Source: Candidatus Brocadia sapporoensis (lineage in GTDB: Bacteria > Planctomycetota > Brocadiia > Brocadiales > Brocadiaceae). From it: 64,000 nt of DNA. Positions 1 through 64,000 of this stretch are shown in pieces (the first letter of the stretch is position 1; each line of letters opens with the position of its first letter). The stretch spans positions 1-64,000 of the forward strand of contig NZ_MJUW02000114.1 of assembly GCF_001753675.2 (NCBI RefSeq), written 5' to 3'. The position numbers were made by a program, and so were the translations under genes. Below the pieces are notes generated by a model. That model saw only the letters and a program-made list of their open reading frames with translations. It searched no databases and was not told where the DNA came from.

Positions 1-172
1 ATAACGATATGCTATAATCATGACATCCCTTCGGGATTACAGAATCAATATTTTGTTCACTCATAGGGTTTGTGAGCGAATGTACGCTGAATAGTTACTT
101 TTTATTTGTTTAAAAAGAGGTAACAATTTAGCTTTTTAAAAATCTTAGTAATATGATATCTTGCGGCCTAAA

Positions 173-201
173 GTAGGGGCAGGTTTGAAACCCGCCCCTA
201 C
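173..201. repeat. Palindromic repeat upstream of the sigma-54 activator
   Basis: A near-perfect inverted repeat of the form GTAGGGGCaGGTTT / AAACCcGCCCCTAC with almost no loop. A decayed relative lies at 1771-1801, so the two bracket the regulator gene at 262-1710. Its ends resemble the GTAGGGGCG ends of the palindromes at 52-56.6 kb, so they may belong to one broad family. It has no T-run and is probably not a terminator. The rest of 1-261 shows no gene. Confidence 0.7.
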
Positions 202-261
202 AACAAATACCATTTGTAAAGGATTTTCAAAAAACTAAATCAATTCAAAAAAGGGGGCTTT

Positions 262-1710
262 ATGAAAGAGAGCAATCTATTGCTTCTTGATATTAACCCT
301 GCATCCGGCCTTGGTAAAATGTTACAAGAAACTTTCAAATCATCCAACGGACTAAATATCCCGCTGAACTACGAATCTATGGAGATGGAGACATCCCATC
401 TCGCTACCAGGAATATTGCTAAAATTGTCCCGACTTTCCGCCCAGACATAATTTTTCTCATTTCGGCTCATGCCGTACGTCATCATGTCTATACACTCTT
501 GCAGTCTTTAAGAACCGTATTTACGAAGATACCGGTCATCCTGGTGATGGATGAGTGTCCGGCTGAGGAGGTCTTTGATTTGCTTAAGATCGGGGCAACC
601 GATTTCATCACACCACCGTTCAAGTCCGCCGATATCCTTCCCCGTATCTGGCGATTGCTGGAACAAAATGCGCCGGCAGAGAGAATACACCAAACTCTTA
701 TGGAAAAAATCGGATTACAACAAATTATTGGGGAAAGTCCAGCCTTTCTTGCAGAGATAGAAAAAATCCCTCTGGTAGCGAAAAGTGATGCGACTGTCCT
801 GATCACCGGAGAAACTGGCACGGGAAAGGAGGTATGCGCCAGGACGATCCATTATCTCAGCCCGCGAACGGATAAACCGTTCATCCCGGTCAATTGTGGC
901 GCTATTCCCACAGAACTGCTCGAAAATGAACTCTTCGGCCACAAAACAGGTGCATTTACCAGCGCCACCTCTTCCCAACCGGGGTTAATCCAGGAGGCAG
1001 ACGGTGGTACCCTCTTCCTGGATGAAATCGACTCTCTCTCTGCCACGGCACAGATCAAACTGCTGCGCTTCCTCCAGGAGAAGGAATATCGCCCGCTCGG
1101 TTCTTCGAAGGTATGCAAAGCAGATGTTCGGATCATTACCGCATCGAACATCAAACTGGAAGATGCGGTCATGACGGGAAGATTCCGCCGGGACGTTTAC
1201 TACCGGTTAAACATTGTCCATCTCATACTGCCGCCTTTGCGTGAACGACGCAGCGACATACCGCTTCTCGCCAGGCATTTTCTGGATACGTATGCAGACG
1301 AGTATAACAAACAAGCAGCCGAATTATCCCCCGATGCCCTGCAGATACTCCTGCTTCTTGACTGGCCTGGTAATGTCAGAGAGCTGGAGCACGTGATCGA
1401 GCGGGCAGTTGTCCTCTCAAATCAAAGAATCATAGGGAAGGAAGACCTTGTCCTGCCGTCGCCAGAAACCGATATGCAGATTGAGTCTTTCCAGGAAGCG
1501 AAGAAGAGGGTTGTCGTACAATTTGAAACGGCATATATTCAAGACCTCTTGCTTGCCCATCACGGCAATGTCACTAAAGCGGCACAGGCTGCAAAAAAGA
1601 ATCGCCGGGCATTCTGGCAACTTATGCGCAAACACCACATCAATCCGGAAAGCTACAAAACTATACCTCATAGCACCACCCCGCCCCAACCAAAGGAAAA
1701 GAGTCAATAA
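262..1710 (+). CDS. Sigma-54-dependent transcriptional activator (NtrC-type) with degenerate receiver domain
   Basis: A 482-residue enhancer-binding protein that would drive open-complex formation by sigma-54 RNA polymerase. Residues about 1-130 have receiver-like length and pattern, but the usual phospho-acceptor aspartate after the third strand is replaced (RPDIIFLIS) and the conserved Lys of K-P is missing (FITPPF), so classical phosphorylation is unlikely. The AAA+ domain follows: Walker A GETGTGKE (about 183-190), the sigma-54 contact loop as GAFTSA instead of GAFTGA (about 230), and Walker B GGTLFLDEID (about 248-257). A Fis-type helix-turn-helix lies near 430-465. A GGGGG Shine-Dalgarno sits just before the ATG. 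The gene stands alone, so its target is not evident. The family call is firm; the regulatory input is unknown. Confidence 0.93.
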   Translation: MKESNLLLLDINPASGLGKMLQETFKSSNGLNIPLNYESMEMETSHLATRNIAKIVPTFRPDIIFLISAHAVRHHVYTLLQSLRTVFTKIPVILVMDECPAEEVFDLLKIGATDFITPPFKSADILPRIWRLLEQNAPAERIHQTLMEKIGLQQIIGESPAFLAEIEKIPLVAKSDATVLITGETGTGKEVCARTIHYLSPRTDKPFIPVNCGAIPTELLENELFGHKTGAFTSATSSQPGLIQEADGGTLFLDEIDSLSATAQIKLLRFLQEKEYRPLGSSKVCKADVRIITASNIKLEDAVMTGRFRRDVYYRLNIVHLILPPLRERRSDIPLLARHFLDTYADEYNKQAAELSPDALQILLLLDWPGNVRELEHVIERAVVLSNQRIIGKEDLVLPSPETDMQIESFQEAKKRVVVQFETAYIQDLLLAHHGNVTKAAQAAKKNRRAFWQLMRKHHINPESYKTIPHSTTPPQPKEKSQ

Positions 1711-2256
1711 CTTCATTACGAACACTTCAGTTTTTTGAAATATTTCAGCAAAAACAAGGTATTACATGCCGCTTCGGGGCAGATTTGAAACCTGCCTTCA
1801 CAATACAATATTATTCATACAGAGAACATTTCAAAAACTAAAGAGTTACCTTCTTTATCGTACCCGCATTCATTTGTATCCATTCATGATCGATTACAAT
1901 TGCAGAACGACGAGTTGCGTCGCTCTACAATTGCGGCATTGAAATTCCTGGCATAGACTTAGATTTTTCATAACACACAACCAGGACATTTATCTGCATC
2001 TACCAGGACATATTTATCCTATTATTAATCCTCTCTATCTCAAACGACTTACTATAAATCTGCTAAAATACCCTGGACAAAAAGAACATAGTTAATGCTT
2101 AATTTATAAAAAAATCCAAGATCTTGCCTGAACGTTACATACAGAAAAGAAGTCTCCATCTCCTTCATCTCTTTGCATTTGAAAACAATCTGTCTCTCTA
2201 TGCAATGAATTTTGTGTACAAGGGCATTACGGTTGCTTCATATTAGATTAACCGTC
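1711..2256. other. Intergenic stretch with two palindromes, no gene seen
   Basis: No supported coding region. It holds a decayed copy of the first palindrome (1771-1801) and a separate 37-bp inverted repeat at 1897-1933, whose CAATTG-ended arms pair over 16 bp with two mismatches. The remainder is AT-rich and featureless to me. Confidence 0.55.
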
Positions 2257-2319
2257 ATGTCAGAAGATGAAAGTGAGCCTTGTCATTGTGACCATGAGGA
2301 ACACCATCTCAATGTTTAA
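2257..2319 (+). CDS. Possible 20-residue His/Cys/acid-rich peptide
   Basis: An ATG-to-TAA frame encodes MSEDESEPCHCDHEEHHLNV, a composition typical of metal-binding tails. Its stop lies two bases before the ATG of the winged-helix-like gene at 2322, which would suit translational coupling. No good Shine-Dalgarno is visible and a frame this short can arise by chance, so it may equally be non-coding leader. Confidence 0.2.
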   Translation: MSEDESEPCHCDHEEHHLNV

Positions 2320-2321
2320 TA

Positions 2322-2606
2322 ATGAAAAAGCATGAAAACTGTACAACGGGAAAGCCATACATTATGCAAGAGATATTAGCCTATCTGTCAGTACATCCCG
2401 ATGCCCAGGACACGCTGGAAGGTATAGCGGAATGGTGGCTTCTGGCGCAAAGAATCAGACACAAGACACGTGAGGTCAAAAAATCTATCGCAAAACTGGT
2501 AGCGCAAGATCTCATTCTGAAGCATGAAGGCAAAGACAGGCACACGTATTATCGAATAAATCGGAGCAAGTATAATGAGATAAAAACGATAAAACAAAAA
2601 TCATAA
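2322..2606 (+). CDS. Small winged-helix-like protein preceding the riboswitch
   Basis: A 94-residue protein of unknown function. A helical N-terminal half (EILAYLSVHPDAQDTLEGIA) is followed by a basic helix and a strand-like HTYYRINRSKY end. This is the size and pattern of a one-domain winged helix that reads DNA or a partner, but that fold is my inference. Its stop codon falls at the 5' edge of a GEMM-I riboswitch, so the riboswitch RNA either continues this transcript or starts from a promoter inside the gene. The whole gene-plus-riboswitch unit recurs in decayed form at 4937-5300, so this module has been duplicated. No canonical Shine-Dalgarno is close to the ATG; the usable GAGGA is about 21 bases away. 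Confidence 0.6.
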   Translation: MKKHENCTTGKPYIMQEILAYLSVHPDAQDTLEGIAEWWLLAQRIRHKTREVKKSIAKLVAQDLILKHEGKDRHTYYRINRSKYNEIKTIKQKS

Positions 2607-2690
2607 CGATAAGGGTAAACCCTGAGTGATCAGGGGACGCAAAGTAACAGGGTCTTTTGTAGGGGCGTAGTGCCTACGTCCTTTACGGAT
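2605..2690 (+). promoter_or_regulatory. Cyclic-di-GMP-I (GEMM-I) riboswitch aptamer
   Basis: The core at 2611-2654 matches the class I c-di-GMP aptamer. AAGGGTAAACC leads into stem CCTGA/TCAGG capped by the GNRA tetraloop GTGA, then GGGACGCAAAG and the start of the next stem (TAACAGGGTC). By alignment to the Vibrio Vc2 RNA, the position equivalent to G20 is G, and the stacking A47 lies in CGCAAAG. This points to c-di-GMP rather than cGAMP, where A is found at position 20. The terminator at 2705-2758 supplies an expression platform for the radical SAM gene at 2811. The 3' boundary is approximate because I cannot fold the P3/P1 region with certainty. Confidence 0.82.
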
Positions 2691-2704
2691 ATACGTTAGA
2701 AGAC

Positions 2705-2758
2705 AGCCTTACTGCCGAAGATGTTTGGAAGTGAATATCTTTGCAGTAAGGCTTTTTT
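2705..2758 (+). terminator. Intrinsic terminator, likely riboswitch expression platform
   Basis: AGCCTTACTGC (2705-2715) pairs perfectly with GCAGTAAGGCT (2743-2753). Beyond a bulged C the stem continues for about six more pairs. A run of six T follows. It sits between the GEMM-I aptamer and the maturase gene, so ligand binding probably decides whether transcription continues. The sign of control cannot be read from sequence alone. Confidence 0.85.
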
Positions 2759-2810
2759 GTTTCCCTTTGAATAACATGTAATCATTTACGAACAGACAAG
2801 GGAATTTACC

Positions 2811-3932
2811 ATGAAATATACACTATGCATCACACAGCAATGTAATATGCGATGCCAATATTGTTACATCGACAAAAAGGATACGGAGATGTCTTTATCC
2901 ATCGCAAAAAAGATTGTTGATTTCATCTTCAAAAATACTCCTTCCAAAGAAAAGATTGATATCGGTTTTTTCGGTGGTGAACCACTTCTTGAATTTGAGC
3001 TTATTAAAAAGATTACCGAGACGATAGAAAACCATCCATCGTTTAATAAGAAATTGGTAGAGCTTACCGTGGTAACCAATGGGACAATTTTTTCTGATGA
3101 AATAGCTGATTTTTTGAATGAACACCATATAGGGTTCTGTTTAAGTTGCGATGGCCCTCCATTTGTACAGGATACGTTTAGGTGCCTCCAGGATGGCAAA
3201 GGAAGTTCATCCATTGTTACGAACACAATAAGACGTGCGAAAGAAACTCTTCTCTCGGTACTTGTTAATGCGGTATATCACCCTCAGACCTTTCGATATT
3301 TACCTCACGTGGTAGAATATCTTGCTTCCCTTGGACTAAAGCGGATTTATTTAAATCCTGATTTTTCAGCGCCCTGGTCGAAAAAAGAGGCGGAATTACT
3401 TTCTGAGATTTATGGTCAGATTTCAAAACAGTATATTGACTTTTATCTTCAGAAAAAACCACATTTTATCAGTTTAATTGACAGCAAGATTGCCGTTATT
3501 TTGGGCGAAGGATACAAACCACTTGACCGCTGCAAAATGGGAACTGGAGAGTTTGCCTTCACACCTTCAGGAAATATTTATCCCTGTGAGAGACTTATCG
3601 GCACAGACACGGGAAATGGACACTGTATTGGTAATATCGCTAGCGGATTAAATAGAGAGCAAATGTCATGTAAGACAGCCCCTGGAATGGAAATAAATAC
3701 CGAATGCATATCTTGCAGCTTGAAGGATTACTGCATGAACTGGTGTGGCTGCTCCAATTACTTTTCATCTGGGTATTACAATAGGGTAAGCCCGTTCTTA
3801 TGCTTATCAGAAAAAACTGCGATTTTAACTGCATTTCATACCTTCCGAACCCTTGAAGAGAAACTTGGATCAGCCTTTTTTAACAATTTAACAGAAATAC
3901 ATACTGGTGCCAACTGTACGATCGGAGGATAG
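2811..3932 (+). CDS. Radical SAM/SPASM peptide maturase
   Basis: A 373-residue enzyme of the radical SAM family. The N-terminus carries the 4Fe-4S/SAM motif CNMRCQYCY (residues 11-19), and a GGEPL-type motif follows (FFGGEPLLE, about 61-69). The C-terminal SPASM region has many cysteines: CKMGTGEFAFTPSGNIYPC, then HCIGN, then CISCSLKDYCMNWCGC and a last LC. This is enough to bind one or two auxiliary clusters. Such proteins install thioether or carbon crosslinks in ribosomal peptides or mature sulfatases. No sulfatase gene is nearby, and a candidate 37-residue peptide follows directly, so peptide maturation is favoured. An AAGGGA Shine-Dalgarno precedes the ATG. Expression should be set by the upstream riboswitch and terminator. 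The exact subfamily is not determined. Confidence 0.88.
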   Translation: MKYTLCITQQCNMRCQYCYIDKKDTEMSLSIAKKIVDFIFKNTPSKEKIDIGFFGGEPLLEFELIKKITETIENHPSFNKKLVELTVVTNGTIFSDEIADFLNEHHIGFCLSCDGPPFVQDTFRCLQDGKGSSSIVTNTIRRAKETLLSVLVNAVYHPQTFRYLPHVVEYLASLGLKRIYLNPDFSAPWSKKEAELLSEIYGQISKQYIDFYLQKKPHFISLIDSKIAVILGEGYKPLDRCKMGTGEFAFTPSGNIYPCERLIGTDTGNGHCIGNIASGLNREQMSCKTAPGMEINTECISCSLKDYCMNWCGCSNYFSSGYYNRVSPFLCLSEKTAILTAFHTFRTLEEKLGSAFFNNLTEIHTGANCTIGG

Positions 3933-3993
3933 AATTAAAATTTGCAATCATGCTTCGGCAAGAAGTATCAAACATCTGAAAGGGTTTATAAAG

Positions 3994-4107
3994 ATGAATC
4001 CGCTAAATAAAATAAATCATTTTCTATTAAAAGGAAACAGCATGAAGAATGGCCGCCCTCCTCCAACGATTGGGAAGTGTTATATCTCTTCATCTATAAA
4101 CAAATAA
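3994..4107 (+). CDS. Candidate precursor peptide for the radical SAM maturase
   Basis: A 37-residue frame beginning MNPLNKINHFLLKGN and ending GRPPPTIGKCYISSSINK, located 61 bases after the maturase stop. AAAGGG lies nine bases before the first ATG. A second in-frame ATG at 4042, with AAGGA six bases upstream, would give a 21-residue form. A short polar/hydrophobic leader and a tail with one Cys, prolines and several Ser would suit a modified peptide. The assignment rests on position and size; I see no match to a known precursor family, and chance cannot be excluded. Confidence 0.42.
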   Translation: MNPLNKINHFLLKGNSMKNGRPPPTIGKCYISSSINK

Positions 4108-4184
4108 GAGTCAAGAGGCATCGCATAATTAATAAATTCTGTTTCTGTGTTATATAAACGATATATTTTATGGAGGGTAAAACA

Positions 4185-4595
4185 ATGTATCTAATAAATC
4201 CTTTCTTAGTCGGCAACCCTGATTTAATAAGGCGATTTAAATGGGGGATACCAGCAGATTTTTGGCTTAAAAATATAGACTATACCGGCAAATTTATAAC
4301 GGAAAATCAAATCCGTCCCGTACCTATTGAGGCACTAGCGACAGAAAATCCACAGGGTATATTTGCAGCTAGAGAACAAGAAAAAGCCCTCCTACCTCAT
4401 TCTGAATGGTTTGGAGGAATTAAGATACCTCATTTGCATTTTAAAAGAGATATCTATCTTCTCAACGAAATTCAATGGAGAAGATTTTCAGAAAATATTA
4501 TTAATGATTTTAGGAAAAAGTTGGATAACGTAAAAACTGTGGGTTTTGAACAAGTTATGGAAATGTCAAATGCAATAGATAGTATTGTTGTCTAG
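4185..4595 (+). CDS. Unknown protein downstream of the maturase
   Basis: A soluble-looking protein of 136 residues with no signal peptide or membrane segment. The start chosen is the ATG at 4185, because GGAGGG lies seven bases before it; the in-frame ATG at 4170 overlaps that Shine-Dalgarno. Visible features are an N-terminal NPFLVGNP segment, RPVPIEALAT in the middle, a His-rich IKIPHLHFKRDIYLLNE stretch and a helical C-terminus. It follows the maturase and candidate peptide on the same strand, so it may be a partner, an immunity protein or a larger substrate. I do not recognise the family. Confidence 0.65.
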   Translation: MYLINPFLVGNPDLIRRFKWGIPADFWLKNIDYTGKFITENQIRPVPIEALATENPQGIFAAREQEKALLPHSEWFGGIKIPHLHFKRDIYLLNEIQWRRFSENIINDFRKKLDNVKTVGFEQVMEMSNAIDSIVV

Positions 4596-4936
4596 TACGA
4601 TACTAGGGGTTAGGTATGTTCTCGCATCAACTTTTTAAGGATTCAAAAAGAGCCGAAAACCGCATCCTAAAAGATAAGCATTGGATTCATATGGGTAATC
4701 TGTGCAGATGGGGAATAAATAGATGAAAAAGAAGAGCATGAGGTAATAAGGTTCAGGCTTCATTGTGAGCGTTTGACGTGTATGTTCGACAGAGAGAACT
4801 CACGTTGATGGCTTGTCGAACGATTAAAGGTGTGTTTCGTACTGCTAAATTCCATACTCAGTCATAGCAAGGTTATACACTCTTTTTCAAATTGATTCCG
4901 TATCTCTACGTTCATGGACAACAGAGTCTGCTATTC
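4596..4936. other. Intergenic, no gene seen
   Basis: About 340 bases without a supported gene, palindrome or terminator. The sequence next to the relic gene at 4937 resembles the upstream side of the first module only weakly. Confidence 0.5.
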
Positions 4937-5245
4937 ATGAAAAAAATGGAAGCGTACAACGTGAAAAAGCCATACATTATATAGGAGATATTAGCCTGTC
5001 TATCTGAACATCCCGATGCCCAGGACACACTCGAGGGCATTGCGGAATGGTGGCTTCTGGCGCAAAAGATCAGACACAAGACACGTGAGGTCAAAAAATC
5101 TATCGCAGAACTGGTAGCGCAAGATCTCGTTCTGAAGCATGAAGGCAAAGACAGGCACACGTATTATCGAATAAATCGGAGTAAGCATGATGAGATAAAA
5201 GCAATGCAACAGAAAAACATAACGACAAAGGTAAACCCTGAGTGA
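4937..5245 (+). pseudogene. Decayed duplicate of the winged-helix-like gene
   Basis: The translation parallels the 2322-2606 protein almost throughout (for example HPDAQDTLEGIAEWW and KDRHTYYRINRSK). A TAG at 4982-4984 replaces the CAA codon of the intact copy. Near the 3' end a one-base difference removes the original stop, so the frame runs into the riboswitch and ends at 5243-5245. No good alternative start follows the TAG. The close similarity, including flanking RNA elements, shows a duplication of the whole module. Confidence 0.78.
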
Positions 5246-5300
5246 TCAGGGGACACAAAGTAACAGGGTCTTTTGTAGGAGCGTATGGCATAGATGTAAA
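5222..5300 (+). promoter_or_regulatory. Variant GEMM-I riboswitch copy, possibly impaired
   Basis: The core at 5227-5270 matches the first aptamer, with the same CCTGA-GTGA-TCAGG stem-loop, but ACGCAAAG has become ACACAAAG (G to A at 5255, Vc2 position 45 by alignment). The G equivalent to G20 is kept. Downstream, where copy one has a strong terminator, this copy has only a weak T- and A-rich hairpin around 5306-5355. AGGAGG near 5373 is followed by ATG-ACC-TAA, a useless two-codon frame. Ligand control of the gene at 5467 is therefore doubtful. Confidence 0.6.
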
Positions 5301-5466
5301 AAAGATAGCCTTTTTGCTAAAAATGTTCTAAAAGGAACTTGTGTAAATATTTTTGCAGTAAATCTTTTGTTTTAGGAGGTAAAGATATGACCTAAAGAGC
5401 ACATATTATACTCCCAAATGTCCGCATAATAAGTCCTCTGAAATATTATAGGGAGGGTTAAATTTT

Positions 5467-7053
5467 ATGAAATTTGAAAAATTAGTGTTGCAAAATCCAT
5501 GCTCGGCAGAAGAAGAGCTAAATAAGGCTGGAGTAAAGACCGTTGTTAGCGAATCGAATGATTTTTATGGTGCAAACAGTTTAGAAACATTTTCAAGCGC
5601 AAGCGGACTGACCTACACGCACGAAGATGCAGATGGATTTTTAGATTATCCAACATCGTTTGCAGGAAAATCTGCAAACTACTGGCGTAAGGATGCAGGA
5701 GTGAAAGTGTGGGCTTACGAAGAAACGTACGATAATTGGCAGGACACATACGGTATGGATGCAGTGATGGTATTTTATCATTCCGGCCATGGCAACATGG
5801 ATAACAACGGCGTATTTCAAGCACCACTGGGCGGTAAATGGGATAACCGCGATTGGGCATTCTCGAATAACATGGCGTTCGCAAACGAAGAGTTGCGCTA
5901 TCTCTTCTGGTCAACATGTTTTTCGCTGCGAGTATCCGGCCCGGATAATCCGGTGCGAACATGGTGGAATCCGAACAAAGGCGGACTCAGAATGATGTTC
6001 GGCTATGAAACCACCAGCGTTGACGATCCGAACTACGGCAAGTTTTTTTGGGATGAATGGAAGAAAGGGAAAACATTTGCCCGTGCATTTTTGGATGCGA
6101 GCTGGAGAATCAGCCATAATCAGGTTCCTGTGGTAATGGCAGCAGGAGCGAATGCAAGTGATGCAATCAATCGATTGAATAACGAGCGATTCTTTTCGCG
6201 AACGCCCGTTACCAAGGGTTGGTATCAGTGGCAATGGATTGGAACTCTACCGACGCGTTCGTTTGCGAGCGAAAGAAGTGTTCCAAAGCAACTCAGCGGC
6301 ATTATACTGAACAACAAGTTTGCAAACGACGAGTTCATTGCAAAAATTGCAAGCAAGGTTGGTGTTACACAAAAAGATGCCGCAATCCTTCTTGATCCAA
6401 ACGGCAATCGTATGTTGTCAACGAAAGAAGTTCATACGAATGTAAACAACCAAGGCGCATTGAATTTGTATTTCGGCAAAACTAATATACAGAATGCCTC
6501 TCTCCTCGATGAGAACAAAGCAATCAAGATCGCTCAAAATATCATTAGCGATCTCGGTTTGAACGAAGGAATCAAATTAACGTTAGGAAATATCCGGCAT
6601 TGTTTTACTTCCGGTGGAACATTGAAGGGAAGTGGCACGATAGAAAAGCCATATGCGGTTGAAACAATTGTTCAGTTCCGCCAGAGTCATGAAGGAGTTA
6701 AAAGTATCAATTCAGACCACGGGCTTATAGCAGTTAGCATTGATAATGATGGACGCATTGTCAACCTTTACGATTCTACGAAATTGGTGCTAGGAGAAGT
6801 TGACAAGCGTGCACTGAATGCATCATCACCGCCTGATCCGAAAGGTTCCTCTGGTACAAATACTGAAGCACAGTTCAAGAAGAAGATTGATAGAATCCTT
6901 GCTGACAGCGAAAGTAAATCTTCCGTACTTCATGAAACGGTTGGCTACGATTTTTCCGGAAATCTTGGTACCCTTGTTCATCAGAAGGAAATTGAAGTGG
7001 ACTTCGGACAGAATCTGAAGAAGCGTTACAAAGTAAGAGTGCCATTGGAGTGA
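5467..7053 (+). CDS. Caspase-like (DUF6345-type) protein
   Basis: A 528-residue protein without a recognisable signal peptide. Residues about 95-230 have the clan CD cysteine peptidase signature: a hydrophobic strand, then FYHSGHGN with the putative catalytic His (about 106-110), and a second strand leading to LFWSTCFSLR with the putative catalytic Cys (about 148). GLRMMFGYETT follows. I associate this arrangement with the DUF6345 family. The C-terminal 250 residues contain extracellular-looking repeats without a recognised domain. GGGAGGG lies nine bases before the ATG. Within this locus it could cleave a leader peptide or act as an effector; both are inference. It follows the variant riboswitch. 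Confidence 0.72.
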   Translation: MKFEKLVLQNPCSAEEELNKAGVKTVVSESNDFYGANSLETFSSASGLTYTHEDADGFLDYPTSFAGKSANYWRKDAGVKVWAYEETYDNWQDTYGMDAVMVFYHSGHGNMDNNGVFQAPLGGKWDNRDWAFSNNMAFANEELRYLFWSTCFSLRVSGPDNPVRTWWNPNKGGLRMMFGYETTSVDDPNYGKFFWDEWKKGKTFARAFLDASWRISHNQVPVVMAAGANASDAINRLNNERFFSRTPVTKGWYQWQWIGTLPTRSFASERSVPKQLSGIILNNKFANDEFIAKIASKVGVTQKDAAILLDPNGNRMLSTKEVHTNVNNQGALNLYFGKTNIQNASLLDENKAIKIAQNIISDLGLNEGIKLTLGNIRHCFTSGGTLKGSGTIEKPYAVETIVQFRQSHEGVKSINSDHGLIAVSIDNDGRIVNLYDSTKLVLGEVDKRALNASSPPDPKGSSGTNTEAQFKKKIDRILADSESKSSVLHETVGYDFSGNLGTLVHQKEIEVDFGQNLKKRYKVRVPLE

Positions 7054-7169
7054 TAGAAAGTTTGCAGTTGTGGCTGGGTTATTAGTAATTTGGCAACGCA
7101 AGCTTTTGCACAACCAAAAAATGAATCAGAATCAAATTATTATGGGAAAGATTGAAAAGGATAAGATCA

Positions 7170-7300
7170 TGAAGTCAGGGTCATTCGTTATCCACGTATC
7201 CAGCGACGGATAGTGTTTCTACACGGATGAAAGTCCCGTCGTGGTAAAAGCCAGGGCCGTGAACCAGGGGAGAATCTATGGTTGCTAGGGTGTGTCTTGA
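7170..7300 (+). other. Possible group II intron domain I fragment
   Basis: The stretch around ACACGGATGAAAGTCCCGT, followed by GTGGTAAAAGCCAGG, resembles the 5' structural RNA of bacterial group II introns, where GTGAAAGTCC-type segments recur. No reverse transcriptase gene, domain V hairpin or 3' end is visible nearby, so at most this is a relic. The rest of 7054-7418 shows no gene. Confidence 0.25.
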
Positions 7301-7418
7301 ATATATTTATTCTTTATCTTGTCGACTTGATCTCTTCGGCAGAAATGACCGGTATTTATTTTTAAGATATGACAGTTCTCCCTTTCATTGAGAATAAATA
7401 AATCTATGTAAGGAGGTG

Positions 7419-7478
7419 ATGCTTAAGACTATAAGAAATGTACCACCTATTTTAGCGGAGAGGATGATAACACCTTGA
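7419..7478 (+). CDS. Possible 19-residue peptide
   Basis: The frame MLKTIRNVPPILAERMITP follows a very strong anti-16S match (AAGGAGGTGAT), but that match overlaps the ATG and leaves only two bases between AGGAGG and ATG, which is poor geometry. It lies upstream of the 7510 gene and the second radical SAM gene. A Pro-Pro pair is the only resemblance to the peptide at 3994. Treat it as a weak candidate precursor or leader. Confidence 0.2.
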   Translation: MLKTIRNVPPILAERMITP

Positions 7479-7509
7479 TTTTAAACCAAAAAAAGAGGAG
7501 ATGATGCTT

Positions 7510-7836
7510 ATGGAAACACGAAGGGGTTCGATTGAGGCGATTAAAGAAATAGTCAGGCTTGGCAATAGAATTAGTGTCGATGAAATGGCAAAGATTTCCG
7601 ACATGGCTTTAGCCCTAGATGGTTCAATTACCTCGGTAGATCCTGATGGAGACTGGTGTGGCACAGGGCGTATTCGTTTTAAGTGGCCTCCCAAGAAGAA
7701 CGAAGAGTTCATAAAACTGCTCGATCATTTAGTAAGAAGCAGGATCAACCACGAGGTACTGATTAACGGTATCCCGGTACCAGATCACATAATAATTAAT
7801 GTTTCTCGTCAAATCGGCCAGAGATTAGGCCGGTAG
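7510..7836 (+). CDS. Unknown small protein upstream of the second radical SAM gene
   Basis: A protein of about 108 residues, with no signal peptide or membrane span. The ATG at 7510 is preferred because GAGGAG (7495-7500) lies nine bases upstream; the ATGs at 7501 and 7504 are too close to it. Helical RISVDEMAKISDMALALDG is followed by a strand-rich centre with DPDGDWCGTGRIRFKWP and a basic C-terminus. It precedes the radical SAM gene by 99 bases on the same strand and could be its substrate or partner. No family recognised. Confidence 0.6.
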   Translation: METRRGSIEAIKEIVRLGNRISVDEMAKISDMALALDGSITSVDPDGDWCGTGRIRFKWPPKKNEEFIKLLDHLVRSRINHEVLINGIPVPDHIIINVSRQIGQRLGR

Positions 7837-7935
7837 GCCTTGTCATGATCCTATGGACAACTATATCCTTTCCAAGTATATGGTTGTAAGTGGCTGTGAT
7901 TCTGTGAGGTATCCTCAAATTGAACAGGAGGTATA

Positions 7936-8991
7936 ATGAACACGAGCAATAGGACAGTGCCGGCCAGTTATGATTTATTGTCGCCTTTCCTTCTTGCGCC
8001 AGGTGGAACACGAATTATACAGATACAGCCTACACTTCGTTGCAATCTGCGCTGCGTACATTGCTATTCAGAGAGTGGTCCCGACCGGACTGAAGAACTA
8101 TCTCTCGAAAGCTTGAAAAATTTCCTTGCGGATGCAGGCAGTCTTGGATATCGGTATGTTGGTGTTTCCGGGGGAGAGCCACTCTTATGGGAAGGACTAG
8201 AAGGTTTTCTTGATTTTGCGATGGAAAAGGGATTCTCCACTTCCATTACAACAAATGGTACTCTTCTTACTGCAAAGAAAGCCGTTAGACTTCACAAGAG
8301 AGTAGGCATTGTCGCTGTGAGTGTAGATGGGCCGCCTGAGGATCATGCGGAGATACGCAGATCAACAACTGCTTTTATTTCCATGAAGCACGGGCTTTCA
8401 GCGCTGCGTGATGCAGGTGTTCCTTTTACACTTGCCTTTACTCTGACCCGGTACAATGCTGATCGACTACGTTGGCTCTATGAGTTTGCTAATGAAGAAG
8501 GTGCAGTAGGAATACACGTCCATCCTTTGTCAGGCATTGGGAGTGCTGGTATTTTTCTCTCTGCCGCAATTCCTGATAATGTAGAATTTAAGGTCGCATC
8601 GTGGCTTCTCGCACTATTAGTATGTAATAACGGGTCCGGTGTGCCCGTTATTACGTTTGACGCAATTCCGCGTGCTGTTGTAGAGCAGAGTTGCTGGCCA
8701 ATGCTCGTGGAAGATGTTGAACGGCTCCGCTCTGCACCATTCGCCGACCTTGTTCCTTCCCTTACAGTCGAGCCGGATGGCTGCATCGTTCCATTCACTT
8801 ATGGTTTTCGTCGTAAGTGGTCTCTTGGATTCATCGGACAAAAACCCTTAGATCGGATGGTAGAAGCATGGCGTGCAACATGCGCGGCTCCTGTCGCCAC
8901 AATCCTACGTTCTACTCTTGAACGGCTTGCAGCAGCAGATATCGAGTATTGTGATCTGTTCTGGGAGATGTTGGTATCGGCCAATGGCTAG
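7936..8991 (+). CDS. Second radical SAM enzyme
   Basis: A 351-residue radical SAM protein. CNLRCVHCY (about 36-44) binds the catalytic cluster and VSGGEPLLW (about 77-85) is the SAM-binding GGE motif. TTNGTLL and VSVDGPPEDH follow, as in the MoaA/PqqE/SPASM branch. The C-terminal part has the VEPDGCIVPFTYGF outline of a SPASM domain but too few cysteines for the usual auxiliary clusters, so these may be lost or replaced. AGGAGG lies just before the ATG. Base composition looks richer in G+C than the neighbouring genes, which hints at a separate origin. The substrate is unknown; the nearest small genes are at 7419 and 7510. Confidence 0.85.
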   Translation: MNTSNRTVPASYDLLSPFLLAPGGTRIIQIQPTLRCNLRCVHCYSESGPDRTEELSLESLKNFLADAGSLGYRYVGVSGGEPLLWEGLEGFLDFAMEKGFSTSITTNGTLLTAKKAVRLHKRVGIVAVSVDGPPEDHAEIRRSTTAFISMKHGLSALRDAGVPFTLAFTLTRYNADRLRWLYEFANEEGAVGIHVHPLSGIGSAGIFLSAAIPDNVEFKVASWLLALLVCNNGSGVPVITFDAIPRAVVEQSCWPMLVEDVERLRSAPFADLVPSLTVEPDGCIVPFTYGFRRKWSLGFIGQKPLDRMVEAWRATCAAPVATILRSTLERLAAADIEYCDLFWEMLVSANG

Positions 8992-9141
8992 TGGGGGAAT
9001 GGGTTCAGATCGCATCTTGAATAATTCCCTTTCTTACCGATTTAACACTTCCAACAAGAAAAACAACTAAGAAAAAAGATTATTATATCAAATGAGAAAA
9101 ATGTTAATCTGGAAGATTTAATTTTTGAAATGAGGCATTCC

Positions 9142-10275
9142 ATGAAAATCAAGCATTGTGTTTATTTCCTGACATTTCTTTCGCTACTTTCTCTTGCTTG
9201 CGCTAAAATTGAGGTGGCCGAGATCAAATTTAATCATGACACAACAAGCTGGAGCAATGATGCCCTGAATATCCGTCAGAATTTTACTCAGATCATTAAC
9301 GTACCGGAGTGGAGCGCTGTTAAAACAAATCCCAAGGATTCACCGGCTGCATTCGTTGGCGGCCGCAGTGTGAAAGTTATGGTAAAATTTAAAGGGAGTC
9401 GCGATGGTGTCTACAAGGTTTATACACAAGGCGGGCCTTTTCATTTAAAAAAGACCTCTGTCCAGATTCTCAATGGCGTTTCGAATCCGGCTTGGATTTC
9501 ATTCGAGACCTCGAATATACCGGCAAGGGTTACCGTTGCCGATGTGACATGGTCCTGGAAACGTAAATTATGGTGGGTATTCACTCAACAATTCGATACC
9601 AGTTATCATCGCTTTTATACCGTTCTGGATGAGCCAAAAGAGCCGTGGAAACAGGCGCCTTTTCCTGACAGCCAGAATCCGTGGACTGAAGCACTCGACT
9701 ATGCCTGCTCCTGGGCAGATGGAGAAGGGACGTTTGATGGAATCGCTGGTAAGGTTACTGAACATATCAACAATGGACCATACTCCTATGATCAAAATGG
9801 GGGAGCAACGCACTATGGATATTATAATCTGACCGCTTTTCTGGATCGACTCAACGGCGGCTGGGGTAATGGGTCGGTTGTCAATTGTTCAGATTGTGGA
9901 ATGTCAGTAACAACATTTTCAAACTTGCTCGGCTGTCAACTGTGGTCATCAAAGATGGGATGGGGGTTTTCTCTAAACAAAATTATTGCCGTAGGATATT
10001 CCACATTTGCCTGTCCGGATTGGGGATGTGGATTCAATTATCATGAAGTTGCCTGGACAGGGAATGCCCTTGCCAGTGAACCGGTTTTTGATGCATGCCT
10101 CAAGGTTGATGGCGATGCGGATCCGGTAAATTCCCCTCATACTGCTTTATTACCAAAAAATATCATCTTTGACGATCCATCGAATATCGATTATCACGAA
10201 AGGCTTGTGCCACCGGCCTCGCTTCCTAATTGCCTGGCACGGCCATCAACAAAAACGAGACCGCCGGTATTTTAA
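9142..10275 (+). CDS. Transglutaminase-like lipoprotein
   Basis: A lipoprotein of 377 residues from the preferred ATG at 9142 (TGAGG six bases upstream; an in-frame ATG lies at 9130). The signal peptide ends in the lipobox LSLAC. The C-terminal half has the Cys-His-Asp order of a transglutaminase/papain-like fold: VNCSDCGMSVTTFSNLLG, then FNYHEVAW, then PVFDACLKVD. Many Trp and aromatic residues fit an extracytoplasmic enzyme that cleaves or crosslinks peptides. The N-terminal half looks beta-rich and is unassigned. It is followed 132 bases later by another exported protein, a likely partner. The fold call is from motifs only. Confidence 0.68.
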   Translation: MKIKHCVYFLTFLSLLSLACAKIEVAEIKFNHDTTSWSNDALNIRQNFTQIINVPEWSAVKTNPKDSPAAFVGGRSVKVMVKFKGSRDGVYKVYTQGGPFHLKKTSVQILNGVSNPAWISFETSNIPARVTVADVTWSWKRKLWWVFTQQFDTSYHRFYTVLDEPKEPWKQAPFPDSQNPWTEALDYACSWADGEGTFDGIAGKVTEHINNGPYSYDQNGGATHYGYYNLTAFLDRLNGGWGNGSVVNCSDCGMSVTTFSNLLGCQLWSSKMGWGFSLNKIIAVGYSTFACPDWGCGFNYHEVAWTGNALASEPVFDACLKVDGDADPVNSPHTALLPKNIIFDDPSNIDYHERLVPPASLPNCLARPSTKTRPPVF

Positions 10276-10407
10276 GGGAGGGTACGCGTAATGAACTCGT
10301 GACATTTTCATAGCCATCACTGTGCGGTACAGAGAAATTCACTAACCATGGCGTTGTGAAAAGCTACCATTGTTTGACTTATTTTGTCCACTAAAGAGGA
10401 GATTATA

Positions 10408-10998
10408 ATGCAATTAACCCATGTTAAACTGATTTCTGCGCTGATAATTTTGCTGCCACTGTTTTCATTTGTTTCACATGCGGAAGAATCAGAAGAAACC
10501 CAGCGGGATTATCTTAAAAAACAAGTTCAATATGACCGATGGAAAGATATTTTGAAAACAAAATCCGAATTTCGCTATGAAGAGTTTAAACTGGACAATA
10601 CTACAGTAAGTCCCTGGCGTATTCAACGCATGCAAGAAATTGGAAAAGCTGACCGCGGAAAAACAATTCGATATGTCCTCTCAAAATCTGATATTGTCCG
10701 GGAGGCGCGGGAGATACTTCTGGTTTCTGTCACCTACTGTCCGACACGAGCTGACGCAGCAGAAGGACTTGTTGACCACTTGCTCGGAATACAACGTCCC
10801 GGTCTTAAGCTTGTCGAGGAAGACGCCATGATACTGGGTGATCTTGAGATCAACATTCCGGATAGTCCCGAGCCGGCTATTTTCTATATTAGAGGCAATA
10901 TTTTGATCTCTGTTGAAAATGCAGGAGAAAAAGCGGCAACGGACATCAGGTTGCTGGCGAAAACTCTTGATGAATATCTCAAGAAAAAACAGAAGTAA
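10408..10998 (+). CDS. Exported protein of unknown function
   Basis: A 196-residue protein from ATG 10408 with GAGGAG eight bases upstream; a TTG at 10384 would add eight residues that encode the Shine-Dalgarno itself. The signal peptide is clear, with a hydrophobic core ALIILLPLFSF and a cleavage site near SHA-EE. The mature part is charged and alternates helices with short strands (SDIVREAREILLVSVTYC, EPAIFYIRGNILISVENAG). It probably works in the periplasm or envelope together with the transglutaminase-like lipoprotein before it. Family not recognised. Confidence 0.7.
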   Translation: MQLTHVKLISALIILLPLFSFVSHAEESEETQRDYLKKQVQYDRWKDILKTKSEFRYEEFKLDNTTVSPWRIQRMQEIGKADRGKTIRYVLSKSDIVREAREILLVSVTYCPTRADAAEGLVDHLLGIQRPGLKLVEEDAMILGDLEINIPDSPEPAIFYIRGNILISVENAGEKAATDIRLLAKTLDEYLKKKQK

Positions 10999-11062
10999 CT
11001 TTCCTGCACCGGAAGATTGAGTTTTATTAAATACTGTTAAAAAAAGAAAGAGGATATTTGGT

Positions 11063-11170
11063 ATGGCGGAGGATCCCTTAATGACAACTGTAAGGCATCA
11101 AGGACATTTGCTATCATCAAATATCTTCAGGAAAAGTATATACGCTCAAGCATGTAATCTCGTTGGCTGA
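11063..11170 (+). CDS. Possible 35-residue small protein
   Basis: AGAGG lies about ten bases before an ATG that opens a 35-codon frame (MAEDPLMTTVRHQ at the N-terminus, ending AQACNLVG). It sits between the exported protein and the convergent mnmG. No family or conservation evidence is available to me, so it may be spurious. Confidence 0.22.
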   Translation: MAEDPLMTTVRHQGHLLSSNIFRKSIYAQACNLVG

Positions 11171-11198
11171 GATACATTTAACTCTTGAAATTTGTGTA

Positions 11199-13064
11199 CT
11201 ATTGGTGGGGCATTGCCTTTTCACTCTCCTCTGGATTAATACAATCGGTTATTTTTTTTCCTTTCCCTGCAAGATGGATCATAAGAATGGAAATATCGGC
11301 AGGAGAAACACCTGAAATACGCGATGCCTGCGCCAGTGAAACCGGGCGGATTTGCAAAAGTTTTTGGCGTGCCTCTTTTCTCAACTCAGAAATATTCTGG
11401 TAGTCAACCCAGGAAGGTATTTTACAGTCTTCCATTCTTTTAAACTTCTCTACTTGTATATGCTGGCGTTCTATGTATCCCTTGTATTTTATCTCGATTT
11501 CAACCTGTTCTTTGACTTCTTTTGACAGGTGTCTCCGGCAAAGTTCAGCGTCTATAGCAAACAGATGATCAAAGGTGCAATCCGGGCGACTCAATATTTT
11601 TGCCAAAGTGTCTGGCCCTATCAGTTTTTTATCCATATATGTCAGAACATCTGTAATGGTATCTTCTTTTTCCTGCAATTTGCTCCACTGCTGTTCTGAA
11701 ATGAGTCCGTAACGGTATCCGTATTTCATCAATCTTCTATCGGCATTATCATGCCTTAAGAGAAGCCGGTATTCCGCACGGGAGGTAAACATCCGATAGG
11801 GTTCTTGTGTGCCTTTTGTCACAAGGTCGTCGATCAATACACCGATGTATGCCTCCGACCGGTCTAAGAGAAAAGGTTCTTTTTTTTGTATTTTCAATGC
11901 AGCATTGATACCTGCCATAATTCCCTGGGCAGCGGCTTCTTCATAACCAGAGGTTCCATTAATTTGTCCGGCATGGAAAAGGTTTTCTATAAGCTTGGTT
12001 TCCAAAGAAGGCTGGAGCTGGGTAGGAGGCACAAAGTCATATTCGATAGCATAACCGTACCTCACAATTTCTGTTGTTTCCAGGCCAGTAATAGAATGCA
12101 CGATTGCCTCTTGAACATCGTGAGGCATACTGGTGGAAATCCCGTTGCAATAAATTTCAAGCGTGTTTAACCCTTCGGGTTCAAGAAATACCTGGTGCTG
12201 ATCTTTTCCTGAAAAGCGTACAATTTTATCTTCCAGAGACGGACAGTATCGTGGACCTACAGACTGAATCTGTCCCGTATAGAGCGGCGCACGGGACAGG
12301 TTAGACATAACAATCTTATGGGTGTTGTGATTCGTATATGTAATATAACAGGGAACCTGGGATCGGTTTATCTTTTCCGTTGAAAAGGAAAAAGGTTGGG
12401 GATTTTCATCTCCGTATTGAGGCGTAAGTGCCTTATAATCAATCGTACGGCCATTGAGACGTGGAGGAGTGCCGGTCTTGAGACGACCTACCTCAAACCC
12501 GAGCCTTCGCAAGGAATCCGATAGCTTTTCTGATGTAAGTTCACCAATACGGCCACCAGAGGTGATGAACTTACCGATATGGATAAGACCTTTTAAAAAT
12601 GTTCCTGTCGTGAGGATAACGGCCTTTGCCTTGTATTGTAAGCCGCTTTGTCCAATAATTCCAATTACTTTTTTCTTGTCGACGATGAAATTATCGGCAA
12701 TTTCTTGTCTTAAAAAAAGATTAGGCTGGCTTTCCACTCTTTTTTTCATGGATACCTGATAGGCTTTTTTATCGGCTTGAGCACGGGGTGAATGGACGGC
12801 AGGCCCTTTCTTGGTATTGAGCATTCGAAACTGGATGCCAGTTTCATCCGTTACCTTTGCCATCTCTCCACCGAGGGCATCAATTTCACGAACCAATTGA
12901 CCTTTTGCAAGGCCACCGATAGCAGGATTGCATGACATTTGAGCAACCGTATCCAGATTTATAGAGAACAATGCGGTGCTCATTCCCATACGCGCGGATG
13001 CGAGAGCTGCTTCGCAGCCCGCATGCCCGGCGCCGACCACGATTACATCAAACTCTGTATGCAT
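11199..13064 (-). CDS. mnmG: tRNA uridine 5-carboxymethylaminomethyl modification enzyme MnmG (GidA)
   Basis: A full-length 621-residue FAD enzyme that, with MnmE, makes cmnm5U or nm5U at the wobble position of tRNAs. The N-terminus has the dinucleotide-binding motif GAGHAGCEAALASARMG. The family signatures GGLAKGQLVREIDALGG and TGTPPRLNGRTIDY are present, and the C-terminal helical domain has the expected YKGYIERQ and ISGVSPADI segments. It starts three bases after the rny stop, so the two are almost certainly co-transcribed. mnmE is not in this window. Length and motifs are normal. Confidence 0.97.
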   Translation of the reverse strand: MHTEFDVIVVGAGHAGCEAALASARMGMSTALFSINLDTVAQMSCNPAIGGLAKGQLVREIDALGGEMAKVTDETGIQFRMLNTKKGPAVHSPRAQADKKAYQVSMKKRVESQPNLFLRQEIADNFIVDKKKVIGIIGQSGLQYKAKAVILTTGTFLKGLIHIGKFITSGGRIGELTSEKLSDSLRRLGFEVGRLKTGTPPRLNGRTIDYKALTPQYGDENPQPFSFSTEKINRSQVPCYITYTNHNTHKIVMSNLSRAPLYTGQIQSVGPRYCPSLEDKIVRFSGKDQHQVFLEPEGLNTLEIYCNGISTSMPHDVQEAIVHSITGLETTEIVRYGYAIEYDFVPPTQLQPSLETKLIENLFHAGQINGTSGYEEAAAQGIMAGINAALKIQKKEPFLLDRSEAYIGVLIDDLVTKGTQEPYRMFTSRAEYRLLLRHDNADRRLMKYGYRYGLISEQQWSKLQEKEDTITDVLTYMDKKLIGPDTLAKILSRPDCTFDHLFAIDAELCRRHLSKEVKEQVEIEIKYKGYIERQHIQVEKFKRMEDCKIPSWVDYQNISELRKEARQKLLQIRPVSLAQASRISGVSPADISILMIHLAGKGKKITDCINPEESEKAMPHQ

Positions 13065-13067
13065 ATA

Positions 13068-14624
13068 CTACTTTGCATGTTCAATGAAACGTGTTTCACG
13101 AATTACGGTAACAACGACCTCCCCCGGATATTCCAATTGTCCCTCAATTTCTCTGGCAATGTCGTAGCACATCTTAGCGGCAGCCTTGTCATTGGTTTTG
13201 TCCGGGCACACCATCACCCGTACTTCCCTCCCAGCCTGTATGGCATAGGCGCTTTCTACGCCGCTGAAAGAGGTTGCGATATTTTCCAGTTTTTCAAGAC
13301 GTTTGATGTATTTTTCTAACGTCTCTCTTCTTGCACCAGGCCTACCGGCGGAAATGGCATCGGCTGCACTTACCAATACCGTATAAATTGATTCAACGGG
13401 TGTTTCCTCATGGTGGCCGGCAATCGCATTCACCACTTCAGGTCTTTCATCATAACGTTTTGCAAGATCTGCACCTGCAACGGCATGAGTGCCTTCCATT
13501 TCAGGGCCAATAGCCTTGCCTATATCATGTAAAAGTCCGCAACGTTTTGCCAGCGGAACATCTAGTTTTAATTCTCCTGCAATTATTCCCATAAGATTCG
13601 CAACTTCGATAGAATGCCGCAACTGATTTTGTCCATAACTCGTTCTGTACTTGAGCCTGCCAATAAGCTTTATTATTTCCGGGTGAATCGTATGAATTCC
13701 CAAATCAAAGCAGGTTTGTTTTCCCGTTTCATGAATAACTTGTTCAATTTCCTTTTCCGTCTCCTTCACAATTTCCTCAATATGCGCCGGATGGATTCGT
13801 CCGTCAACGATCAATTTTTCCATCGATTGACGAGCTATTTCACGACGAACACTGTCAAACCCTGAAAGGACGATTACGCCTGGTGTATCATCCACAATGA
13901 CATCAATGCCCGTCGCCTTCTCAAATGCCCGGATGTTTCTCCCTTCTCGCCCGATGATACGACCTTTCATTTCATTGTTAGGGAGTTCGATCGAGCTTAC
14001 AATATTTTCAGCGGTGTGAGTCGCAGCGCATCGTTGAATTGCCGTGCTTATTAACGATATGGCAGTCTGTTCAGCATTTTCTTTGGATTCAGTTATTTTT
14101 CTTGAAATTAATTCAGCGCATTTAACATCGAGTTCTTTTTCCAACCGGCTTAACAAGAGCTTCTCAGCGTCTTCTCTGGATAAGTTGGATATTTTCAGAA
14201 GAGCCTTATTCTCTTCCTCTATGATTTTTTCCAGTTCCAGTCTTTTTTCGTCTATTTTTTTTTCTTTTTGAGCAAAATTTGCAGAAAGAGTATCAATATA
14301 TCGTTCCTTTTTTGTTAATAACTCCATCTTGCGTTCAAGGTTATCTTCTCTTTTGCTGAGCCTCTTTTCTTGTAACCGTAGCTCCATCTTGGTTTCTTGT
14401 GTTTCTTTTTCGAAGGCCTCTCTTCGCTGATACAGTTCGGCTTTTGCTGCCAAACCAGCCTCTTTTTTAATTTTTTCAGCATCCTTGACGGACTCCTCAA
14501 TGAGATGCTTTATCTTCTTTTCGCTGGACGCTTGCTTTTTTCTGAATACCAGTATACACAGGAAGTATCCAATAGCGACGCATGCAGGAAGAAGGAGGTA
14601 TGGAAGTATTTGAAATAGTTGCAT
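13068..14624 (-). CDS. rny: Ribonuclease Y
   Basis: A 518-residue membrane-anchored endoribonuclease that starts mRNA turnover. The layout is canonical: an N-terminal membrane helix (residues about 5-27), a long charged coiled coil to about 200, a KH domain with [19 protein letters not shown], and an HD domain with LLHDIGKA and the downstream GHHEE. The C-terminus VTVIRETRF is typical. It is upstream of mnmG in a tight pair. All metal-binding HD residues appear to be intact. Confidence 0.97.
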
Positions 14625-15379
14625 CTTATGTTATAAGTCGATTTATCGGACTTATCCTCCAAAAATAATAAAAATCCTGGATCTATTAAGAGATAATAAC
14701 AAAAAACGAAGGTCGGAAAAACTGTGTCTTTTGGAAGAAATGCCACCGGTGAGAAATGTCGATGAGTTGAATTATAGAATAGGAAAAGAATAACAGGTTC
14801 TTTATGGAAAAAACAAAAGCATGTCTTGAAATGTACCGTTAACACTTATAGTTTTGACACTTTTGCAAAATGATGCTGTGTTATGAAAAACATATCTTTT
14901 TGCCTTATTACTTAGATTAACCCAAGTGCACGCATTAAATATTTTTTTTAAGATCCTTATGATTATCACAAACGATAATCGGGCACATTAAACAACGCAT
15001 CTGAAATCCAGCAAAAACTTGTTTTTGGTAAAACCATGCTTACTTTATAAAAAGTATCGACGTACTGCCTTTTATTCATATTCCCAGGTATTTCTTTTAA
15101 AGATTTAATATCATCGGTGACATTTTTTCTCAGATTGGGATTTCCCCGAAAATTTATTTAAAGTTTAAAACCATACTAAAATTATAATTCTAACAAGCCC
15201 TATGGAAGGACTTTAAATCTGATTAGAAATACAAAACGACAACAAAAATTTTTTAAATTTAAAAGCGAATTTTAAACTATCCTTTATACCAAGTCAAGCG
15301 ATTTTATATCCATATTATTAAAAGAGTTAAGAAACTGCGAATCTTTCCTTTTTTAGTTATTTAATTTATTCCTTGAGGC
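14625..15379. other. AT-rich intergenic stretch
   Basis: About 750 bases with no credible gene, RNA motif or repeat. It presumably contains the promoter of rny-mnmG on the minus strand, but no clear consensus is visible. Its 3' side leads into the strong plus-strand promoter at 15380. Confidence 0.5.
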
Positions 15380-15408
15380 TTGACAAGAAAAATATCGCTC
15401 AGTATAAT
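15380..15408 (+). promoter_or_regulatory. Consensus sigma-70 promoter
   Basis: TTGACA (15380-15385) and TATAAT (15403-15408) are both perfect and separated by exactly 17 bases. Transcription should start near 15415, giving an untranslated leader of about 80 bases before the lipoyl-domain gene. A perfect housekeeping promoter in this AT-rich region suggests high constitutive expression. Confidence 0.85.
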
Positions 15409-15495
15409 GCTTTTCCTTCATTTTGCTTAAGTAATCTTAATAAAGGTTTAATATTTTTGTAACGTTATTATTTTGATAACGTAAGGAGTGGTTAT

Positions 15496-15873
15496 ATGAG
15501 AGTAGAAGTAGAATTACCCGAAGTAGAAGGAAATAACGGAGACGAAGCAACTGTTTCCTTTTGGTATGTCGAGGAGGATGAGGAAGTGGAAGAAGGTGAA
15601 GACCTTGTTGAGATGATTACAGAAAAAACCACGTTTAATGTTACTGCGCCTGTGTCAGGAAGATTGCTGGAAATTCTTGCGCAGGAAGGTGATGTAGTGA
15701 AGATAGGTGATATTATGGCGATCCTTGAGACCGAAGGAGAGGAAGACAGCGAAGAAGAAGAGGAGGTAGAGGAGGAAGAAGAAGAAGAAGAAGAAGAAGA
15801 AGAAGAAGAAGATGATGATGATGATGAAGATGAAGATGAAGATGACGAAGAGGAAGATGACGAGGACGATTAA
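15496..15873 (+). CDS. Stand-alone lipoyl/biotinyl-type domain protein with polyacidic tail
   Basis: A 125-residue protein. Residues about 1-80 form a lipoyl-type domain: VSFWYVEEDEEVEEGEDLVEM, then ITEKTTFNVTAPVSGRLLEI with the likely modified lysine in TEKT, then GDVVKIGDIMAILE. In 2-oxoacid dehydrogenases this domain swings between active sites, but here no catalytic domain follows. Instead about 45 residues of almost only Glu and Asp end the protein, encoded by GAA/GAG and then GAT/GAC runs. The tail could bind metal or a basic partner. AAGGAG precedes the ATG and a perfect promoter drives it. No dehydrogenase or lipoate ligase gene is adjacent. The modifying group (lipoate or biotin) is not decided by sequence. 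Confidence 0.8.
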   Translation: MRVEVELPEVEGNNGDEATVSFWYVEEDEEVEEGEDLVEMITEKTTFNVTAPVSGRLLEILAQEGDVVKIGDIMAILETEGEEDSEEEEEVEEEEEEEEEEEEEEDDDDDEDEDEDDEEEDDEDD

Positions 15874-16038
15874 TATTTTTCTGTAAACGAATAATACCGT
15901 CCTTATGATTTTGCTCGCGTCATAGATACCGCAATTAAATCGTTCCTCTCTTCATCCGCTTGTGTACAAGTGAATGAAGGGAGGAAAAAATTTCCCAAGA
16001 TCTATAGAACCATCTCTTGATACAGAGCCGAATGATAC

Positions 16039-17067
16039 ATGTCTTTTAAAAATATTTTTTGCCAGGACCGTATTGTAAACTTATTTCAGAAGGCTATAGT
16101 ACATGATCATCTGGCACACGCATATATTTTTGCAGGCCAGGAAGGAATTGGCAAAACACTGTTTTCAAAAGAACTAGCGAAAACCATTTTTTGTCAACAT
16201 GCTAGAGCAGATGCCTGTGATACCTGCAGTCATTGTCAAAGAATTACCAATGATAATTTTCCTGACCTCTTTTTCGTGCTTCCCGAAAAAAACAGCCGGA
16301 CGATCAAAATAGAGCAATTAAGGCATCTCCAGGATGTCCTGCATGTTAAACCTTTGGAGTCAAAATACAAAATTGCAATTATTCAGTCTGCTGACAAAAT
16401 GAACGAGGAGTCGTCAAATTGTTTATTGAAAACATTAGAAGAGCCTCCTTCGCATGCTATTATTATATTAATTGTAACCTCTTTAGAGTCCGTGAGAGAA
16501 ACGGTTCGGTCGAGATGTCAAATTATAAGGTTTTTTCCTTTATCGATGATCGTAGTAAAAGACATCCTCGTAAACAGTTTCCATCTGGATGAGAAACAAG
16601 CAGAACAATTGGCATGTATATCCAATGGCAGCATAGAAAGAGCTGCACTCCTTTCCAGTACGCATGCTTTAGATAAAAAAAACTGGCTTGTCGACCGAAT
16701 TTTAACATTAGGAATGAACGACAATCTGACCTTTTCAAAAGAATTACTTGATAAGTGGAATATCCAGGATTTGGAGATATTAGAGGAAAAACGATCGCAG
16801 GTAAAGGAACTTATTCTCTCATTTCTTTTGTATTATAGGGACTTACTTATCTGTAAGATACAGAGTGGAATGCCTGTTTATCATACGAATTGGAGAAACA
16901 CGTTGACCTCTAAGTGCCAAGTATTGTCTGAAGAAGTTTTGTTTCGCATTATCCAGGTAATCAAAACATCCCTTGAACAACTTGACCATAATGCTAATAT
17001 TGCCTTATTATTGGAAAACATGATAACAAAAATACTTCGTCTTCAATTTGGTGACAGAACGGTGTAA
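16039..17067 (+). CDS. holB: DNA polymerase III subunit delta prime
   Basis: A 342-residue clamp-loader subunit of the AAA+ family. AHAYIFAGQEGIGKTLFSKE holds the P-loop (GQEGIGKT). A zinc module follows, CQHARADACDTCSHC, and then the SRC motif (ETVRSRCQ). LKTLEEPPSHAIIILI is typical of delta-prime/tau proteins. Delta prime usually lacks ATPase activity although here the P-loop looks intact. The Shine-Dalgarno before the ATG is weak. Confidence 0.93.
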   Translation: MSFKNIFCQDRIVNLFQKAIVHDHLAHAYIFAGQEGIGKTLFSKELAKTIFCQHARADACDTCSHCQRITNDNFPDLFFVLPEKNSRTIKIEQLRHLQDVLHVKPLESKYKIAIIQSADKMNEESSNCLLKTLEEPPSHAIIILIVTSLESVRETVRSRCQIIRFFPLSMIVVKDILVNSFHLDEKQAEQLACISNGSIERAALLSSTHALDKKNWLVDRILTLGMNDNLTFSKELLDKWNIQDLEILEEKRSQVKELILSFLLYYRDLLICKIQSGMPVYHTNWRNTLTSKCQVLSEEVLFRIIQVIKTSLEQLDHNANIALLLENMITKILRLQFGDRTV

Positions 17068-17170
17068 CAAAAAATATGTTTAATACAATCCACATTCTCC
17101 AGATTTCTGTTTTGAATCGATCATCTATCCGCAACAACGAAACAAATTTTTGGTAGAGTAGAAAAAAAGA

Positions 17171-17374
17171 GGCCTGGATGTCTTTTATGGCAACGGACTC
17201 TGTCTGGGCATCGTGTTTGGCGCACGGCTTCTTGGTATTGCAACCGGCGCCTTTTTAGAGGCAATACTGATGGGGGTAATCCTCTTACCCCCGCCCGATA
17301 TTTTCGGTACTTGTCTGATTCTGACCACGCTCACTGCGGGGAGCCTCATACTGATTGCTTCCTCAGTCCTTTAG
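17171..17374 (+). pseudogene. Remnant of a membrane protein gene
   Basis: An open frame without a convincing start encodes a very hydrophobic stretch (LGIVFGARLLGIATGAFLEA and LILTTLTAGSLILIASSVL) ending in TAG at 17372-17374. It looks like the C-terminal two membrane spans of a lost gene. The upstream frame is closed by a stop just before it. Confidence 0.4.
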
Positions 17375-18040
17375 GGAGACAGACAGATGTTTTTACTTTC
17401 CATTTCTCGTAATGACATTTGCTTGTGTATAGGTCTTTATACAACGTTATACTAGTTGCCGTCTTAAAGTTGACCTTTACATTACCGGTTCTCTTCGTGG
17501 CAATAATCACAAATAGAGTTTTACCGTTTGTATCTGTATCTTGGCTTAATGCTATAACGGATATACGCTTCTTACCGGGCAGGGCCTTTGTTGTTACCGT
17601 TTCACCCGCAAACGGGTAATCTTCTCCATCCGCCACCTCATCGCTTTCCTCTTACTCTAGCCTCAAGGTTTTCGACGATACATCTATACATTCAGCTTCA
17701 CATACAGGGTAGATGTTCATGCAGGCGTTGTCGTAACATGGCAGGGGCTTCTCTGGTCGTTACAAGGCGGTACTTTCTGCGCTACTATTCTATAATAGCA
17801 GGCTTTTCGAGGATAATACGCTTCTACCGATGATTACTATCGTGATCTCGTTTTTGTTTATGTTCTGTGTTGAAGACATACCCTTACAAAAACTACTCGT
17901 TGCTCCATATGGAGGCCGTGCTATTATTGAAAATTCGGAAAAATGATACGACCTTCCCGTTTAAAGTCACCGAGATTGCTGTTGCCTCCATTCTTTTATA
18001 AAAAATGAGGAATGACGTTCGGTTTACGAAATAAGAGATA
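17375..18040. other. Decayed or non-coding stretch
   Basis: A minus-strand frame at 17346-17636 (GTG start, 96 codons, with GETVTTKALPGKKRISVIAL) reads like part of a beta-rich exported protein, but it is closed upstream by a stop and has no good Shine-Dalgarno. The remainder up to the ileS stop shows nothing certain. I treat it as gene debris. Confidence 0.4.
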
Positions 18041-20866
18041 TCAACAAAGCTGTTGAAGTGCGGTAACACACCGGGTACATATGGAAGGATGTTCCTTAAT
18101 CGTCCCCACGCTTTCCCTAAAATTCCAACACCTTTCGCATTTTTTGTGTTGTGACACACGACCTTCTATCCAGAGGTTTGTGATTAACTCGCCTTTGACT
18201 GCTTTGGAAGTAACATTTTTGCCTAATTTTACTTCTGATACAATGAATATCATCGGAAAGTCTTTTTCATAGTTTTTTAGGAATTGCCAGAGTTCTTCGT
18301 TTTCGGTATAAAGATCGACGGAAGCCTCTAATGAGTTCCCGATCAATTTGGCTGCACGCATCTTTTCCAGTACCTTTGCCACATCGGTCCTTATATTGAT
18401 CAGCCTTTCCCATCTTTCCTGGAGAGTATTGTCAGTCCAGATGGGAATTTCCTTGGGAAATGTTGTCAAATGAATACTGGAGACGTCTTCATCTTTATGG
18501 ATAATTGCCGCCCATACTTCTTCTGCAGTATGGGCAATAATTGGCGCAGATAATTTGACGAGATTCAACAGGATGGAATACATTACCGTTTGTGCTGCAC
18601 GCCGTTCCTCCGAATTCTTTGCAAAGGTATAGGAACGGTCTTTCAAGATATCCAGATAGAATGCGCTCATTTCTACCGTACAAAAATTGTAGATATTATG
18701 AAAAACACGATGAAACTGTAAAGACTCGTATGCAGACCTCACGCTCTTAATCAGTTCCTGTGTCATATGCAATGCCCATCGATCTATTTCCGGTAATCCT
18801 TCATAGGCTATGGTATTTACCTTCGGATCGAAGTCATAAAGGTTACTCAGTAAATATCTGAAGGTATTACGAATGCGTCTGTAGGCATCCGAGCATCTGA
18901 CAATTAAATTACGCGATACGTTCATATCATTTTGATAATCGAGAGAAGAAGTCCATAACCTGAGCACATCAGCGCCAAATTCCTTTACAGCGTCTTCAAC
19001 CGAGATAAAATTTCCACGGGATTTGGACATCTTTTTCCCCTGTTCATCGACGACAAATCCATGGGTTAAAACGGACTTGAAAGGCGCTTTATCCCATGCA
19101 CCAACCGATGGGAGCAAGGAAAGCTGAAACCATCCACGATGTTGATCCGTTCCTTCCAAATAGAGATCGGCCGGATACGATAATTCGTTGCGTTTGTGTA
19201 AAACGGCATGATGGCTCGATCCGGATTCAAACCAGACATCGAAGATGTCCATTTCTTTTTGAAACTGATTGCCGCCACAATGAGAGCATTTCGTATCCGG
19301 TGGTAAAAAAAAGGATACGTCTTTATAAAACCAGATGTCGGCCCCTTCCTTCTCAAATTTATCTCTCACATAATTTATTGTGTTTATATTGATATGCGCC
19401 TGACGGCAATGCACACAATGGAAGGCGGGAATTGGTACACCCCATGAACGTTGCCTGGAGATACACCAGTCTGGGCGTTCTGAAACCATCTTTGCCATTC
19501 TGCTTTCGCCCCACGAGGGTATCCATTTCGTTCGTTTTATCTCCTCCAGTACCCGCTGACGAAGGTTGTCGTAATCAAGGCTGACAAACCACTGTTCCGT
19601 TGCCCGGAAAATAACCGGATCATCACATCGCCAGCAATGAGGATAGGAGTGTACAATTTCTTTTTTGTCAAGCAATGCTCCTACCGCCTCCAGTTTTTTT
19701 ACGATCAGGTCGTTTCCATCTTTCAGGATATTAAGACCGGTAAACTCACCTGCCTCCGCGGTAAAATTACCCCTCTCGTCGACAGGGCTCAACATGGGGA
19801 GATGATACTTAATGCCGGTAAGATAATCTTCCTGGCCATGTCCGGGCGCCGTGTGAACACAACCAGTTCCGTCCGATAAGGTAACATAATCTGCAAGCAC
19901 AATAGGTCCCGTTCTGTCCATAAAAGGATGCCGGTATCTTCTTCCTTCCAACAAACGCCCCTGCACCTTGCCAAGATATTGATAATCCGTAATCCCCACC
20001 GATGACATGACTGCTTCTATTCTCTTGTGGGCAAGAATCGTCACTTCTTTTTTTTGTGTTTTTGGATTGTGGTAACGGATCGCCGCATACTCATGCTCAG
20101 GATGTACGGCGATAGCAACGTTTGCCGGAAGCGTCCAGGGGGTCGTCGTCCATATCATGATACAAGAGCCATCGCTACCGGCATCTTTGAATAGATTGCT
20201 GATGGGGTCCGTAAGTTTAAAATTTACGTAAATTGAAGGGCTCTTCGTTTCTTCACGGTAATCAAGTTCTGCCTCGGCAAGGGTTGTTTGGCCGAGTTCG
20301 TTGGGACACCAGTGAACGGGTTTTTTGCTCCGGTAAATGTATCCTTTTTCTACCAGTCTCCCAAATACCTCAATAATACCTGCTTCATACTGAGGGTCAA
20401 AGGTAAGGTATGGGTATTCCCAATCTCCCATGATACCAAGGGCCTGGAACTGCGCCTTTTGTAGTTTTACAAATTTTTCTGCGTATTTTTTACATTTTTT
20501 TCGGATTTCCGGTTTAGTCAAATTTTTTCTTTCTTCACCAACCTCCTGCATAACACGATGTTCAATGGGTAAACCATGGCAGTCCCATCCAGGGACATAC
20601 GGTACATTGTAACCCTGCATCGTGTGATAACGCACGATAAAGTCTTTTAGTATTTTATTTAAACCGGTACCAATGTGCAATTCACCCGTTGGGTAGGGAG
20701 GGCCGTCGTGTAAGATATATTTTTCTTTGTCAGCTCGCGTCTTTCGTAGCCGTTCATAAAGTTGTTCTTTTTCCCATTTCTTCCGGATTTCAGGCTCTTT
20801 TTTGAGCAAGTCAGCCTTCATGGGAAATTGAGTGGTGGGGAGGTTGAGCGTTTTTTTATATTCCAT
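18041..20866 (-). CDS. ileS: Isoleucyl-tRNA synthetase
   Basis: A 941-residue class I aminoacyl-tRNA synthetase. The ATP-binding HIGH motif appears as PTGELHIGTGLNK and the KMSKS loop as GKKMSKSRGN. The editing (CP1) domain lies between them with TTTPWTLPANVAIAVHP. The anticodon-binding domain follows, and the C-terminus has the zinc finger CERCWNFRESVG...CTRC. Length is normal for the bacterial zinc-containing type. No T-box leader is visible upstream. The short spacing to the DUF167 gene on the other side suggests separate transcription. Confidence 0.97.
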   Translation of the reverse strand: MEYKKTLNLPTTQFPMKADLLKKEPEIRKKWEKEQLYERLRKTRADKEKYILHDGPPYPTGELHIGTGLNKILKDFIVRYHTMQGYNVPYVPGWDCHGLPIEHRVMQEVGEERKNLTKPEIRKKCKKYAEKFVKLQKAQFQALGIMGDWEYPYLTFDPQYEAGIIEVFGRLVEKGYIYRSKKPVHWCPNELGQTTLAEAELDYREETKSPSIYVNFKLTDPISNLFKDAGSDGSCIMIWTTTPWTLPANVAIAVHPEHEYAAIRYHNPKTQKKEVTILAHKRIEAVMSSVGITDYQYLGKVQGRLLEGRRYRHPFMDRTGPIVLADYVTLSDGTGCVHTAPGHGQEDYLTGIKYHLPMLSPVDERGNFTAEAGEFTGLNILKDGNDLIVKKLEAVGALLDKKEIVHSYPHCWRCDDPVIFRATEQWFVSLDYDNLRQRVLEEIKRTKWIPSWGESRMAKMVSERPDWCISRQRSWGVPIPAFHCVHCRQAHININTINYVRDKFEKEGADIWFYKDVSFFLPPDTKCSHCGGNQFQKEMDIFDVWFESGSSHHAVLHKRNELSYPADLYLEGTDQHRGWFQLSLLPSVGAWDKAPFKSVLTHGFVVDEQGKKMSKSRGNFISVEDAVKEFGADVLRLWTSSLDYQNDMNVSRNLIVRCSDAYRRIRNTFRYLLSNLYDFDPKVNTIAYEGLPEIDRWALHMTQELIKSVRSAYESLQFHRVFHNIYNFCTVEMSAFYLDILKDRSYTFAKNSEERRAAQTVMYSILLNLVKLSAPIIAHTAEEVWAAIIHKDEDVSSIHLTTFPKEIPIWTDNTLQERWERLINIRTDVAKVLEKMRAAKLIGNSLEASVDLYTENEELWQFLKNYEKDFPMIFIVSEVKLGKNVTSKAVKGELITNLWIEGRVSQHKKCERCWNFRESVGTIKEHPSICTRCVTALQQLC

Positions 20867-20960
20867 GATAACGATTGTTTATCCAAGTATCATTGGCGGT
20901 GGTTTTGATTCCCAAACAAATTGTTCATATAAGGTATTTTATTCATTTGCTGTATTGCTG

Positions 20961-21260
20961 CTACCAGTAAGTCTGTAGCAGGGATTTTAAATCATTAGCA
21001 GTAAGTCCTTCGATCAATAACCTTTTGTCTTGCGAGGATTTGCCAGAAATAATATGTATGGAAGATTCGTGAATCTGGAAGATTTCTGCTAACAATTTAA
21101 TTACAGCCTTATTTGCTTTGCCTTTTTCAGGTGCTGCAGTAACGGCCAATTTTAAACGGCCCCCATACTCGCCTAAGACACAATTTTTACCTGAACCTGG
21201 CCGTGTTCGGATGGATAGAATAACACCTGAGTTTGTTGTGACAAGATCAAGCATGCCCAT
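20961..21260 (-). CDS. DUF167 (YggU) family protein
   Basis: A 99-residue member of the YggU/DUF167 family of unknown function. The diagnostic core RTRPGSGKNCVLGEYGGRLKLAVTA-APEKGKANKAVIKLLAE is present, as is ISGKSSQDKRLLIEG. The family is a small alpha/beta protein often encoded near cell-division or proline genes, but here it lies between ileS and acylphosphatase. The MGML start could also be the second Met. Confidence 0.9.
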   Translation of the reverse strand: MGMLDLVTTNSGVILSIRTRPGSGKNCVLGEYGGRLKLAVTAAPEKGKANKAVIKLLAEIFQIHESSIHIISGKSSQDKRLLIEGLTANDLKSLLQTYW

Positions 21261-21349
21261 ACGGGAACTTCACAGTGTTTAGTCGGAGACTTCGTCATGA
21301 GTTTAATCAAACGCCCGGTCAAACGATGAAAGAAATGCCCGAGCAATTA

Positions 21350-21628
21350 TCAATAAACTACCGAAAATCCATCGAAATCACCTGAGTGTTCTTCCCAACA
21401 TACTTCAATATGCAGAACAAAAGCTCCTGACGGTCCTTTCTTGCACCAACTTACGATTTCGTCAACAATCTTCTTGTTGCCTTCAAAGACCGCTTCCACA
21501 CTACCGTCTGCGCAGTTTTTAACCCATCCGGTAACACCAAAAGCCAGAGCTTTTTCTTTGGTAGATGCACGAAAACACACACCCTGAACTTTGCCCCGGA
21601 CATAAACATGTGCCCGAGTCATAGACAT
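21350..21628 (-). CDS. acyP: Acylphosphatase
   Basis: A 92-residue enzyme that hydrolyses acyl phosphates. The catalytic Arg lies in the substrate loop (YVRGKVQGVCFRAS) and the catalytic Asn in GWVKNCADGSVEA. Start choice between the first two Met residues is uncertain. It ends the minus-strand group that begins with resB and ccsA, 14 bases after the ccsA stop. Confidence 0.93.
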   Translation of the reverse strand: MSMTRAHVYVRGKVQGVCFRASTKEKALAFGVTGWVKNCADGSVEAVFEGNKKIVDEIVSWCKKGPSGAFVLHIEVCWEEHSGDFDGFSVVY

Positions 21629-21642
21629 AAGCGCTTGTAAAT

Positions 21643-22488
21643 CTATTTAGAACCGTAAATATGCTCGCTGTCAGCTGCAGATGGCAGATAGTTTAAGCCT
21701 ACGAAGGTAAAGTTCACGATCGCAAAAGCAAAGAGTAGCCAGCATGCTAAAATAACAGAGGCCTTAGACTTATTAATATTCATTTTTGGTAAAACAAGGG
21801 GGGTGTGAAGATAAACTAAATATGCAAACCAAGTGATCAAAGACCATGTTTCTTTGGGATCCCATGACCAATAATCACCCCATGCTTTTTTTGCCCAAAC
21901 TGCGCCCGTGACCATACCAAGGGTAAGAAAGGGAAATCCAAAAGCAACTATTTTATAGCTCAGTTTGTCAAAGTTTCTTGGTAATATTTCTCTTTCGTTT
22001 TCTACCTCTTTATTTTCTTTTTTAGCAAACGCTTTAACAATTAAAAAAATGATGCTGGTAACAAATGAAATACCAAAGGATGCGTAACCGATCATATAGG
22101 TAATAACGTGCACAAGCATCCAGTTGCTCTTTAATGCCGGCATAATCGGCCTTATAGTGTCATCCTGGAGCGTTGCGTAAAGCAATATTAACATCGCAAG
22201 CACAGATGCCAATGCGCCAACTACCCTGAAATTATAAATAAACTCAAAGATAAGATAGACAAAAGCTGTGCAGCATGCATAAAAAATTAACGATTCATAT
22301 AAATTGGAAAAGGGTGGATGTCCTGCTTCTATGGAGCGCTTGGTTACCATGACAAGATTCAAGCAAAACGCTAGGATCAACAGTCCTACAGACACCCATT
22401 TTGTGTACATAGATCTCCAGATTTCCCGAGCGATATAAGCAATCGATGCGATGACATATACAATTACCGTAATATTGATTATGCTCAT
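21643..22488 (-). CDS. ccsA: Cytochrome c biogenesis protein CcsA/ResC
   Basis: A 281-residue polytopic membrane protein of System II cytochrome c maturation, which delivers haem to apocytochromes outside the membrane. The haem-binding tryptophan-rich motif is present as GDYWSWDPKETWSLITW, with conserved His residues in flanking helices (MLVHVITYM, YLHTPLVL). It follows resB by 19 bases, forming the expected System II pair. Such a pair fits an organism with many multihaem c-type cytochromes. Confidence 0.94.
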   Translation of the reverse strand: MSIINITVIVYVIASIAYIAREIWRSMYTKWVSVGLLILAFCLNLVMVTKRSIEAGHPPFSNLYESLIFYACCTAFVYLIFEFIYNFRVVGALASVLAMLILLYATLQDDTIRPIMPALKSNWMLVHVITYMIGYASFGISFVTSIIFLIVKAFAKKENKEVENEREILPRNFDKLSYKIVAFGFPFLTLGMVTGAVWAKKAWGDYWSWDPKETWSLITWFAYLVYLHTPLVLPKMNINKSKASVILACWLLFAFAIVNFTFVGLNYLPSAADSEHIYGSK

Positions 22489-22507
22489 TTTTTCAGACCT
22501 CCACCTC

Positions 22508-24358
22508 TTATTTTTGTTTTTTTCGTAGGAACGGTTTTATATAAAATATGAATATTACTCCAAAACATAATGACCCAAAACCAGAATATACTATTGAAAT
22601 TCCGGGGTCTTTCACGATCTGCAAACCAGAAAAATTTCCTGCTTCCGGGTCGTAACTTGATTGATAAATAACATACCCTTTGTAGGTTAAGGGATCATTT
22701 ACTCTGATAGTCTTTTCCGCAACAGTTTGTCCATTTTCTATAATTCTTAACCTGCTGGTAAAATGTTTAATCGACTCTCCCATGGATTCATAGACAAGTG
22801 CTAAATTATTATCGGTATACCAAGTTGCGTATTGATTATTGGAGAACAGCCAATCATCAACCTTCCCACTGGGTCCCTCTGCTTCAACAAAAATCGCCGG
22901 CACGCCTACCGTATCCGATTTTTTAATCACCTCTTTTCTGAAATTAAAGGATGGGAAATATTTGGATACCACGATCTGATGATTCGAATCTGCAATGGTA
23001 TATTTTTTTTCTAATTCCCAAGGAATGGTACTGGTGATATGATTGTTCTTTATAGAGACCATCACCTGTTTTCCCTCTGATGATTGAAAAAGCCGTACGA
23101 TATTTTTGGCCATGTGTCCGCTTGCGATTCCGTCACAAGTCAATTTCAGGTTCTTATACTTCGACGGATGCATTTTGTCCCAATCAGGAAACTTTTCAAA
23201 TACCCAGCGGGTTTCTGAACCTTCCGGACCATTGATTTCCACCTGAACGGCAGGATTATCAGTCAGTTGTTCTTCGAGCGGCCTTCTGTCTCCGTAGTTA
23301 AGCACATATTGTAACATCCTCAGAGAATAATTAGTTCCCTCAAGTTTAAAGGTTTTGTTTAATTCCATAGGATAGTCTTGTGATAGTCCTTGTTCTGATA
23401 TCAGAACAGATATCTTTGGGTGAGCAGTTTCGATAGAGTTAATAGCTTTTTCCAACTCTTCCTGCGAAGACACCCAGATATATTCCACTCGCAGATTTTG
23501 TTTTTTATCCTCATAAAAGTTACGATCGTGAGCGAGCAACCATCCCTCAGCAATAACTTTGTCTGGGCCAAACAGTTTTACAAAGATGGCCGGATTATCC
23601 GCTGAGTCTGAAGTATTTATCGGTTCCTGATGTAATTCTGCATCGGGAATATAATCCTTGATCGTTACGGTGTAGTTCGAACCAGGGATACGTTGTCTTT
23701 TTCCTACCTTTACCTCTAAATTTTTCTGACGATTTCTACTTTTAATGTAGGATACCAGTTGAAATTTTGGCTCATTTTTTTCTAATATGAAATCATCCAA
23801 AGCGATAGAAAATGGCAAATCTTTCTTGACATAATCTAATTTTCCTTGCCGGTTAATCATTTGTGTCAGAAAATAATTTACCGATTTTCCTTCATAAACA
23901 TTTACGCCGCCCTTTACACCAAACTGAAACTTTACCACGCCACCGATTAATATCAAAATGAGACTGAGATGGGTAAGAATAAAGCCTGTTTGCATGAAAG
24001 TATTTTTCCATCTTTTGATCGTGCAGCAAATGAGATTTGCGCATAACAGTATCAAAAGGAATGTGAACCAATAAGAGTAAAAGACGTTGTTTAATTCAGT
24101 TATTTTGAAAAAAGCCGCTAATGCATAGCCATATTTTGCAGTATATTCGTCCATGGTTTTTTCTTGCAAGATCACTGTTCCCAGGATACACGCAACAACC
24201 AGAAGCAGAATGATTACCACTGCCAGTTTAACCGAACAGAAGAAATCCCAAACCCTATTCGAATCTCTTCGTGCTGGCTGATGAATAGAAATTCGATTTT
24301 GATTTTTTTGGCTGTCTTTTGTTTCTGTAGTCATACGAAGTTGATTTTTATTTTTCAT
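22508..24358 (-). CDS. resB: Cytochrome c biogenesis protein ResB
   Basis: A 616-residue partner of CcsA/ResC. Membrane segments lie near residues 37-60, 85-108 and 125-145, then comes a large exported domain of about 400 residues rich in beta strands, and a last span near the C-terminus (SIVYSGFGSLCFGVIFIFYI). This matches ResB, which holds apocytochrome and haem together with CcsA. The exported domain is longer than in short ResB proteins. Two possible start Met residues lie within the first nine codons. Confidence 0.92.
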   Translation of the reverse strand: MKNKNQLRMTTETKDSQKNQNRISIHQPARRDSNRVWDFFCSVKLAVVIILLLVVACILGTVILQEKTMDEYTAKYGYALAAFFKITELNNVFYSYWFTFLLILLCANLICCTIKRWKNTFMQTGFILTHLSLILILIGGVVKFQFGVKGGVNVYEGKSVNYFLTQMINRQGKLDYVKKDLPFSIALDDFILEKNEPKFQLVSYIKSRNRQKNLEVKVGKRQRIPGSNYTVTIKDYIPDAELHQEPINTSDSADNPAIFVKLFGPDKVIAEGWLLAHDRNFYEDKKQNLRVEYIWVSSQEELEKAINSIETAHPKISVLISEQGLSQDYPMELNKTFKLEGTNYSLRMLQYVLNYGDRRPLEEQLTDNPAVQVEINGPEGSETRWVFEKFPDWDKMHPSKYKNLKLTCDGIASGHMAKNIVRLFQSSEGKQVMVSIKNNHITSTIPWELEKKYTIADSNHQIVVSKYFPSFNFRKEVIKKSDTVGVPAIFVEAEGPSGKVDDWLFSNNQYATWYTDNNLALVYESMGESIKHFTSRLRIIENGQTVAEKTIRVNDPLTYKGYVIYQSSYDPEAGNFSGLQIVKDPGISIVYSGFGSLCFGVIFIFYIKPFLRKKQK

Positions 24359-24564
24359 AATTTTCGATACGCAAAATGGCCTCTAAATTACCTTGCTGTA
24401 ATATTACAGGTTTTGAAGTATTTAGTGCCGCGACACAGTTTTTTATCTATGAAGTGGCAGAGTCTTTTGCCCGGGGTTGTTTTGAAACTTGGTTTGCGAA
24501 TTGTGGATAACGCAGGTTTGATGATTCTGGTTATTTCAATTACTACAATTTTTCAACCAACGCT

Positions 24565-24593
24565 TCTTCCGGTAGCTAAAAGCTGCCGGAAGA
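24565..24593 (-). terminator. Thirteen-base-pair hairpin after the OmpA-like gene
   Basis: TCTTCCGGTAGCT pairs with AGCTGCCGGAAGA (one G-T pair) around a three-A loop, 20 bases beyond the stop of the lipoprotein gene. There is no clear T-run on the minus strand, so it may act as an RNA-stabilising or factor-assisted terminator rather than a simple intrinsic one. Confidence 0.5.
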
Positions 24594-24612
24594 GACTATT
24601 TCCTTCAAACAA

Positions 24613-25386
24613 CTATTTTCCTTCACCTTCTTCTATTTCTTCGGATATATCTGTTTCCGTAGATTCTGTTTTTGATGGCACTGGCACCGATTGCCCTGTG
24701 AATTCAGATGTTCTTTCCGTGAGTATTGAAGATTCTTTAGGCGGCAATGAAGCGACGGAGGTTAATATTAAAAATTCTACCCTTCTGTTTTCTTTCTTTC
24801 CAGCAGTTGTGCTGTTAGATGCAATTGGACGATTCGGACCAAAGCCGGCGACATAAATTCTTTTTTCGTTGATGGTTTCACTTTTTGTTAAAAAATGAAA
24901 TACACTTAATGCCCGCGCTGCAGACAAATGATGATTGGAATCCCAAAGGTGTCTGGTCCTTATAATGGGGTCTGAATCGGTATGACCGTCAATTCTAATG
25001 GAGATATGAGGATTTTCTTTGAGAAAGACTGCCACCTTCTTTAAAGCGGTCTCACCATGGGGCTTTATTGCCGCCATCCCGGAATCAAAGAGTATTTTTT
25101 CAGGAAAAAGAAGTACCGGCCCTTCTATCGTATCTCTGACCGTAGCACCTTCGCCAATCGACTGTGCCAATTTTCTGAGTTTTTCCATCTCAGCTTCGTT
25201 TGCCTTTAACTTGTCTGATGCGGAAGAAAGCTGTCCCTTAAGCCTTGTAATTTCTTCGGATTGATCTCTTATGGTGATTGCCTGTCTTCTGTTTAAATTT
25301 CTCAACTCGTTCATCTCAGCACAACCGGACATTCCGACAAAGGCTATCAAAAGGAAAAGCTTCACGTATTTCCCGTTTTTTAACAT
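24613..25386 (-). CDS. OmpA-family peptidoglycan-binding lipoprotein
   Basis: A 257-residue outer-membrane lipoprotein. The start at 25386 is preferred because GGAGGG lies just upstream, giving a signal peptide with lipobox MSGC. A coiled coil follows (about residues 30-75). The OmpA C-like domain comes next, with FDSGMAAIKPHGETALKKVA and ISIRIDGHTDSDP, then LSAARALSVFHFL, and GFGPNRPIASNSTTAGKKENRRVE. These residues bind meso-diaminopimelate peptide stems. The tail is rich in Ser, Thr and Glu. Its presence argues for a peptidoglycan layer under an outer membrane. Confidence 0.92.
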   Translation of the reverse strand: MLKNGKYVKLFLLIAFVGMSGCAEMNELRNLNRRQAITIRDQSEEITRLKGQLSSASDKLKANEAEMEKLRKLAQSIGEGATVRDTIEGPVLLFPEKILFDSGMAAIKPHGETALKKVAVFLKENPHISIRIDGHTDSDPIIRTRHLWDSNHHLSAARALSVFHFLTKSETINEKRIYVAGFGPNRPIASNSTTAGKKENRRVEFLILTSVASLPPKESSILTERTSEFTGQSVPVPSKTESTETDISEEIEEGEGK

Positions 25387-25540
25387 TTTTTTCCCTCCTG
25401 CGGGTAAGGCAGAATAAAGTTCTATACCGTCAAAAAACAATCTGAATATTCACAATATTGAATATATAACATTTGATATGCTTGTTTTCAAGCGTTTTTT
25501 CAATGAATTTCATTTTCTCCGGTCCTCCGTCAAGTCCACA

Positions 25541-25924
25541 TTAACGATAAACTTTATCGGGATCGAATACCTTCTTCTCGGCAATTTGAATGATGTCTGT
25601 TCCTGGAATATATTCCCGATAGAAGCACGTTTTATACCCTGCATGACACGCAGCAACGTGCTGTTCTACAGCAAAAACAAGGGAATTTCCTTCACAATCG
25701 AAAAAAACCCTTTTTACCATCTGAATGTGGCCCGAAGTCTCACCCTTAATCATCAAACGGTTCTGAGAACGACGAAACACGTGAACCTTGCCCGTTTCAA
25801 TGGTTTTCTCGACGGCGTCTTTATTCATGTAACAAAGAGTCAGGACCTTACCGTCAAAGTTATCGACAATGACCGATGGAATAAGCCCCTTCTCATTGAA
25901 GTGTAATTTGTCCAACAGCTGCAT
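25541..25924 (-). CDS. hisI: Phosphoribosyl-AMP cyclohydrolase
   Basis: A 127-residue enzyme of the third histidine biosynthesis step. The start at 25924 has GGGAGG seven bases upstream. The metal and substrate motif appears as FFDCEGNSLVFAVEQ, followed by AACHAGYKTCFYRE, both typical of HisI. There is no fused HisE pyrophosphohydrolase domain. No other his gene is adjacent. Confidence 0.95.
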   Translation of the reverse strand: MQLLDKLHFNEKGLIPSVIVDNFDGKVLTLCYMNKDAVEKTIETGKVHVFRRSQNRLMIKGETSGHIQMVKRVFFDCEGNSLVFAVEQHVAACHAGYKTCFYREYIPGTDIIQIAEKKVFDPDKVYR

Positions 25925-26194
25925 ACAACCTCCCTTCTTTCTGAAAGCTATTCCATAAAAAATCATCAATAGAAACTGTTTTTATACCTTTTTACTCAGA
26001 CCATAACGATACAACGATGGGTCATCACTCTTAAAACACGTACGTCATGTTATATACTCTTTCCAGGGCGTTATTATAACAAAACCACTGAGGAACTTTC
26101 AACGTTTGATCGAATGATATTTAAAAGACATTGCTATCTCCTTTTTTCAAAAAAAATAGACATTATTACTTGTTTTCGGGAGAAGGTATCAGGG

Positions 26195-26896
26195 ATGATT
26201 AAGACAAACACAAGACAGCTATCAGAAAAAGAGTCCCGGCCAATGATACCCTTGGATTTAAGCAAGATCTGCAAGGAAGGCGTTTTCCCGGGAATATTAT
26301 GGAGTGCCGGATCAAGGGGAATATGCAGCCGATATGATGTTCAGGGGACGGCAACGTCTGATTGATATTTATCCCGAGATGACAGAGCATGCCCTGATAA
26401 GTTTCAATGCCTCATACGTGATGACCTTTTTGGAAAAAAAGCTCACGGGTAACTTTCAAGACGAAATCTTTATGAATACAAAAAGAGACCGCAAGGAGTA
26501 TGCATTAAACACTATGTGAAAAAATATTCCCTGAAATTGTACGACAAAGAAAACTCGAATAGCTCGCCCAACTTATCCAAGATGGGCAGAACCAGTATTC
26601 CGGGTTTAATCCATTATTTCCAAGGGCAACCAAAGTGTATGAGGTTGTTTTAGACGGCTCTCGTATAATTAATGATTTTAGAAACAGGGATTTGAAAAAC
26701 TCTTTCTACGGCCATGTCAAAACCGAAGCAAAAGCAAAGAAACTCATCTCCAAAAAACCAGAGTAATAAAAAACTCAGGGCTCATAAACTGATTGCGAAA
26801 ATACCGCACACAAGCAAATACAAAGTCATCAAAAAAGAATATCGAATTTCAGGAGTCTCCCTCAAACTCAAAAAGAAAGAAATCCACTGCTTCTGA
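26195..26896 (+). pseudogene. Frameshifted gene relic
   Basis: An ATG with GG-rich upstream sequence opens MIKTNTRQLSEKESRPM and runs to GVFPGILW. It then continues only in another frame (from about 26304, with FRGRQRLIDIYPEMTEHAL) to a TGA at 26517-26519. A third frame resumes with YSGFNPLFPRATKVYEVVL up to a stop near 26764. The three pieces read like one damaged protein of about 190 residues. The family is not recognised. The flanking 25970-26194 shows nothing. Confidence 0.45.
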
Positions 26897-26961
26897 AAAA
26901 TGTTACCTAAAGAACTTTTCAAAAAAAAGTTTTTACAGGGTAACACTATAGTAGTCACTCA

Positions 26962-27450
26962 TTAACTTAACTCTTCATTACTTTTAAACTCTATGTTCTT
27001 AAACTCCGTGAAGAACTCGATTTTTTCTCTTTCGCTGTTGATTCTGACAAATTCTGGACTCAGTACACCATAGACACACCTAATGATATCACACCTGGAT
27101 ATAATGCCTACGGGAATACCGTCTCTAACAACGGGAACCCTAATAATATTATGTTTTGTCATAATACGAATGATATCTTCAACAGAAGTATCTTCTGCTA
27201 CGAATATGGGCTTTGCAGACATGATCTCTTCAGCTGTTACTTTTTCTAAAGATTTGCCACGATCCATAACTTTTAAAAGATCAAACTCGCTGACAACTCC
27301 AATAATCTTATTATTATCATCCACAACTGGCATTCCACTATACTTGCCGGTTAATAACTTTTCTGCAAGAGATCTGCCTAATGCTTCTTTTCTTGCCACA
27401 GTAACATTCTTATTCATAATGTCTTTGGCTACAATATCATTTTTTGCCAT
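26962..27450 (-). CDS. Tandem CBS-domain protein
   Basis: A 162-residue protein made of two CBS modules (about residues 8-65 and 75-130), with VVDDNNKIIGVVSEFDLL and PVVRDGIPVGIISRCDIIR as the diagnostic cores. Paired CBS modules bind adenosine nucleotides and act as energy sensors. Stand-alone forms regulate partner enzymes or transporters in trans, and no partner is adjacent. GAAAGGAG precedes the ATG. Confidence 0.92.
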   Translation of the reverse strand: MAKNDIVAKDIMNKNVTVARKEALGRSLAEKLLTGKYSGMPVVDDNNKIIGVVSEFDLLKVMDRGKSLEKVTAEEIMSAKPIFVAEDTSVEDIIRIMTKHNIIRVPVVRDGIPVGIISRCDIIRCVYGVLSPEFVRINSEREKIEFFTEFKNIEFKSNEELS

Positions 27451-28186
27451 GATGCGTTTCTCCTTTCAAATTAAACTAAATATTAATCGTCTTTTGGCAG
27501 TGACATTCTGGTATGTAAAGGATTTTAATAAATTTGACCTGAAAATAATCGAATAGTATAGGCGTCTGTAAATTTTATGTCAAGATTTAAATAATAGATT
27601 TAAACAAAATCGGTACCAGCTTCGCTCTTCATCAAAAGAAAACGGAATGTGATGACGCATATTGGCCTATATTCGTATCACAGTAAAACACACTGGAGAT
27701 ATCAGAATAAGCCCAAGTGTATTAAGGAAAGGCCGTGTCTGAGATTTGCCAGGTTTAAGCAAGGACGGCTGTCCAAACAACCTGATTGTAAATGGAGACA
27801 TTGATTATCAAAGACACTTTAAACTGCCTTAGTCGTTTGTTATTGTTATAAGCTGTTAATTTATAATAGACTTAAGCATTGCCATTTCCATACCAAACGT
27901 AATTTCCATCATCTTGAAAAATATATTGACGGTAATTTCCTCTTTGGTTAATATAGCCGATATAATTTGAAACAATTACCCTTTCAGTGCTGTGCGTAAT
28001 CGACCATATGGCTCACTTTGAGGCATTTATCAGGCAAATCAGCGTGTGTTTCTATTTTGTTAATTTCTTTTTTCCCCGTTTTATCGGGAAAAAGTTTTTT
28101 GTTGTGATTATTAGCGGTGTTAGGATGTTGATATTTTTCCAAAAGGAGTGCTTTGAATATTATGGTAAAAAGGCAGGAGATTAAAA
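27451..28186. other. Intergenic, no gene seen
   Basis: The 736 bases between the divergent CBS and VWA genes must hold both promoters, but I see no consensus pair. A short plus-strand frame at 27987-28184 lacks a Shine-Dalgarno and reads like chance sequence. Confidence 0.5.
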
Positions 28187-30283
28187 ATGTCTTTTGAAAA
28201 CGAAAAAAAGATAGTGCCTGAAGATATAAGAAAAAGAAAGAGAAAGAAGGTAATGTTTGTAATACTTCCTCTTGTCTTGCTCTTGATAATAGTTCTCATT
28301 TTAATATTGCGTAGAAATGTCTCACCGACGCTTGACATGTCTCCGATTGGTTTGGATTTTGGAGAAAGAAAAAACGAAATGGTGTTTACTGTAAAAAACG
28401 CAGCAAAGGCTAAAGGTTTCTTTCAGCGTGGTGTCACTCCGTTAGAATTTACAATTGATACCAGACAGGCACCCAGATGGCTGGCTGTCTACCCAACGTC
28501 CGGTATTGTCGAAAAAGAACCGAAAACAATAACAGTAAAGATTGATAGACGTTTTCTACCTCCAGAAAGTGTAATAGAAGAATTACGTTTTTTTTCAAAT
28601 GGAGGAGACCGAGTTGTTCGGATATTAGCACAAAAAGAGAAGAATAAAATAATCGTTACATCTCCGACAGCAAATTCCACTTTTTCAATTGGTGACGAAG
28701 TATCGGCAGAATGGTCGGCAACCTCTGGTGTGAGTAATATCGTCAATATTTTGTTATGTTTAAGGGGCGAAAACATTGGAATATTAGCACACAATTATAA
28801 TTACAGAAAAGACAGTGAGGGTAAAGGCCTTTTTCTTTGGAAGGCCCGTGATTTAAGGGAAGATAGCGGTTATTCAATCAGGATAGAGGATGCCGAAGAC
28901 CCTAAAATCTTTGATGAAGTTGGGCCAATAAAGATTTTTCAGTCCCATACAGCAATTAAAGTACTCAACCAGACGAAAGATCATCAATTCCCAAGCACGG
29001 TTCAATTTATATTTTCTTTACGGAATCAAAACAATCATGCGGTTCTATTTCCTGCCGAAAAAGTCGACTGGAAAAATATAAAAATATGGGAAAACGACAA
29101 CGAAATTGACTATTTGGAAAGCCATGCGCTTCTTTATACACAAGACGATTTTCAATTACAAGTAATGCTTGTTTTAGATTTTTCAGCGTCAATGTATGAG
29201 ACAAATGAGGATATTAACAAGATGCTCGTAAGTGTGAAAGATTTAATTAATAGCCTGGAAGAAACACATCAAATAGGGGTAGTAGAGTTCCATCGGCCTG
29301 ATGTACCGCCAATGGTTCTTCAGACATTTACCTCTTATAAAAATGCAGCAAAAGATGCCCTTGACAATTTCAGTACGAGTAAAACCTATCGTGATTTTTC
29401 AAGTTGCTGGGATGCCGTTCTGAAAGGATTGCAACAATTTCCGGAAAAACCTGATCCGGACATCTTTAAAACAATGGTATTTTTATCGGATGGATTCGAT
29501 AACAGCAGTTTCCATACACCGAATGACATCATCACGATGGCAAAAGATAGGGATGTCCACATTTTTGTAGTTGGAATTGGTGATCTTCGCGAGGAAAATG
29601 TATTGAAAAATATTGCTTTTGAAACCGGTGGCACCTATGTACATTCCGAAAATTTAAATGTTCTACAGGAAAGATTTAAACAGACAATTACCGATGTAAA
29701 GGGTCAATATAAAATAAAGTATATCTCTCCAAAAAAGCCTGAAGATGGGCGTTTCAAGGTAAAGGGCGAAATTACCTATAATGACGTTACCGGCACTCCT
29801 TTGTTGGAAGACGAAATAGACCCTTCGTTGATTTACAGTAAGACAAATGTGGGGGTTATTCGTTTTACAGCCCCTTCTATCATTAAATACAACAGGGCAG
29901 AAATATTCATGTGGTGCGAACACATCCCCAGATACATCAACGATTTTCATTTCTGGGTCGGCATCAATAAGCCGTATCAGGTGACGCTCACTTCTTCTAA
30001 TGGCGGTGGGTTATGTCAGGGCTGGACATTAAGCAATCTCGGCAACGGCTGGTATCGGTTGACCTCTCCTGATCCCAAAGATCCTCGCAAGTACCTTGAA
30101 TTTGGCGCCTTTGGAACTCTTTGTAAAATTGTTGTTACCGATATTAATGAGGAGGAATTGGTAATCCCATTTAAACTGGATAACTCAATTTACGATCGAG
30201 GACAGGCATTTTATGGTGGGGGCGACACGTCTCAAACGGGGATGTGGTCAACAAACATTTATGTCGGAAATATTACCCGATAA
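28187..30283 (+). CDS. Membrane-anchored BACON/VWA domain protein
   Basis: A 698-residue surface protein. A short basic cytoplasmic tail is followed by one membrane helix (about 24-43). A BACON-like Ig domain (about 50-150, with APRWLAVYPTSGIVE) and a second Ig-like module (about 155-260, VTSPTANSTFSIGDEVSAEW) follow. The von Willebrand A domain begins near 322: MLVLDFSASMYE supplies the DxSxS metal-ion site and VFLSDGFDN its second part. A beta-rich C-terminal region completes the protein. AGGAG precedes the ATG. It probably binds ligands in the periplasm or on the surface. It is monocistronic. Confidence 0.85.
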   Translation: MSFENEKKIVPEDIRKRKRKKVMFVILPLVLLLIIVLILILRRNVSPTLDMSPIGLDFGERKNEMVFTVKNAAKAKGFFQRGVTPLEFTIDTRQAPRWLAVYPTSGIVEKEPKTITVKIDRRFLPPESVIEELRFFSNGGDRVVRILAQKEKNKIIVTSPTANSTFSIGDEVSAEWSATSGVSNIVNILLCLRGENIGILAHNYNYRKDSEGKGLFLWKARDLREDSGYSIRIEDAEDPKIFDEVGPIKIFQSHTAIKVLNQTKDHQFPSTVQFIFSLRNQNNHAVLFPAEKVDWKNIKIWENDNEIDYLESHALLYTQDDFQLQVMLVLDFSASMYETNEDINKMLVSVKDLINSLEETHQIGVVEFHRPDVPPMVLQTFTSYKNAAKDALDNFSTSKTYRDFSSCWDAVLKGLQQFPEKPDPDIFKTMVFLSDGFDNSSFHTPNDIITMAKDRDVHIFVVGIGDLREENVLKNIAFETGGTYVHSENLNVLQERFKQTITDVKGQYKIKYISPKKPEDGRFKVKGEITYNDVTGTPLLEDEIDPSLIYSKTNVGVIRFTAPSIIKYNRAEIFMWCEHIPRYINDFHFWVGINKPYQVTLTSSNGGGLCQGWTLSNLGNGWYRLTSPDPKDPRKYLEFGAFGTLCKIVVTDINEEELVIPFKLDNSIYDRGQAFYGGGDTSQTGMWSTNIYVGNITR

Positions 30284-30515
30284 TACCCTTTTTTGAAAAG
30301 CATCCGGGCCGGTTTTACGCTCATTTAGAGATTTCCTGCCAGATTGCACCAGATCTTTGACTGAGACGATTTTCTTTTGCTCAATTTTTTTTTGTGCCCT
30401 CCCCTGAAGCGTGGGAAACAATGAAAGGCACCTTAAAAACCACAAGAAACAGCATATCAAGAGAGGTACTATCTCCCGAAAAGTTCGAAAAAAGGGAGTC
30501 TTCGTTAGTCGTTAT

Positions 30516-31169
30516 TTATGAATTAATAAACTGCTTAAAGGGTACAATTTTTTCATATAAACATCTGGTTGCTTCTTCGGGATTGTCATCATGCATAATG
30601 CTCGAAATGACAGCGATACCGTCTGCTCCATCACACAAAACACTTTCTATGTTGTTTTTATGAATACCGCCCAGCGCAATAATCGGTATCTTAACCTCAT
30701 TTTTTAGCTTTCGAATCGTTTCAGTACCTAAGGGTAAAAGAAGCCCTTTTTTTGAGGGTGTATTAAATATTGGACCGAAGGTAATATAATCTGCTCCATA
30801 ATCCCGGGCTTGTAGTGCCTCCTGACGGCTATGGGTAGATATACCAATCAGTTTTTCAGAACCAATCAATCTCTTCACTACGGTAAAAGGAAGTGATTGC
30901 CAGCCCAAATGCACACCATCTGCCTCTACCGCGAGAGCAATGTCGATGCGGTCGTTAATAATGAAATTTGCATGAAATTCCAAAGTTACCTTTCTTAGTT
31001 CACGTGCCAAGCAATACAACTCATGGGTAGGAATCCCCTTTTCCCTTAATTGTATTGTTTTAGCGCCGCCCTTCAGCGCAAGTTTTATGGTATGAAGAAA
31101 TGATTGTTTACAGAGGTTCCTATCCGTAATCAGCATGAGGGAAAGATTATTGATTTGTTGTCCGTTCAT
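30516..31169 (-). CDS. thiE: Thiamine phosphate synthase
   Basis: A 217-residue TIM-barrel enzyme that joins HMP-pyrophosphate and thiazole phosphate. Motifs are KLALKGGAKTIQLREK, FIINDRIDIALAVEADGVHLGW, and DYITFGPIFNTPSK with the phosphate-binding loop PIIALGGIHKNNIESVL. It follows purB by 33 bases in the same direction, so probable co-transcription. No TPP riboswitch is visible upstream. Confidence 0.95.
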   Translation of the reverse strand: MNGQQINNLSLMLITDRNLCKQSFLHTIKLALKGGAKTIQLREKGIPTHELYCLARELRKVTLEFHANFIINDRIDIALAVEADGVHLGWQSLPFTVVKRLIGSEKLIGISTHSRQEALQARDYGADYITFGPIFNTPSKKGLLLPLGTETIRKLKNEVKIPIIALGGIHKNNIESVLCDGADGIAVISSIMHDDNPEEATRCLYEKIVPFKQFINS

Positions 31170-31202
31170 CGTACACGCGGAGGTCGGTCTCCCAACAGTT
31201 CA

Positions 31203-32657
31203 TTATACGTGCAGGGCGGGGATTAATTTTTTATCAAGGAGATGACTATATCTTTTCAAAAGTGGGTTTATTGACTGTTTCATAAAATCATCTACCTGTT
31301 GTGGTGCTCTGCCAACTAAGTTCTTTGGTTCGGTAATTTCTTTCAATTTTTGTTTTATCTGAGAAAAAAAAGGGTCATGTTCAATTCGCGTTAAAAGATC
31401 GTTTTTATTTCCTTCTTCCTTCATCGAGCGAACGGATTCCATGGCATGGAGACGAATTCTTTCGTGTAGTTCTTGTCGGTCCCCTCCTGCATTCACGGCT
31501 TCCATGAGGATATTTTCCGTTATCATGAAGGGCAACTCATCGGTAAGATGGCGATTGATAACTGAAGGATAAACGCTTAATCCCGCAGCGACGTTGAGGA
31601 CAATATTTAATATACCATCGACGGCGAGAAAGGCTTCAGGGACAGCAATTCTTTTGTTGGCAGAATCATCAAGCGTGCGTTCAAACCATTGTGAGGCAGC
31701 AGTAAATGCGGGATTCAAACAATTACAAAGCACATACCGTGCAAGAGCTGCTATACGTTCACAACGCATGGGATTTCTTTTATAAGCCATGGCCGAAGAA
31801 CCGATCTGTTCTTCCTCAAATGGCTCTTCAACCTCTTTCATATGTTGAAGCAGCCGCATATCATTGGAAAACTTTTGGGAAGATTGTGCAATTCCTGCAA
31901 GACTAAACGCTATCTGACTGTCGATTTTCCGACTGTAGGTTTGTCCTGTTACAGGGTAATGATTCTCAAATCCCATTTTTCGGGTGACCAGTTCCTCCAG
32001 CTTTTTCACCTTTTCGGCGTCATTCTGAAAAAGAGATAGAAAGCTTGCCTGTGTACCGGTTGTCCCCTTTACACCATGGAACCACAGCCCCTTGATTCGC
32101 ATGTCCACTTCTTCTATATCCAGAAGATAATCCTGTATCCATAGACACATCCGTTTTCCTAATGTCGTTGGCTGAGCCGGCTGAAAATGAGTAAAACTCA
32201 AGGTTGCAAGGTCTTTATATCTGACTGCCTGAGTTGAAAGTATGTTTATGATATTAATGAGTTTTGTAAAAATAATGCGCAGTCCCTCTTTCATCTGAAT
32301 GAGATCTGTATTGTCCTGCACATAAGCACTGGTAGCGCCGAGGTGGATAATTGGCCGAGCCTTTGGGCACTGCTCACCATAGGCATGAATATGAGACATA
32401 ACGTCATGTCTGAGTTTTTTCTCATATGCCCTGGCAACATCAAAGTTGATCGTATCCTGAAATTGGCGCATCTCTTCAATTTGATCATGGGTAATCGTTC
32501 GCAAACCCAGTTCCCGCTGTGCCTCTGCAAGTGCAATCCAAAGTCGTCTCCAGGTGCTGAATTTATATTGATCCGAAAAGACAGAGCACATTTCTTTGCT
32601 AGCGTACCGCTCGGAAAGGGGAGATTGATAGGTGTTATATCGATTGTTCGACAACAT
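31203..32657 (-). CDS. purB: Adenylosuccinate lyase
   Basis: A 484-residue fumarase/aspartase-superfamily enzyme acting twice in purine synthesis (SAICAR to AICAR, adenylosuccinate to AMP). The superfamily signature with the catalytic Ser loop reads GSSAMAYKRNPMRCE. HLGATSAYVQDNTD and LSFTHFQPAQPTTLGKRM carry the catalytic histidines. Length is typical of the longer, eukaryote-like PurB type. It heads the purB-thiE pair. Confidence 0.96.
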   Translation of the reverse strand: MLSNNRYNTYQSPLSERYASKEMCSVFSDQYKFSTWRRLWIALAEAQRELGLRTITHDQIEEMRQFQDTINFDVARAYEKKLRHDVMSHIHAYGEQCPKARPIIHLGATSAYVQDNTDLIQMKEGLRIIFTKLINIINILSTQAVRYKDLATLSFTHFQPAQPTTLGKRMCLWIQDYLLDIEEVDMRIKGLWFHGVKGTTGTQASFLSLFQNDAEKVKKLEELVTRKMGFENHYPVTGQTYSRKIDSQIAFSLAGIAQSSQKFSNDMRLLQHMKEVEEPFEEEQIGSSAMAYKRNPMRCERIAALARYVLCNCLNPAFTAASQWFERTLDDSANKRIAVPEAFLAVDGILNIVLNVAAGLSVYPSVINRHLTDELPFMITENILMEAVNAGGDRQELHERIRLHAMESVRSMKEEGNKNDLLTRIEHDPFFSQIKQKLKEITEPKNLVGRAPQQVDDFMKQSINPLLKRYSHLLDKKLIPALHV

Positions 32658-32830
32658 AAAGATTTTTCAACAAAAAACGTAACATATATTTGAGGTTTTT
32701 AACAAAAATTGTAGCGCCGGCCCCATGTGGTCAGTAATTGAGCGGAGGATAATCCTCCTGTGCTACGCGTTCAGTAACGCTCGTGTTAGGGTATTTTAAT
32801 CGTAAAAGGATAAAAATCAATCTTAAATAA

Positions 32831-32864
32831 AAAAGGCGGTGCCTGTTCATAGGCACCGCCTTTT
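32831..32864 (-). terminator. Intrinsic terminator of groES-groEL (bidirectional form)
   Basis: A perfect 10-bp GC-rich stem, GGCGGTGCCT / AGGCACCGCC, with loop gttcat. It is flanked by A-run and T-run so that either strand ends in Ts. It lies 102 bases past the groEL stop and fits termination of that operon. The rest of 32658-32965 shows no gene. Confidence 0.85.
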
Positions 32865-32965
32865 ACGAAAATTCCAAGTTTGTAACGCACAGCACCGCAG
32901 ATTACCAGGAATTTGTGACATGTCATGTTGTCCCGCTCGTCTGCAGAAATCCGTGTCCGTAAGAA

Positions 32966-34890
<1,925 letters not shown>

Positions 34891-34989
34891 ACCTCACGTC
34901 GCTCCTTTCTTTAGAATATTATCCACAAAATCTTTTTAACACCGCATACACGTATTCATAATTCTGGTGAACAGCATAAGCCTTATATA

Positions 34990-35385
34990 CTATTTCCAGT
35001 AATACTTTGCGATAACCTGCTCGACAGATTCCCGTAATATATTAATGTTTATTGGCTTCGGTATCAGGGTATAGGCATTTGCACTAATAAGGTCAATTTG
35101 CAGTTCTTTTGTTATTTCGCCAGACATAAAGATACAGGGAATAGTGAGCCTGATCTCCTTTTTAATAATCTTGAATGTTTCTAAACCACTATAATCAGGA
35201 AGGTGCACATCGAAAATCATGAGATGTACCTCTTCGTTTCTAGCTATCTTTATAGCTTCCCGCCCGCAACTGGCAAGATGCGTAGTGTAACCCTTCGGCT
35301 CAAAAACGTCTTTTATGCTGTCGCGGCAAGATTCATCGTCATCTGTTATCAGAAGCGAATAGTGCCCATTTAGCAAAGCCATCAT
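34990..35385 (-). CDS. Single-domain response regulator
   Basis: A 131-residue CheY-like receiver without an output domain. The acidic pair is in LLITDDDESC, the phospho-acceptor Asp in LMIFDVHLPDYSG, the switch Ser in IFMSGE, and the conserved Lys in IPKPINI. All active residues are kept, so it should be phosphorylated. No histidine kinase is nearby. Either of two adjacent ATG codons may be the start (GAGG upstream). The following 395 bases to ubiA hold no visible gene. Confidence 0.93.
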   Translation of the reverse strand: MMALLNGHYSLLITDDDESCRDSIKDVFEPKGYTTHLASCGREAIKIARNEEVHLMIFDVHLPDYSGLETFKIIKKEIRLTIPCIFMSGEITKELQIDLISANAYTLIPKPININILRESVEQVIAKYYWK

Positions 35386-35781
35386 AATAAATCCTCATCA
35401 ATAAAAAATATTATTTTTTCAGAAATTTAGCAAATGATATACCAACTAAATCTTCACGGCAACTTCAAAGGAATATAATGATTGTCAATCAGACAATGAG
35501 ATAATTTATTATAGTAAAAAAAAGACATAACATTTTGTAACACAATCATTTAATAAATCGTAAAGATCCTCAGATAAATTATTCTACAAATTTTTCTTTT
35601 GTTTATCAACACGATTTTGACGTTGTCATTTTGACATTTTTTTGGAGTGTAAGTTTTTGTCGCTGTCACTCTGGCAGGCATCTTTGCAGTGCGCGTTTCC
35701 GACTGCATCCTTGATTAATAAACGGCCAGCTACTATAATCTTTCCATTTAATGACGAACAGAATGAAACACAAAAATTGAT

Positions 35782-36651
35782 ATGAATTTTTCAAACCCGT
35801 GGAAAAAGATTGTCTCAATACTCGATTTAATTAAATTCAGCCATACCCTGTTTTCATTTCCTTTTGCTGTGATGAGCGCATTTCTCGCCGCAGGCGGATT
35901 CCCCGGCCTGAAACAATTGTTGTTAATCCTGGCGGCGTTGATAACCGCACGCAGTGCGGCGATGTCTTTTAACCGGTTGGTTGATACCGCCTATGACATG
36001 CACAACCCGCGAACAGCATATCGTGTGGAGCTGCAAAAGAAAATCGGCAGGAGGTATCTGTGGGTATTTACCATCCTATGTATCGTTCTCTTTGTTTTTT
36101 GTGCATGGATGCTCAATCAATTGGCTTTTTTTATGTCCCCACTGGCCGCCCTTATCATCTTTGGATATTCATACACAAAACGCTTTACCCATTTCTCTCA
36201 TTTTATCCTTGGTCTTGCATTAGGGCTGTCACCCATCGGTGCATGGGTAGGAATTCAGGGGACGCTGACCGCTACGCCTTTCTTGCTGGCCTTTGCCGTA
36301 GTCTTGTGGACAGCAGGGTTCGATATTATCTATGCTTGCCAGGACCTAGAGCATGATGTGAAATCGGGATTATATTCCATCCCCAAAAAGCTAGGCATCA
36401 GGGGAGCACTAATACTCTCTGCCGTATTGCATCTTTTCATGGTAGGGGTGCTGCTGGCAGTATCTCATTATACCGGTTTGGGTATTGTTTATACGATTGG
36501 GGTAAGTATTGTTGCCGCTTTGCTCTTGTATGAACATTCCCTCGTAAAGCCTAAAGACTTATCAAGAATCAACACGGCTTTTTTTACTGTGAATGGAATT
36601 ATCAGCGTTGGCCTGATGGGAATAACCTTAATAGATATCTTTGTGAGGTGA
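35782..36651 (+). CDS. UbiA-family prenyltransferase (MqnP/UbiA-like)
   Basis: A 289-residue membrane protein with eight or nine hydrophobic spans. The first Asp-rich motif is FNRLVDTAYDMHNPRT and the second is DIIYACQDLEHDVKSGLYSIP; both coordinate the magnesium-diphosphate of the prenyl donor. The close match of these to 4-hydroxybenzoate-type enzymes of the futalosine menaquinone pathway suggests a role in quinone synthesis. No other mqn or ubi gene is in the window to confirm it. The Shine-Dalgarno is weak. Confidence 0.9.
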   Translation: MNFSNPWKKIVSILDLIKFSHTLFSFPFAVMSAFLAAGGFPGLKQLLLILAALITARSAAMSFNRLVDTAYDMHNPRTAYRVELQKKIGRRYLWVFTILCIVLFVFCAWMLNQLAFFMSPLAALIIFGYSYTKRFTHFSHFILGLALGLSPIGAWVGIQGTLTATPFLLAFAVVLWTAGFDIIYACQDLEHDVKSGLYSIPKKLGIRGALILSAVLHLFMVGVLLAVSHYTGLGIVYTIGVSIVAALLLYEHSLVKPKDLSRINTAFFTVNGIISVGLMGITLIDIFVR

Positions 36652-36819
36652 GTTTGAATATGGAATCTCAAATCTCCGAAGAGCAGTTGAAGCCAGAACG
36701 GCATCTTGCTAAAGTATGCGGCGAACGTGGCTCACACGAATAAGCGTGTAAATGCGTTATAAGCCGGCTCGATCATACTGCCCTCATTTCCCGCCTCAAT
36801 TTGTACATGCCAACACCCT

Positions 36820-37360
36820 TGCCCAAAAATATCGGTGCACCAATACCCTGAGCCAGAAACCGATCTATCTGCTTACTGCCGTTATCGTAATGACCATGTA
36901 GGAGGCCGCTATTTTAAGGGTGTAGAAAACAGCTACATTGGTACAAAAGATGGAGATGGAGAGCTGGGCGATGCCTGGGTAAACATCTCACGGTTCTGGA
37001 ATCTGGCACCCAGCGACAGGACAGGCGCTCACCTTTGTACCTGAAAGCGACGGGCAAGGATGCCATTGATCCATACGAACAAACTGATAAGGAGTCCCTC
37101 GATCCATCCAAACAAAATACTCAGACAGAACCCATCTATCTCTTGGTCAAAAAGCCGAAAAAACTGTTTTCGGATACCCCGGGTCAGGTAAGTCCTTCCT
37201 CGCGGAGGAGATTGCAGACTCATTGAGCTTTGATGCGAGCAAATTTCACAACGAAACGTTCAATATTTCACAGGTTGACAAACCGTCAAGGATTGTCGAG
37301 CCTTCAAGCAGATCCAGCCATAAATCTCCAGGACAAAATTCCCTTTATCCGCTGGGATGG
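36820..37360 (+). pseudogene. Decayed P-loop NTPase gene
   Basis: Pieces of a protein appear in alternating frames. DPSKQNTQTEPIYLLVKKPKKL ends one frame, and the next frame continues VFGYPGSGKSFLAEEIADSL, a clear Walker A motif (GYPGSGKS), then FHNETFNISQVDKPSRIVE until a stop. Upstream pieces (QKPIYLLTAV) lie in a third frame. No intact start-to-stop reading exists. The family (possibly a conjugation or AAA ATPase) cannot be fixed. Confidence 0.45.
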
Positions 37361-38844
37361 GTTTGACACCGTTTTTCAGGGCGTTCCAGCCGGATAGCCG
37401 ATCCATTTCCTTATGCCAATGCAGGGCGCTGTGTTTTTTGATGGTACAATCAAACGCACTTTAACCTGCATCCCTCAGAGAATGTAGTTTTTGACACCAA
37501 TAGGTCTCAAAATACATAGTGCAGCAAAGCCGCAATAAAATCCCCTCTATCAAGAGGAATGAGGGGATAAAAACTTACGGAAAAAGAAAGATTTTACGCT
37601 GTGATACTATAATGCGGTTGTTTCATAAAACTGTTTTTTGCTTTTCAGCATCAAAATCGAATAGATTAAAGATTTCCTTGAATAACACTGGAACATGTTA
37701 TCAAAAGGCATATTTTGGGCGTAGCACTTCCCTGTTGGTTAGCAATCACAACCGAAGGGAACCCCTTTCTAAAACCCAACAGAGCAAAGGAAGGGACTTT
37801 TACAACCGTCTAAACGCAGCATCACCACCCCATGTCGGGACATCAGTGAAAGTTCTTTTACGTCAACTGATCTTGCAAAGCTTGTAAGGGTAGTGATGAT
37901 CCGTACGCTTCTGACTAAACAGCCAAAGATAGGGTTTATTGCTCTGGATCTGCTTGCATATCTGCTCCATCTCCCCCTTCAATATGGTATACGCAGCCTT
38001 GAGTGGATTATCACGGCCAGCGAATGGATGTGGGCCGAAGTGTATAAGACAATCCACCTGCCTTCTTACGAAGTCATACGGCTTCATGTCAAACCATCCG
38101 GAGCGAATAATAATGAGTTTTATCAACCTTCCTGCAAACAGATCAATTGCGGTAAACTGTCAACCGAACCGCCCATCGAGCTTACATGGAAGAGAGAAAA
38201 AAATGAATGAATGTTTACGACACATGGGGTTGTATATGAATAAAGAACCATCCGCCATGGCAAACAGAAACGGTTGTTTCATAGGAATGTGTCATAATGA
38301 CAAGCAAGGAGATTGTCTTACCGTATGTAAAGTTTAGATTTCAGATTTTGGATTTCTGTAGTGTATGCGTCCCGCTTTCATATCCGTGGTACGTCAATCG
38401 TCCCAGGTTAACAGGATGATCGCACTTTTTCGTTCTCGATATTTATGACGTTCACAAGATTATGTTGCTTAATCGCACTCTGAAATCCCGACTTGCACAA
38501 CAAAGACATTCCTTACTATTACCCTTGGTTTTTTTGTATCGTTCGGTAAAGATAAACAAGGCATAACTACGAAAGCCAATAAATAAGTTGTAAAGTCCGA
38601 TAGGTGTGGTTGAGATACAAAATCCAGTCACTAATGAAAATATTGGGTGGATTGGGCTTGCTCTGATTAATCCAACCATGTCTGTTATTCCTTTACATCT
38701 GTCTGGTTTTAAGGAATAGACAAGTAACAAGGAAGATAACATCGCCTCCATCAGCAAGTGGTGGGGAAGGCGCTTCATGGCTTTTGGGAAAAATCCCGGA
38801 CACCTTAATGGCCATTAACCGTAATGTTCGGCTCTTTCTTGTTT
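37361..38844. other. Long stretch without an intact gene
   Basis: About 1.5 kb of apparently decayed DNA. Several open frames exist on both strands (for example 37893-38210 plus, 37863-38126 minus, 38452-38778 minus), but none has a Shine-Dalgarno, domain motif or consistent codon use. It may be the remains of a mobile or conjugative segment given the P-loop relic before it. Confidence 0.45.
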
Positions 38845-39069
38845 TTATCTTCTGCGCAATAGCCACATAACCAATGAGAAGATGATACTGATGATAATAC
38901 ATGTTGTGATGGGAAAGTAAAAGCTAAAGTTTTTCCTTTGAATGGCAATGTCACCGGGCAGCCTTCCCAGAAAGGGGATCTTCCCTCCCAGCACAAACAG
39001 CCCTCCTACAATAATCATAAGAATGCCCAGACCTATAAAAATCTTGCCGAATGCGCTCAATTCACCCAT
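38845..39069 (-). CDS. DUF2905 family small membrane protein
   Basis: A 74-residue protein with two membrane spans: an N-terminal span (FIGLGILMIIVGGLFVLG) and a C-terminal span (TTCIIISIIFSLVMWLL). The linker contains GKIPFLGRLPGDIAIQRKN, the hallmark of DUF2905. Function unknown. The start at 39069 has GGAAGG eight bases upstream. Confidence 0.88.
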   Translation of the reverse strand: MGELSAFGKIFIGLGILMIIVGGLFVLGGKIPFLGRLPGDIAIQRKNFSFYFPITTCIIISIIFSLVMWLLRRR

Positions 39070-39152
39070 AACATGTACCTTCCGTTTCTCAATCCGCCCA
39101 AATAGGATATTGGATCCATAGTATAGTACTTTATCAAAATCTAACACAAACA

Positions 39153-39238
39153 AATGTCATTGCTAGGAGTGGTGAAACAAAACAATCCGTTGTTATAAAA
39201 GACTTAAGATTGCTTCGCTTTCGCTCGCAATGACGATA
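39153..39238. repeat. Dispersed palindromic repeat (GTCATTGC type)
   Basis: The segment begins GTCATTGCTAGGAG and ends TTCGCTTTCGCTCGCAATGAC, a degenerate long inverted repeat of the form found dispersed in many bacterial genomes. A related fragment pair (CCAGGAAGTTC / GGATACCCGATAAAAGCGTTCGG) lies at about 39508-39555. Neither overlaps a gene. The rest of 39239-40109 shows no gene. Confidence 0.55.
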
Positions 39239-40109
39239 ACATATGCTGACATCTTTAACATAAATATGAACAAAATTAACCTGTCAGGATTTAAAACTCT
39301 GATAGGGTTGCCTCCAGCAAGGCAAAGGCATTGCTCTGCGTCAATTTGTTTTTGCATTTCCTAAAAAGTCGGATTTTATAACACAAAACCCAACTATTTT
39401 TTTATATAAACAAACGTAATAGCAATTTCAGCGTTATCCAGTCAGAAATTTGCATGTCTTGTTTTATTGCTTTCGAGATATCATTTCCGCATGTTATCAT
39501 GGGGAATCCAGGAAGTTCAGGATTCACTGGATACCCGATAAAAGCGTTCGGATAGGACAAAAACCGTATTGCAATCTGCACAAAACAAATTGCGTGGCAC
39601 TGGTGGTTTATCCCCAGCACAGGCCAACCACAAGGGACTTCATTGTGAGCTCAGCCGAATGATCGGCACTGCCTTTTTCAAAAATCTACTCATGATTTAA
39701 CCAAACGTATTCCTTGTATGCAAATTTAATCTGCAGGAGAACACGGATCTGTGCCTCAATGACCATGGGTAGTTATTGTAAACATTGACGTCTGGCAAGG
39801 TTTTAGCCGTTTGGCTGAAATAACAAAAAAGACTTGCTAAACGCACACAGAATTCAATTGAAGTGAAGAAACCTTCATATTACAATGCACCAGCATTCAA
39901 TTCTGCATAACTTTAATATGAAGGAATTTCAATCCTTTGAGCCTTCTCTGGAAAGAGGGAATATAGGGATGGGTAAAATGCTGAAACATACTCCCGGCCC
40001 ATAGGTAGCCTGATTAATTTTCTTATAGCCAACGACAATAGAAAGTTATCATTCCTGCGAAGAAAGTGATACGGAAGCTAAATATAAAGATCACCGAGGA
40101 CCAAATTTC

Positions 40110-40814
40110 ATGTCTATTTTAAACTTTCGCTGTATTTTTCTATTACCCTTTATCATCGTGTGCATGAGTGGAGGTTGTGGTATACAAGACCCCGATTTCT
40201 ACAATCGCCAAGGTGTTTCTTTGGACAGTCAGGGCAGAATAAACGATGCCCTTAAAGAGTATAAAAAGGCATTGAAACTAGACCCCTTTAACCGGGAAGC
40301 GTACAATAATCTTGCTGTATCTTACCATAAAAAGGGATTGTTTGTTGAGGCGATTGAAGAGTATAAAAAGGTATTGGAACTCTATCCGTATGACCCGCAG
40401 GCGTTGTATAACCTTGGTACCATCTATGCAAGAAACAACGTACAGGATGCGGCGATTTTTGTCTGGGAAAAGGCTGTTGAATTAAAACCTGATTTTTCTG
40501 ATGCACACTACGTTTTAGGATTAGCCTATACACAGAAAAAAAAGTATGCTGAAGCTATACAAGAATATAAAAAGGTACTCGATAAAAAACCAGACGACGC
40601 AATTACTCATAACAACCTGGGCGTTGTTTATACCGAAACAGGGCACCTGGACGAAGCCATTAACGAACTCAAAAAATCCATTTCCATGAATCCATCCATA
40701 GCAATGACCTACAAAAATCTTGAGATAGCATATAGGAAAAAGGGATTGGAAGCAGACGCTAATAACGCAATTAAACAATACGAGGAATTAGCTAAAAAGA
40801 ATCAAGCGAAATAA
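40110..40814 (+). CDS. TPR-repeat lipoprotein
   Basis: A 234-residue lipoprotein with lipobox MSGGC at residues 19-23. About five and a half tetratricopeptide repeats fill residues 30-225; typical units are GRINDALKEYKKALKLDP, GLFVEAIEEYKKVLELYP and GHLDEAINELKKSISMNP. Such scaffolds hold protein complexes in the envelope. The gene is monocistronic and no partner is evident. Confidence 0.9.
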   Translation: MSILNFRCIFLLPFIIVCMSGGCGIQDPDFYNRQGVSLDSQGRINDALKEYKKALKLDPFNREAYNNLAVSYHKKGLFVEAIEEYKKVLELYPYDPQALYNLGTIYARNNVQDAAIFVWEKAVELKPDFSDAHYVLGLAYTQKKKYAEAIQEYKKVLDKKPDDAITHNNLGVVYTETGHLDEAINELKKSISMNPSIAMTYKNLEIAYRKKGLEADANNAIKQYEELAKKNQAK

Positions 40815-40835
40815 CTTAGAGTTAACGACAAAAGA

Positions 40836-40912
40836 AAGTTGTCATTCCTGCAAAAGCAGGAATCCAGTATTTTACGCTAGTGTTCTGGATTTCCACTTGC
40901 AAGAGAATGATA
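40836..40912. repeat. Dispersed palindromic repeat (CATTCCTGC type)
   Basis: TGTCATTCCTGCaaaaGCAGGAATCCAG is followed by a second arm TTCTGGATTTCCACTTGC. A partial relative, TATCATTCCTGCGAAG, lies at about 40048. This is a common intergenic element. It sits just after the TPR gene and may act as a transcript end. The remaining sequence to 41175 shows no convincing gene. Confidence 0.55.
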
Positions 40913-41175
40913 AGGCGACATTACTATAGTAAACGTAACAAATAAGTATATATGCAAGCACCCTTGCCAGGGCTGCAGCCCGAAGCAATCTCCAGTGCCT
41001 GGATTGCCCCGAGGAGTTTATACAGAGCAATGCGAATGCGTCCGCAATGGCAATGTTCTTTTGCGTTCACCGTAGCCAAAATCCCATCCTTTAACGGAAA
41101 AGTACACAGCCTATCAGGATATGAACGTGACTTGTTAAAGAACGGCAACATGCAATTGTCTCTGTTATGGGTGCT

Positions 41176-41385
41176 TTACTTTACCGGGTCATATCCGGAA
41201 CTCCCAAAGGGATGACACCGCAATACACGCCATATACCAAGGCATATGCCCCATAAGATACCCTTCTTTTGTATCGCATCAATCATATATTGGGAACAGG
41301 TGGGCTCATAACGGCAGGAAGGATGCAAGAAGGGTGAGATAATAAACTGATATGCATGAATAAGTTTAATGATGATAAACTTCAT
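41176..41385 (-). CDS. yidD: Membrane protein insertion efficiency factor YidD
   Basis: A small amphipathic protein that helps YidC insert membrane proteins. The core [31 protein letters not shown] is diagnostic, followed by [13 protein letters not shown] at the C-terminus. The start at 41385 (MKFIIIK) gives 69 residues and overlaps the end of rnpA by about 20 bases; an in-frame ATG at 41400 or 41436 is possible. yidC is not downstream as it is in many genomes. Confidence 0.92.
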
Positions 41386-41737
41386 GGGCACAGACTTCAT
41401 TAATTTTAATAAGTAATTTCTTAAATCCGTCTTCAATATCAGACCGTTTCAGATCGGAAGAAAAGGGCTGACGCGGAATGGCAATTATGTCAACGTGCAC
41501 TGCAAGTAAGTGTTTATTTAGCCGGTAAACCTCTCTCAGCAATCGTTTGGCACGATTCCGCCGCACGGCATTTCCTACCTTCTTGCTTACCACCAGCCCC
41601 AGCCGGGAATGCGGAAGGCTATTTACTACTACGTAGAGGACAACCTTCGCATCTTTGAATACCTTCCCTTCCTGAAAAACTCTTTCAAATTCCCTCTTTA
41701 AAGTCAACCGTTCCGCTTTCGTAAATCGATACTTCAT
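41366..41737 (-). CDS. rnpA: Ribonuclease P protein component
   Basis: A 123-residue protein subunit of RNase P, which matures the 5' ends of tRNAs. The RNR signature is present as [21 protein letters not shown]. The N-terminal F-x-x-x-F region reads [20 protein letters not shown]. The usual upstream neighbour rpmH (ribosomal protein L34) is not found in 41738-41951, so the classical cluster is broken here. Confidence 0.95.
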
Positions 41738-41951
41738 AAGGCAAATTCACGCATTCAAAAAGGGGAGTAAGAAAAATTTCACAGCGTTATTTCTAGCTTT
41801 TCAAGCAAATACTGTCTCAAGATAAACGCAATCCAACAGCCCCGTCAATGAGGGTTTGACGGTAGGGTTTTTCATGTTGCTATACTATCTTTTTAGACAT
41901 GTGTACCTTAGCAGAAGAACAAGATGAAGTCAATGGGTTCATGGGCAAGAT

Positions 41952-42827
41952 TTAAGTACACCCCACGACCTTTTTAATTTCATCAGACAATGGCAACGGT
42001 CTGAAGCCCAATGAAATAGCGCTCGTGCTATCTAGTGAAACGTCCGGCGGTCTTGGCGCCGCCAAGATCAAATCCTTTTGTTTGGAGGGTATCAACCTGG
42101 CTTCAGAAATGTTCAAAGTATTCGCCAGTAGCTCGCCAAACTCATACCGGGAGATACGTTTGTTGCCGCCTATGTGGAGTAATCCATGCACTTTTTCAAG
42201 GGACAGAAAAATTCCGGATACAGCAGCGATTACGCTTACCGGGGTTCTGAATTCATCAACAAAAAGCTGCAATTCCCTTCCCGTTTTTATCGCTTCTATC
42301 ATGGGCTGAATGAAGCTTTTGGCACCTGGTCCGGGAATGCCAAACATCAAAGACAATCGGCAAATAGCAATCATGGGATGGCGTTTCATCATGCCCTCCT
42401 CAGCCAGTACCTTTTGTTCTCCATAAAAATTGACGGGACAAACCGGATCTTCCTCACGATAAGGGGCGCTCAAACCATCGAAAACCAGATCCGTTGAGGT
42501 AAAAACACAGGGAATTCCATAATCTGCACAAAGACCCGCAATATTAACAGATGCATCTACATTGACCTTCTGTGATTCAGCCGGGTTGATTTGGCAAAAA
42601 TTCGGATCCGTTTTCGCCGCAGTATGGATTACGGCGTCGGGACGTATCTGCCGGAATATCTTCTTCACTGCTTTAAAATCAATTAGATCGGCTTTCACGA
42701 CAGGCATACCTGCAATGTCTCCTGAATGGGAAAAAGTCGTCCCGGTGACATCCCATGTTCGTTTCGCTGCCTGACAAACATTCCATCCCAAAAATCCGCG
42801 AGCACCCGTAACGAGCAATTTCTTCAT
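41952..42827 (-). CDS. SDR-family sugar-nucleotide reductase (RmlD-like)
   Basis: A 291-residue extended short-chain dehydrogenase. The NAD(P)-binding motif is VTGARGFLGWNV. The catalytic Thr/Ser region is VFTSTDLVFDG and the YxxxK pair is FYGEQKVLAEE. PAESQKVNVDASVNIAGLC and RLSLMFGIPG match dTDP-4-dehydrorhamnose reductase-like proteins. With no rml genes adjacent, the substrate is open; it may act in surface polysaccharide synthesis. It is downstream of the ABC-F gene, 58 bases away. Confidence 0.88.
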   Translation of the reverse strand: MKKLLVTGARGFLGWNVCQAAKRTWDVTGTTFSHSGDIAGMPVVKADLIDFKAVKKIFRQIRPDAVIHTAAKTDPNFCQINPAESQKVNVDASVNIAGLCADYGIPCVFTSTDLVFDGLSAPYREEDPVCPVNFYGEQKVLAEEGMMKRHPMIAICRLSLMFGIPGPGAKSFIQPMIEAIKTGRELQLFVDEFRTPVSVIAAVSGIFLSLEKVHGLLHIGGNKRISRYEFGELLANTLNISEARLIPSKQKDLILAAPRPPDVSLDSTSAISLGFRPLPLSDEIKKVVGCT

Positions 42828-42885
42828 AAAAGCGCCTCATTAGATGTCTGCAAAGGTCGTTGGATTCCTGTATCCGTTGAAGCAT

Positions 42886-44829
42886 TTATTCACTTACGGA
42901 CTCCAACTCCACGTGCATTTCCTCCCATCGGTTATAGAGGGCGCTCAATTCCTGGGTAATCGCCTTATATTGTTTATTGACCTCCACAGATTTCGCTTTG
43001 TCGTCATAAAGCGACGGATCTGAAAAGATACGGTCTATTTCCTTTTTTTGAGTTTCCAGGAAGGCAATTTTTTCTTCTATGGTTTGGACATCTTTGGCGA
43101 GTTTTCTTCTTCTGGCATTTTGCTCCTTCTTAAGTAAATACTGTTGCTTTTGTGAATTGGTTTCTTCAGACTTACGATGCAAGACTTCCGTTGCCCTGCC
43201 TTCCGCAGTTTCCCCAAGTAAATCAGACACCTTTTTTTCGAGAAAGTCCCGCATACTACCCAAATGGGTGAGGATCTTCTGGTTTCTTAATTCGTAAACT
43301 TTTGTGACAAGACCATCAAGGAAATCCCTGTCATGGGATACAATCAACAGGCTTCCTGCATAATCCAGCAGTGCATCCTTGAGTATCTTCTTAGTCGCGA
43401 TGTCGATATGATTTGTTGGCTCATCCATGATGAGAAAATTGGTAGGCTTGAGAAGCATCTTGGCAAGAGATAGCCGGGATTTTTCACCGCCGCTCAGAAC
43501 ATTGACACTCTTAAAGATGTCGTCACCGGAAAAAAGGAAAGCACCCAGGATATGGCGAATATGGGGAATCATGGAAAGTGGGGCAACCGTCTCGATTTCC
43601 TGTAATACGGTATTTTGCGTATTCAATTTCTCTGCATGTTCCTGGGCAAAATAATCAAAAGATACATTATACCCCATCCTGATCGTTCCGGCGTATGGTT
43701 GCTCAATACCAGCTATGATGCGGAGTAAAGTGGATTTTCCAGACCCATTCTGCCCGACAAGGGCGACCTTTTCTCCCCGTTCAAGGGAAAGGCAAATACC
43801 CTGGAATATCGACCCTCCATCATATTTGTGTGAAACATCTTTTACACCCAATACCGAGATGCCGCTTTGTTTTGAAGGAGGAAACCGGAATTTGATCTGC
43901 TCTATCGTGTTTTCAGGCAGTTCTTCCTTCTCCATTTTTTCAAGCATAAGGATGCGGCTCTGTACCTGTGATGCCTTGGTGTTCTTCGCCCGGAAACGTT
44001 CAATAAACCGTTCCACCTCTTTGATCTTTTTCTGCTGATTGACGTAACGCGCTGTCTGTAATTCCATCCGATTCTTTTTTTCAATCTCATACAAGGAATA
44101 ATTTCCATAGTATTCATGGATTTTCCCCTTCTCCAATTCCCAGATCTTGGTAACGTTTCGATCAAGGAATGCGCGGTCGTGTGATATGATAATCAGACCT
44201 CCTTTAAATCCCCTGAGATATTCTTCCAGCCAGAGGATTGAATCGATATCCAGATGATTGGTTGGTTCGTCCAGGAGGAGTACATTGGGTTCCTGCAGTA
44301 ACAACCGGGAAAGGGCAACCCGCATCTGCCATCCGCCGCTGAAAGTACCAATGTCTCTTGTAAAATCTGATTCCTTAAACCCCATTCCTTTTAAAACCTT
44401 GCCCGTTTCCGCTTCAATCTTTGCGCTGTTGACAACCTCGAGCTGATGCTGCAGATGTGCGTAATTATCCAGGAGCATCTGATGGTCCTCACCTCGTATG
44501 ACAGGATCTTCCAATTGGGTGTGGATGGTATCAATCTGATGCTTCAGGTGGAGAATGTCCTCAAAGGCAGAACTGGTTTCTTCAAATACCGTCTTTTTCC
44601 TGAAGACGAACCCTTCCTGGGGAAGGTAGCCAGTATTTGCATCTTTTGAACAAACAAGATCGCCTCCATCCGGCTCAATGAATCTGCCAATGAGTTTGAA
44701 GAGGGTAGATTTTCCGGCACCGTTGGGTCCGATCAAACCGATCCGATCGTTTCTTCTGATGTGAAGAGAAACGTTGTCAACAATGGCTTTTGATCCGAAG
44801 GTAAGGCTAATGTTATTCAGACGAATCAT
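42886..44829 (-). CDS. ABC-F family ATPase
   Basis: A soluble protein of about 647 residues from ATG 44829, which overlaps the stop of the preceding methyltransferase gene as ATGA. Two ABC cassettes are seen, with Walker A GLIGPNGAGKSTLF and ALVGQNGSGKSTLL, signatures TFSGGWQMRVALSR and VLSGGEKSRLSLAK, and Walker B LLLDEPTNHLD and LIMDEPTNHID. The linker between cassettes is charged, and a coiled coil ends the protein (Uup/YheS type). There are no membrane spans; ABC-F proteins act on the ribosomal exit or P-site region. Confidence 0.95.
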   Translation of the reverse strand: MIRLNNISLTFGSKAIVDNVSLHIRRNDRIGLIGPNGAGKSTLFKLIGRFIEPDGGDLVCSKDANTGYLPQEGFVFRKKTVFEETSSAFEDILHLKHQIDTIHTQLEDPVIRGEDHQMLLDNYAHLQHQLEVVNSAKIEAETGKVLKGMGFKESDFTRDIGTFSGGWQMRVALSRLLLQEPNVLLLDEPTNHLDIDSILWLEEYLRGFKGGLIIISHDRAFLDRNVTKIWELEKGKIHEYYGNYSLYEIEKKNRMELQTARYVNQQKKIKEVERFIERFRAKNTKASQVQSRILMLEKMEKEELPENTIEQIKFRFPPSKQSGISVLGVKDVSHKYDGGSIFQGICLSLERGEKVALVGQNGSGKSTLLRIIAGIEQPYAGTIRMGYNVSFDYFAQEHAEKLNTQNTVLQEIETVAPLSMIPHIRHILGAFLFSGDDIFKSVNVLSGGEKSRLSLAKMLLKPTNFLIMDEPTNHIDIATKKILKDALLDYAGSLLIVSHDRDFLDGLVTKVYELRNQKILTHLGSMRDFLEKKVSDLLGETAEGRATEVLHRKSEETNSQKQQYLLKKEQNARRRKLAKDVQTIEEKIAFLETQKKEIDRIFSDPSLYDDKAKSVEVNKQYKAITQELSALYNRWEEMHVELESVSE

Positions 44830-45578
44830 TTTATCCCGCCATACACCGCTTCCTGATATTCCTTCCAGAAACACTCGGCAGTGCGGAATCCGGCCTCTGC
44901 AATAATTTGAAGCTCGTCCATCAGGCATAACGGGTTATCACCGGACTCTTTCTCTTTATCAGACAATGCTGAGGAAATTTCGTCCAGGGACTTCTCTTCG
45001 TGCCTGATTTCACGCGTTCTCTCTTGTATACCCTGATAGTACAAACGCCGGAATCTGGCCTCAAGTACAGCGTCGGCCGTTTTTAAAACATCACAATTTA
45101 TAAACCAGCCATGCGGTCTTAAAATTGACTGAACGTAGTTGAGGAGCGTAAGCTTCTCCTCCCGATATAAATGGTGAAGAGCAAAAGAAGATACCACGGC
45201 GTCGACAGAGGAATGGGCGTCCATTGTTTTCGGTAAATCCTGAAATGTGGAGACATGGAATGTGACGTGTTCAAGGCGATTGTTAAGCCTTGCTTTGGCC
45301 TTTTCGATCATGAGCGCTGCCGCATCAACAGCAATAATCTCCGCGCGGGGAAACATTTCGATGATCTTGTGAGAAAGGTAGCCGGTACCGGCGCCCAAGT
45401 CTAAGACACGCAAATGTTCCGTTCTGTTAAAGGGCAAGACCTCACACACGACGGATGCCATTTTAACACGGTTTGGATGCCAGATGTCCATATCGGCATC
45501 GTAAGAAGCTACAATATTGGAGTTATTAAAGGCGTAGACCGTTTCTCTCAAGGCATTTTTCTCCATAACGGCAATCAT
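44826..45578 (-). CDS. Class I SAM-dependent methyltransferase
   Basis: A 250-residue Rossmann-fold methyltransferase. Motif I is LRVLDLGAGTGYLSHKI, the acidic end of strand two is IIAVDAAALMIEKA, and motif IV is VDAVVSSFALHHL, typical of UbiE/small-molecule methylases. It overlaps the ABC-F gene by four bases (ATGA), which implies translational coupling. The start may be the first Met or the Met four codons later. The substrate is not predictable. Confidence 0.9.
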   Translation of the reverse strand: MIAVMEKNALRETVYAFNNSNIVASYDADMDIWHPNRVKMASVVCEVLPFNRTEHLRVLDLGAGTGYLSHKIIEMFPRAEIIAVDAAALMIEKAKARLNNRLEHVTFHVSTFQDLPKTMDAHSSVDAVVSSFALHHLYREEKLTLLNYVQSILRPHGWFINCDVLKTADAVLEARFRRLYYQGIQERTREIRHEEKSLDEISSALSDKEKESGDNPLCLMDELQIIAEAGFRTAECFWKEYQEAVYGGIK

Positions 45579-45626
45579 GAAAAAATAATAGCAGATTATA
45601 TTTTGTGCAATTATAATAAAAATATT

Positions 45627-46529
45627 ATGAAAAGTAAATCTACAAGAGACTTAAGAAAAGGCAAAAAGAGAAATCCCGCTTCTAAACTGGTGTGTCCCGG
45701 GAAGCGACTGACACAGGCGGCGGTGCGAAGGTTTCAAGAAAGGATTTACCTGCATTATCAGGCACATGGCCGTAAACTTCCCTGGAGAACAACGCAAGAC
45801 CCGTATCGGATCCTGGTTTCGGAAATTATGCTCCAGCAAACCCAGGTACAAACGGTTATGGGGAAGTATGAACCGTTTATCAGTACATTTCCTGATTTTC
45901 CAAGCCTCGCCAGGGCATCACTACGCATGGTTCTTCAGAAATGGCAGGGGCTGGGTTACAACCGGCGGGCAATAGCTTTGATGCAGATTGCTCAAAGGGT
46001 TACGGATGAGTTTTACGGGAAGCTTCCCTCGTCGGTGGAAACGTTAAAGACTTTTCCCGGAATCGGCGCGGCAACTGCCGCTTCAATTGCTGCATTTGCC
46101 TTTCATAAACCGACCGTTTTTATTGAAACGAATATACGCAGAGTATTTATCCATAGCTTTTTCCACGATAGAACAAATATCAGAGACGCTGAAATCCTTC
46201 CTCTGGTAGAACAGACCCTGCATACTTCTCATCCCCGTGAATGGTATTATGCCCTTATGGATTATGGAGTAATGTTGAAGCAAAACCACGAAAATCCAAA
46301 CAGGAGAAGCGCTCATTATCAAAAGCAACCTCCCTTTCAAGGCTCCAACCGGCAGATTCGGGGAATGATTCTGAAAGCGCTCACTACCAAATCATGTCTT
46401 TCCGAGCAAGAAATTGCACAAAAGCTTCACCTGAGTCGGGAAAAGATAAAATACAATCTTGTTCAATTAGAAAAAGAGGGGTTTATTAAAAGAAAGAGGA
46501 GAAAAATTACCTTAGCAGAGAATTTATAA
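45627..46529 (+). CDS. MutY-like HhH-GPD DNA glycosylase lacking the iron-sulfur cluster
   Basis: A protein of about 300 residues from the Met at 45627; an open frame extends 71 codons upstream across the divergent promoter, but the domain begins later. LPWRTTQDPYRILVSEIMLQQTQV carries the MutY catalytic Glu. The helix-hairpin-helix is LKTFPGIGAATAASIAAFAF. The catalytic Asp of MutY (DGNVKRV in E. coli) is replaced by Glu in FIETNIRRVF. The four C-terminal cysteines of the 4Fe-4S loop are absent; NPNRRSAHYQKQPPFQGSNR occupies that place, and a winged-helix-like tail follows. It likely excises mismatched bases, but specificity is uncertain. Divergent from the methyltransferase gene. Confidence 0.85.
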   Translation: MKSKSTRDLRKGKKRNPASKLVCPGKRLTQAAVRRFQERIYLHYQAHGRKLPWRTTQDPYRILVSEIMLQQTQVQTVMGKYEPFISTFPDFPSLARASLRMVLQKWQGLGYNRRAIALMQIAQRVTDEFYGKLPSSVETLKTFPGIGAATAASIAAFAFHKPTVFIETNIRRVFIHSFFHDRTNIRDAEILPLVEQTLHTSHPREWYYALMDYGVMLKQNHENPNRRSAHYQKQPPFQGSNRQIRGMILKALTTKSCLSEQEIAQKLHLSREKIKYNLVQLEKEGFIKRKRRKITLAENL

Positions 46530-46842
46530 ATCTTAAATCCGGCGCATCTCGTTCCTGATCATTGCCTCTGGCTCATCAGTTCAGAAATGTTTGAAATCTC
46601 AACAAGCCGCATAAAAAAACTACGCTGAATATCTTTTTCCCATTACCTTTGGAAGAAAAGAAGTGTTACGTCAGTAATGTATAAATACAGGCGCTTATTT
46701 ACTCTATAACCTGTGAAATGCCTTGACTCAATGGAAGGACAAGCTTAACAGGTATGTTGTTTGCTTAATTCCGTTACAAATTTTCTCTTCAAAAAGAGAT
46801 TAAGCATTACAACGTCTTCTGGATTTATTTCAGGTATTATCT
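46530..46842. other. Intergenic, no gene seen
   Basis: About 310 bases between the glycosylase and the amidase. No gene, repeat or terminator stands out. Confidence 0.5.
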
Positions 46843-47460
46843 ATGCGTCTTCGGTTGAAAATCGGTATTTGCCTGTCTTTTTTTATCCTCGGACCCTTGG
46901 GTTGTTATGTGCCGCCGGCTTCCAAACCCATGCCTGCCACGAGGCCTGTTGAAAGCGCCATGATTCCTGTGAAACCTCAGAAAAGGGAAGAGTCTTATAT
47001 CATAAGTCAACTTGATCATTATTTTGTACGGGACTGGAGATACATTGTTATTCACCACAGCGCCTCAGCATCTGGCAGCGCCGCTGATTTTGATAAATAT
47101 CACAGAAAGAAAAGAAGATGGGAGAATGGCCTGGGCTATCATTTTGTGATCGGCAATGGAAATGGAACCTCTGACGGAAAAATCGAGATAGGAAACCGAT
47201 GGAAAAACCAAATAGACGGCGCCCACGCCGGTGTGGAAGAATACAACCACTATGGCATAGGAATTTGCCTGGTGGGAAATTTTAATGAATCGCGTCCAAC
47301 ATCAGCTCAGATGGCATCCCTTTCGACCTTAGTTGAGTATTTGAAAAACAGATGCCGGATCCCCGCTGAAAATGTGATCATGCACCGACACTTCAGGCAA
47401 ACTGAATGTCCGGGAAGAAACTTTCCTTATTACAAATTGCTTGCAAATACTTATTTCTAA
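46843..47460 (+). CDS. N-acetylmuramoyl-L-alanine amidase lipoprotein (amidase_2/PGRP)
   Basis: A 205-residue lipoprotein with lipobox PLGC near residue 20. The amidase_2 domain covers residues about 65-200. Zinc ligands are His in YIVIHHSASASGS, and His and Cys in MHRHFRQTECPGRNFP. LGYHFVIGNGNGTSDG and YGIGICLVGNFN are typical. It cleaves the amide between muramic acid and the peptide stem, so it supports a peptidoglycan wall. No partner gene. Confidence 0.93.
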   Translation: MRLRLKIGICLSFFILGPLGCYVPPASKPMPATRPVESAMIPVKPQKREESYIISQLDHYFVRDWRYIVIHHSASASGSAADFDKYHRKKRRWENGLGYHFVIGNGNGTSDGKIEIGNRWKNQIDGAHAGVEEYNHYGIGICLVGNFNESRPTSAQMASLSTLVEYLKNRCRIPAENVIMHRHFRQTECPGRNFPYYKLLANTYF

Positions 47461-47572
47461 GGTATCGACGGAATATCGTACACCCAGCACACAACAGTCA
47501 AAATGCGGCAGAGCAGCAAATACACCTTTTGGGTTTCAGATCTAGGCGCAGACACCTCCCCTTTGTGAATAG

Positions 47573-47746
47573 TCATTGCTTTTCCTTGGCCTTCAAAAAG
47601 GCATTCATTTCTGCTTGGATACGGGGCGTATCAATTTCTTTGGCCTTATTATAGCATAGGATGCAGATGTCTCCCCTAGTGGTAGTCATCTTTTTCCATT
47701 CATCCTTTTCTCCGAGATAAAGACCACACTTCCAGCAGTTAGCCAT
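47573..47746 (-). CDS. Small zinc-ribbon protein (57 residues)
   Basis: A short gene with a clear reading frame: MANCWKCGLYLGEKDEW at the start, then GDICILCYNKAKEIDT, ending in KAKEKQ. Two CxxC pairs make a zinc ribbon. AGAGG lies upstream of the ATG at 47746. It follows the DUF3786 gene by 21 bases on the same strand, so the two may be co-transcribed. The amphipathic C-terminal helix may bind a partner. Function unknown. Confidence 0.72.
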   Translation of the reverse strand: MANCWKCGLYLGEKDEWKKMTTTRGDICILCYNKAKEIDTPRIQAEMNAFLKAKEKQ

Positions 47747-47767
47747 AGGAATTTCCTCTGTTATTTT

Positions 47768-48544
47768 TTATAACTGAACAAATCTTTCCACAAATCTTTC
47801 CACAAGATAGGCAAGGTATTCTATGTCGATGTAAGCTTCCGCACTGCTATCTAAAAAAAGCTTGCAACTTGCCGAAAACTCTTCATCCGCATCCCAAAAG
47901 CACAGATACAAGGGTATCTGTGGCAAGAGGTCAAAGCGGAAGACATAATCTGCTTTCATTTTTCCCCGGGTTTCTATGCCACCTAACTCTTTGCAGCACG
48001 CCTTCAGACGATTCATATTTTTATTAAATGTTGCCGCAACTTTTTCTTCTGCATTCCGTTGAAATGCCTTTACATGCGAGGCAGTATGAGGAAAATATCC
48101 CAGGGTCACCCACTCTCCCGTTAAGGGCTTGTTTCCTTTTCTCCGGATATAGTCATAGATGATAATCTTTGCCCACGAATCGCGGCAATAGGCATCATTT
48201 TCAAACAGGCCATCTTTTCGCATTTCGTATGGCTTGCTCAACATGGTGAGTTTTATCATTTCCCCACCTTTACAGATATCAAAATGACCTCCCGTGGCAA
48301 TGGCTGCTTCTTTGAAATTCGTCCGTTTGGCCTCGGCTTCTAGTTCAATACTCACCCGCTCATAATTATCCTCCATGGTCACGGCAGGTGTTTGAATTGC
48401 CAGTTCCCTGGTTTCTTCTGTCACATAAGGGCAATCATTCATCCTGAGTAGGGCATTTTGTACTTTCAGTGCAAAGGCCATGCAGGTAGGGAGTCCACAT
48501 TTGCCACAATTTGTCCTGGGTAGCTTTTTGTATATTTCAAGCAT
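47768..48544 (-). CDS. DUF3786 protein with N-terminal 4Fe-4S motif
   Basis: A protein of 258 residues. The N-terminus LPRTNCGKCGLPTCMAFALK with a later Cys in NDCPYV has the spacing C-x2-C-x4-C-x16-C of the 4Fe-4S domain found in corrinoid/CODH-ACS proteins. The rest matches what I recall of DUF3786: TGGHFDICKGGEMIKLTM, WVTLGYFPHTASHV and FDLLPQIPLYLCFWDADEEF. The combination occurs mostly in anaerobes. Function unknown; perhaps an iron-sulfur regulator or methyl-transfer accessory. Confidence 0.82.
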   Translation of the reverse strand: MLEIYKKLPRTNCGKCGLPTCMAFALKVQNALLRMNDCPYVTEETRELAIQTPAVTMEDNYERVSIELEAEAKRTNFKEAAIATGGHFDICKGGEMIKLTMLSKPYEMRKDGLFENDAYCRDSWAKIIIYDYIRRKGNKPLTGEWVTLGYFPHTASHVKAFQRNAEEKVAATFNKNMNRLKACCKELGGIETRGKMKADYVFRFDLLPQIPLYLCFWDADEEFSASCKLFLDSSAEAYIDIEYLAYLVERFVERFVQL

Positions 48545-48834
48545 CAAATTTCAATCTTATCGTTTTTCTCTGAAGGCGCATTCCCGATTTATTGTATTGT
48601 CGCGTAAAATCTTTCTTTTTTCGCAAGGTCTTTATATCCCTCAGTTGCATCCCTCTTGATAGGAGGAATCTGGTTGCGGCTTCGCTGCGCTATGAATATC
48701 GGCTGGGTAGGATAGGTATTGCCCACGGCAAGGTACGCCTCGCTGCTACTATTTTATACGAGGTACTCCTTCATATCGTTCGTGCATAATTTTACAAGAT
48801 ATCGGGAATGCACCTGTTTATGTTATCTGCAAAA

Positions 48835-48863
48835 GGCACGAACAAACGGAGTTTGTCCGTGCC
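48835..48863. repeat. Palindrome in the gap before rubrerythrin
   Basis: GGCACGAACAAAC and GTTTGTCCGTGCC pair over 13 bases with one mismatch around GGA. There is no T-run, so it is more like a dispersed repeat than an intrinsic terminator. The surrounding 48548-48944 holds no supported gene. Confidence 0.6.
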
Positions 48864-48944
48864 ACCCCAAAAACCGCTTAACATAACACGCATACGGCAT
48901 TCCCTCTCGTAAGGGAGGGTCGCTGTTTGTGCGTGAGGAAATGC

Positions 48945-49436
48945 TTAACTAATCTTTGTAAATCTGGACTTTGGCGCCCCGCAGATGGGACAGGTATCTG
49001 GCGCTTCTCTCTCTACCGTATTTCCGCAGACCTGGCAGACATAATACTCCACATCTTCATTTTTTCCCAGATGCTGCAATGCCTTTTGATAAAGATCCGC
49101 ATGGATCTTCTCTACTTTATTGGCAATTTCAAAGCTCCGCAGGGCTTCTTTGTTTCCCTCCTTTTTAGCTTCCTCAATCATCTGGGGGTACATCTTGGTG
49201 AACTCATACGTTTCTCCTGCAATGGCCTCCTGAATATTTTCTTTTGTTGTCTTAATACCGCCCATAACCCTTAAATGGTTGTGGGCATGTACCGTTTCAG
49301 CCTCCGCCGCAGCACGGAAGAGTTTTGCCACCTGCTTAAAGCCCTCTTCTTCTGCCTTTTTGCCAAAGGCAAGATATTTCCTGTTGGCCTGCGATTCACC
49401 TGCAAAGGCATTCTGTAAGTTATCTTTTGTCGACAT
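48945..49436 (-). CDS. rbr: Rubrerythrin family protein
   Basis: A 163-residue non-haem iron protein that reduces peroxide. The di-iron helices carry Glu and His ligands in FAGESQANRKYLAFGKKAEEEG, AEAETVHAHNHL, IAGETYEFTKMYP and EIANKVEKIHADLY. The rubredoxin-like C-terminus has CQVCG and CPICGAP. Length is slightly short of classic rubrerythrin, as in the short-spacer type. AAAGGAG and a good promoter lie upstream. It fits an anaerobe defending itself from oxygen. Confidence 0.95.
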   Translation of the reverse strand: MSTKDNLQNAFAGESQANRKYLAFGKKAEEEGFKQVAKLFRAAAEAETVHAHNHLRVMGGIKTTKENIQEAIAGETYEFTKMYPQMIEEAKKEGNKEALRSFEIANKVEKIHADLYQKALQHLGKNEDVEYYVCQVCGNTVEREAPDTCPICGAPKSRFTKIS

Positions 49437-49513
49437 CCCTTCATTTCTCCTTTCTTTTTATCAGCAATAAAATGATACCGGTAAAATAATTATCTGAAAA
49501 TGACAATCAAACA

Positions 49514-49542
49514 ATAGTATAATACATACTCTTTAATGTCAA
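49514..49542 (-). promoter_or_regulatory. Sigma-70-type promoter of rubrerythrin
   Basis: On the minus strand TTGACA (49542-49537) and TACTAT (49519-49514) are separated by 17 bases, about 80 bases before the ATG. An overlapping TATACT at 15-bp spacing is also possible. No PerR-type operator is evident. Confidence 0.6.
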
Positions 49543-49576
49543 TGATCTCGTTTGTTGGGATTCCGGATTTTAGCAT

Positions 49577-51547
49577 TTAATCACTATTTCGTCGGATTCG
49601 TTGAATCTTATCCCGAAGCTCAGCCGCACGTTCAAACTCCAATGCCTCCGCTGCCCTGAGCATCTCCTCCTCCAGTTCGTTTACAAACTCCTGAGTAATG
49701 TATTCTTCCTCGCTTTCTGCAACGGTTTCGTACACGAGCTTATGCGATGAAATCTCATCATTGATGCCCTTTTTGATCTCTTTTTGTATGGTTTTCGGGG
49801 TAATATTATGTTTTTTATTGTAAGCCAGTTGAAGTTCCCGTCGCCTGTTGGTTTCATCCATAGCACGTTTCATGGAATTTGTTATCTCATCGGCATATAA
49901 GATAACCTCGGCATTTACGTTCCTTGCCGTTCGGCCGATAGTCTGTATCAGGGAGGTTTCGGAACGCAGAAATCCTTCTTTGTCGGCATCAAGAATTGCT
50001 ACGAGAGAAACTTCCGGTAAATCCAGTCCTTCCCTGAGGAGATTAACACCCACCAGCACATCAAATTTTCCTATCCTCAAATCACGCAATATGGTTACCC
50101 TTTCTATCGCGTCTATTTCCGAGTGGAGGTACATGCCTTTGAGTCCTTCTTCCTGGATATATTCGCTCAGGTCTTCGGCAAGACGTTTCGTCAACGTCGT
50201 TACCAGCACCCGTTCCCTCCTCTGTGCCCGCTTCTTAATTTGTTTCAGGAGGTCCCCTACCTGAGTTTTGGCAGGTTTCACATAGATTATCGGATCGACA
50301 AGACCGGTTGGACGAATAATCTGTTCGGCCACCCTGCCCTTGCTTTTCTCTAGCTCATAGTGGCCAGGCGTTGCCGAAACAAGCATGATCTGATGGATCC
50401 TCTTTTCCCATTCATCAAACCGCAAGGGGCGATTATCGAGTGCTGAAGGCAGGCGGAAACCATAGTTGACAAGCGTCTCCTTGCGCGCACGGTCGCCATG
50501 GTACATACCGGCAATCTGCGGGACAGAGACATGGGACTCATCAACAATAAGGAAAAATTCTTTGGGAAAGTAATCGAACAGGGTGTATGGCGTTTCGCCG
50601 GGCGCACGGGCACTGAGGTGTCTCGAATAATTTTCAATACCGTGACAATACCCCACCTCCAGAAGCATTTCCATGTCGTAGCGTGTTCGGGCCTCCAGAC
50701 GTTGAGCCTCGAGTAGCTTTTCTTTTGAACGAAGTTCTTTCAACCGGTCATTCAATTCGTCTTCGATAGACCTGACTACCCCTTTGATCTTTCCCTCCGG
50801 CATAACGAAGTGTTTTGCCGGATAAACAGATATTTCCTTTACCTCCTGCACCGTATTCCCCGTTGTAGGATTAATTATGGAAATCCTGTCGACTTCGTCA
50901 CCAAAAAATTCTATGCGATAAGCAAACTCCTCGTAGGCGGGAAATACCTCCACAACGTCTCCCCGCACCCGTAACGTGCCGCGAATGAACTGTATGTCGT
51001 TTCGTTCATACTGGATATCAATGAGACTCCTCAGGAGTTTGTTTCTTTCTATTGAATCACCCTTGCCCAGATGTACATACATTTCCTGATACTCTTCAGG
51101 CGAGCCCAATCCATAGATGCAGGAAACACTGGCGACAATGATAACATCCTTCCGTGACATGAGATTACTGGTGGCAGCCAGGCGCAGACGGTCAATCTCC
51201 TGATTGATCGTTGCTTCCTTTTCGATGTAGATATCCCGTTGTGGGATATATGCCTCGGGTTGATAATAGTCGTAATAACTGACAAAATATCCTACAGCAT
51301 TTTCCGGAAAGAAGCTCTTGAATTCACTATAAAGCTGGGCTGCCAGGGTTTTATTATGGGTCATGACCAACGTAGGCTTTTCCAGGGCAGCAATCACGTT
51401 TGCCATGGTAAAGGTCTTTCCGGAACCAGTAACTCCCAACAAGGTTTGATACATGGTACCTTTTTGATAACCTTCTACGAGTTGATGTATTGCCTTTGGC
51501 TGGTCGCCCTGTGGTGTAAAAGGAGATACTAACTTAAATATAGACAT
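49577..51547 (-). CDS. uvrB: UvrABC excision nuclease subunit B
   Basis: A full-length 656-residue damage-verifying helicase of nucleotide excision repair. The P-loop is [16 protein letters not shown]. The beta-hairpin that opens DNA is [15 protein letters not shown]. Motif II is LIVDESHVS, motif VI is QTIGRTARN, and the C-terminal UVR domain is [20 protein letters not shown]. It is 16 bases downstream of the DprA-like gene, so it may be read from the same transcript. Confidence 0.98.
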
Positions 51548-51563
51548 TTTTTACCTCGACAAC

Positions 51564-52118
51564 TTAGACAATTTTAAACGACAAAATCTCTTTGCCTGTA
51601 ACTGAAATATCCGCAAGAAGCCTTTCTATGTTTCCTCCGATTGCGGCATAGGCAACAAATATTTTATCCGCCAGTTCTGCCATGAGCCGGTTCCTCCGGT
51701 TCGCTGTTTCTACGGTAACCCGCTTAACGTTCTCGTCAAATGGGGAAATGAGCAGGAGTCTGTTTTTGTTTAAGGCTTCTTGCAATTCTGGTTCGAGTCG
51801 TTTTTTAAACCCCCTTGCCAGTACAAGTATTATAGGCTGGTTTCCTTTTAAAAGGTAGTGCAAAACGTCTTTCTCTATTTTGGAATGAAAACCTGATACA
51901 ACACAGACGCCTTTTTCCCTTTGTTCAATTGCCCAGTCATATGATTTGAGGATGATATCAGCAGGACACTTGCGGGAACATAGGAAGGCGATCTTGTATT
52001 GTTTGAGTATTTGTTTGTTCCCAATATAATGCAGGGGCGATGCATTTTTTGTAACAAAATCCTGGCACAATTCATTCGGTGAAAAAAATGCTTCGCCCCT
52101 ACGGTTCGTTGTCGACAT
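51564..52118 (-). CDS. DprA/SLOG-like Rossmann protein with repeat-derived N-terminus
   Basis: A 184-residue protein. From YIGNKQILKQYKIAFLCSRK onward it shows the DprA/SLOG nucleotide-binding fold: VCVVSGFHSKIEKDVLHYLL, QPIILVLARG and LLISPFDENVKRVTVETANRRNRLMAELAD. DprA proteins load RecA on DNA; smaller SLOG relatives bind nucleotides in defence systems. The first 27 residues (MSTTNRRGEAFF to ASPLH) are encoded by the palindromic repeat at 52031-52104 and by the end of the preceding gene, so the original start has been lost or replaced. It overlaps the transposase gene by 20 bases. Confidence 0.75.
   Translation of the reverse strand: MSTTNRRGEAFFSPNELCQDFVTKNASPLHYIGNKQILKQYKIAFLCSRKCPADIILKSYDWAIEQREKGVCVVSGFHSKIEKDVLHYLLKGNQPIILVLARGFKKRLEPELQEALNKNRLLLISPFDENVKRVTVETANRRNRLMAELADKIFVAYAAIGGNIERLLADISVTGKEILSFKIV
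52031..52104. repeat. GTAGGGGCGAAGCATT palindrome, copy A
   Basis: Ends GCAGGGGCGATGCATTTTTT and AAAAAAATGCTTCGCCCCTAC form an imperfect 20-bp inverted repeat with about 35 bases between. Read on the minus strand, its edge supplies the TAG stop of the RAYT gene, while the body is translated in another frame as RRGEAFFSPNELCQ...NASPLH at the N-terminus of the DprA-like protein. Confidence 0.88.
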
Positions 52119-52869
52119 AATCCTGTCCCGTGCGGTATTTGATATCGTAGCGAATGCCTGTCCTGAGCTTAGCCGAAGAGATGAAATCTAATTCCTCATT
52201 CGTAAAATTGCATCTCTTTTTTGTTTCGTATTTCAATTCTTCTTCAGATACATTGCACCTGTCAGGATTATCCATATCATATGGCCACATAAGCGGATTA
52301 TATGTGATATACCGGCGAATGGCATTTAAGGCATATTCGTTTCTGACAATGTGTTCATAATAATTGCGCTGCCAAAGCGTAGTGCCCGGGGATTTGTTCA
52401 ATTGGTTGATTTTTCGTGTGGAAACAGATTTGAAATTCTGCATAATTGCCCCCAGCGAACCGGAGGATGTTCCATGAGGTGATTGCGTTATTGGGTGTAG
52501 GGGCGAAGCATTTTCCGTGACGAGACCTGGGCACGATTTCATGGGCGAGGAAAATGCTTCGCCCCTACGGTCGATATTGGCATCGGTGATGATGATAATC
52601 CCATGGATATGATTTGGCATAACAACGCATGCATCCAATCGAATGTGTGCAAAATGTTTCGGTATGTTATTCCAGCACGCATGAATCATAGTGCCAAATT
52701 TGTTCAATTGCATGATTTCGTCAGAAATTTCCCCAAAGAGGCATTTCCCTTTTTCTGTACACATGGTCACAAAATAAGCGCCTGGCCTGGTATAATCGTA
52801 TCCCTTCAGCCGTATTGAACGGCGATGGTGTTTTTCAGGATCGTAATTTGTGTTTTTATTTTGTTGCAT
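52099..52869 (-). CDS. REP-associated tyrosine transposase (RAYT, Y1 family)
   Basis: A 256-residue single-strand transposase of the Y1/HUH type. The metal-binding HxH is in VVMPNHIHGIII and the catalytic Tyr region is TLWQRNYYEHIVRNEYALN. GYDYTRPGAYFVTMCTE near the N-terminus is typical. Two oddities: about 25 residues (RRGEAFSSPMKSC...NASPLH) come from an in-frame copy of the palindromic repeat, and the last about 33 residues closely match the C-terminus of the neighbouring methyltransferase, with a ten-residue insertion. RAYTs mobilise REP palindromes, so it is the likely source of the repeats here. Activity is unproven since the fold carries an insert. Confidence 0.88.
   Translation of the reverse strand: MQQNKNTNYDPEKHHRRSIRLKGYDYTRPGAYFVTMCTEKGKCLFGEISDEIMQLNKFGTMIHACWNNIPKHFAHIRLDACVVMPNHIHGIIIITDANIDRRGEAFSSPMKSCPGLVTENASPLHPITQSPHGTSSGSLGAIMQNFKSVSTRKINQLNKSPGTTLWQRNYYEHIVRNEYALNAIRRYITYNPLMWPYDMDNPDRCNVSEEELKYETKKRCNFTNEELDFISSAKLRTGIRYDIKYRTGQDYVDNEP
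52497..52570. repeat. GTAGGGGCGAAGCATT palindrome, copy B (inside RAYT)
   Basis: A 74-bp element with arms GTAGGGGCGAAGCATTTTCC and GGAAAATGCTTCGCCCCTAC, which pair perfectly. It lies inside the transposase reading frame and is translated on the minus strand as RRGEAFSSPMKSCPGLVTEN plus ASPLH. Confidence 0.92.
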
Positions 52870-52934
52870 GGGTGTTTTATTACGTGTTTTTTTGATTACA
52901 TGGGTTGTTGATTATCAATTGCCGATTGTTGATT

Positions 52935-53009
52935 GTAGGGGCGAAGCATTTTTTTGTTACAAGATTCTGGCACTATTCATTCGATGAAAAAAATGCTTCG
53001 CCCCTACGG
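52935..53009. repeat. GTAGGGGCGAAGCATT palindrome, copy C (intergenic)
   Basis: A 75-bp element between the RAYT start and the methyltransferase stop, with arms GTAGGGGCGAAGCATTTTTT and AAAAAATGCTTCGCCCCTAC. The interior (CTGGCACTATTCATTCGATG) resembles copy A, so these two are the closest pair. Confidence 0.9.
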
Positions 53010-53033
53010 TTTACGGTTTAACGTTTCTACATT

Positions 53034-56000
53034 TCATGGTTCATTGCCGTCATAATCCCGTCCCATGCGGTACTTGATGTCGTAGTTGATGATGAAGTCT
53101 AATTCCTCATCGGTGAAACCGTAATGCTGGGCTAATACCTTGTCGATTTCGTCTATGATGGGTTTGGATAATTTAGGATAAAACTCATCATATACAACTT
53201 TTCCAGTTGCTTTATACATACATTCCTTGCGTTGTTTATGTTGTTTCAAATCTTTCATAAGTCTTTCAGAAAGGACAGATAATTGTTCCTTTGTTTCTTT
53301 TGACATTTGAGCCAGTCCAATAGGAAAGTTTTCAATTTCCCTGAGGTTTAAATGACGGCAATCTGAAAGTATGATAAACCACCAATAAAAAAGGGAACTA
53401 TTGAGTATTGCTACAACAACGGAAGCATCAATATTGTTTGATGCATGCAATTCTTTAACCTGTGTTGAAATCTGCTCACCATCCCTTTCGTTCCAGAAAT
53501 ATGGCGCAAAGTCCATTGCGCGAATCCAATATTGAGGAGCATTATGAAAATAAACATGATGTTGTGAGAATTCTTTTATGTAATAAACTACCTTTTCTAA
53601 TTTATTTATTCGCTCTCGAATCAAATTAGCTGTAACATTACCTATTTTTGGAATCGAACCATCCATGATATATTTTGAGATTTCAGAAAAATTTAATAAT
53701 TCAAAGAGCAGTGGACGTACATCGGAATACCAACGATTATAATTTGTTGAATAAATATTTTTTACTTTGAATTTGCCTTTTTTAGATAGCACAATGGTAG
53801 CCCGAATATGCTCTAATCCATCAAACAATTTAGCTGGTCGGTCGTCAAAGGTAGCAAACCAAACAGAATCATTGCTATTTGCGATTTTATTTTGTAGTGG
53901 TTTCATTCGGTCTGTACAGACTATTGGCAATTGCACAATCATTCCGCATCGTCCACCATTAGTAATTAAGTTTAATGAGCTTTCTATTACATACGCATAC
54001 AAATTCCCGCAGTTTTCTGTTTGATAACCCTGAATTGTATATGTCTTTTTTACCTTTGAATACTCCACATACGGCGGATTACCAATAATCACATCAAACC
54101 CACCTTTGTCGTGTATGATCTCATAAAACTCTGCAAACCAGTGGAAGGGCTGGTGGGCGGCCTTCCATTTTTCAAAGTCCTTCGGCTTTCTCTCAACATC
54201 GATAGAATAGATTTGAGCAAGGTAGACATTCAACTTTTCATTTAACTTTTTCAGTCGTTCTTCTAAATCCTTTTTGGCGCCGCTCATCGCAGGACTGTCA
54301 ATAAGTATCTGAGAATCTTTAAAGTGCTCATATGCCATCTTTATCATTTCTGCCTGTTCTTTTATTTCTTCTATCTCCTTTTTATAAAATGTGAGTTTGA
54401 ATACCTTTTCTACATCTTCAAGCCTTGCAAAGCCCACAAGCGTATTGCCCGCCCGGATATTAAAATCAATATCAGGCAGTGGTTCCAGTCCCTGGTTTGG
54501 TTTTTTATAATCCACGTCTACCGTCGCCACCAGTTTCAGGAATAACCGCAGCTTGGCAATTTCCACCGCCTCATGCATGATGTCCACGCCGTAGATATTC
54601 TTCAAGATGATGTTCTTATAAATGAAATATTGAAGGTTGGGGTGTTCGGGTGATTTAACAAACTTTAAGGTGTCTTCAAAGAATTTGTATTTAGACACAC
54701 CCCTTTGTCCCCTCTCGAGAGGGGAATTTTTGGACATACCCCTTTCATGAGGGGCATTGTTGGCATCTGCAACAAATGCCTCCATGCGCTGGATGCAGGC
54801 TTCGTAGAGTGATTCAAGGATGTTGATTGCGGCAAACAGGAATGCACCCGAACCGCAGGTGGGGTCGAGTATGGATATGTTTAATAGTGCCTTATAAAAA
54901 TGTCTGATAAATTCGGGATCATCGCTGTTTTCAATGACGTCCTGGGCAAACTGCCGGATGTTGAGGTTATACGTAATAAAATCGTTTATCCCGTGTATTT
55001 CGCCGTTTTCAATCTTTGTTTTAATCTCTGCATAACGTCTCCTTCTTTCAACCACCTCGCGCCATATTTCCGTGGGTAGTCCATATTCGGGCGGGGCGGG
55101 TTTATTCCATAGTGTTCGTTTCGACACGTCATTCAATCCTTCGGCAATTTCAGGCGACAATGGTAATTGTTGTGGTAATGGTAGGGGCGAAGCATTCTCC
55201 GGTGTACTCAATCGTTTTGAATAATCGACATCTTGTGTTGTTGATAAATATTGTGTGGGTTGTGCGGGAGAATGCTTCGCCCCTACGGTGTCAACGATGC
55301 CGTGTTTGACAGCATCATACATGTATTTGTCAGGATCTGATTGTAACAATTTCCAGATTTCACCATCAGGGTTGAATGCCTTTGGATAATGTCTCTTTAC
55401 CTCATCGAACAGATAGGGGATGATGCAGTTTTTACTGATGTAGTCCGTGATGTCCTCTTTTGTGTAATAAGCCCCCATGGACGCACGATCGTTAATGTAT
55501 TTCTCAAATATATAGCCAATAACGTCGGGGTTTATGTCCCTCCCTGTGGCGGCAATACGTGTGTCCAGGTGCCATTCGTACTGATCAAAGAAGCTGAATA
55601 CCTGCTCAAATGCCTCATCTGCTATCTCGATGTTGGCGTAGTTTTGCTCTATATGGTGGACATCGAACAAGCCGCCGTTGAGATACGGCACGATGCCGAT
55701 TTCCTTGACAAGTTCCTGGGGTCTTTCATGAGAACCAAGTCCTTTATGGAAGAGGACGAGCAGGAAATTTCTATAAAATGAGTAAAACTTGTCCTTGCCT
55801 TTCTTCTCCTGTGTGGCTTTCAGTCTGTTTTTCAAATAGTCTTTGTCATTATCCAGAAATCCCTTTTTCTGGATAAAATAGATGAACATCAGGCGGTTCA
55901 GCATGAGGGATGCATACCAATCCTTATCCACATTTTCGCTAATGCCTTTTATGAAATTCAAAAATGAGGTGTGTTCTTTTTTGAACTGGTCGAAAAACCG

Positions 56001-56504
56001 TTTCGTAACCCTTTCTGCGTTAGTATTGAACTGCTCTTGTATGAGGGATTTGACATCCATGATACTGATCTTTTCCTCGTCATCGATGGAGAAGAAAAGC
56101 CCTTTGAGTTTCTGGAACAATAGTTCTGGTTCCTGATGTGTATAGTAGTTCGTCTCCCTTAGCGCTGTCGGCTTTCCTTGTTCACGCACTGCCAGTTGCC
56201 AGCATAGATGGCCTTGAGGCTGGTCACAAAAGATAATGAGGTGTTCAAAGTAGAGTTTGGTTATAACGCCGTCTATCTTCTTTCTGATGTGATAATCGGG
56301 TATTCTGCCATTATTTTCTGGTGAGCAGGCAAAGACGACAAATCCCTTTTTTTCAGCCACAGCATCCAGGGTGTACGATTTATTTTCGACGACTACCTGT
56401 TCTTTTTTCCTAACATTATCCCATCCCAATTCATTAAAGAGTTCTTTGAATTGAAAGGCGTTTATGAGCTGTTTAAAGCGTGTTTTGTTTATGGTTGCGG
56501 CCAT
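53034..56504 (-). CDS. Eco57I/PglX-like N6-adenine DNA methyltransferase
   Basis: An 1156-residue restriction-modification type protein. The SAM motif is LDPTCGSGAFLFAAINILES (about 541-560) and the catalytic motif IV is IIGNPPYVEYSKVK (about 808-820), as in N6-adenine methyltransferases of the Eco57I, type ISP and BREX PglX groups. The C-terminal 300 residues look like a target-recognition region. I see no clear PD-ExK nuclease motif at the N-terminus. Two repeat-derived inserts are carried in frame: 36 codons at 55181-55288 and about 22 codons near 54694-54760. It directly follows the PLD-SNF2 helicase gene, so the pair probably works as one system. Confidence 0.87.
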   Translation of the reverse strand: MAATINKTRFKQLINAFQFKELFNELGWDNVRKKEQVVVENKSYTLDAVAEKKGFVVFACSPENNGRIPDYHIRKKIDGVITKLYFEHLIIFCDQPQGHLCWQLAVREQGKPTALRETNYYTHQEPELLFQKLKGLFFSIDDEEKISIMDVKSLIQEQFNTNAERVTKRFFDQFKKEHTSFLNFIKGISENVDKDWYASLMLNRLMFIYFIQKKGFLDNDKDYLKNRLKATQEKKGKDKFYSFYRNFLLVLFHKGLGSHERPQELVKEIGIVPYLNGGLFDVHHIEQNYANIEIADEAFEQVFSFFDQYEWHLDTRIAATGRDINPDVIGYIFEKYINDRASMGAYYTKEDITDYISKNCIIPYLFDEVKRHYPKAFNPDGEIWKLLQSDPDKYMYDAVKHGIVDTVGAKHSPAQPTQYLSTTQDVDYSKRLSTPENASPLPLPQQLPLSPEIAEGLNDVSKRTLWNKPAPPEYGLPTEIWREVVERRRRYAEIKTKIENGEIHGINDFITYNLNIRQFAQDVIENSDDPEFIRHFYKALLNISILDPTCGSGAFLFAAINILESLYEACIQRMEAFVADANNAPHERGMSKNSPLERGQRGVSKYKFFEDTLKFVKSPEHPNLQYFIYKNIILKNIYGVDIMHEAVEIAKLRLFLKLVATVDVDYKKPNQGLEPLPDIDFNIRAGNTLVGFARLEDVEKVFKLTFYKKEIEEIKEQAEMIKMAYEHFKDSQILIDSPAMSGAKKDLEERLKKLNEKLNVYLAQIYSIDVERKPKDFEKWKAAHQPFHWFAEFYEIIHDKGGFDVIIGNPPYVEYSKVKKTYTIQGYQTENCGNLYAYVIESSLNLITNGGRCGMIVQLPIVCTDRMKPLQNKIANSNDSVWFATFDDRPAKLFDGLEHIRATIVLSKKGKFKVKNIYSTNYNRWYSDVRPLLFELLNFSEISKYIMDGSIPKIGNVTANLIRERINKLEKVVYYIKEFSQHHVYFHNAPQYWIRAMDFAPYFWNERDGEQISTQVKELHASNNIDASVVVAILNSSLFYWWFIILSDCRHLNLREIENFPIGLAQMSKETKEQLSVLSERLMKDLKQHKQRKECMYKATGKVVYDEFYPKLSKPIIDEIDKVLAQHYGFTDEELDFIINYDIKYRMGRDYDGNEP
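54694..54760. repeat. LERG-type repeat inside the methyltransferase gene
   Basis: A tract of CCCC and GGGG arms (CCCCTTTGTCCCCTCTCGAG / AGGGGAATTTTTGGACATAC / CCCCTTTCATGAGGGG) makes two consecutive small palindromes. On the minus strand it is translated as NAPHERGMSKNSPLERGQRG within the methyltransferase, just after motif I. The same peptide style marks dispersed repeats in other bacteria. Boundaries are approximate. Confidence 0.7.
55181..55288. repeat. GTAGGGGCGAAGCATT palindrome, copy D (inside methyltransferase)
   Basis: A 108-bp version with arms GTAGGGGCGAAGCATTCTCC and GGGAGAATGCTTCGCCCCTAC and a longer interior than the others. Its length is exactly 36 codons, so the methyltransferase frame is kept. 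The translation runs TVGAKHSPAQPTQ to RLSTPENASPL. Confidence 0.9.
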
Positions 56505-56535
56505 TTTGATTTTTATAATTATTGTATTGTACGGT

Positions 56536-56607
56536 GTAGGGGCGAAGCATTTTCCGTGACAAGATATGGGCGCAATTTGTGTGGTAAGGAAAATGCTTCG
56601 CCCCTAC
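56536..56607. repeat. GTAGGGGCGAAGCATT palindrome, copy E (at the helicase stop)
   Basis: A 72-bp element with arms GTAGGGGCGAAGCATTTTCC and GGAAAATGCTTCGCCCCTAC. On the minus strand its first bases give the TAG stop codon of the helicase gene (AAG-TAG-GGG). It fills most of the 99-bp gap to the methyltransferase start. Confidence 0.92.
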
Positions 56608-59600
56608 TTTGTTTTGTTTTTAATTAACCCTAAAGAACAAATGATTTGGGGTTCTTTACAGGTCTTTTCATCTTCCTTTGTATTACACAATTTGTCTTCA
56701 TCCCGTAATGATACAACTAAATTTGCCAGGTCTTCATCCGAAATACCAGCTTTTAGCTGCCTGTTTAATGTTTCCCGGGCAAATTCTTTTAAGGGGAATT
56801 TGTATAAATCATCTATCGCCCTTTTCAGCGCTTCATTTACAAACAGGGTGCCTTTGTATTCCTCATAGTAGCGGTTCAAGCGCATGTACGTCCTGTAACG
56901 CGCTCCAGATTTTTTACCTAGCTGACCGCCAATAGTGCTTTCAACGTGCTTTATATGTTCAATACCCTTTTCCACCAGTTTGTGATGATTATCCATTTTA
57001 TATAATGCGGGGGTATTGGGGGTACATTCCGCTGCCTTAAGAATTTCAAGTTGAGACTGTGAAATGATTTCCCCCTTTCTATCCACCCATACTAAGACAT
57101 CATTATCATCCGCCGTCCGTGTGTACACGACAACGCCTTCATCCTTTTTCATGTATTCTTGTTTTAGTGATTTCGTGGCATAAATTACATGAGGCAGATC
57201 AGGGATTGTCTTTTTCAGGGTTGGGTCGGCATCAGTGGCATTTTTCCATATCTGATAAGCATAGGACGCCAAATCAACCTCTGTGTCATCTTCTTCATCA
57301 AGAATGCCCTGTTTTTCGTTGTAAAAGTCATGAATTTTAACAGGGTCGCCGTCAAAAAATACCTCGTCAGAACCAACAACCTCGGCGTTTTCTTCTATCC
57401 TTTTTCTCAGCCTGCCTCTCAATTTTATAATTTTTTCTATGCCTTCTTCAGGTAAAAATGAATAGCAAAGAATTTTATCCGACTTCTGTCCAATTCTGTC
57501 TATCCTTCCTGCCCTTTGAATAAGCCGGATAATAGCCCAAGGCAGGTCATAATTCACAAGAATATGACAATCCTGCAGGTTTTGTCCTTCGCTTAAGACA
57601 TCGGTTGTTATTAAAACCCTTATTTCATTAGAGGTATTTATAATTTCTTTTTTATCGTTGCTTACCGGGCTAAATCTGTAAACGTAACTTGTAGGGTCTT
57701 CGCTGTCGCCGGTAACGCACTCTATCTGCTTTATATTTCTCCTTTTCAATTCGTCTCGCAGATAATATGCCGTGTCTGCAAACTGGGTAAAGATTAAAAT
57801 TTTATCTGTTGAGTGTTTTTTTATACAGAGATCGTATAAGGCGTTTAATTGCCTGTCTTCAGCGGGATTCCAGTCCTTGCCGATCTTTAAAATCTTCAAA
57901 ATTTCTTTGTTGTCATTGAGCAATATATTTTTTAGTGTCGCTTGAAAGAATCCGCTTCTGATCCAGTCAAAACGGTTATGGTAGCTTGTTTCGTATAATG
58001 TATAAATTTTTTCGGCCTGTACATAGTAGTCTTCTTCATGAAGTAAAATCCTGATTGCGCCTTCATTTGTGCCTGCATTATCCGGGTCAACGTCATCCAG
58101 GAACTCGTCAAGCAAATTTGCCTCCTGGGCGCCAATGGGAAGGGGGAGGTTATTCTCTATTGCATACGCATAAATAGAGTTACGCAGAACATGCCGGCTC
58201 AATGATACCAGAAAGGAATAACCGCTGCTTTCGAGCCTTTTAAAGAGGTTGGTTCTGCAAAAGCCCATGAGCCGTTTGCCTGCATGGGAGAGATTATCCT
58301 GGATGACGGTTTCTTCTTTTGTTGGTTTAAGAGTAGTCTTTTTATCGAGATAATTGCCCAGTCCATATCTCGGAAGATTTAAACCATTAATGGTATCTAC
58401 AATGACGTCAGAGTATAGTTGCGCATATTGATCTTTCGGGTTGTTGGGATTGAAGTCGTATTCAACTTTCTTTGGCAATCTGTCGGGAAAATAGGAACGA
58501 CCTCCATCCGAAAACAAGAGATATTTCCTTCCATTGGCGGGATCGGTTTCAGCGTAGTTCTGTTTAATAAAGCTTCTTGGCCTTCTTACCATATACAGCC
58601 GCATCAGTTCACGCCAATCATCTGCATAATCACTTTTTTCGAATGCAGGCAACGTTGTTGCAGGGTATTGATATTTTGCCATAAACTGAACCCTGCCGCC
58701 GATGCTTTCAATAAACTTCTCCGGGCATATGCCCAGATCTTTATCTTCCGGAATAAAAAGCCGGAGCTGGTTGGACAGGTCAAGATATGTTTTATTATAG
58801 GGGGTAGCTGAGAGCATAATAACCTTGCTCTCGTTAATCTGGATGTATTCCTGAATAGCCCTGTATCTCTTGCCTTCCCTGTTTCGTAAATTATGGCTTT
58901 CGTCAATAATGATTAACCGGTATCTCCTCAATGTTGGCAGAGCCGATTGAACTTGAGTAATGGGCAAGACCTTTGCCCGCAATTGATATGTATGCGCGTA
59001 GTCCTCCCACATATTTGTAAGGTTCCTGGGGCAGATGATGAGCGTTTCAAGGAAGAAGTCTTCCTCAAATATCTTGGCTAAAGCGGTGGCTGTAAGGGTT
59101 TTCCCGAACCCAACAACATCGCCAATTATGACACCATCCCTCTTATTCAGGTAATGTGCGGCTATCGAGACGGCTTTTTGCTGGAAACCATGCAATTTCT
59201 CCTGAAGAATCTTTGGGATTTTAAATTCTGTCAATCCTGCACGCGCCTCGCGAGATAAATGGTAGGCAATTTTCAGATAGATGTGATAAGGCGAAACTAA
59301 TCTGTCGGCAGCCCAGCTCGTATCAATTATTTCAATCAATTCTTTGGATATATCTATGCACCACCTGTCGTTCCATCTATCCTCGAACCAGGTTGAAAGT
59401 TTTAATGCTGCGTCCTGTTCCAGGACATCAACATTTAATTCGCCCTGATGAAGCAGACCGGCAAGGGTTAAATTGCTGCTGCCTAAGTAACCAATAATGG
59501 GACTAATCTTGTCATCTCTGAATAAGAGATATAATTTGGCATGTAACGGATGTTTTAAATAAAGTTTAACAACGACCTTTTTGTCTTTTATTTGTTGCGA

Positions 59601-59954
59601 TAACTTTCTTAAGCCGATCTCGTCTTCTTCCGTTGGGATGCCAATGGTTAACTGATCCTTAAATTCCTGCGCCAGTTTCTTTTTAATGGCGGATGCTGTT
59701 TGATTGTCAATAAGACCCTGCTCAGTTTTATAAAAATATTCACGTATGATTTCAAGGGGAGGTTTTTGCATGCCGATGAGCAGTCTGCAACAATTACCAT
59801 CACCCCCTTTGAGACTATCTATCCGGGCAGCAATCTCTTTCCACCCCCTCAGATTGAAATAGCCAACGCAGAAGTCGCCCCTGTGAGACACTTCTAAGGT
59901 ATTATTTAATCCCTGAACTAAATGATTTTCGATGTTGTCAAAGATTTTCGGCAA
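56604..59954 (-). CDS. PLD-domain SNF2-type helicase (restriction/anti-phage)
   Basis: An 1116-residue protein. The start is TTG at 59954, with AAGGGG six bases upstream overlapping the permease stop. Residues 1-200 form a phospholipase D-like nuclease domain (HPLHAKLYLLFRD with HxK, then YLGSSNLTLAG). A superfamily 2/SNF2 motor follows: P-loop IIGDVVGFGKTLTATAL (about 275), motif II IIIDESHNLRN (about 350), motifs V-VI ITTDVLSEGQNLQDC and QRAGRIDRIGQ (about 810-850). A charged C-terminal region ends the protein. Such PLD-helicases pair with adenine methyltransferases in phage defence, and the next gene is one. The helicase presumably moves on unmodified DNA and the PLD domain cuts it. Confidence 0.86.
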   Translation of the reverse strand: MPKIFDNIENHLVQGLNNTLEVSHRGDFCVGYFNLRGWKEIAARIDSLKGGDGNCCRLLIGMQKPPLEIIREYFYKTEQGLIDNQTASAIKKKLAQEFKDQLTIGIPTEEDEIGLRKLSQQIKDKKVVVKLYLKHPLHAKLYLLFRDDKISPIIGYLGSSNLTLAGLLHQGELNVDVLEQDAALKLSTWFEDRWNDRWCIDISKELIEIIDTSWAADRLVSPYHIYLKIAYHLSREARAGLTEFKIPKILQEKLHGFQQKAVSIAAHYLNKRDGVIIGDVVGFGKTLTATALAKIFEEDFFLETLIICPRNLTNMWEDYAHTYQLRAKVLPITQVQSALPTLRRYRLIIIDESHNLRNREGKRYRAIQEYIQINESKVIMLSATPYNKTYLDLSNQLRLFIPEDKDLGICPEKFIESIGGRVQFMAKYQYPATTLPAFEKSDYADDWRELMRLYMVRRPRSFIKQNYAETDPANGRKYLLFSDGGRSYFPDRLPKKVEYDFNPNNPKDQYAQLYSDVIVDTINGLNLPRYGLGNYLDKKTTLKPTKEETVIQDNLSHAGKRLMGFCRTNLFKRLESSGYSFLVSLSRHVLRNSIYAYAIENNLPLPIGAQEANLLDEFLDDVDPDNAGTNEGAIRILLHEEDYYVQAEKIYTLYETSYHNRFDWIRSGFFQATLKNILLNDNKEILKILKIGKDWNPAEDRQLNALYDLCIKKHSTDKILIFTQFADTAYYLRDELKRRNIKQIECVTGDSEDPTSYVYRFSPVSNDKKEIINTSNEIRVLITTDVLSEGQNLQDCHILVNYDLPWAIIRLIQRAGRIDRIGQKSDKILCYSFLPEEGIEKIIKLRGRLRKRIEENAEVVGSDEVFFDGDPVKIHDFYNEKQGILDEEDDTEVDLASYAYQIWKNATDADPTLKKTIPDLPHVIYATKSLKQEYMKKDEGVVVYTRTADDNDVLVWVDRKGEIISQSQLEILKAAECTPNTPALYKMDNHHKLVEKGIEHIKHVESTIGGQLGKKSGARYRTYMRLNRYYEEYKGTLFVNEALKRAIDDLYKFPLKEFARETLNRQLKAGISDEDLANLVVSLRDEDKLCNTKEDEKTCKEPQIICSLGLIKNKTK

Positions 59955-59956
59955 GT

Positions 59957-61210
59957 TTACCCCTTGTAATACTCAGAAGACTTGTATTTTGAAATGATTT
60001 CGTCGACAAAGACTTTTACGGTTGAGGCGATGGGTACGGCCAGTAGTAATCCTAAAAATCCAAACAACTGGCTGCAGATCAGGATGGAAAGGATCACCAT
60101 GACAGGACTCAGCCCCAGCCCCTTTCCCATGATCCGGGGGGTTATTACGGTTGCCTCAAGCATTTGTCCTACACCAAAGGTCATTAAGACGTACACAATG
60201 TGTGCGAAATCGTGAAAATGGAAGACTGACAGAACGGAGGCCAGGAATATCCCCGTGCCGGTGCCAACATAGGGAATCAGATTGCCAAAACCCCCTGCAA
60301 AGCCGAGAAGGAATGACAGGGGGACGCCTGCTATGGTCAAACCAATGCTGTAGATAAGGGAAAGAATAAGACAGACGACGAGCTGTCCCCGCAGAAAATG
60401 CCTGAGATTGTCATTCACCCTCGATAAGACCCTCACTGCGTAGTCTCTTTTCGATGCGGGAAAAAAGTCCTTTATAGACTTGGCTATGATATTAAAGTCC
60501 TTGAGCAGGTAAACGGATACGATGCTGAAGATGATGAAATTTAAGAGGATATCAAAAAAACCAAAGGTGCTATAAAAAATATTCCTGACACTATTGGTAA
60601 GAAACCCCATAACATTGGGTAGATACTTTTTAAATTTCCAGGCGATCTGTACGAACATCGTCCTTTTAACGTCCGGTCCTCTTTCATGGGCAGCATCTTG
60701 CGAAGAGACAGATCTCCCTTCCTCGCGTTCACCCATGTTTGCAGATTTCGTTTTATCAGAATCCATGACAGAGACAGGTTCCTTGAATTCCTGCAATATT
60801 AATTTAACTGTCCGGCCAAATTCTGTATCTTTATACCTTTCGACCCACGATTCCAAGGCAGCCTGATATTTTGGGTAATGGTCTTTAATCATACCGCCAA
60901 CCTGATATATTCCACTGGCTGTTTTCGGAATTGCGTAAGTAAGAAATCCGGCGGTAGTCAGGAGAACGGCAATGATAATGAAGACGATACCAAATCCACG
61001 CTGGATGTGTTTCCGGGTAAATGGCCACGTTTTCCGTTCAAAGAAATCAACCGCAGGATCGAAGATATAGGCAACAATAAATGCCATGAGAAGGGAAATG
61101 AGCGTGCCTCTCAGGAAATAACACAAAATAAAAAAGATAATAATCGAAATGCCCGCGAGCATTACGCGTATCCACAGATTGTCCAGCATTTTTTGCCGTT
61201 CGTTTTTCAT
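59957..61210 (-). CDS. AI-2E family transporter
   Basis: A 417-residue membrane protein of the AI-2E/PerM family. About eight spans: two near the N-terminus (residues 14-55), one near 70, then a soluble insert (about 110-190), and a C-terminal block with IAGVPLSFLLGFAGGFGNLIPYVGTGTG and EATVITPRIMGKGLGLSPVM, both typical. Members export small molecules or act as cation antiporters. It starts five bases after the ComEA-like gene stop and its own stop overlaps the helicase ribosome site. Confidence 0.92.
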   Translation of the reverse strand: MKNERQKMLDNLWIRVMLAGISIIIFFILCYFLRGTLISLLMAFIVAYIFDPAVDFFERKTWPFTRKHIQRGFGIVFIIIAVLLTTAGFLTYAIPKTASGIYQVGGMIKDHYPKYQAALESWVERYKDTEFGRTVKLILQEFKEPVSVMDSDKTKSANMGEREEGRSVSSQDAAHERGPDVKRTMFVQIAWKFKKYLPNVMGFLTNSVRNIFYSTFGFFDILLNFIIFSIVSVYLLKDFNIIAKSIKDFFPASKRDYAVRVLSRVNDNLRHFLRGQLVVCLILSLIYSIGLTIAGVPLSFLLGFAGGFGNLIPYVGTGTGIFLASVLSVFHFHDFAHIVYVLMTFGVGQMLEATVITPRIMGKGLGLSPVMVILSILICSQLFGFLGLLLAVPIASTVKVFVDEIISKYKSSEYYKG

Positions 61211-61215
61211 ACGGT

Positions 61216-61623
61216 CTATTCCTGGTTACCCATGTGTGCACTGGTTGTTACTGAGCCTACCGTTATATAATCTCTGATAGCCGCTATGACGGAAGCCCCC
61301 ATGCCTTTTACCTTATCGAGATCATCCAGGGTTGTAAAATTGCCATGTCTTTCGCGATAAGCAACAATGGCCTTCGCCTTTGTCTCACCCAACGCAGGCA
61401 GTAAAACCAGCTCATGCCAGGGGCATGTATTAATATCGAATTTAATTTTTATATCCTCCGGTTTAAGGCTACTGACTATCTCCGTTTTGGGCAACCACCA
61501 ATGATAATCCATGCCCGCTTTTATTATGCTACCAATAAAAAGCGTTGTTGCTAAAAAGTAGATGGTAATAAGTTGCTTTTTTGTGGGGGAGAATCCGTCG
61601 GATGGTTTTTGTGCTATAGTCAT
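61216..61623 (-). CDS. ComEA-like helix-hairpin-helix protein
   Basis: A protein of about 135 residues from ATG 61623 (GCAGG upstream). An N-terminal membrane anchor (about 20-40) is followed by a linker and the double HhH DNA-binding domain: FDINTCPWHELVLLPALGET, KAKAIVAYRERHGNFTTLDD and LDKVKGMGASVIAAIRDYI. This is the ComEA layout, which binds incoming DNA in natural transformation. A DprA-like gene lies ten kilobases away, but no other com gene is visible. Confidence 0.88.
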   Translation of the reverse strand: MTIAQKPSDGFSPTKKQLITIYFLATTLFIGSIIKAGMDYHWWLPKTEIVSSLKPEDIKIKFDINTCPWHELVLLPALGETKAKAIVAYRERHGNFTTLDDLDKVKGMGASVIAAIRDYITVGSVTTSAHMGNQE

Positions 61624-61653
61624 AATACCTGCCTTTTGTTTAGCATATTGCAC

Positions 61654-62201
61654 GGTAAGCCCATATGGGCCAAGAGCTCATAAGAGAGTAGAAATTTTCA
61701 TTTCCGTACCAATATCGTTTCTTTTGACTCCGCACGTTTCATTTCTGATGGTGTGTATTCTAGCAATAATTTCAAAGGATGCAAGACAATAGATTGGTCA
61801 TATTTTGTATCTGTAAGAAGGGAACAGAAGAACAGATATTATATTATCCATAACGAAGCAAAGGGGGGCGAAGAAGGCTTGTATTCTCTGCCTGAATAAC
61901 AATTTCCCCATAAGGATCAGCACGGGTAACAGTCCTGCATGTACCGTTAATCCCCCTCACTCATTCCTGTCTCGATTTTCGGTTGTTTTCTTTCTCCATT
62001 TTGTGCTATATTCTTCATAGAAAAAGTGAACCTTCTTTTCCGTGTTTTCATCCTCAAAACACCATGAATCCCTTAAAAAATTTTATTATTTCCGGCCTAA
62101 TCCTGCAATAAGGCCACGCATTGTTTGCAAGATTGGGTGCATAATAAATTCTTGTGATTAGTCTTATTAGGAATCTTTAACGAAGAAGAGACAGAAGGCT
62201 A
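61654..62201. other. Intergenic, no gene seen
   Basis: About 550 bases between divergent genes. It should hold promoters for both directions, but no consensus pair is clear. I see no RNA gene or repeat. Confidence 0.5.
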
Positions 62202-63296
62202 ATGAGTGTTATCAGAGATACCATAAGGACATTCCAGACAATCTATTTTGCAATGGTGATGTCTACCGGTATAATCTCCATTGCATCTGATTTGCTGGGA
62301 TTTAGCGGTATAGCTTATGGGCTTTTTTATCTTAACATCGTTGCGTACGCAATTATTATGTCATTGCAAATACTCCGGGCAGTGATGTTTTGGGATAATC
62401 TTTATAACGATCTTTCCAATCCAAAATTAAGCCTGGTCTTTTTTGCTATAGTTGCGGGCACCAATATACTGGGATCTCAGTTTGCGGGGATAGCAAATCA
62501 ACCAGAAGTTGCCAAGATATTTTGGTATGTTGGCGTTTTTTTATGGACGATTGTTTCATTATCCACCTTTGGTGTCCTGTTTGTTAAATGCGATCAAAGG
62601 ATTGAAGTGGTGTTGCATGGAGGATGGCTGACTGCGACCGTAGGGACGCAATCCGTGGCAGTACTGGGCGCTATGCTTGCTCCAAAATTCGGAGATTATG
62701 GAGGTTTTGTAATGTTTTTGTCTTTTGTATGGTGGATGATTGGTTCGTTTATTTATATGGCCTTAATTACACTCATTATATACCGTCTGGTGTTTTTCAA
62801 GGCATCTCCTGATGCCTTGATACCACCCTATTGGATTAATATGGGTGCGCTTGCTATTACAACGTTGGCGGGTTCAGTTTTATGTATAAACACCCCCAAA
62901 GTGGCGGGATCTTATACCGATTTCCTGGGATTTACAAAAGGATTTACCCTGTTTTTTTGGTCATTCGGCACATGGTGGATACCATATTTGATTATTATTG
63001 GGATATGGAAATATGGAATTAATAAAACCCCGTTTAAATATAATCCTCTTTACTGGGCTATGGTCTTCCCTTTGGGTATGTATACTGCGTGCACAGTAAG
63101 GCTTTCGCAGGCTATTCAGATTCCCTTTATCGCCAATATATCAAAATATTTTATCTATGCGGCATATGTGGCCTGGGGTTTTATCTTTGTCAGCATGATA
63201 CTTTCCATGATAAAAATAGCTACTGCAAAAGGAGCCCCTAAAATAAAAGAGGAAGAGACTATTCAGCCTCAAATGACTGGCATTGTTAAAAGTTGA
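62202..63296 (+). CDS. TDT-family transporter (tellurite resistance/dicarboxylate type)
   Basis: A 364-residue membrane protein with about ten spans. IYFAMVMSTGIISIASDLLG at the N-terminus is the hallmark of the TehA/Mae1/SLAC1 group, which move anions such as C4-dicarboxylates, sulfite or nitrate-like ions. TATVGTQSVAVLGAMLAP and FFWSFGTWWIPYLIIIGIW match later spans. AGAAGG lies five bases before the ATG. The substrate cannot be decided; no neighbouring gene suggests one. Confidence 0.9.
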   Translation: MSVIRDTIRTFQTIYFAMVMSTGIISIASDLLGFSGIAYGLFYLNIVAYAIIMSLQILRAVMFWDNLYNDLSNPKLSLVFFAIVAGTNILGSQFAGIANQPEVAKIFWYVGVFLWTIVSLSTFGVLFVKCDQRIEVVLHGGWLTATVGTQSVAVLGAMLAPKFGDYGGFVMFLSFVWWMIGSFIYMALITLIIYRLVFFKASPDALIPPYWINMGALAITTLAGSVLCINTPKVAGSYTDFLGFTKGFTLFFWSFGTWWIPYLIIIGIWKYGINKTPFKYNPLYWAMVFPLGMYTACTVRLSQAIQIPFIANISKYFIYAAYVAWGFIFVSMILSMIKIATAKGAPKIKEEETIQPQMTGIVKS

Positions 63297-63368
63297 TCAT
63301 TCCAATAAATCCCGAGACTAAAATCTTCGGAGTGTCTCCAAACTGCTGCCCGTTAATTCAACCCGAAA

Positions 63369-63632
63369 TTGATAAATTTTATCGTAACACCATTTGTGCA
63401 CGGAATTGGAGAGCGATATACGCTTTCCAATTCCGTGCGAATTTGTTATGGGATGCGGCACGTAAGAGCCATAGAGGATGCAATACGATATCCTGAATCC
63501 ATAAACAATAGGCACAGGCAAGAGTTCGTTGGATACATTTATCGTAAGACAGACAAAGGATGTTGTAAGAGAAAAAAGACCGTGGCAGTGATGGTGCAAA
63601 GGGCTTTCTTACGTCTACGAAAGAGCATATGA
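63369..63632 (+). pseudogene. Possible DUF4258-like toxin relic
   Basis: An 87-codon frame whose middle (MRHVRAIEDAIRYPESINNR, then FVGYIYRKTDKG) resembles the DUF4258 nuclease/toxin pattern. The N-terminal part is made of a perfect hairpin (63398-63438) and is not protein-like. There is no Shine-Dalgarno and no antitoxin gene. I treat it as a damaged remnant. Confidence 0.35.
63398..63438. repeat. Perfect 18-bp hairpin
   Basis: GCACGGAATTGGAGAGCG pairs with CGCTTTCCAATTCCGTGC around the loop ATATA, with one G-T pair on the RNA. It is unusually long and exact, and is followed by no T-run. It may be a transposon end, a small structured RNA or a duplicated arm. Confidence 0.8.
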
Positions 63633-63639
63633 AGATGCC

Positions 63640-64000
63640 TTGATAGTGTTGGACATTTCATGTAAAAAAGCATCTCCATGAAGCAGCAGATGCAGGAAGG
63701 AATGAAAAAACCCGGGAGAGCCCGGTAACAACATTAAGAGGTAAAGCACACGGCATACGGCTATTAAGACGTCATGGACACAAAAAGCTCACGGGCTCAG
63801 AAGCAGCATGGATTCCTGGTTTGAGCCGTATTCCATACCTCATAGTTAAAGAAAAGGCTTCTCGAAGCGAGATTCGTGGACTGTTAAGGAAATCTCCTGC
63901 CTTCACGCCAAACAAGAAAATCTCCGGGAAAACCACAATACACATCCTTACCCTCAGGAAAAAATGATACTACAACTTTAATATCACGCCCCTTCGGGAC
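63640..64000. other. Unassigned right end
   Basis: One plus-strand frame stays open for about 100 codons up to a TGA near 63967 (including HGIRLLRRHGHKKLTGSEAA), but it lacks an ATG and a Shine-Dalgarno. It may be the 3' part of a decayed basic protein such as a transposase, or chance. Nothing else is visible. Confidence 0.3.

Follow-up and report, generated by a model that had tools for sequence, protein, structure and literature searches.

Does a second messenger govern the making of a modified peptide in Candidatus Brocadia sapporoensis? The question is raised by a leader in a 64,000-nucleotide stretch of its genome (the window), where the first-pass annotation had proposed a c-di-GMP-I (GEMM-I) riboswitch and a terminator ahead of a radical SAM/SPASM maturase. 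GEMM-I RNAs usually control motility, pilus, cytochrome, surface and signalling genes. Among c-di-GMP riboswitch targets, the available part of PMC7266159 names motility and biofilm. We searched the whole window against Rfam with cmscan and obtained two matches only, both to RF01051, on the + strand and full length. The match ahead of the enzyme covers model positions 1-87, is significant by an E-value calculated for the 64-kb window, and lies above the family's gathering score of 35 bits (Table 1), so that the Infernal run suggested earlier as a check confirmed the proposed class. All of the sequence motifs named in that annotation were found as well: within the aptamer, AAGGGTAAACC at 2611-2621, the GTGA-capped stem CCCTGA-GTGA-TCAGGG at 2620-2635 and GGGACGCAAAG at 2634-2644, and beyond it the T6 run and the maturase ATG at 2811.

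The putative ligand-contacting bases agree with this class. G2615, A2642 and C2715, which we take to be the equivalents of Vc2 G20, A47 and C92, are all of the c-di-GMP type, and consensus C21 is replaced by U in the window copy, giving a G-U wobble. When the aptamer RNA is folded alone, the minimum-free-energy structure lacks the complete model structure; tertiary contacts lie outside the energy model. The c-di-GMP-I-GGC variant (RF03167) was rejected for the window, as its consensus has CGAAG between P2 and P3 where the window reads CAAAG, and the best family is RF01051. For the G005, G007 and G010 copies RF03167 outscores RF01051, and the copy inspected still has CAAAG. GGDEF domains are matched 15 times in the genome (once only in part), and c-di-GMP can therefore probably be made.

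Table 1 Features of the locus, with positions in the window
Feature	Position	Strand	Basis or remark
94-aa ORF, no Pfam or NCBIfam family	2322..2606	+	Stop codon is the first three aptamer bases
c-di-GMP-I riboswitch aptamer (RF01051)	2604..2719	+	cmscan, 54.5 bits, E 6.9e-8
P3 helix, 5' strand	2643..2654	+	AGTA 2643-2646, AGGGTC 2649-2654; RF01051 alignment
P3 helix, 3' strand	2702..2713	+	GAC 2702-2704, CCTTACT 2707-2713; alignment and folding
Intrinsic terminator (predicted)	2706..2758	+	GCCTTACTGC 2706-2715 pairs with GCAGTAAGGC 2743-2752, then T6 2753-2758; folding and copy comparison
Radical SAM/SPASM enzyme, 373 aa, ATG 2811	2811..3932	+	Domain and family matches, alignment
Short ORF, 37 aa from this ATG, candidate precursor	3994..4107	+	Four Brocadia genomes
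136-aa Cys-free partner, no known family	4185..4595	+	Motif GGIKxAHxH...DxYLLNxxQWxxFS
Degenerate second copy of the 94-aa ORF	4937..5219	+	Sequence comparison
Second c-di-GMP-I match	5220..5321	+	cmscan, 50.5 bits, E 6.3e-7; absent from the first-pass annotation
DUF6345 protein of no assigned function (528 aa), following the decayed copy	5467..7053	+	PF19872, E 7.3e-14

A 17-bp terminator with T6 had been placed behind the aptamer. The terminator and its T6 are present; the stem is longer, with 22 predicted core pairs (11 + 11), one unpaired base and a folding energy of -29.1 to -29.7 kcal/mol, and outer pairs with the U run extend it further. Instead of following the aptamer, it overlaps it: the terminator 5' arm (2706-2715) consists of the P3 3' strand plus the putative ligand-pairing C2715. 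For the whole leader, the terminator form has a folding energy of -60.9 kcal/mol, compared with -40.1 kcal/mol for the best fold when the 3' arm is barred. A pattern-based scan of 1900-2900, which seeks uninterrupted stems, found no terminator, and the assignment is therefore based on predicted folding and on comparing the riboswitch copies. Because the two structures share this strand, aptamer and terminator would be mutually exclusive, and an ON switch is predicted. The competition is a mechanical point that the first-pass annotation did not contain.

At low c-di-GMP, the nascent leader would pair 2706-2715 with 2743-2752 and RNA polymerase would stop at the T6 run. At high c-di-GMP, the aptamer would keep the 2706-2715 strand in P3, with C2715 paired to the ligand, and the blocked terminator would allow the enzyme, the short ORF and the 136-aa partner to be transcribed as a putative operon. 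On the + strand just upstream of the window aptamer no sigma-70-like promoter was found; TTGACR occurs within 80 bases upstream in 13 of the 20 riboswitch copies of this genome. A comparable arrangement is offered by the cGAMP-sensing pilM riboswitch of Geobacter metallireducens, an experimentally studied ON switch whose terminator sequesters the ligand-pairing C (PMC9262584, available part). Like the window leader as predicted, it is an ON switch whose terminator uses the aptamer 3' strand, whereas the base at the discriminating place, and with it the ligand type, and the controlled genes differ. With other RF01051 RNAs the window leader shares the contact bases and the form of a gene-control leader with a terminator; what sets it apart is its target, a radical SAM/SPASM enzyme accompanied by a partner of no known family. 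The RNA is thus an ordinary member of its class, and the target is unusual. The leader is genuinely a c-di-GMP-I switch, predicted to be of the ON type and probably functional.

Next, we determined how widely this architecture is shared. The genome (2.93 Mb, 123 contigs, 99.1% complete) has 20 RF01051 matches at E <= 0.001, 18 of them above the gathering score, and none was found in 14 control genomes. In a less sensitive survey of 11 Candidatus Brocadia genomes (this one and G001-G010) the number ranges from 19 to 56 per genome; c-di-GMP-I riboswitches are greatly expanded in Brocadia. We compared the 20 copies of the window genome with 55 of the 56 of the near-complete relative G005, leaving out its contig C2 copy, and 70 of these 75 were parsed (20 and 50, respectively). 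An overlapping terminator, scored where the terminator arm/P3 3' strand pairing held at at least 8 of 10 positions with a T-rich tail, was present in 64 of the 70 parsed copies (14/20 in the window genome, 50/50 in G005), and P3 retains 6 or 7 of its 7 tested pairs in 68/70. Most copies are nearly identical, so the covariation is thin. In the C65 and C86 copies of the window genome, the P3 5' strand, the P3 3' strand and the terminator arm have all changed together, with one mismatch remaining per helix in C86. The exceptions all belong to the window genome: the C113 copy has another platform, C116 has lost its terminator, C67 and the window's second copy have degenerated, and the copies C40 and C120a are cut off by a contig edge. 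The P3 extension (window 2655-2701) contains a GTAGGGGCGTA... palindrome, and a similar insert was seen by eye in 9 of the 20 copies; a GTAGGGGC palindrome also occurs at window 173-201.

Upstream and downstream of the operon, the window holds two copies of one repeat. The 94-aa ORF that runs into the aptamer resembles, by eye only, a small helix-turn-helix protein, and a 76% identical copy lies at the equivalent place in G007. Together with the start of the riboswitch it forms a repeat of 351 bases, 89% identical between the two window copies. The terminator of the second copy no longer pairs (-10.1 kcal/mol), so that this copy is probably not a working switch. Further along, at 7501-8991, lie a 111-aa ORF of no family and then a second radical SAM enzyme of no clear subfamily (best model NirJ2, 102 of 500 bits). 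A sigma-54 activator is encoded at 262-1710; in G007 its homologue (74%) occupies the corresponding flank of the enzyme locus and is preceded by a c-di-GMP-I switch of its own. In Brocadia MAG_8, a group II intron domain (RF02003, 84.6 bits) is found upstream of the enzyme locus (L080:5081-5224).

We next considered the gene that the leader would control. SPASM enzymes carry the cysteine set CX9-15GX4C...CX2CX5CX3C...C. In the window protein, the CxxxCxxC cysteines C11, C15 and C18 and the seven SPASM cysteines (C241, G254, C259; C299, C302, C308, C312; C331) are invariant in 8/8 aligned relatives, and by its sequence it is a complete radical SAM/SPASM enzyme. That such an enzyme is the first gene behind the switch had been proposed earlier and is borne out, the arrangement being kept in two other Brocadia genomes. 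Enzyme identity to the window protein is 84-86% among Brocadia carriers, 59% in Mastigocoleus, 58% in a Saprospiraceae MAG, 52% in a gammaproteobacterium and 40% in bacterium Dive96; dN/dS across the Brocadia carriers is 0.14-0.18.

Among the best 25 of the 77 NCBIfam families matched by the enzyme, none reached its curated cut-off. The best of the curated families listed was the PapB family NF047865, and membership was rejected, the score being 201.4 bits for a cut-off of 340 (relatives L081, L083 and L084: 197, 189 and 216 bits). The closest solved relative by profile is PDB 5wgg, 'Radical SAM domain protein' (E 6.4e-49), which we take to be the thioether-forming SPASM enzyme CteB; as the match starts at residue 100 of that chain, the window enzyme is without the N-terminal part or extension. 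Ranthipeptide precursors typically carry Cys-rich repeats. The window enzyme is like the ranthipeptide maturase PapB in its radical SAM core and SPASM cysteines, and its system differs from that of PapB in that the neighbouring candidate substrates lack Cys-rich repeats. PapB forms Cys/Asp or Cys/Glu thioethers, according to the available part of PMC9413430.

The partner, whose start was chosen at the ATG behind GGAGGG, follows the enzyme and the short ORF in Brocadia and is the gene next to the enzyme in L081, L083 and L084. Of 59 genomes searched, the window genome included, four have the enzyme and the same four have the partner; partner dN/dS across Brocadia carriers is 0.09-0.38. The partner profile (A3) was built with L081, L083 and L084, which makes genome-search matches in these loci circular, and for support we used a leave-one-out repeat. 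In this, the ORF behind the enzyme was the locus-best partner match in L081 (E 9.1e-30), L083 (E 1.2e-28) and L084 (E 1e-4), and a match was also obtained in L082 (E 2.5e-4), the Saprospiraceae locus in which the contig ends about 60 codons into the partner-like ORF. With the window partner as a tblastn query, L082 and L084 gave nothing at E <= 1, and the genome-wide profile search of the L082 genome found no partner. By these sequence comparisons, the enzyme-partner pair clearly recurs in one cyanobacterium and one gammaproteobacterium, with weak support for its recurrence in two further MAGs. A wider partner search gave 3 of 392 genomes of the phylum and 1 of 388 of the Mastigocoleus class, all of them carriers found before, so the pair is rare.

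No family could be assigned to the partner: Pfam gave nothing convincing (best E 0.13, one member), NCBIfam likewise gave none, and PDB sequences gave no match (best E 0.38). An AlphaFold model from five sequences was poor (pLDDT 65.4, pTM 0.59), Foldseek with this model returned no match at E <= 0.001, and a second structural comparison reached Z 5.3 at most, across only 41 residues. Cysteine is absent from 6 of 7 partners, the L084 protein having two. PapB-type thioether chemistry within the partner alone is thereby excluded. A ranthipeptide thioether precursor was rejected on the same ground, conserved Cys donors being absent from 6/7 partners and from the short-ORF core.

A precursor peptide is classically encoded right behind its enzyme, and in Brocadia this position is held by the short ORF. 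Its core, NHFLxxGNSMKxGRPPP (4015-4065), is kept in 4/4 Brocadia loci with mostly synonymous changes (dN/dS 0.03-0.21 over 17 codons chosen after the alignment was seen); the core contains no Cys, and the variable tail of the window ORF contains one. In G005 and G007 the ATG lies just behind the enzyme stop. By eye, the window has ATT in place of this ATG and the G010 reading frame is interrupted by a one-base gap, so that both ORFs would start further on. As a general feature of the module the MKxGRPPP peptide was rejected: in L081 and L083 no short ORF was seen by eye between enzyme and partner, and the 12-codon MKASRSPPLQKY in that place in L082 is possibly due to chance. Once made, the enzyme would most likely modify a ribosomally made peptide or protein. 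Its substrate could be the partner, which recurs beside it in different phyla; alternatively, the short peptide could be modified in Brocadia, and the partner would then serve as a recognition protein.

The predicted c-di-GMP control is a Brocadia addition outside the core module, since no Rfam riboswitch reached the gathering score in the four non-Brocadia loci (L081-L084). The leader is intact in three of the four Brocadia carriers (G000, G005 and G007). The G010 aptamer has lost its 5' part, including the P2 hairpin, and the terminator there has two mismatches, with a terminator energy of -19.3 compared with -25.3 to -32.5 kcal/mol for the intact leaders. That the aptamer was lost and the terminator weakened together would be expected of a working ON switch, if a terminator left without its aptamer were harmful.

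The G010 loss can also be read the other way, as a sign that the leader was carried about the genome within a repeat and has ceased to control the operon. The decay of the near-identical neighbour copy at 5220 would fit this, as would the ends of contigs C40 and C120, which lie 12 bases behind the aptamer, as is typical of repeats in assemblies. We consider such a relic improbable, since aptamer and strong terminator alike are preserved in the orthologous leaders of G005 and G007 despite an enzyme dS of 0.44-0.56 (G000/G005/G007). That a working leader answers to 3',3'-cGAMP and not to c-di-GMP seems to us very improbable indeed. The fold is common to both RNAs and cGAMP variants differ at one contact base; cGAMP with G20A GEMM-I is a named structure in the available part of PMC6274999, and one G005 copy (G005:C1:1091520-1091639) has this cGAMP-sensor base, A at the G20 place, among copies of the c-di-GMP type. 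A cGAMP-sensing (GEMM-Ib) identity was nevertheless rejected for the window, because it needs that A and the window has G2615. In an automatic reading, G plus A stand at the two contact places in 19/20 copies of the window genome and in 48/55 of G005. Five copies were unparsed at one contact place (C67 of the window genome, at the first place, and four of G005), one G005 copy was read as C at the first place, a reading that by eye is displaced by an additional A, and another has T at the second.

A different doubt concerns the enzyme. The switch may respond to c-di-GMP as predicted while the enzyme, instead of being a RiPP maturase, modifies the folded partner or an exported peptidase. Sulfatase maturases and quinohemoprotein maturation enzymes are models for such a role. 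The quinohemoprotein amine dehydrogenase maturation model is the second-best NCBIfam match (151 bits), the partner is large, at 136 aa, and Cys-free, the window encodes the DUF6345 protein, and peptidase genes cluster around the enzyme-partner pair, with S8 and M4 in G010 and M4, C1 and M43 in G005 (L072:8708-13288 and L074:8143-13049). We nonetheless judge this role somewhat unlikely. The PapB model scores higher, at 201 bits, the short peptide core behind the enzyme is under purifying selection in all four Brocadia loci, and neither the 102-aa ORF beside the partner in G010 nor the large L081 ORFs matched a peptidase family. The reading we favour, and regard as likely, is a transcriptional c-di-GMP ON riboswitch over enzyme, short ORF and partner, with the enzyme modifying a peptide or protein.

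To place this target among others, we examined the first genes behind the 55 G005 switches. Radical_SAM (E <= 1e-4) was found in 1/55 of these first genes, the orthologue of the window enzyme. Among the best 25 of 88 families, the commonest first-gene domains are lectin-like, Ig-like and other exported-protein domains, and two sigma-54 activators occur; for each family this tally names the gene of its first member only. Elsewhere, a G005 switch lies directly before a PqqD protein (PF05402, 1.5e-11; L104:601-1063, G005:792404). On contig C24 of G010 (L075:1-4172), a c-di-GMP-I switch is followed by an Ig-like gene and then by another PapB-like enzyme, which scores 289 bits (under the cut-off) and has an N-terminal extension of about 100 aa, and the next ORF has, by eye, a twin-arginine-like start and Cys-rich tandem repeats. 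With RiPP-like genes near other switches, the general idea of the first-pass annotation extends past one locus. In G010 a switch also stands just before the M4 gene, and on contig C43 of the window genome (L025:9798-13272) one precedes contractile injection genes, Pvc16_N (PF14065, 1.1e-33) and then a tail-sheath protein.

That annotation had also remarked that a tie between second-messenger level and such enzymes had not been described, and this is consistent with the open-licence literature. There we found no c-di-GMP riboswitch tied to a radical SAM enzyme or RiPP; searches for c-di-GMP with ranthipeptide, or riboswitch with biosynthetic gene cluster, gave nothing relevant by title. In the parts of open-licence papers covered, the overlap of GEMM-I and radical SAM consisted only of a spermidine riboswitch and a Geobacter regulator, and by title and abstract start none dealt with c-di-GMP riboswitches in anammox bacteria or Brocadia. 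The novelty of the switch-enzyme link is provisional, as subscription papers lie outside this coverage.

In conclusion, a link from the second messenger to a modified peptide is plausible from the DNA. The anammox group is found in granules and is without a pure culture, according to the available part of PMC11224092. We offer, tentatively, the possibility that Brocadia places RiPP-like pathways under c-di-GMP ON switches and that the window operon represents a new class of Cys-free peptides or proteins modified by a radical SAM enzyme, made only at high c-di-GMP, probably in the granule or biofilm. If true, c-di-GMP, the signal of attached life, would be connected directly, at the RNA level, to modified-peptide production. 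An uncharacterised enzyme-partner pair common to several phyla is brought to attention, and a simple in vitro test becomes possible for an uncultured organism. About 20 such RNAs, the window switch among them, occur in this genome, and with up to 56 switches per genome, Brocadia would be a rich source for reading a c-di-GMP regulon from sequence.

Follow-up and report, generated by a model that had tools for sequence, protein, structure and literature searches.

A probable REPtron with in-frame palindromic elements in Candidatus Brocadia sapporoensis

Genes and palindromic elements at the locus

The window, i.e. the whole stretch of 64,000 nucleotides that was analysed, comes from an anammox bacterium and carries on its minus strand the gene of a RAYT (TnpAREP) transposase (52099..52869), which is positioned between two palindromes, A and C. 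A DprA-like ORF (51564..52118, minus strand; identified by DNA_processg_A, PsyrA and homologues) lies downstream of it; a type IIG-like restriction-modification enzyme, below called the methyltransferase (53034..56504, minus strand; Eco57I, PADLOC REase_MTase_IIG), and a PLD-SNF2 helicase (56604..59954, minus strand) are located upstream. The DprA-like ORF, which resembles PsyrA, the type IIG-like enzyme and the helicase (51564-59954) probably constitute a defence neighbourhood.

Five palindromes with common arms had been proposed by the first-pass annotation, and all of them were recovered by sequence search within 4.6 kb of the window: A at 52031..52102, B at 52497..52568, C at 52935..53007, D at 55181..55286 and E at 56536..56607 (no strand assigned). 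Ten arms were observed versus 0.49 expected from shuffling, nine of them exact and the left arm of A with two mismatches; the five palindromes are thus confirmed as real and as far more abundant than by chance. Common to all is the double-foot REP architecture GTAG...CTAC with a constant 16-bp arm; the left foot of A (GCAG) is the exception, the other elements starting with GTAG and all ending with CTAC. The length is 72-73 bp in A, B, C and E, each of which encloses a loop of about 32 nt that is of one type in B and E and of a second type in A and C. The proposal that the copies share their arms holds for D as well, but D is not the same element as a whole: its arms are of the identical type, whereas the 106-bp element contains a longer loop that is unrelated to those of the other copies. 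The calculated folding energies extend from -26.6 (A) to -54.4 kcal/mol (D).

The coordinates agree with the positions that had been claimed for the individual copies. B is placed in frame in the RAYT gene, where it lies in the linker that connects the HuH motif with the tyrosine motif; the methyltransferase contains D, likewise in frame, and C is intergenic, upstream of the RAYT start. A lies at the RAYT 3' end, and both functions ascribed to it were recognised: the RAYT stop codon (52099-52101) is the TAG in the GTAG foot of A, and the same palindrome supplies the coding sequence for the N-terminus of the DprA-like ORF. As the stretch that separates palindrome A from the conserved domain of this ORF contains no ATG, GTG or TTG, its translation must start upstream of A or inside the A loop. 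Likewise, the helicase stop codon (56604-56606) is the TAG in the GTAG foot at the right end of E, as had been suggested. The sequences support the reading of A, B and D as translated insertions that would form loops or tails of the respective proteins. An unrelated second palindromic repeat, CCCCTCTCGAGAGGGGAATTTTT, is also present in frame in the methyltransferase (window 54700-54770); the segment is retained in the relatives G020 and G026 and missing in G024, and three further copies with 3 mismatches occur in the genome.

The transposase and the palindrome in its linker

The transposase is a subclass 2.4 TnpAREP (RAYT group 4), a subclass that is defined by NHIH/WQ/YIxxNP-type motifs, double-foot REPs and in-frame REPs between HuH and Y (Quentin et al. 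2018, PMC6006769). In the family search, the protein matched Y1_Tnp above the cut-off, and the best match of its predicted fold among all PDB entries was 4er8, in which a RAYT is complexed with a REP hairpin; NCBIfam NF047646 (REP-associated tyrosine transposase) remained below its cut-off (65.8 versus 80 bits), with the match limited to the part after the linker. Compared with the subclass 2.4 motifs NH[IFV]H, WQ and YIxNNP, NHIH and WQ are exact, and the tyrosine motif YITYNP is one residue off (YIINNP in several relatives). The gene is flanked by the double-foot REPs A and C, the feet of which follow the pattern 5' GT[AG]G and 3' C[TC]AC except for the left foot of A (GCAG), and the variable insertion between beta3 and alphaC with an in-frame REP is present as copy B. 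According to the predicted structure, the B-encoded segment forms a loop (pLDDT < 50) that leads from the HuH strand to the helix after it; the linker comprises residues 114-147 (open frame of 270 residues) and is predicted to be disordered. Quentin et al. 2018 (PMC6006769) model the in-frame REP insertion as a peripheral extension of the transposase. When plasmids were searched with the RAYT as query, only weak relatives were found.

The clade of this RAYT has a C-terminal tail of about 45 aa that shows homology to the C-terminal end of the methyltransferase next to it (window 52099-52220 and 53034-53180) and is missing from the other RAYTs in the alignment. Co-spreading of this tail with the palindromes elsewhere was considered but found no support, given stray tails in other genomes without a nearby palindrome. 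For subclass 2.4, in contrast, no C-terminal extension of the core has been reported, a feature not essential to its definition.

The comparison was extended to 63 RAYTs, some of them from Brocadiaceae and the others from genomes of other phyla (the latter chosen via genomes with the GCATT element and biased to that extent, the Brocadiaceae sample not). A GTAG-type inverted repeat was present in the linker after the HuH motif in 36 of the 63 sequences versus 0.15 expected from dinucleotide shuffles, whereas control regions of the same genes contained none in the upstream part and two in the downstream part; in the other 27 RAYTs a recognisable linker palindrome is missing. The palindromes differ between RAYTs and vary in their position within the linker, the GTAG foot being common to them. 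An arm matching the internal palindrome was found in the gene flanks of 24 of these 36 RAYTs, compared with 42 of 982 comparisons with the arms of other RAYTs (p ~1e-22). In the RAYT tree, palindromes of the GTAGAGAC or GTAGGGAC type characterise one clade, and GTAGGGGC prevails in the other; position 7 of the palindrome tracks the clade (A in 9/9 versus 3/25; p = 4e-6, a significance that is overstated as rows were treated as independent). A single origin of the RAYTs with GCATT palindromes was unsupported: the poorly resolved tree needs six changes, at least two of which are forced by well-supported branches. In G003, G008 and G010, all GTAGAGACGCACG copies fall within a RAYT match.

Distribution of the element and occupation of its sites in relatives

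Pattern searches of the own genome (2.93 Mb, 123 contigs), on which the census of copies rests, revealed 11 exact arms, 9 of them in the window. Near-intact copies amount to six, five of which are clustered within 4.6 kb at the RAYT; the sixth is found on contig C108, just past a gene resembling glucose-6-phosphate isomerase (by-eye reading of the translation), and a few degenerate copies also exist. Among the relatives, the arm was detected in 22 genomes, all of the own family and some with more than 100 matches, and was absent from the genomes of other families in the order. In other Brocadia, the abundant palindrome forms the inner part of a larger unit, in which it is preceded by GTAACAATTTAGTTTTTTGAAAAA and followed by the inverse of this sequence, or vice versa (relatives G002, G008 and G009; the observation also concerns L059 on contig C108, 172-302).

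A scan of the public genome collection for two arms 30-58 nt apart yielded at least 114 stretches with paired arms from Cyanobacteria, Chloroflexi, Deltaproteobacteria, Armatimonadetes, Calditrichaceae, Latescibacterota, a Chitinophagaceae bin and Brocadia; many of the stretches are metagenome-assembled contigs, the individual hosts of which may be misassigned. The Chitinophagaceae copy is probably misbinned, as indicated by its Brocadia-like flanking leader. Among the matches listed, the element mostly measures 67-76 bp in total, with loops that are specific to the lineage. The outer 16 pairs are prescribed by the search pattern, which leaves the next three free; these three are paired in most copies, with changes on both sides. 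An Anaerolineae ORF that resembles an rRNA methyltransferase by eye (L167, 4524-4596) contains the palindrome in frame.

The suggestion that palindromes are tolerated as coding modules stands for special sites, above all the RAYT HuH linker, but not in general: 11% of 126 copies from many phyla were located inside an ORF-like gene versus 60% of random placements, and 70% were intergenic versus 15% (ORFs were taken simply as the longest ones, which makes individual assignments uncertain, yet the contrast is large). A general coding-module reading was rejected on account of this strong depletion of the element in ORFs.

Sites A, B and D are occupied at identical positions in some relatives. At site D, D-type elements are present in G020 and G009 at the identical site, the segment is missing in G026, and unrelated sequence takes its place in G024; the methyltransferase of G026 is as close to the window protein as that of G020 (74% and 71%). 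Both halves of the inner stem of D differ between species (CTCC/GGAG versus CTCT/AGAG). Site A contains a translated palindrome in G007, G015 and G020 and none in G024. At site B, three close relatives possess the same element in the linker, and the B arms are unchanged among three RAYTs, whereas the rest of the gene has diverged. In a fourth relative, G002, the linker of the RAYT (L240, near 6430-7130) contains a different palindrome, GTAGGGGCGGGTTTAACCCCCGCCCCTAC. This RAYT looks mosaic: its outer parts are like the G009 RAYT, and the linker palindrome and the next helix are like another RAYT type. A clean one-step empty site was not found among the relatives, the G026 flanks at D differing beyond the element itself. 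The first-pass annotation had named orthologues that contain the inserted segments with no palindrome as evidence for ancestral protein sequence; the palindrome-free orthologues, however, either lack the segment or have unrelated sequence instead.

One palindrome of G007 has the left-hand flank of C on one side and the right-hand flank of E on the other, and precisely the interval from C to E, with the methyltransferase gene, is missing. A deletion in G007 is the likelier direction of this change, since G009, G020 and G026 have methyltransferase sequence at that place (with the helicase next in the alignment). The loop types at site E differ between species, which would point the same way, to recombination between copies.

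Origin of the elements and of their in-frame copies

Taken together, the locus is very probably a REPtron, composed of a RAYT and cognate double-foot REPs, that mobilises copies nearby; the role of the RAYT as mobiliser of the palindromes, which had been conjectured before, is supported as likely by the clustering of near-intact copies at its gene. What the sequences establish is the anatomy of the elements, the match between internal and flanking palindromes, the linker placement and the site occupancy in relatives. According to this explanation, a subclass 2.4 RAYT, i.e. a HuH single-strand transposase, would be bracketed by its cognate REPs A and C and contain B as well, read in frame as part of a disordered loop of the transposase, the further copies D and E having been seeded to, or exchanged with, the neighbouring genes. 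The GTAG foot and the proximal stem would be recognised by the RAYT on single-stranded DNA, which would then be cut and rejoined, and the elements would be moved or copied mostly near the RAYT's own gene. Insertions into coding sequence may survive only if read in one of two stop-free frames and if positioned in a flexible linker or terminus. The copies may also recombine with one another, with loop changes and loss of the intervening DNA as the outcome.

To what extent the cluster results mainly from such local recombination or gene conversion, instead of transposition, is a matter of weighing: the C/E flank junction in G007, the species-dependent loops at site E, the resemblance of the RAYT tail to the methyltransferase tail and the mosaic RAYT of G002 would all fit, but neither the arrival of copies at new sites such as D nor the spread of the arm over phyla is explained, and recombination as the main cause is considered possible but unlikely. 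The in-frame segments might also be ancestral protein sequence that is palindromic in appearance only, for which the presence of D at one site in three genomes could be adduced; the arms of the in-frame copies are, however, identical at the DNA level to those of the intergenic copies, which counts against this reading, and it was rejected as having hardly any probability, since relatives lack the segments (D is missing in G026 and replaced in G024, which is also devoid of A). The long terminal inverted repeats, the length of about 72 bp and the nesting of the palindrome in a larger inverted-repeat unit in other Brocadia are reminiscent of MITEs that are moved by a DDE transposase and lie near the RAYT by coincidence. 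Such an origin is highly improbable in view of the GTAG feet, the clustering at the RAYT and the finding that internal and flanking copies match each other in many RAYTs; furthermore, family searches of the locus proteins revealed no DDE transposase.

A different question is raised by the palindrome inside the RAYT, which might be a functional site kept by selection, either as an mRNA or DNA hairpin that limits expression of its own gene or as a master copy that links enzyme and substrate. The use of the identical linker in many RAYT lineages, the tracking of the RAYT clade by the palindrome type and the constancy of the B arms among three RAYTs despite divergence of the remaining gene would be in line with selection. 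So would the persistence of internal palindromes in genomes nearly devoid of further copies, which simple bombardment from the genomic population does not explain. On the other hand, 27 of the 63 RAYTs are without a recognisable palindrome, its position within the linker is variable, and a flexible loop alone would account for the site; selection on the internal copy is accordingly regarded as rather doubtful. Only tentatively, then, may the RAYT-internal palindrome be viewed as a conserved cognate hairpin, carried by the transposase gene itself, that serves to regulate the enzyme or to keep enzyme and substrate together as they spread across phyla; if this were true, the GTAGGGGCGAAGCATT element would be one horizontally spread family, the substrate of which is inherited within the reading frame of its enzyme.

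The REPtron reading is in agreement with known systems in most respects. The NHIH, WQ and YIxxNP motifs, the flanking double-foot REPs, the in-frame REP between HuH and Y and the scattered occurrence over phyla are shared with the subclass 2.4 REPtrons (PMC6006769); in contrast to that account, one 16-bp arm with a roughly constant element length was traced across phyla here, and a neighbouring methyltransferase also contains an in-frame copy. The GTAG foot, the use of its TAG as a stop codon and repeats lying wholly inside ORFs have likewise been described (Di Nocera et al. 2013, PMC3733652), although the families in that study are mostly short-stem REPs and their dimers, and the arm GTAGGGGCG is not printed in its full text. 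From in vitro experiments, two TnpAREP groups are reported to have co-evolved with their REPs (PMC8266576). Rickettsia palindromic elements (RPE) are similar in being translated in frame in genes likely encoding functional proteins; RPE-4 and RPE-6, however, are CGTC-tagged, repeats of this kind being without linkage to a transposase gene (PMC3733652), whereas the present elements are GTAG-tagged and RAYT-linked. In-frame palindromes in RAYTs were dropped as a novelty, being published in PMC6006769: both the linker palindromes and the supply of stop codons (PMC3733652) are prior knowledge. As far as the literature searched shows, new details are the 72-bp family that extends across phyla, the numbers obtained for the linker position and for cognate flanks, the presence of an in-frame copy in a restriction-modification gene and a deletion that runs from one palindrome to another. 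In the main texts of the openly available papers searched, no printed copy of the arm was found, and the search revealed no additional publication dealing with group 4 RAYTs.

RAYTs are domesticated transposases, and what the host gains from them is unclear. If the internal copy is cognate and kept, the palindrome recognised by a RAYT would be readable from the RAYT gene alone, and self-regulation or a linkage of enzyme and substrate would become a testable idea. In Candidatus Brocadia sapporoensis, the locus presents a non-coding repeat turning into protein sequence in a restriction-modification enzyme, and repeats that reshape a probable defence-gene neighbourhood.
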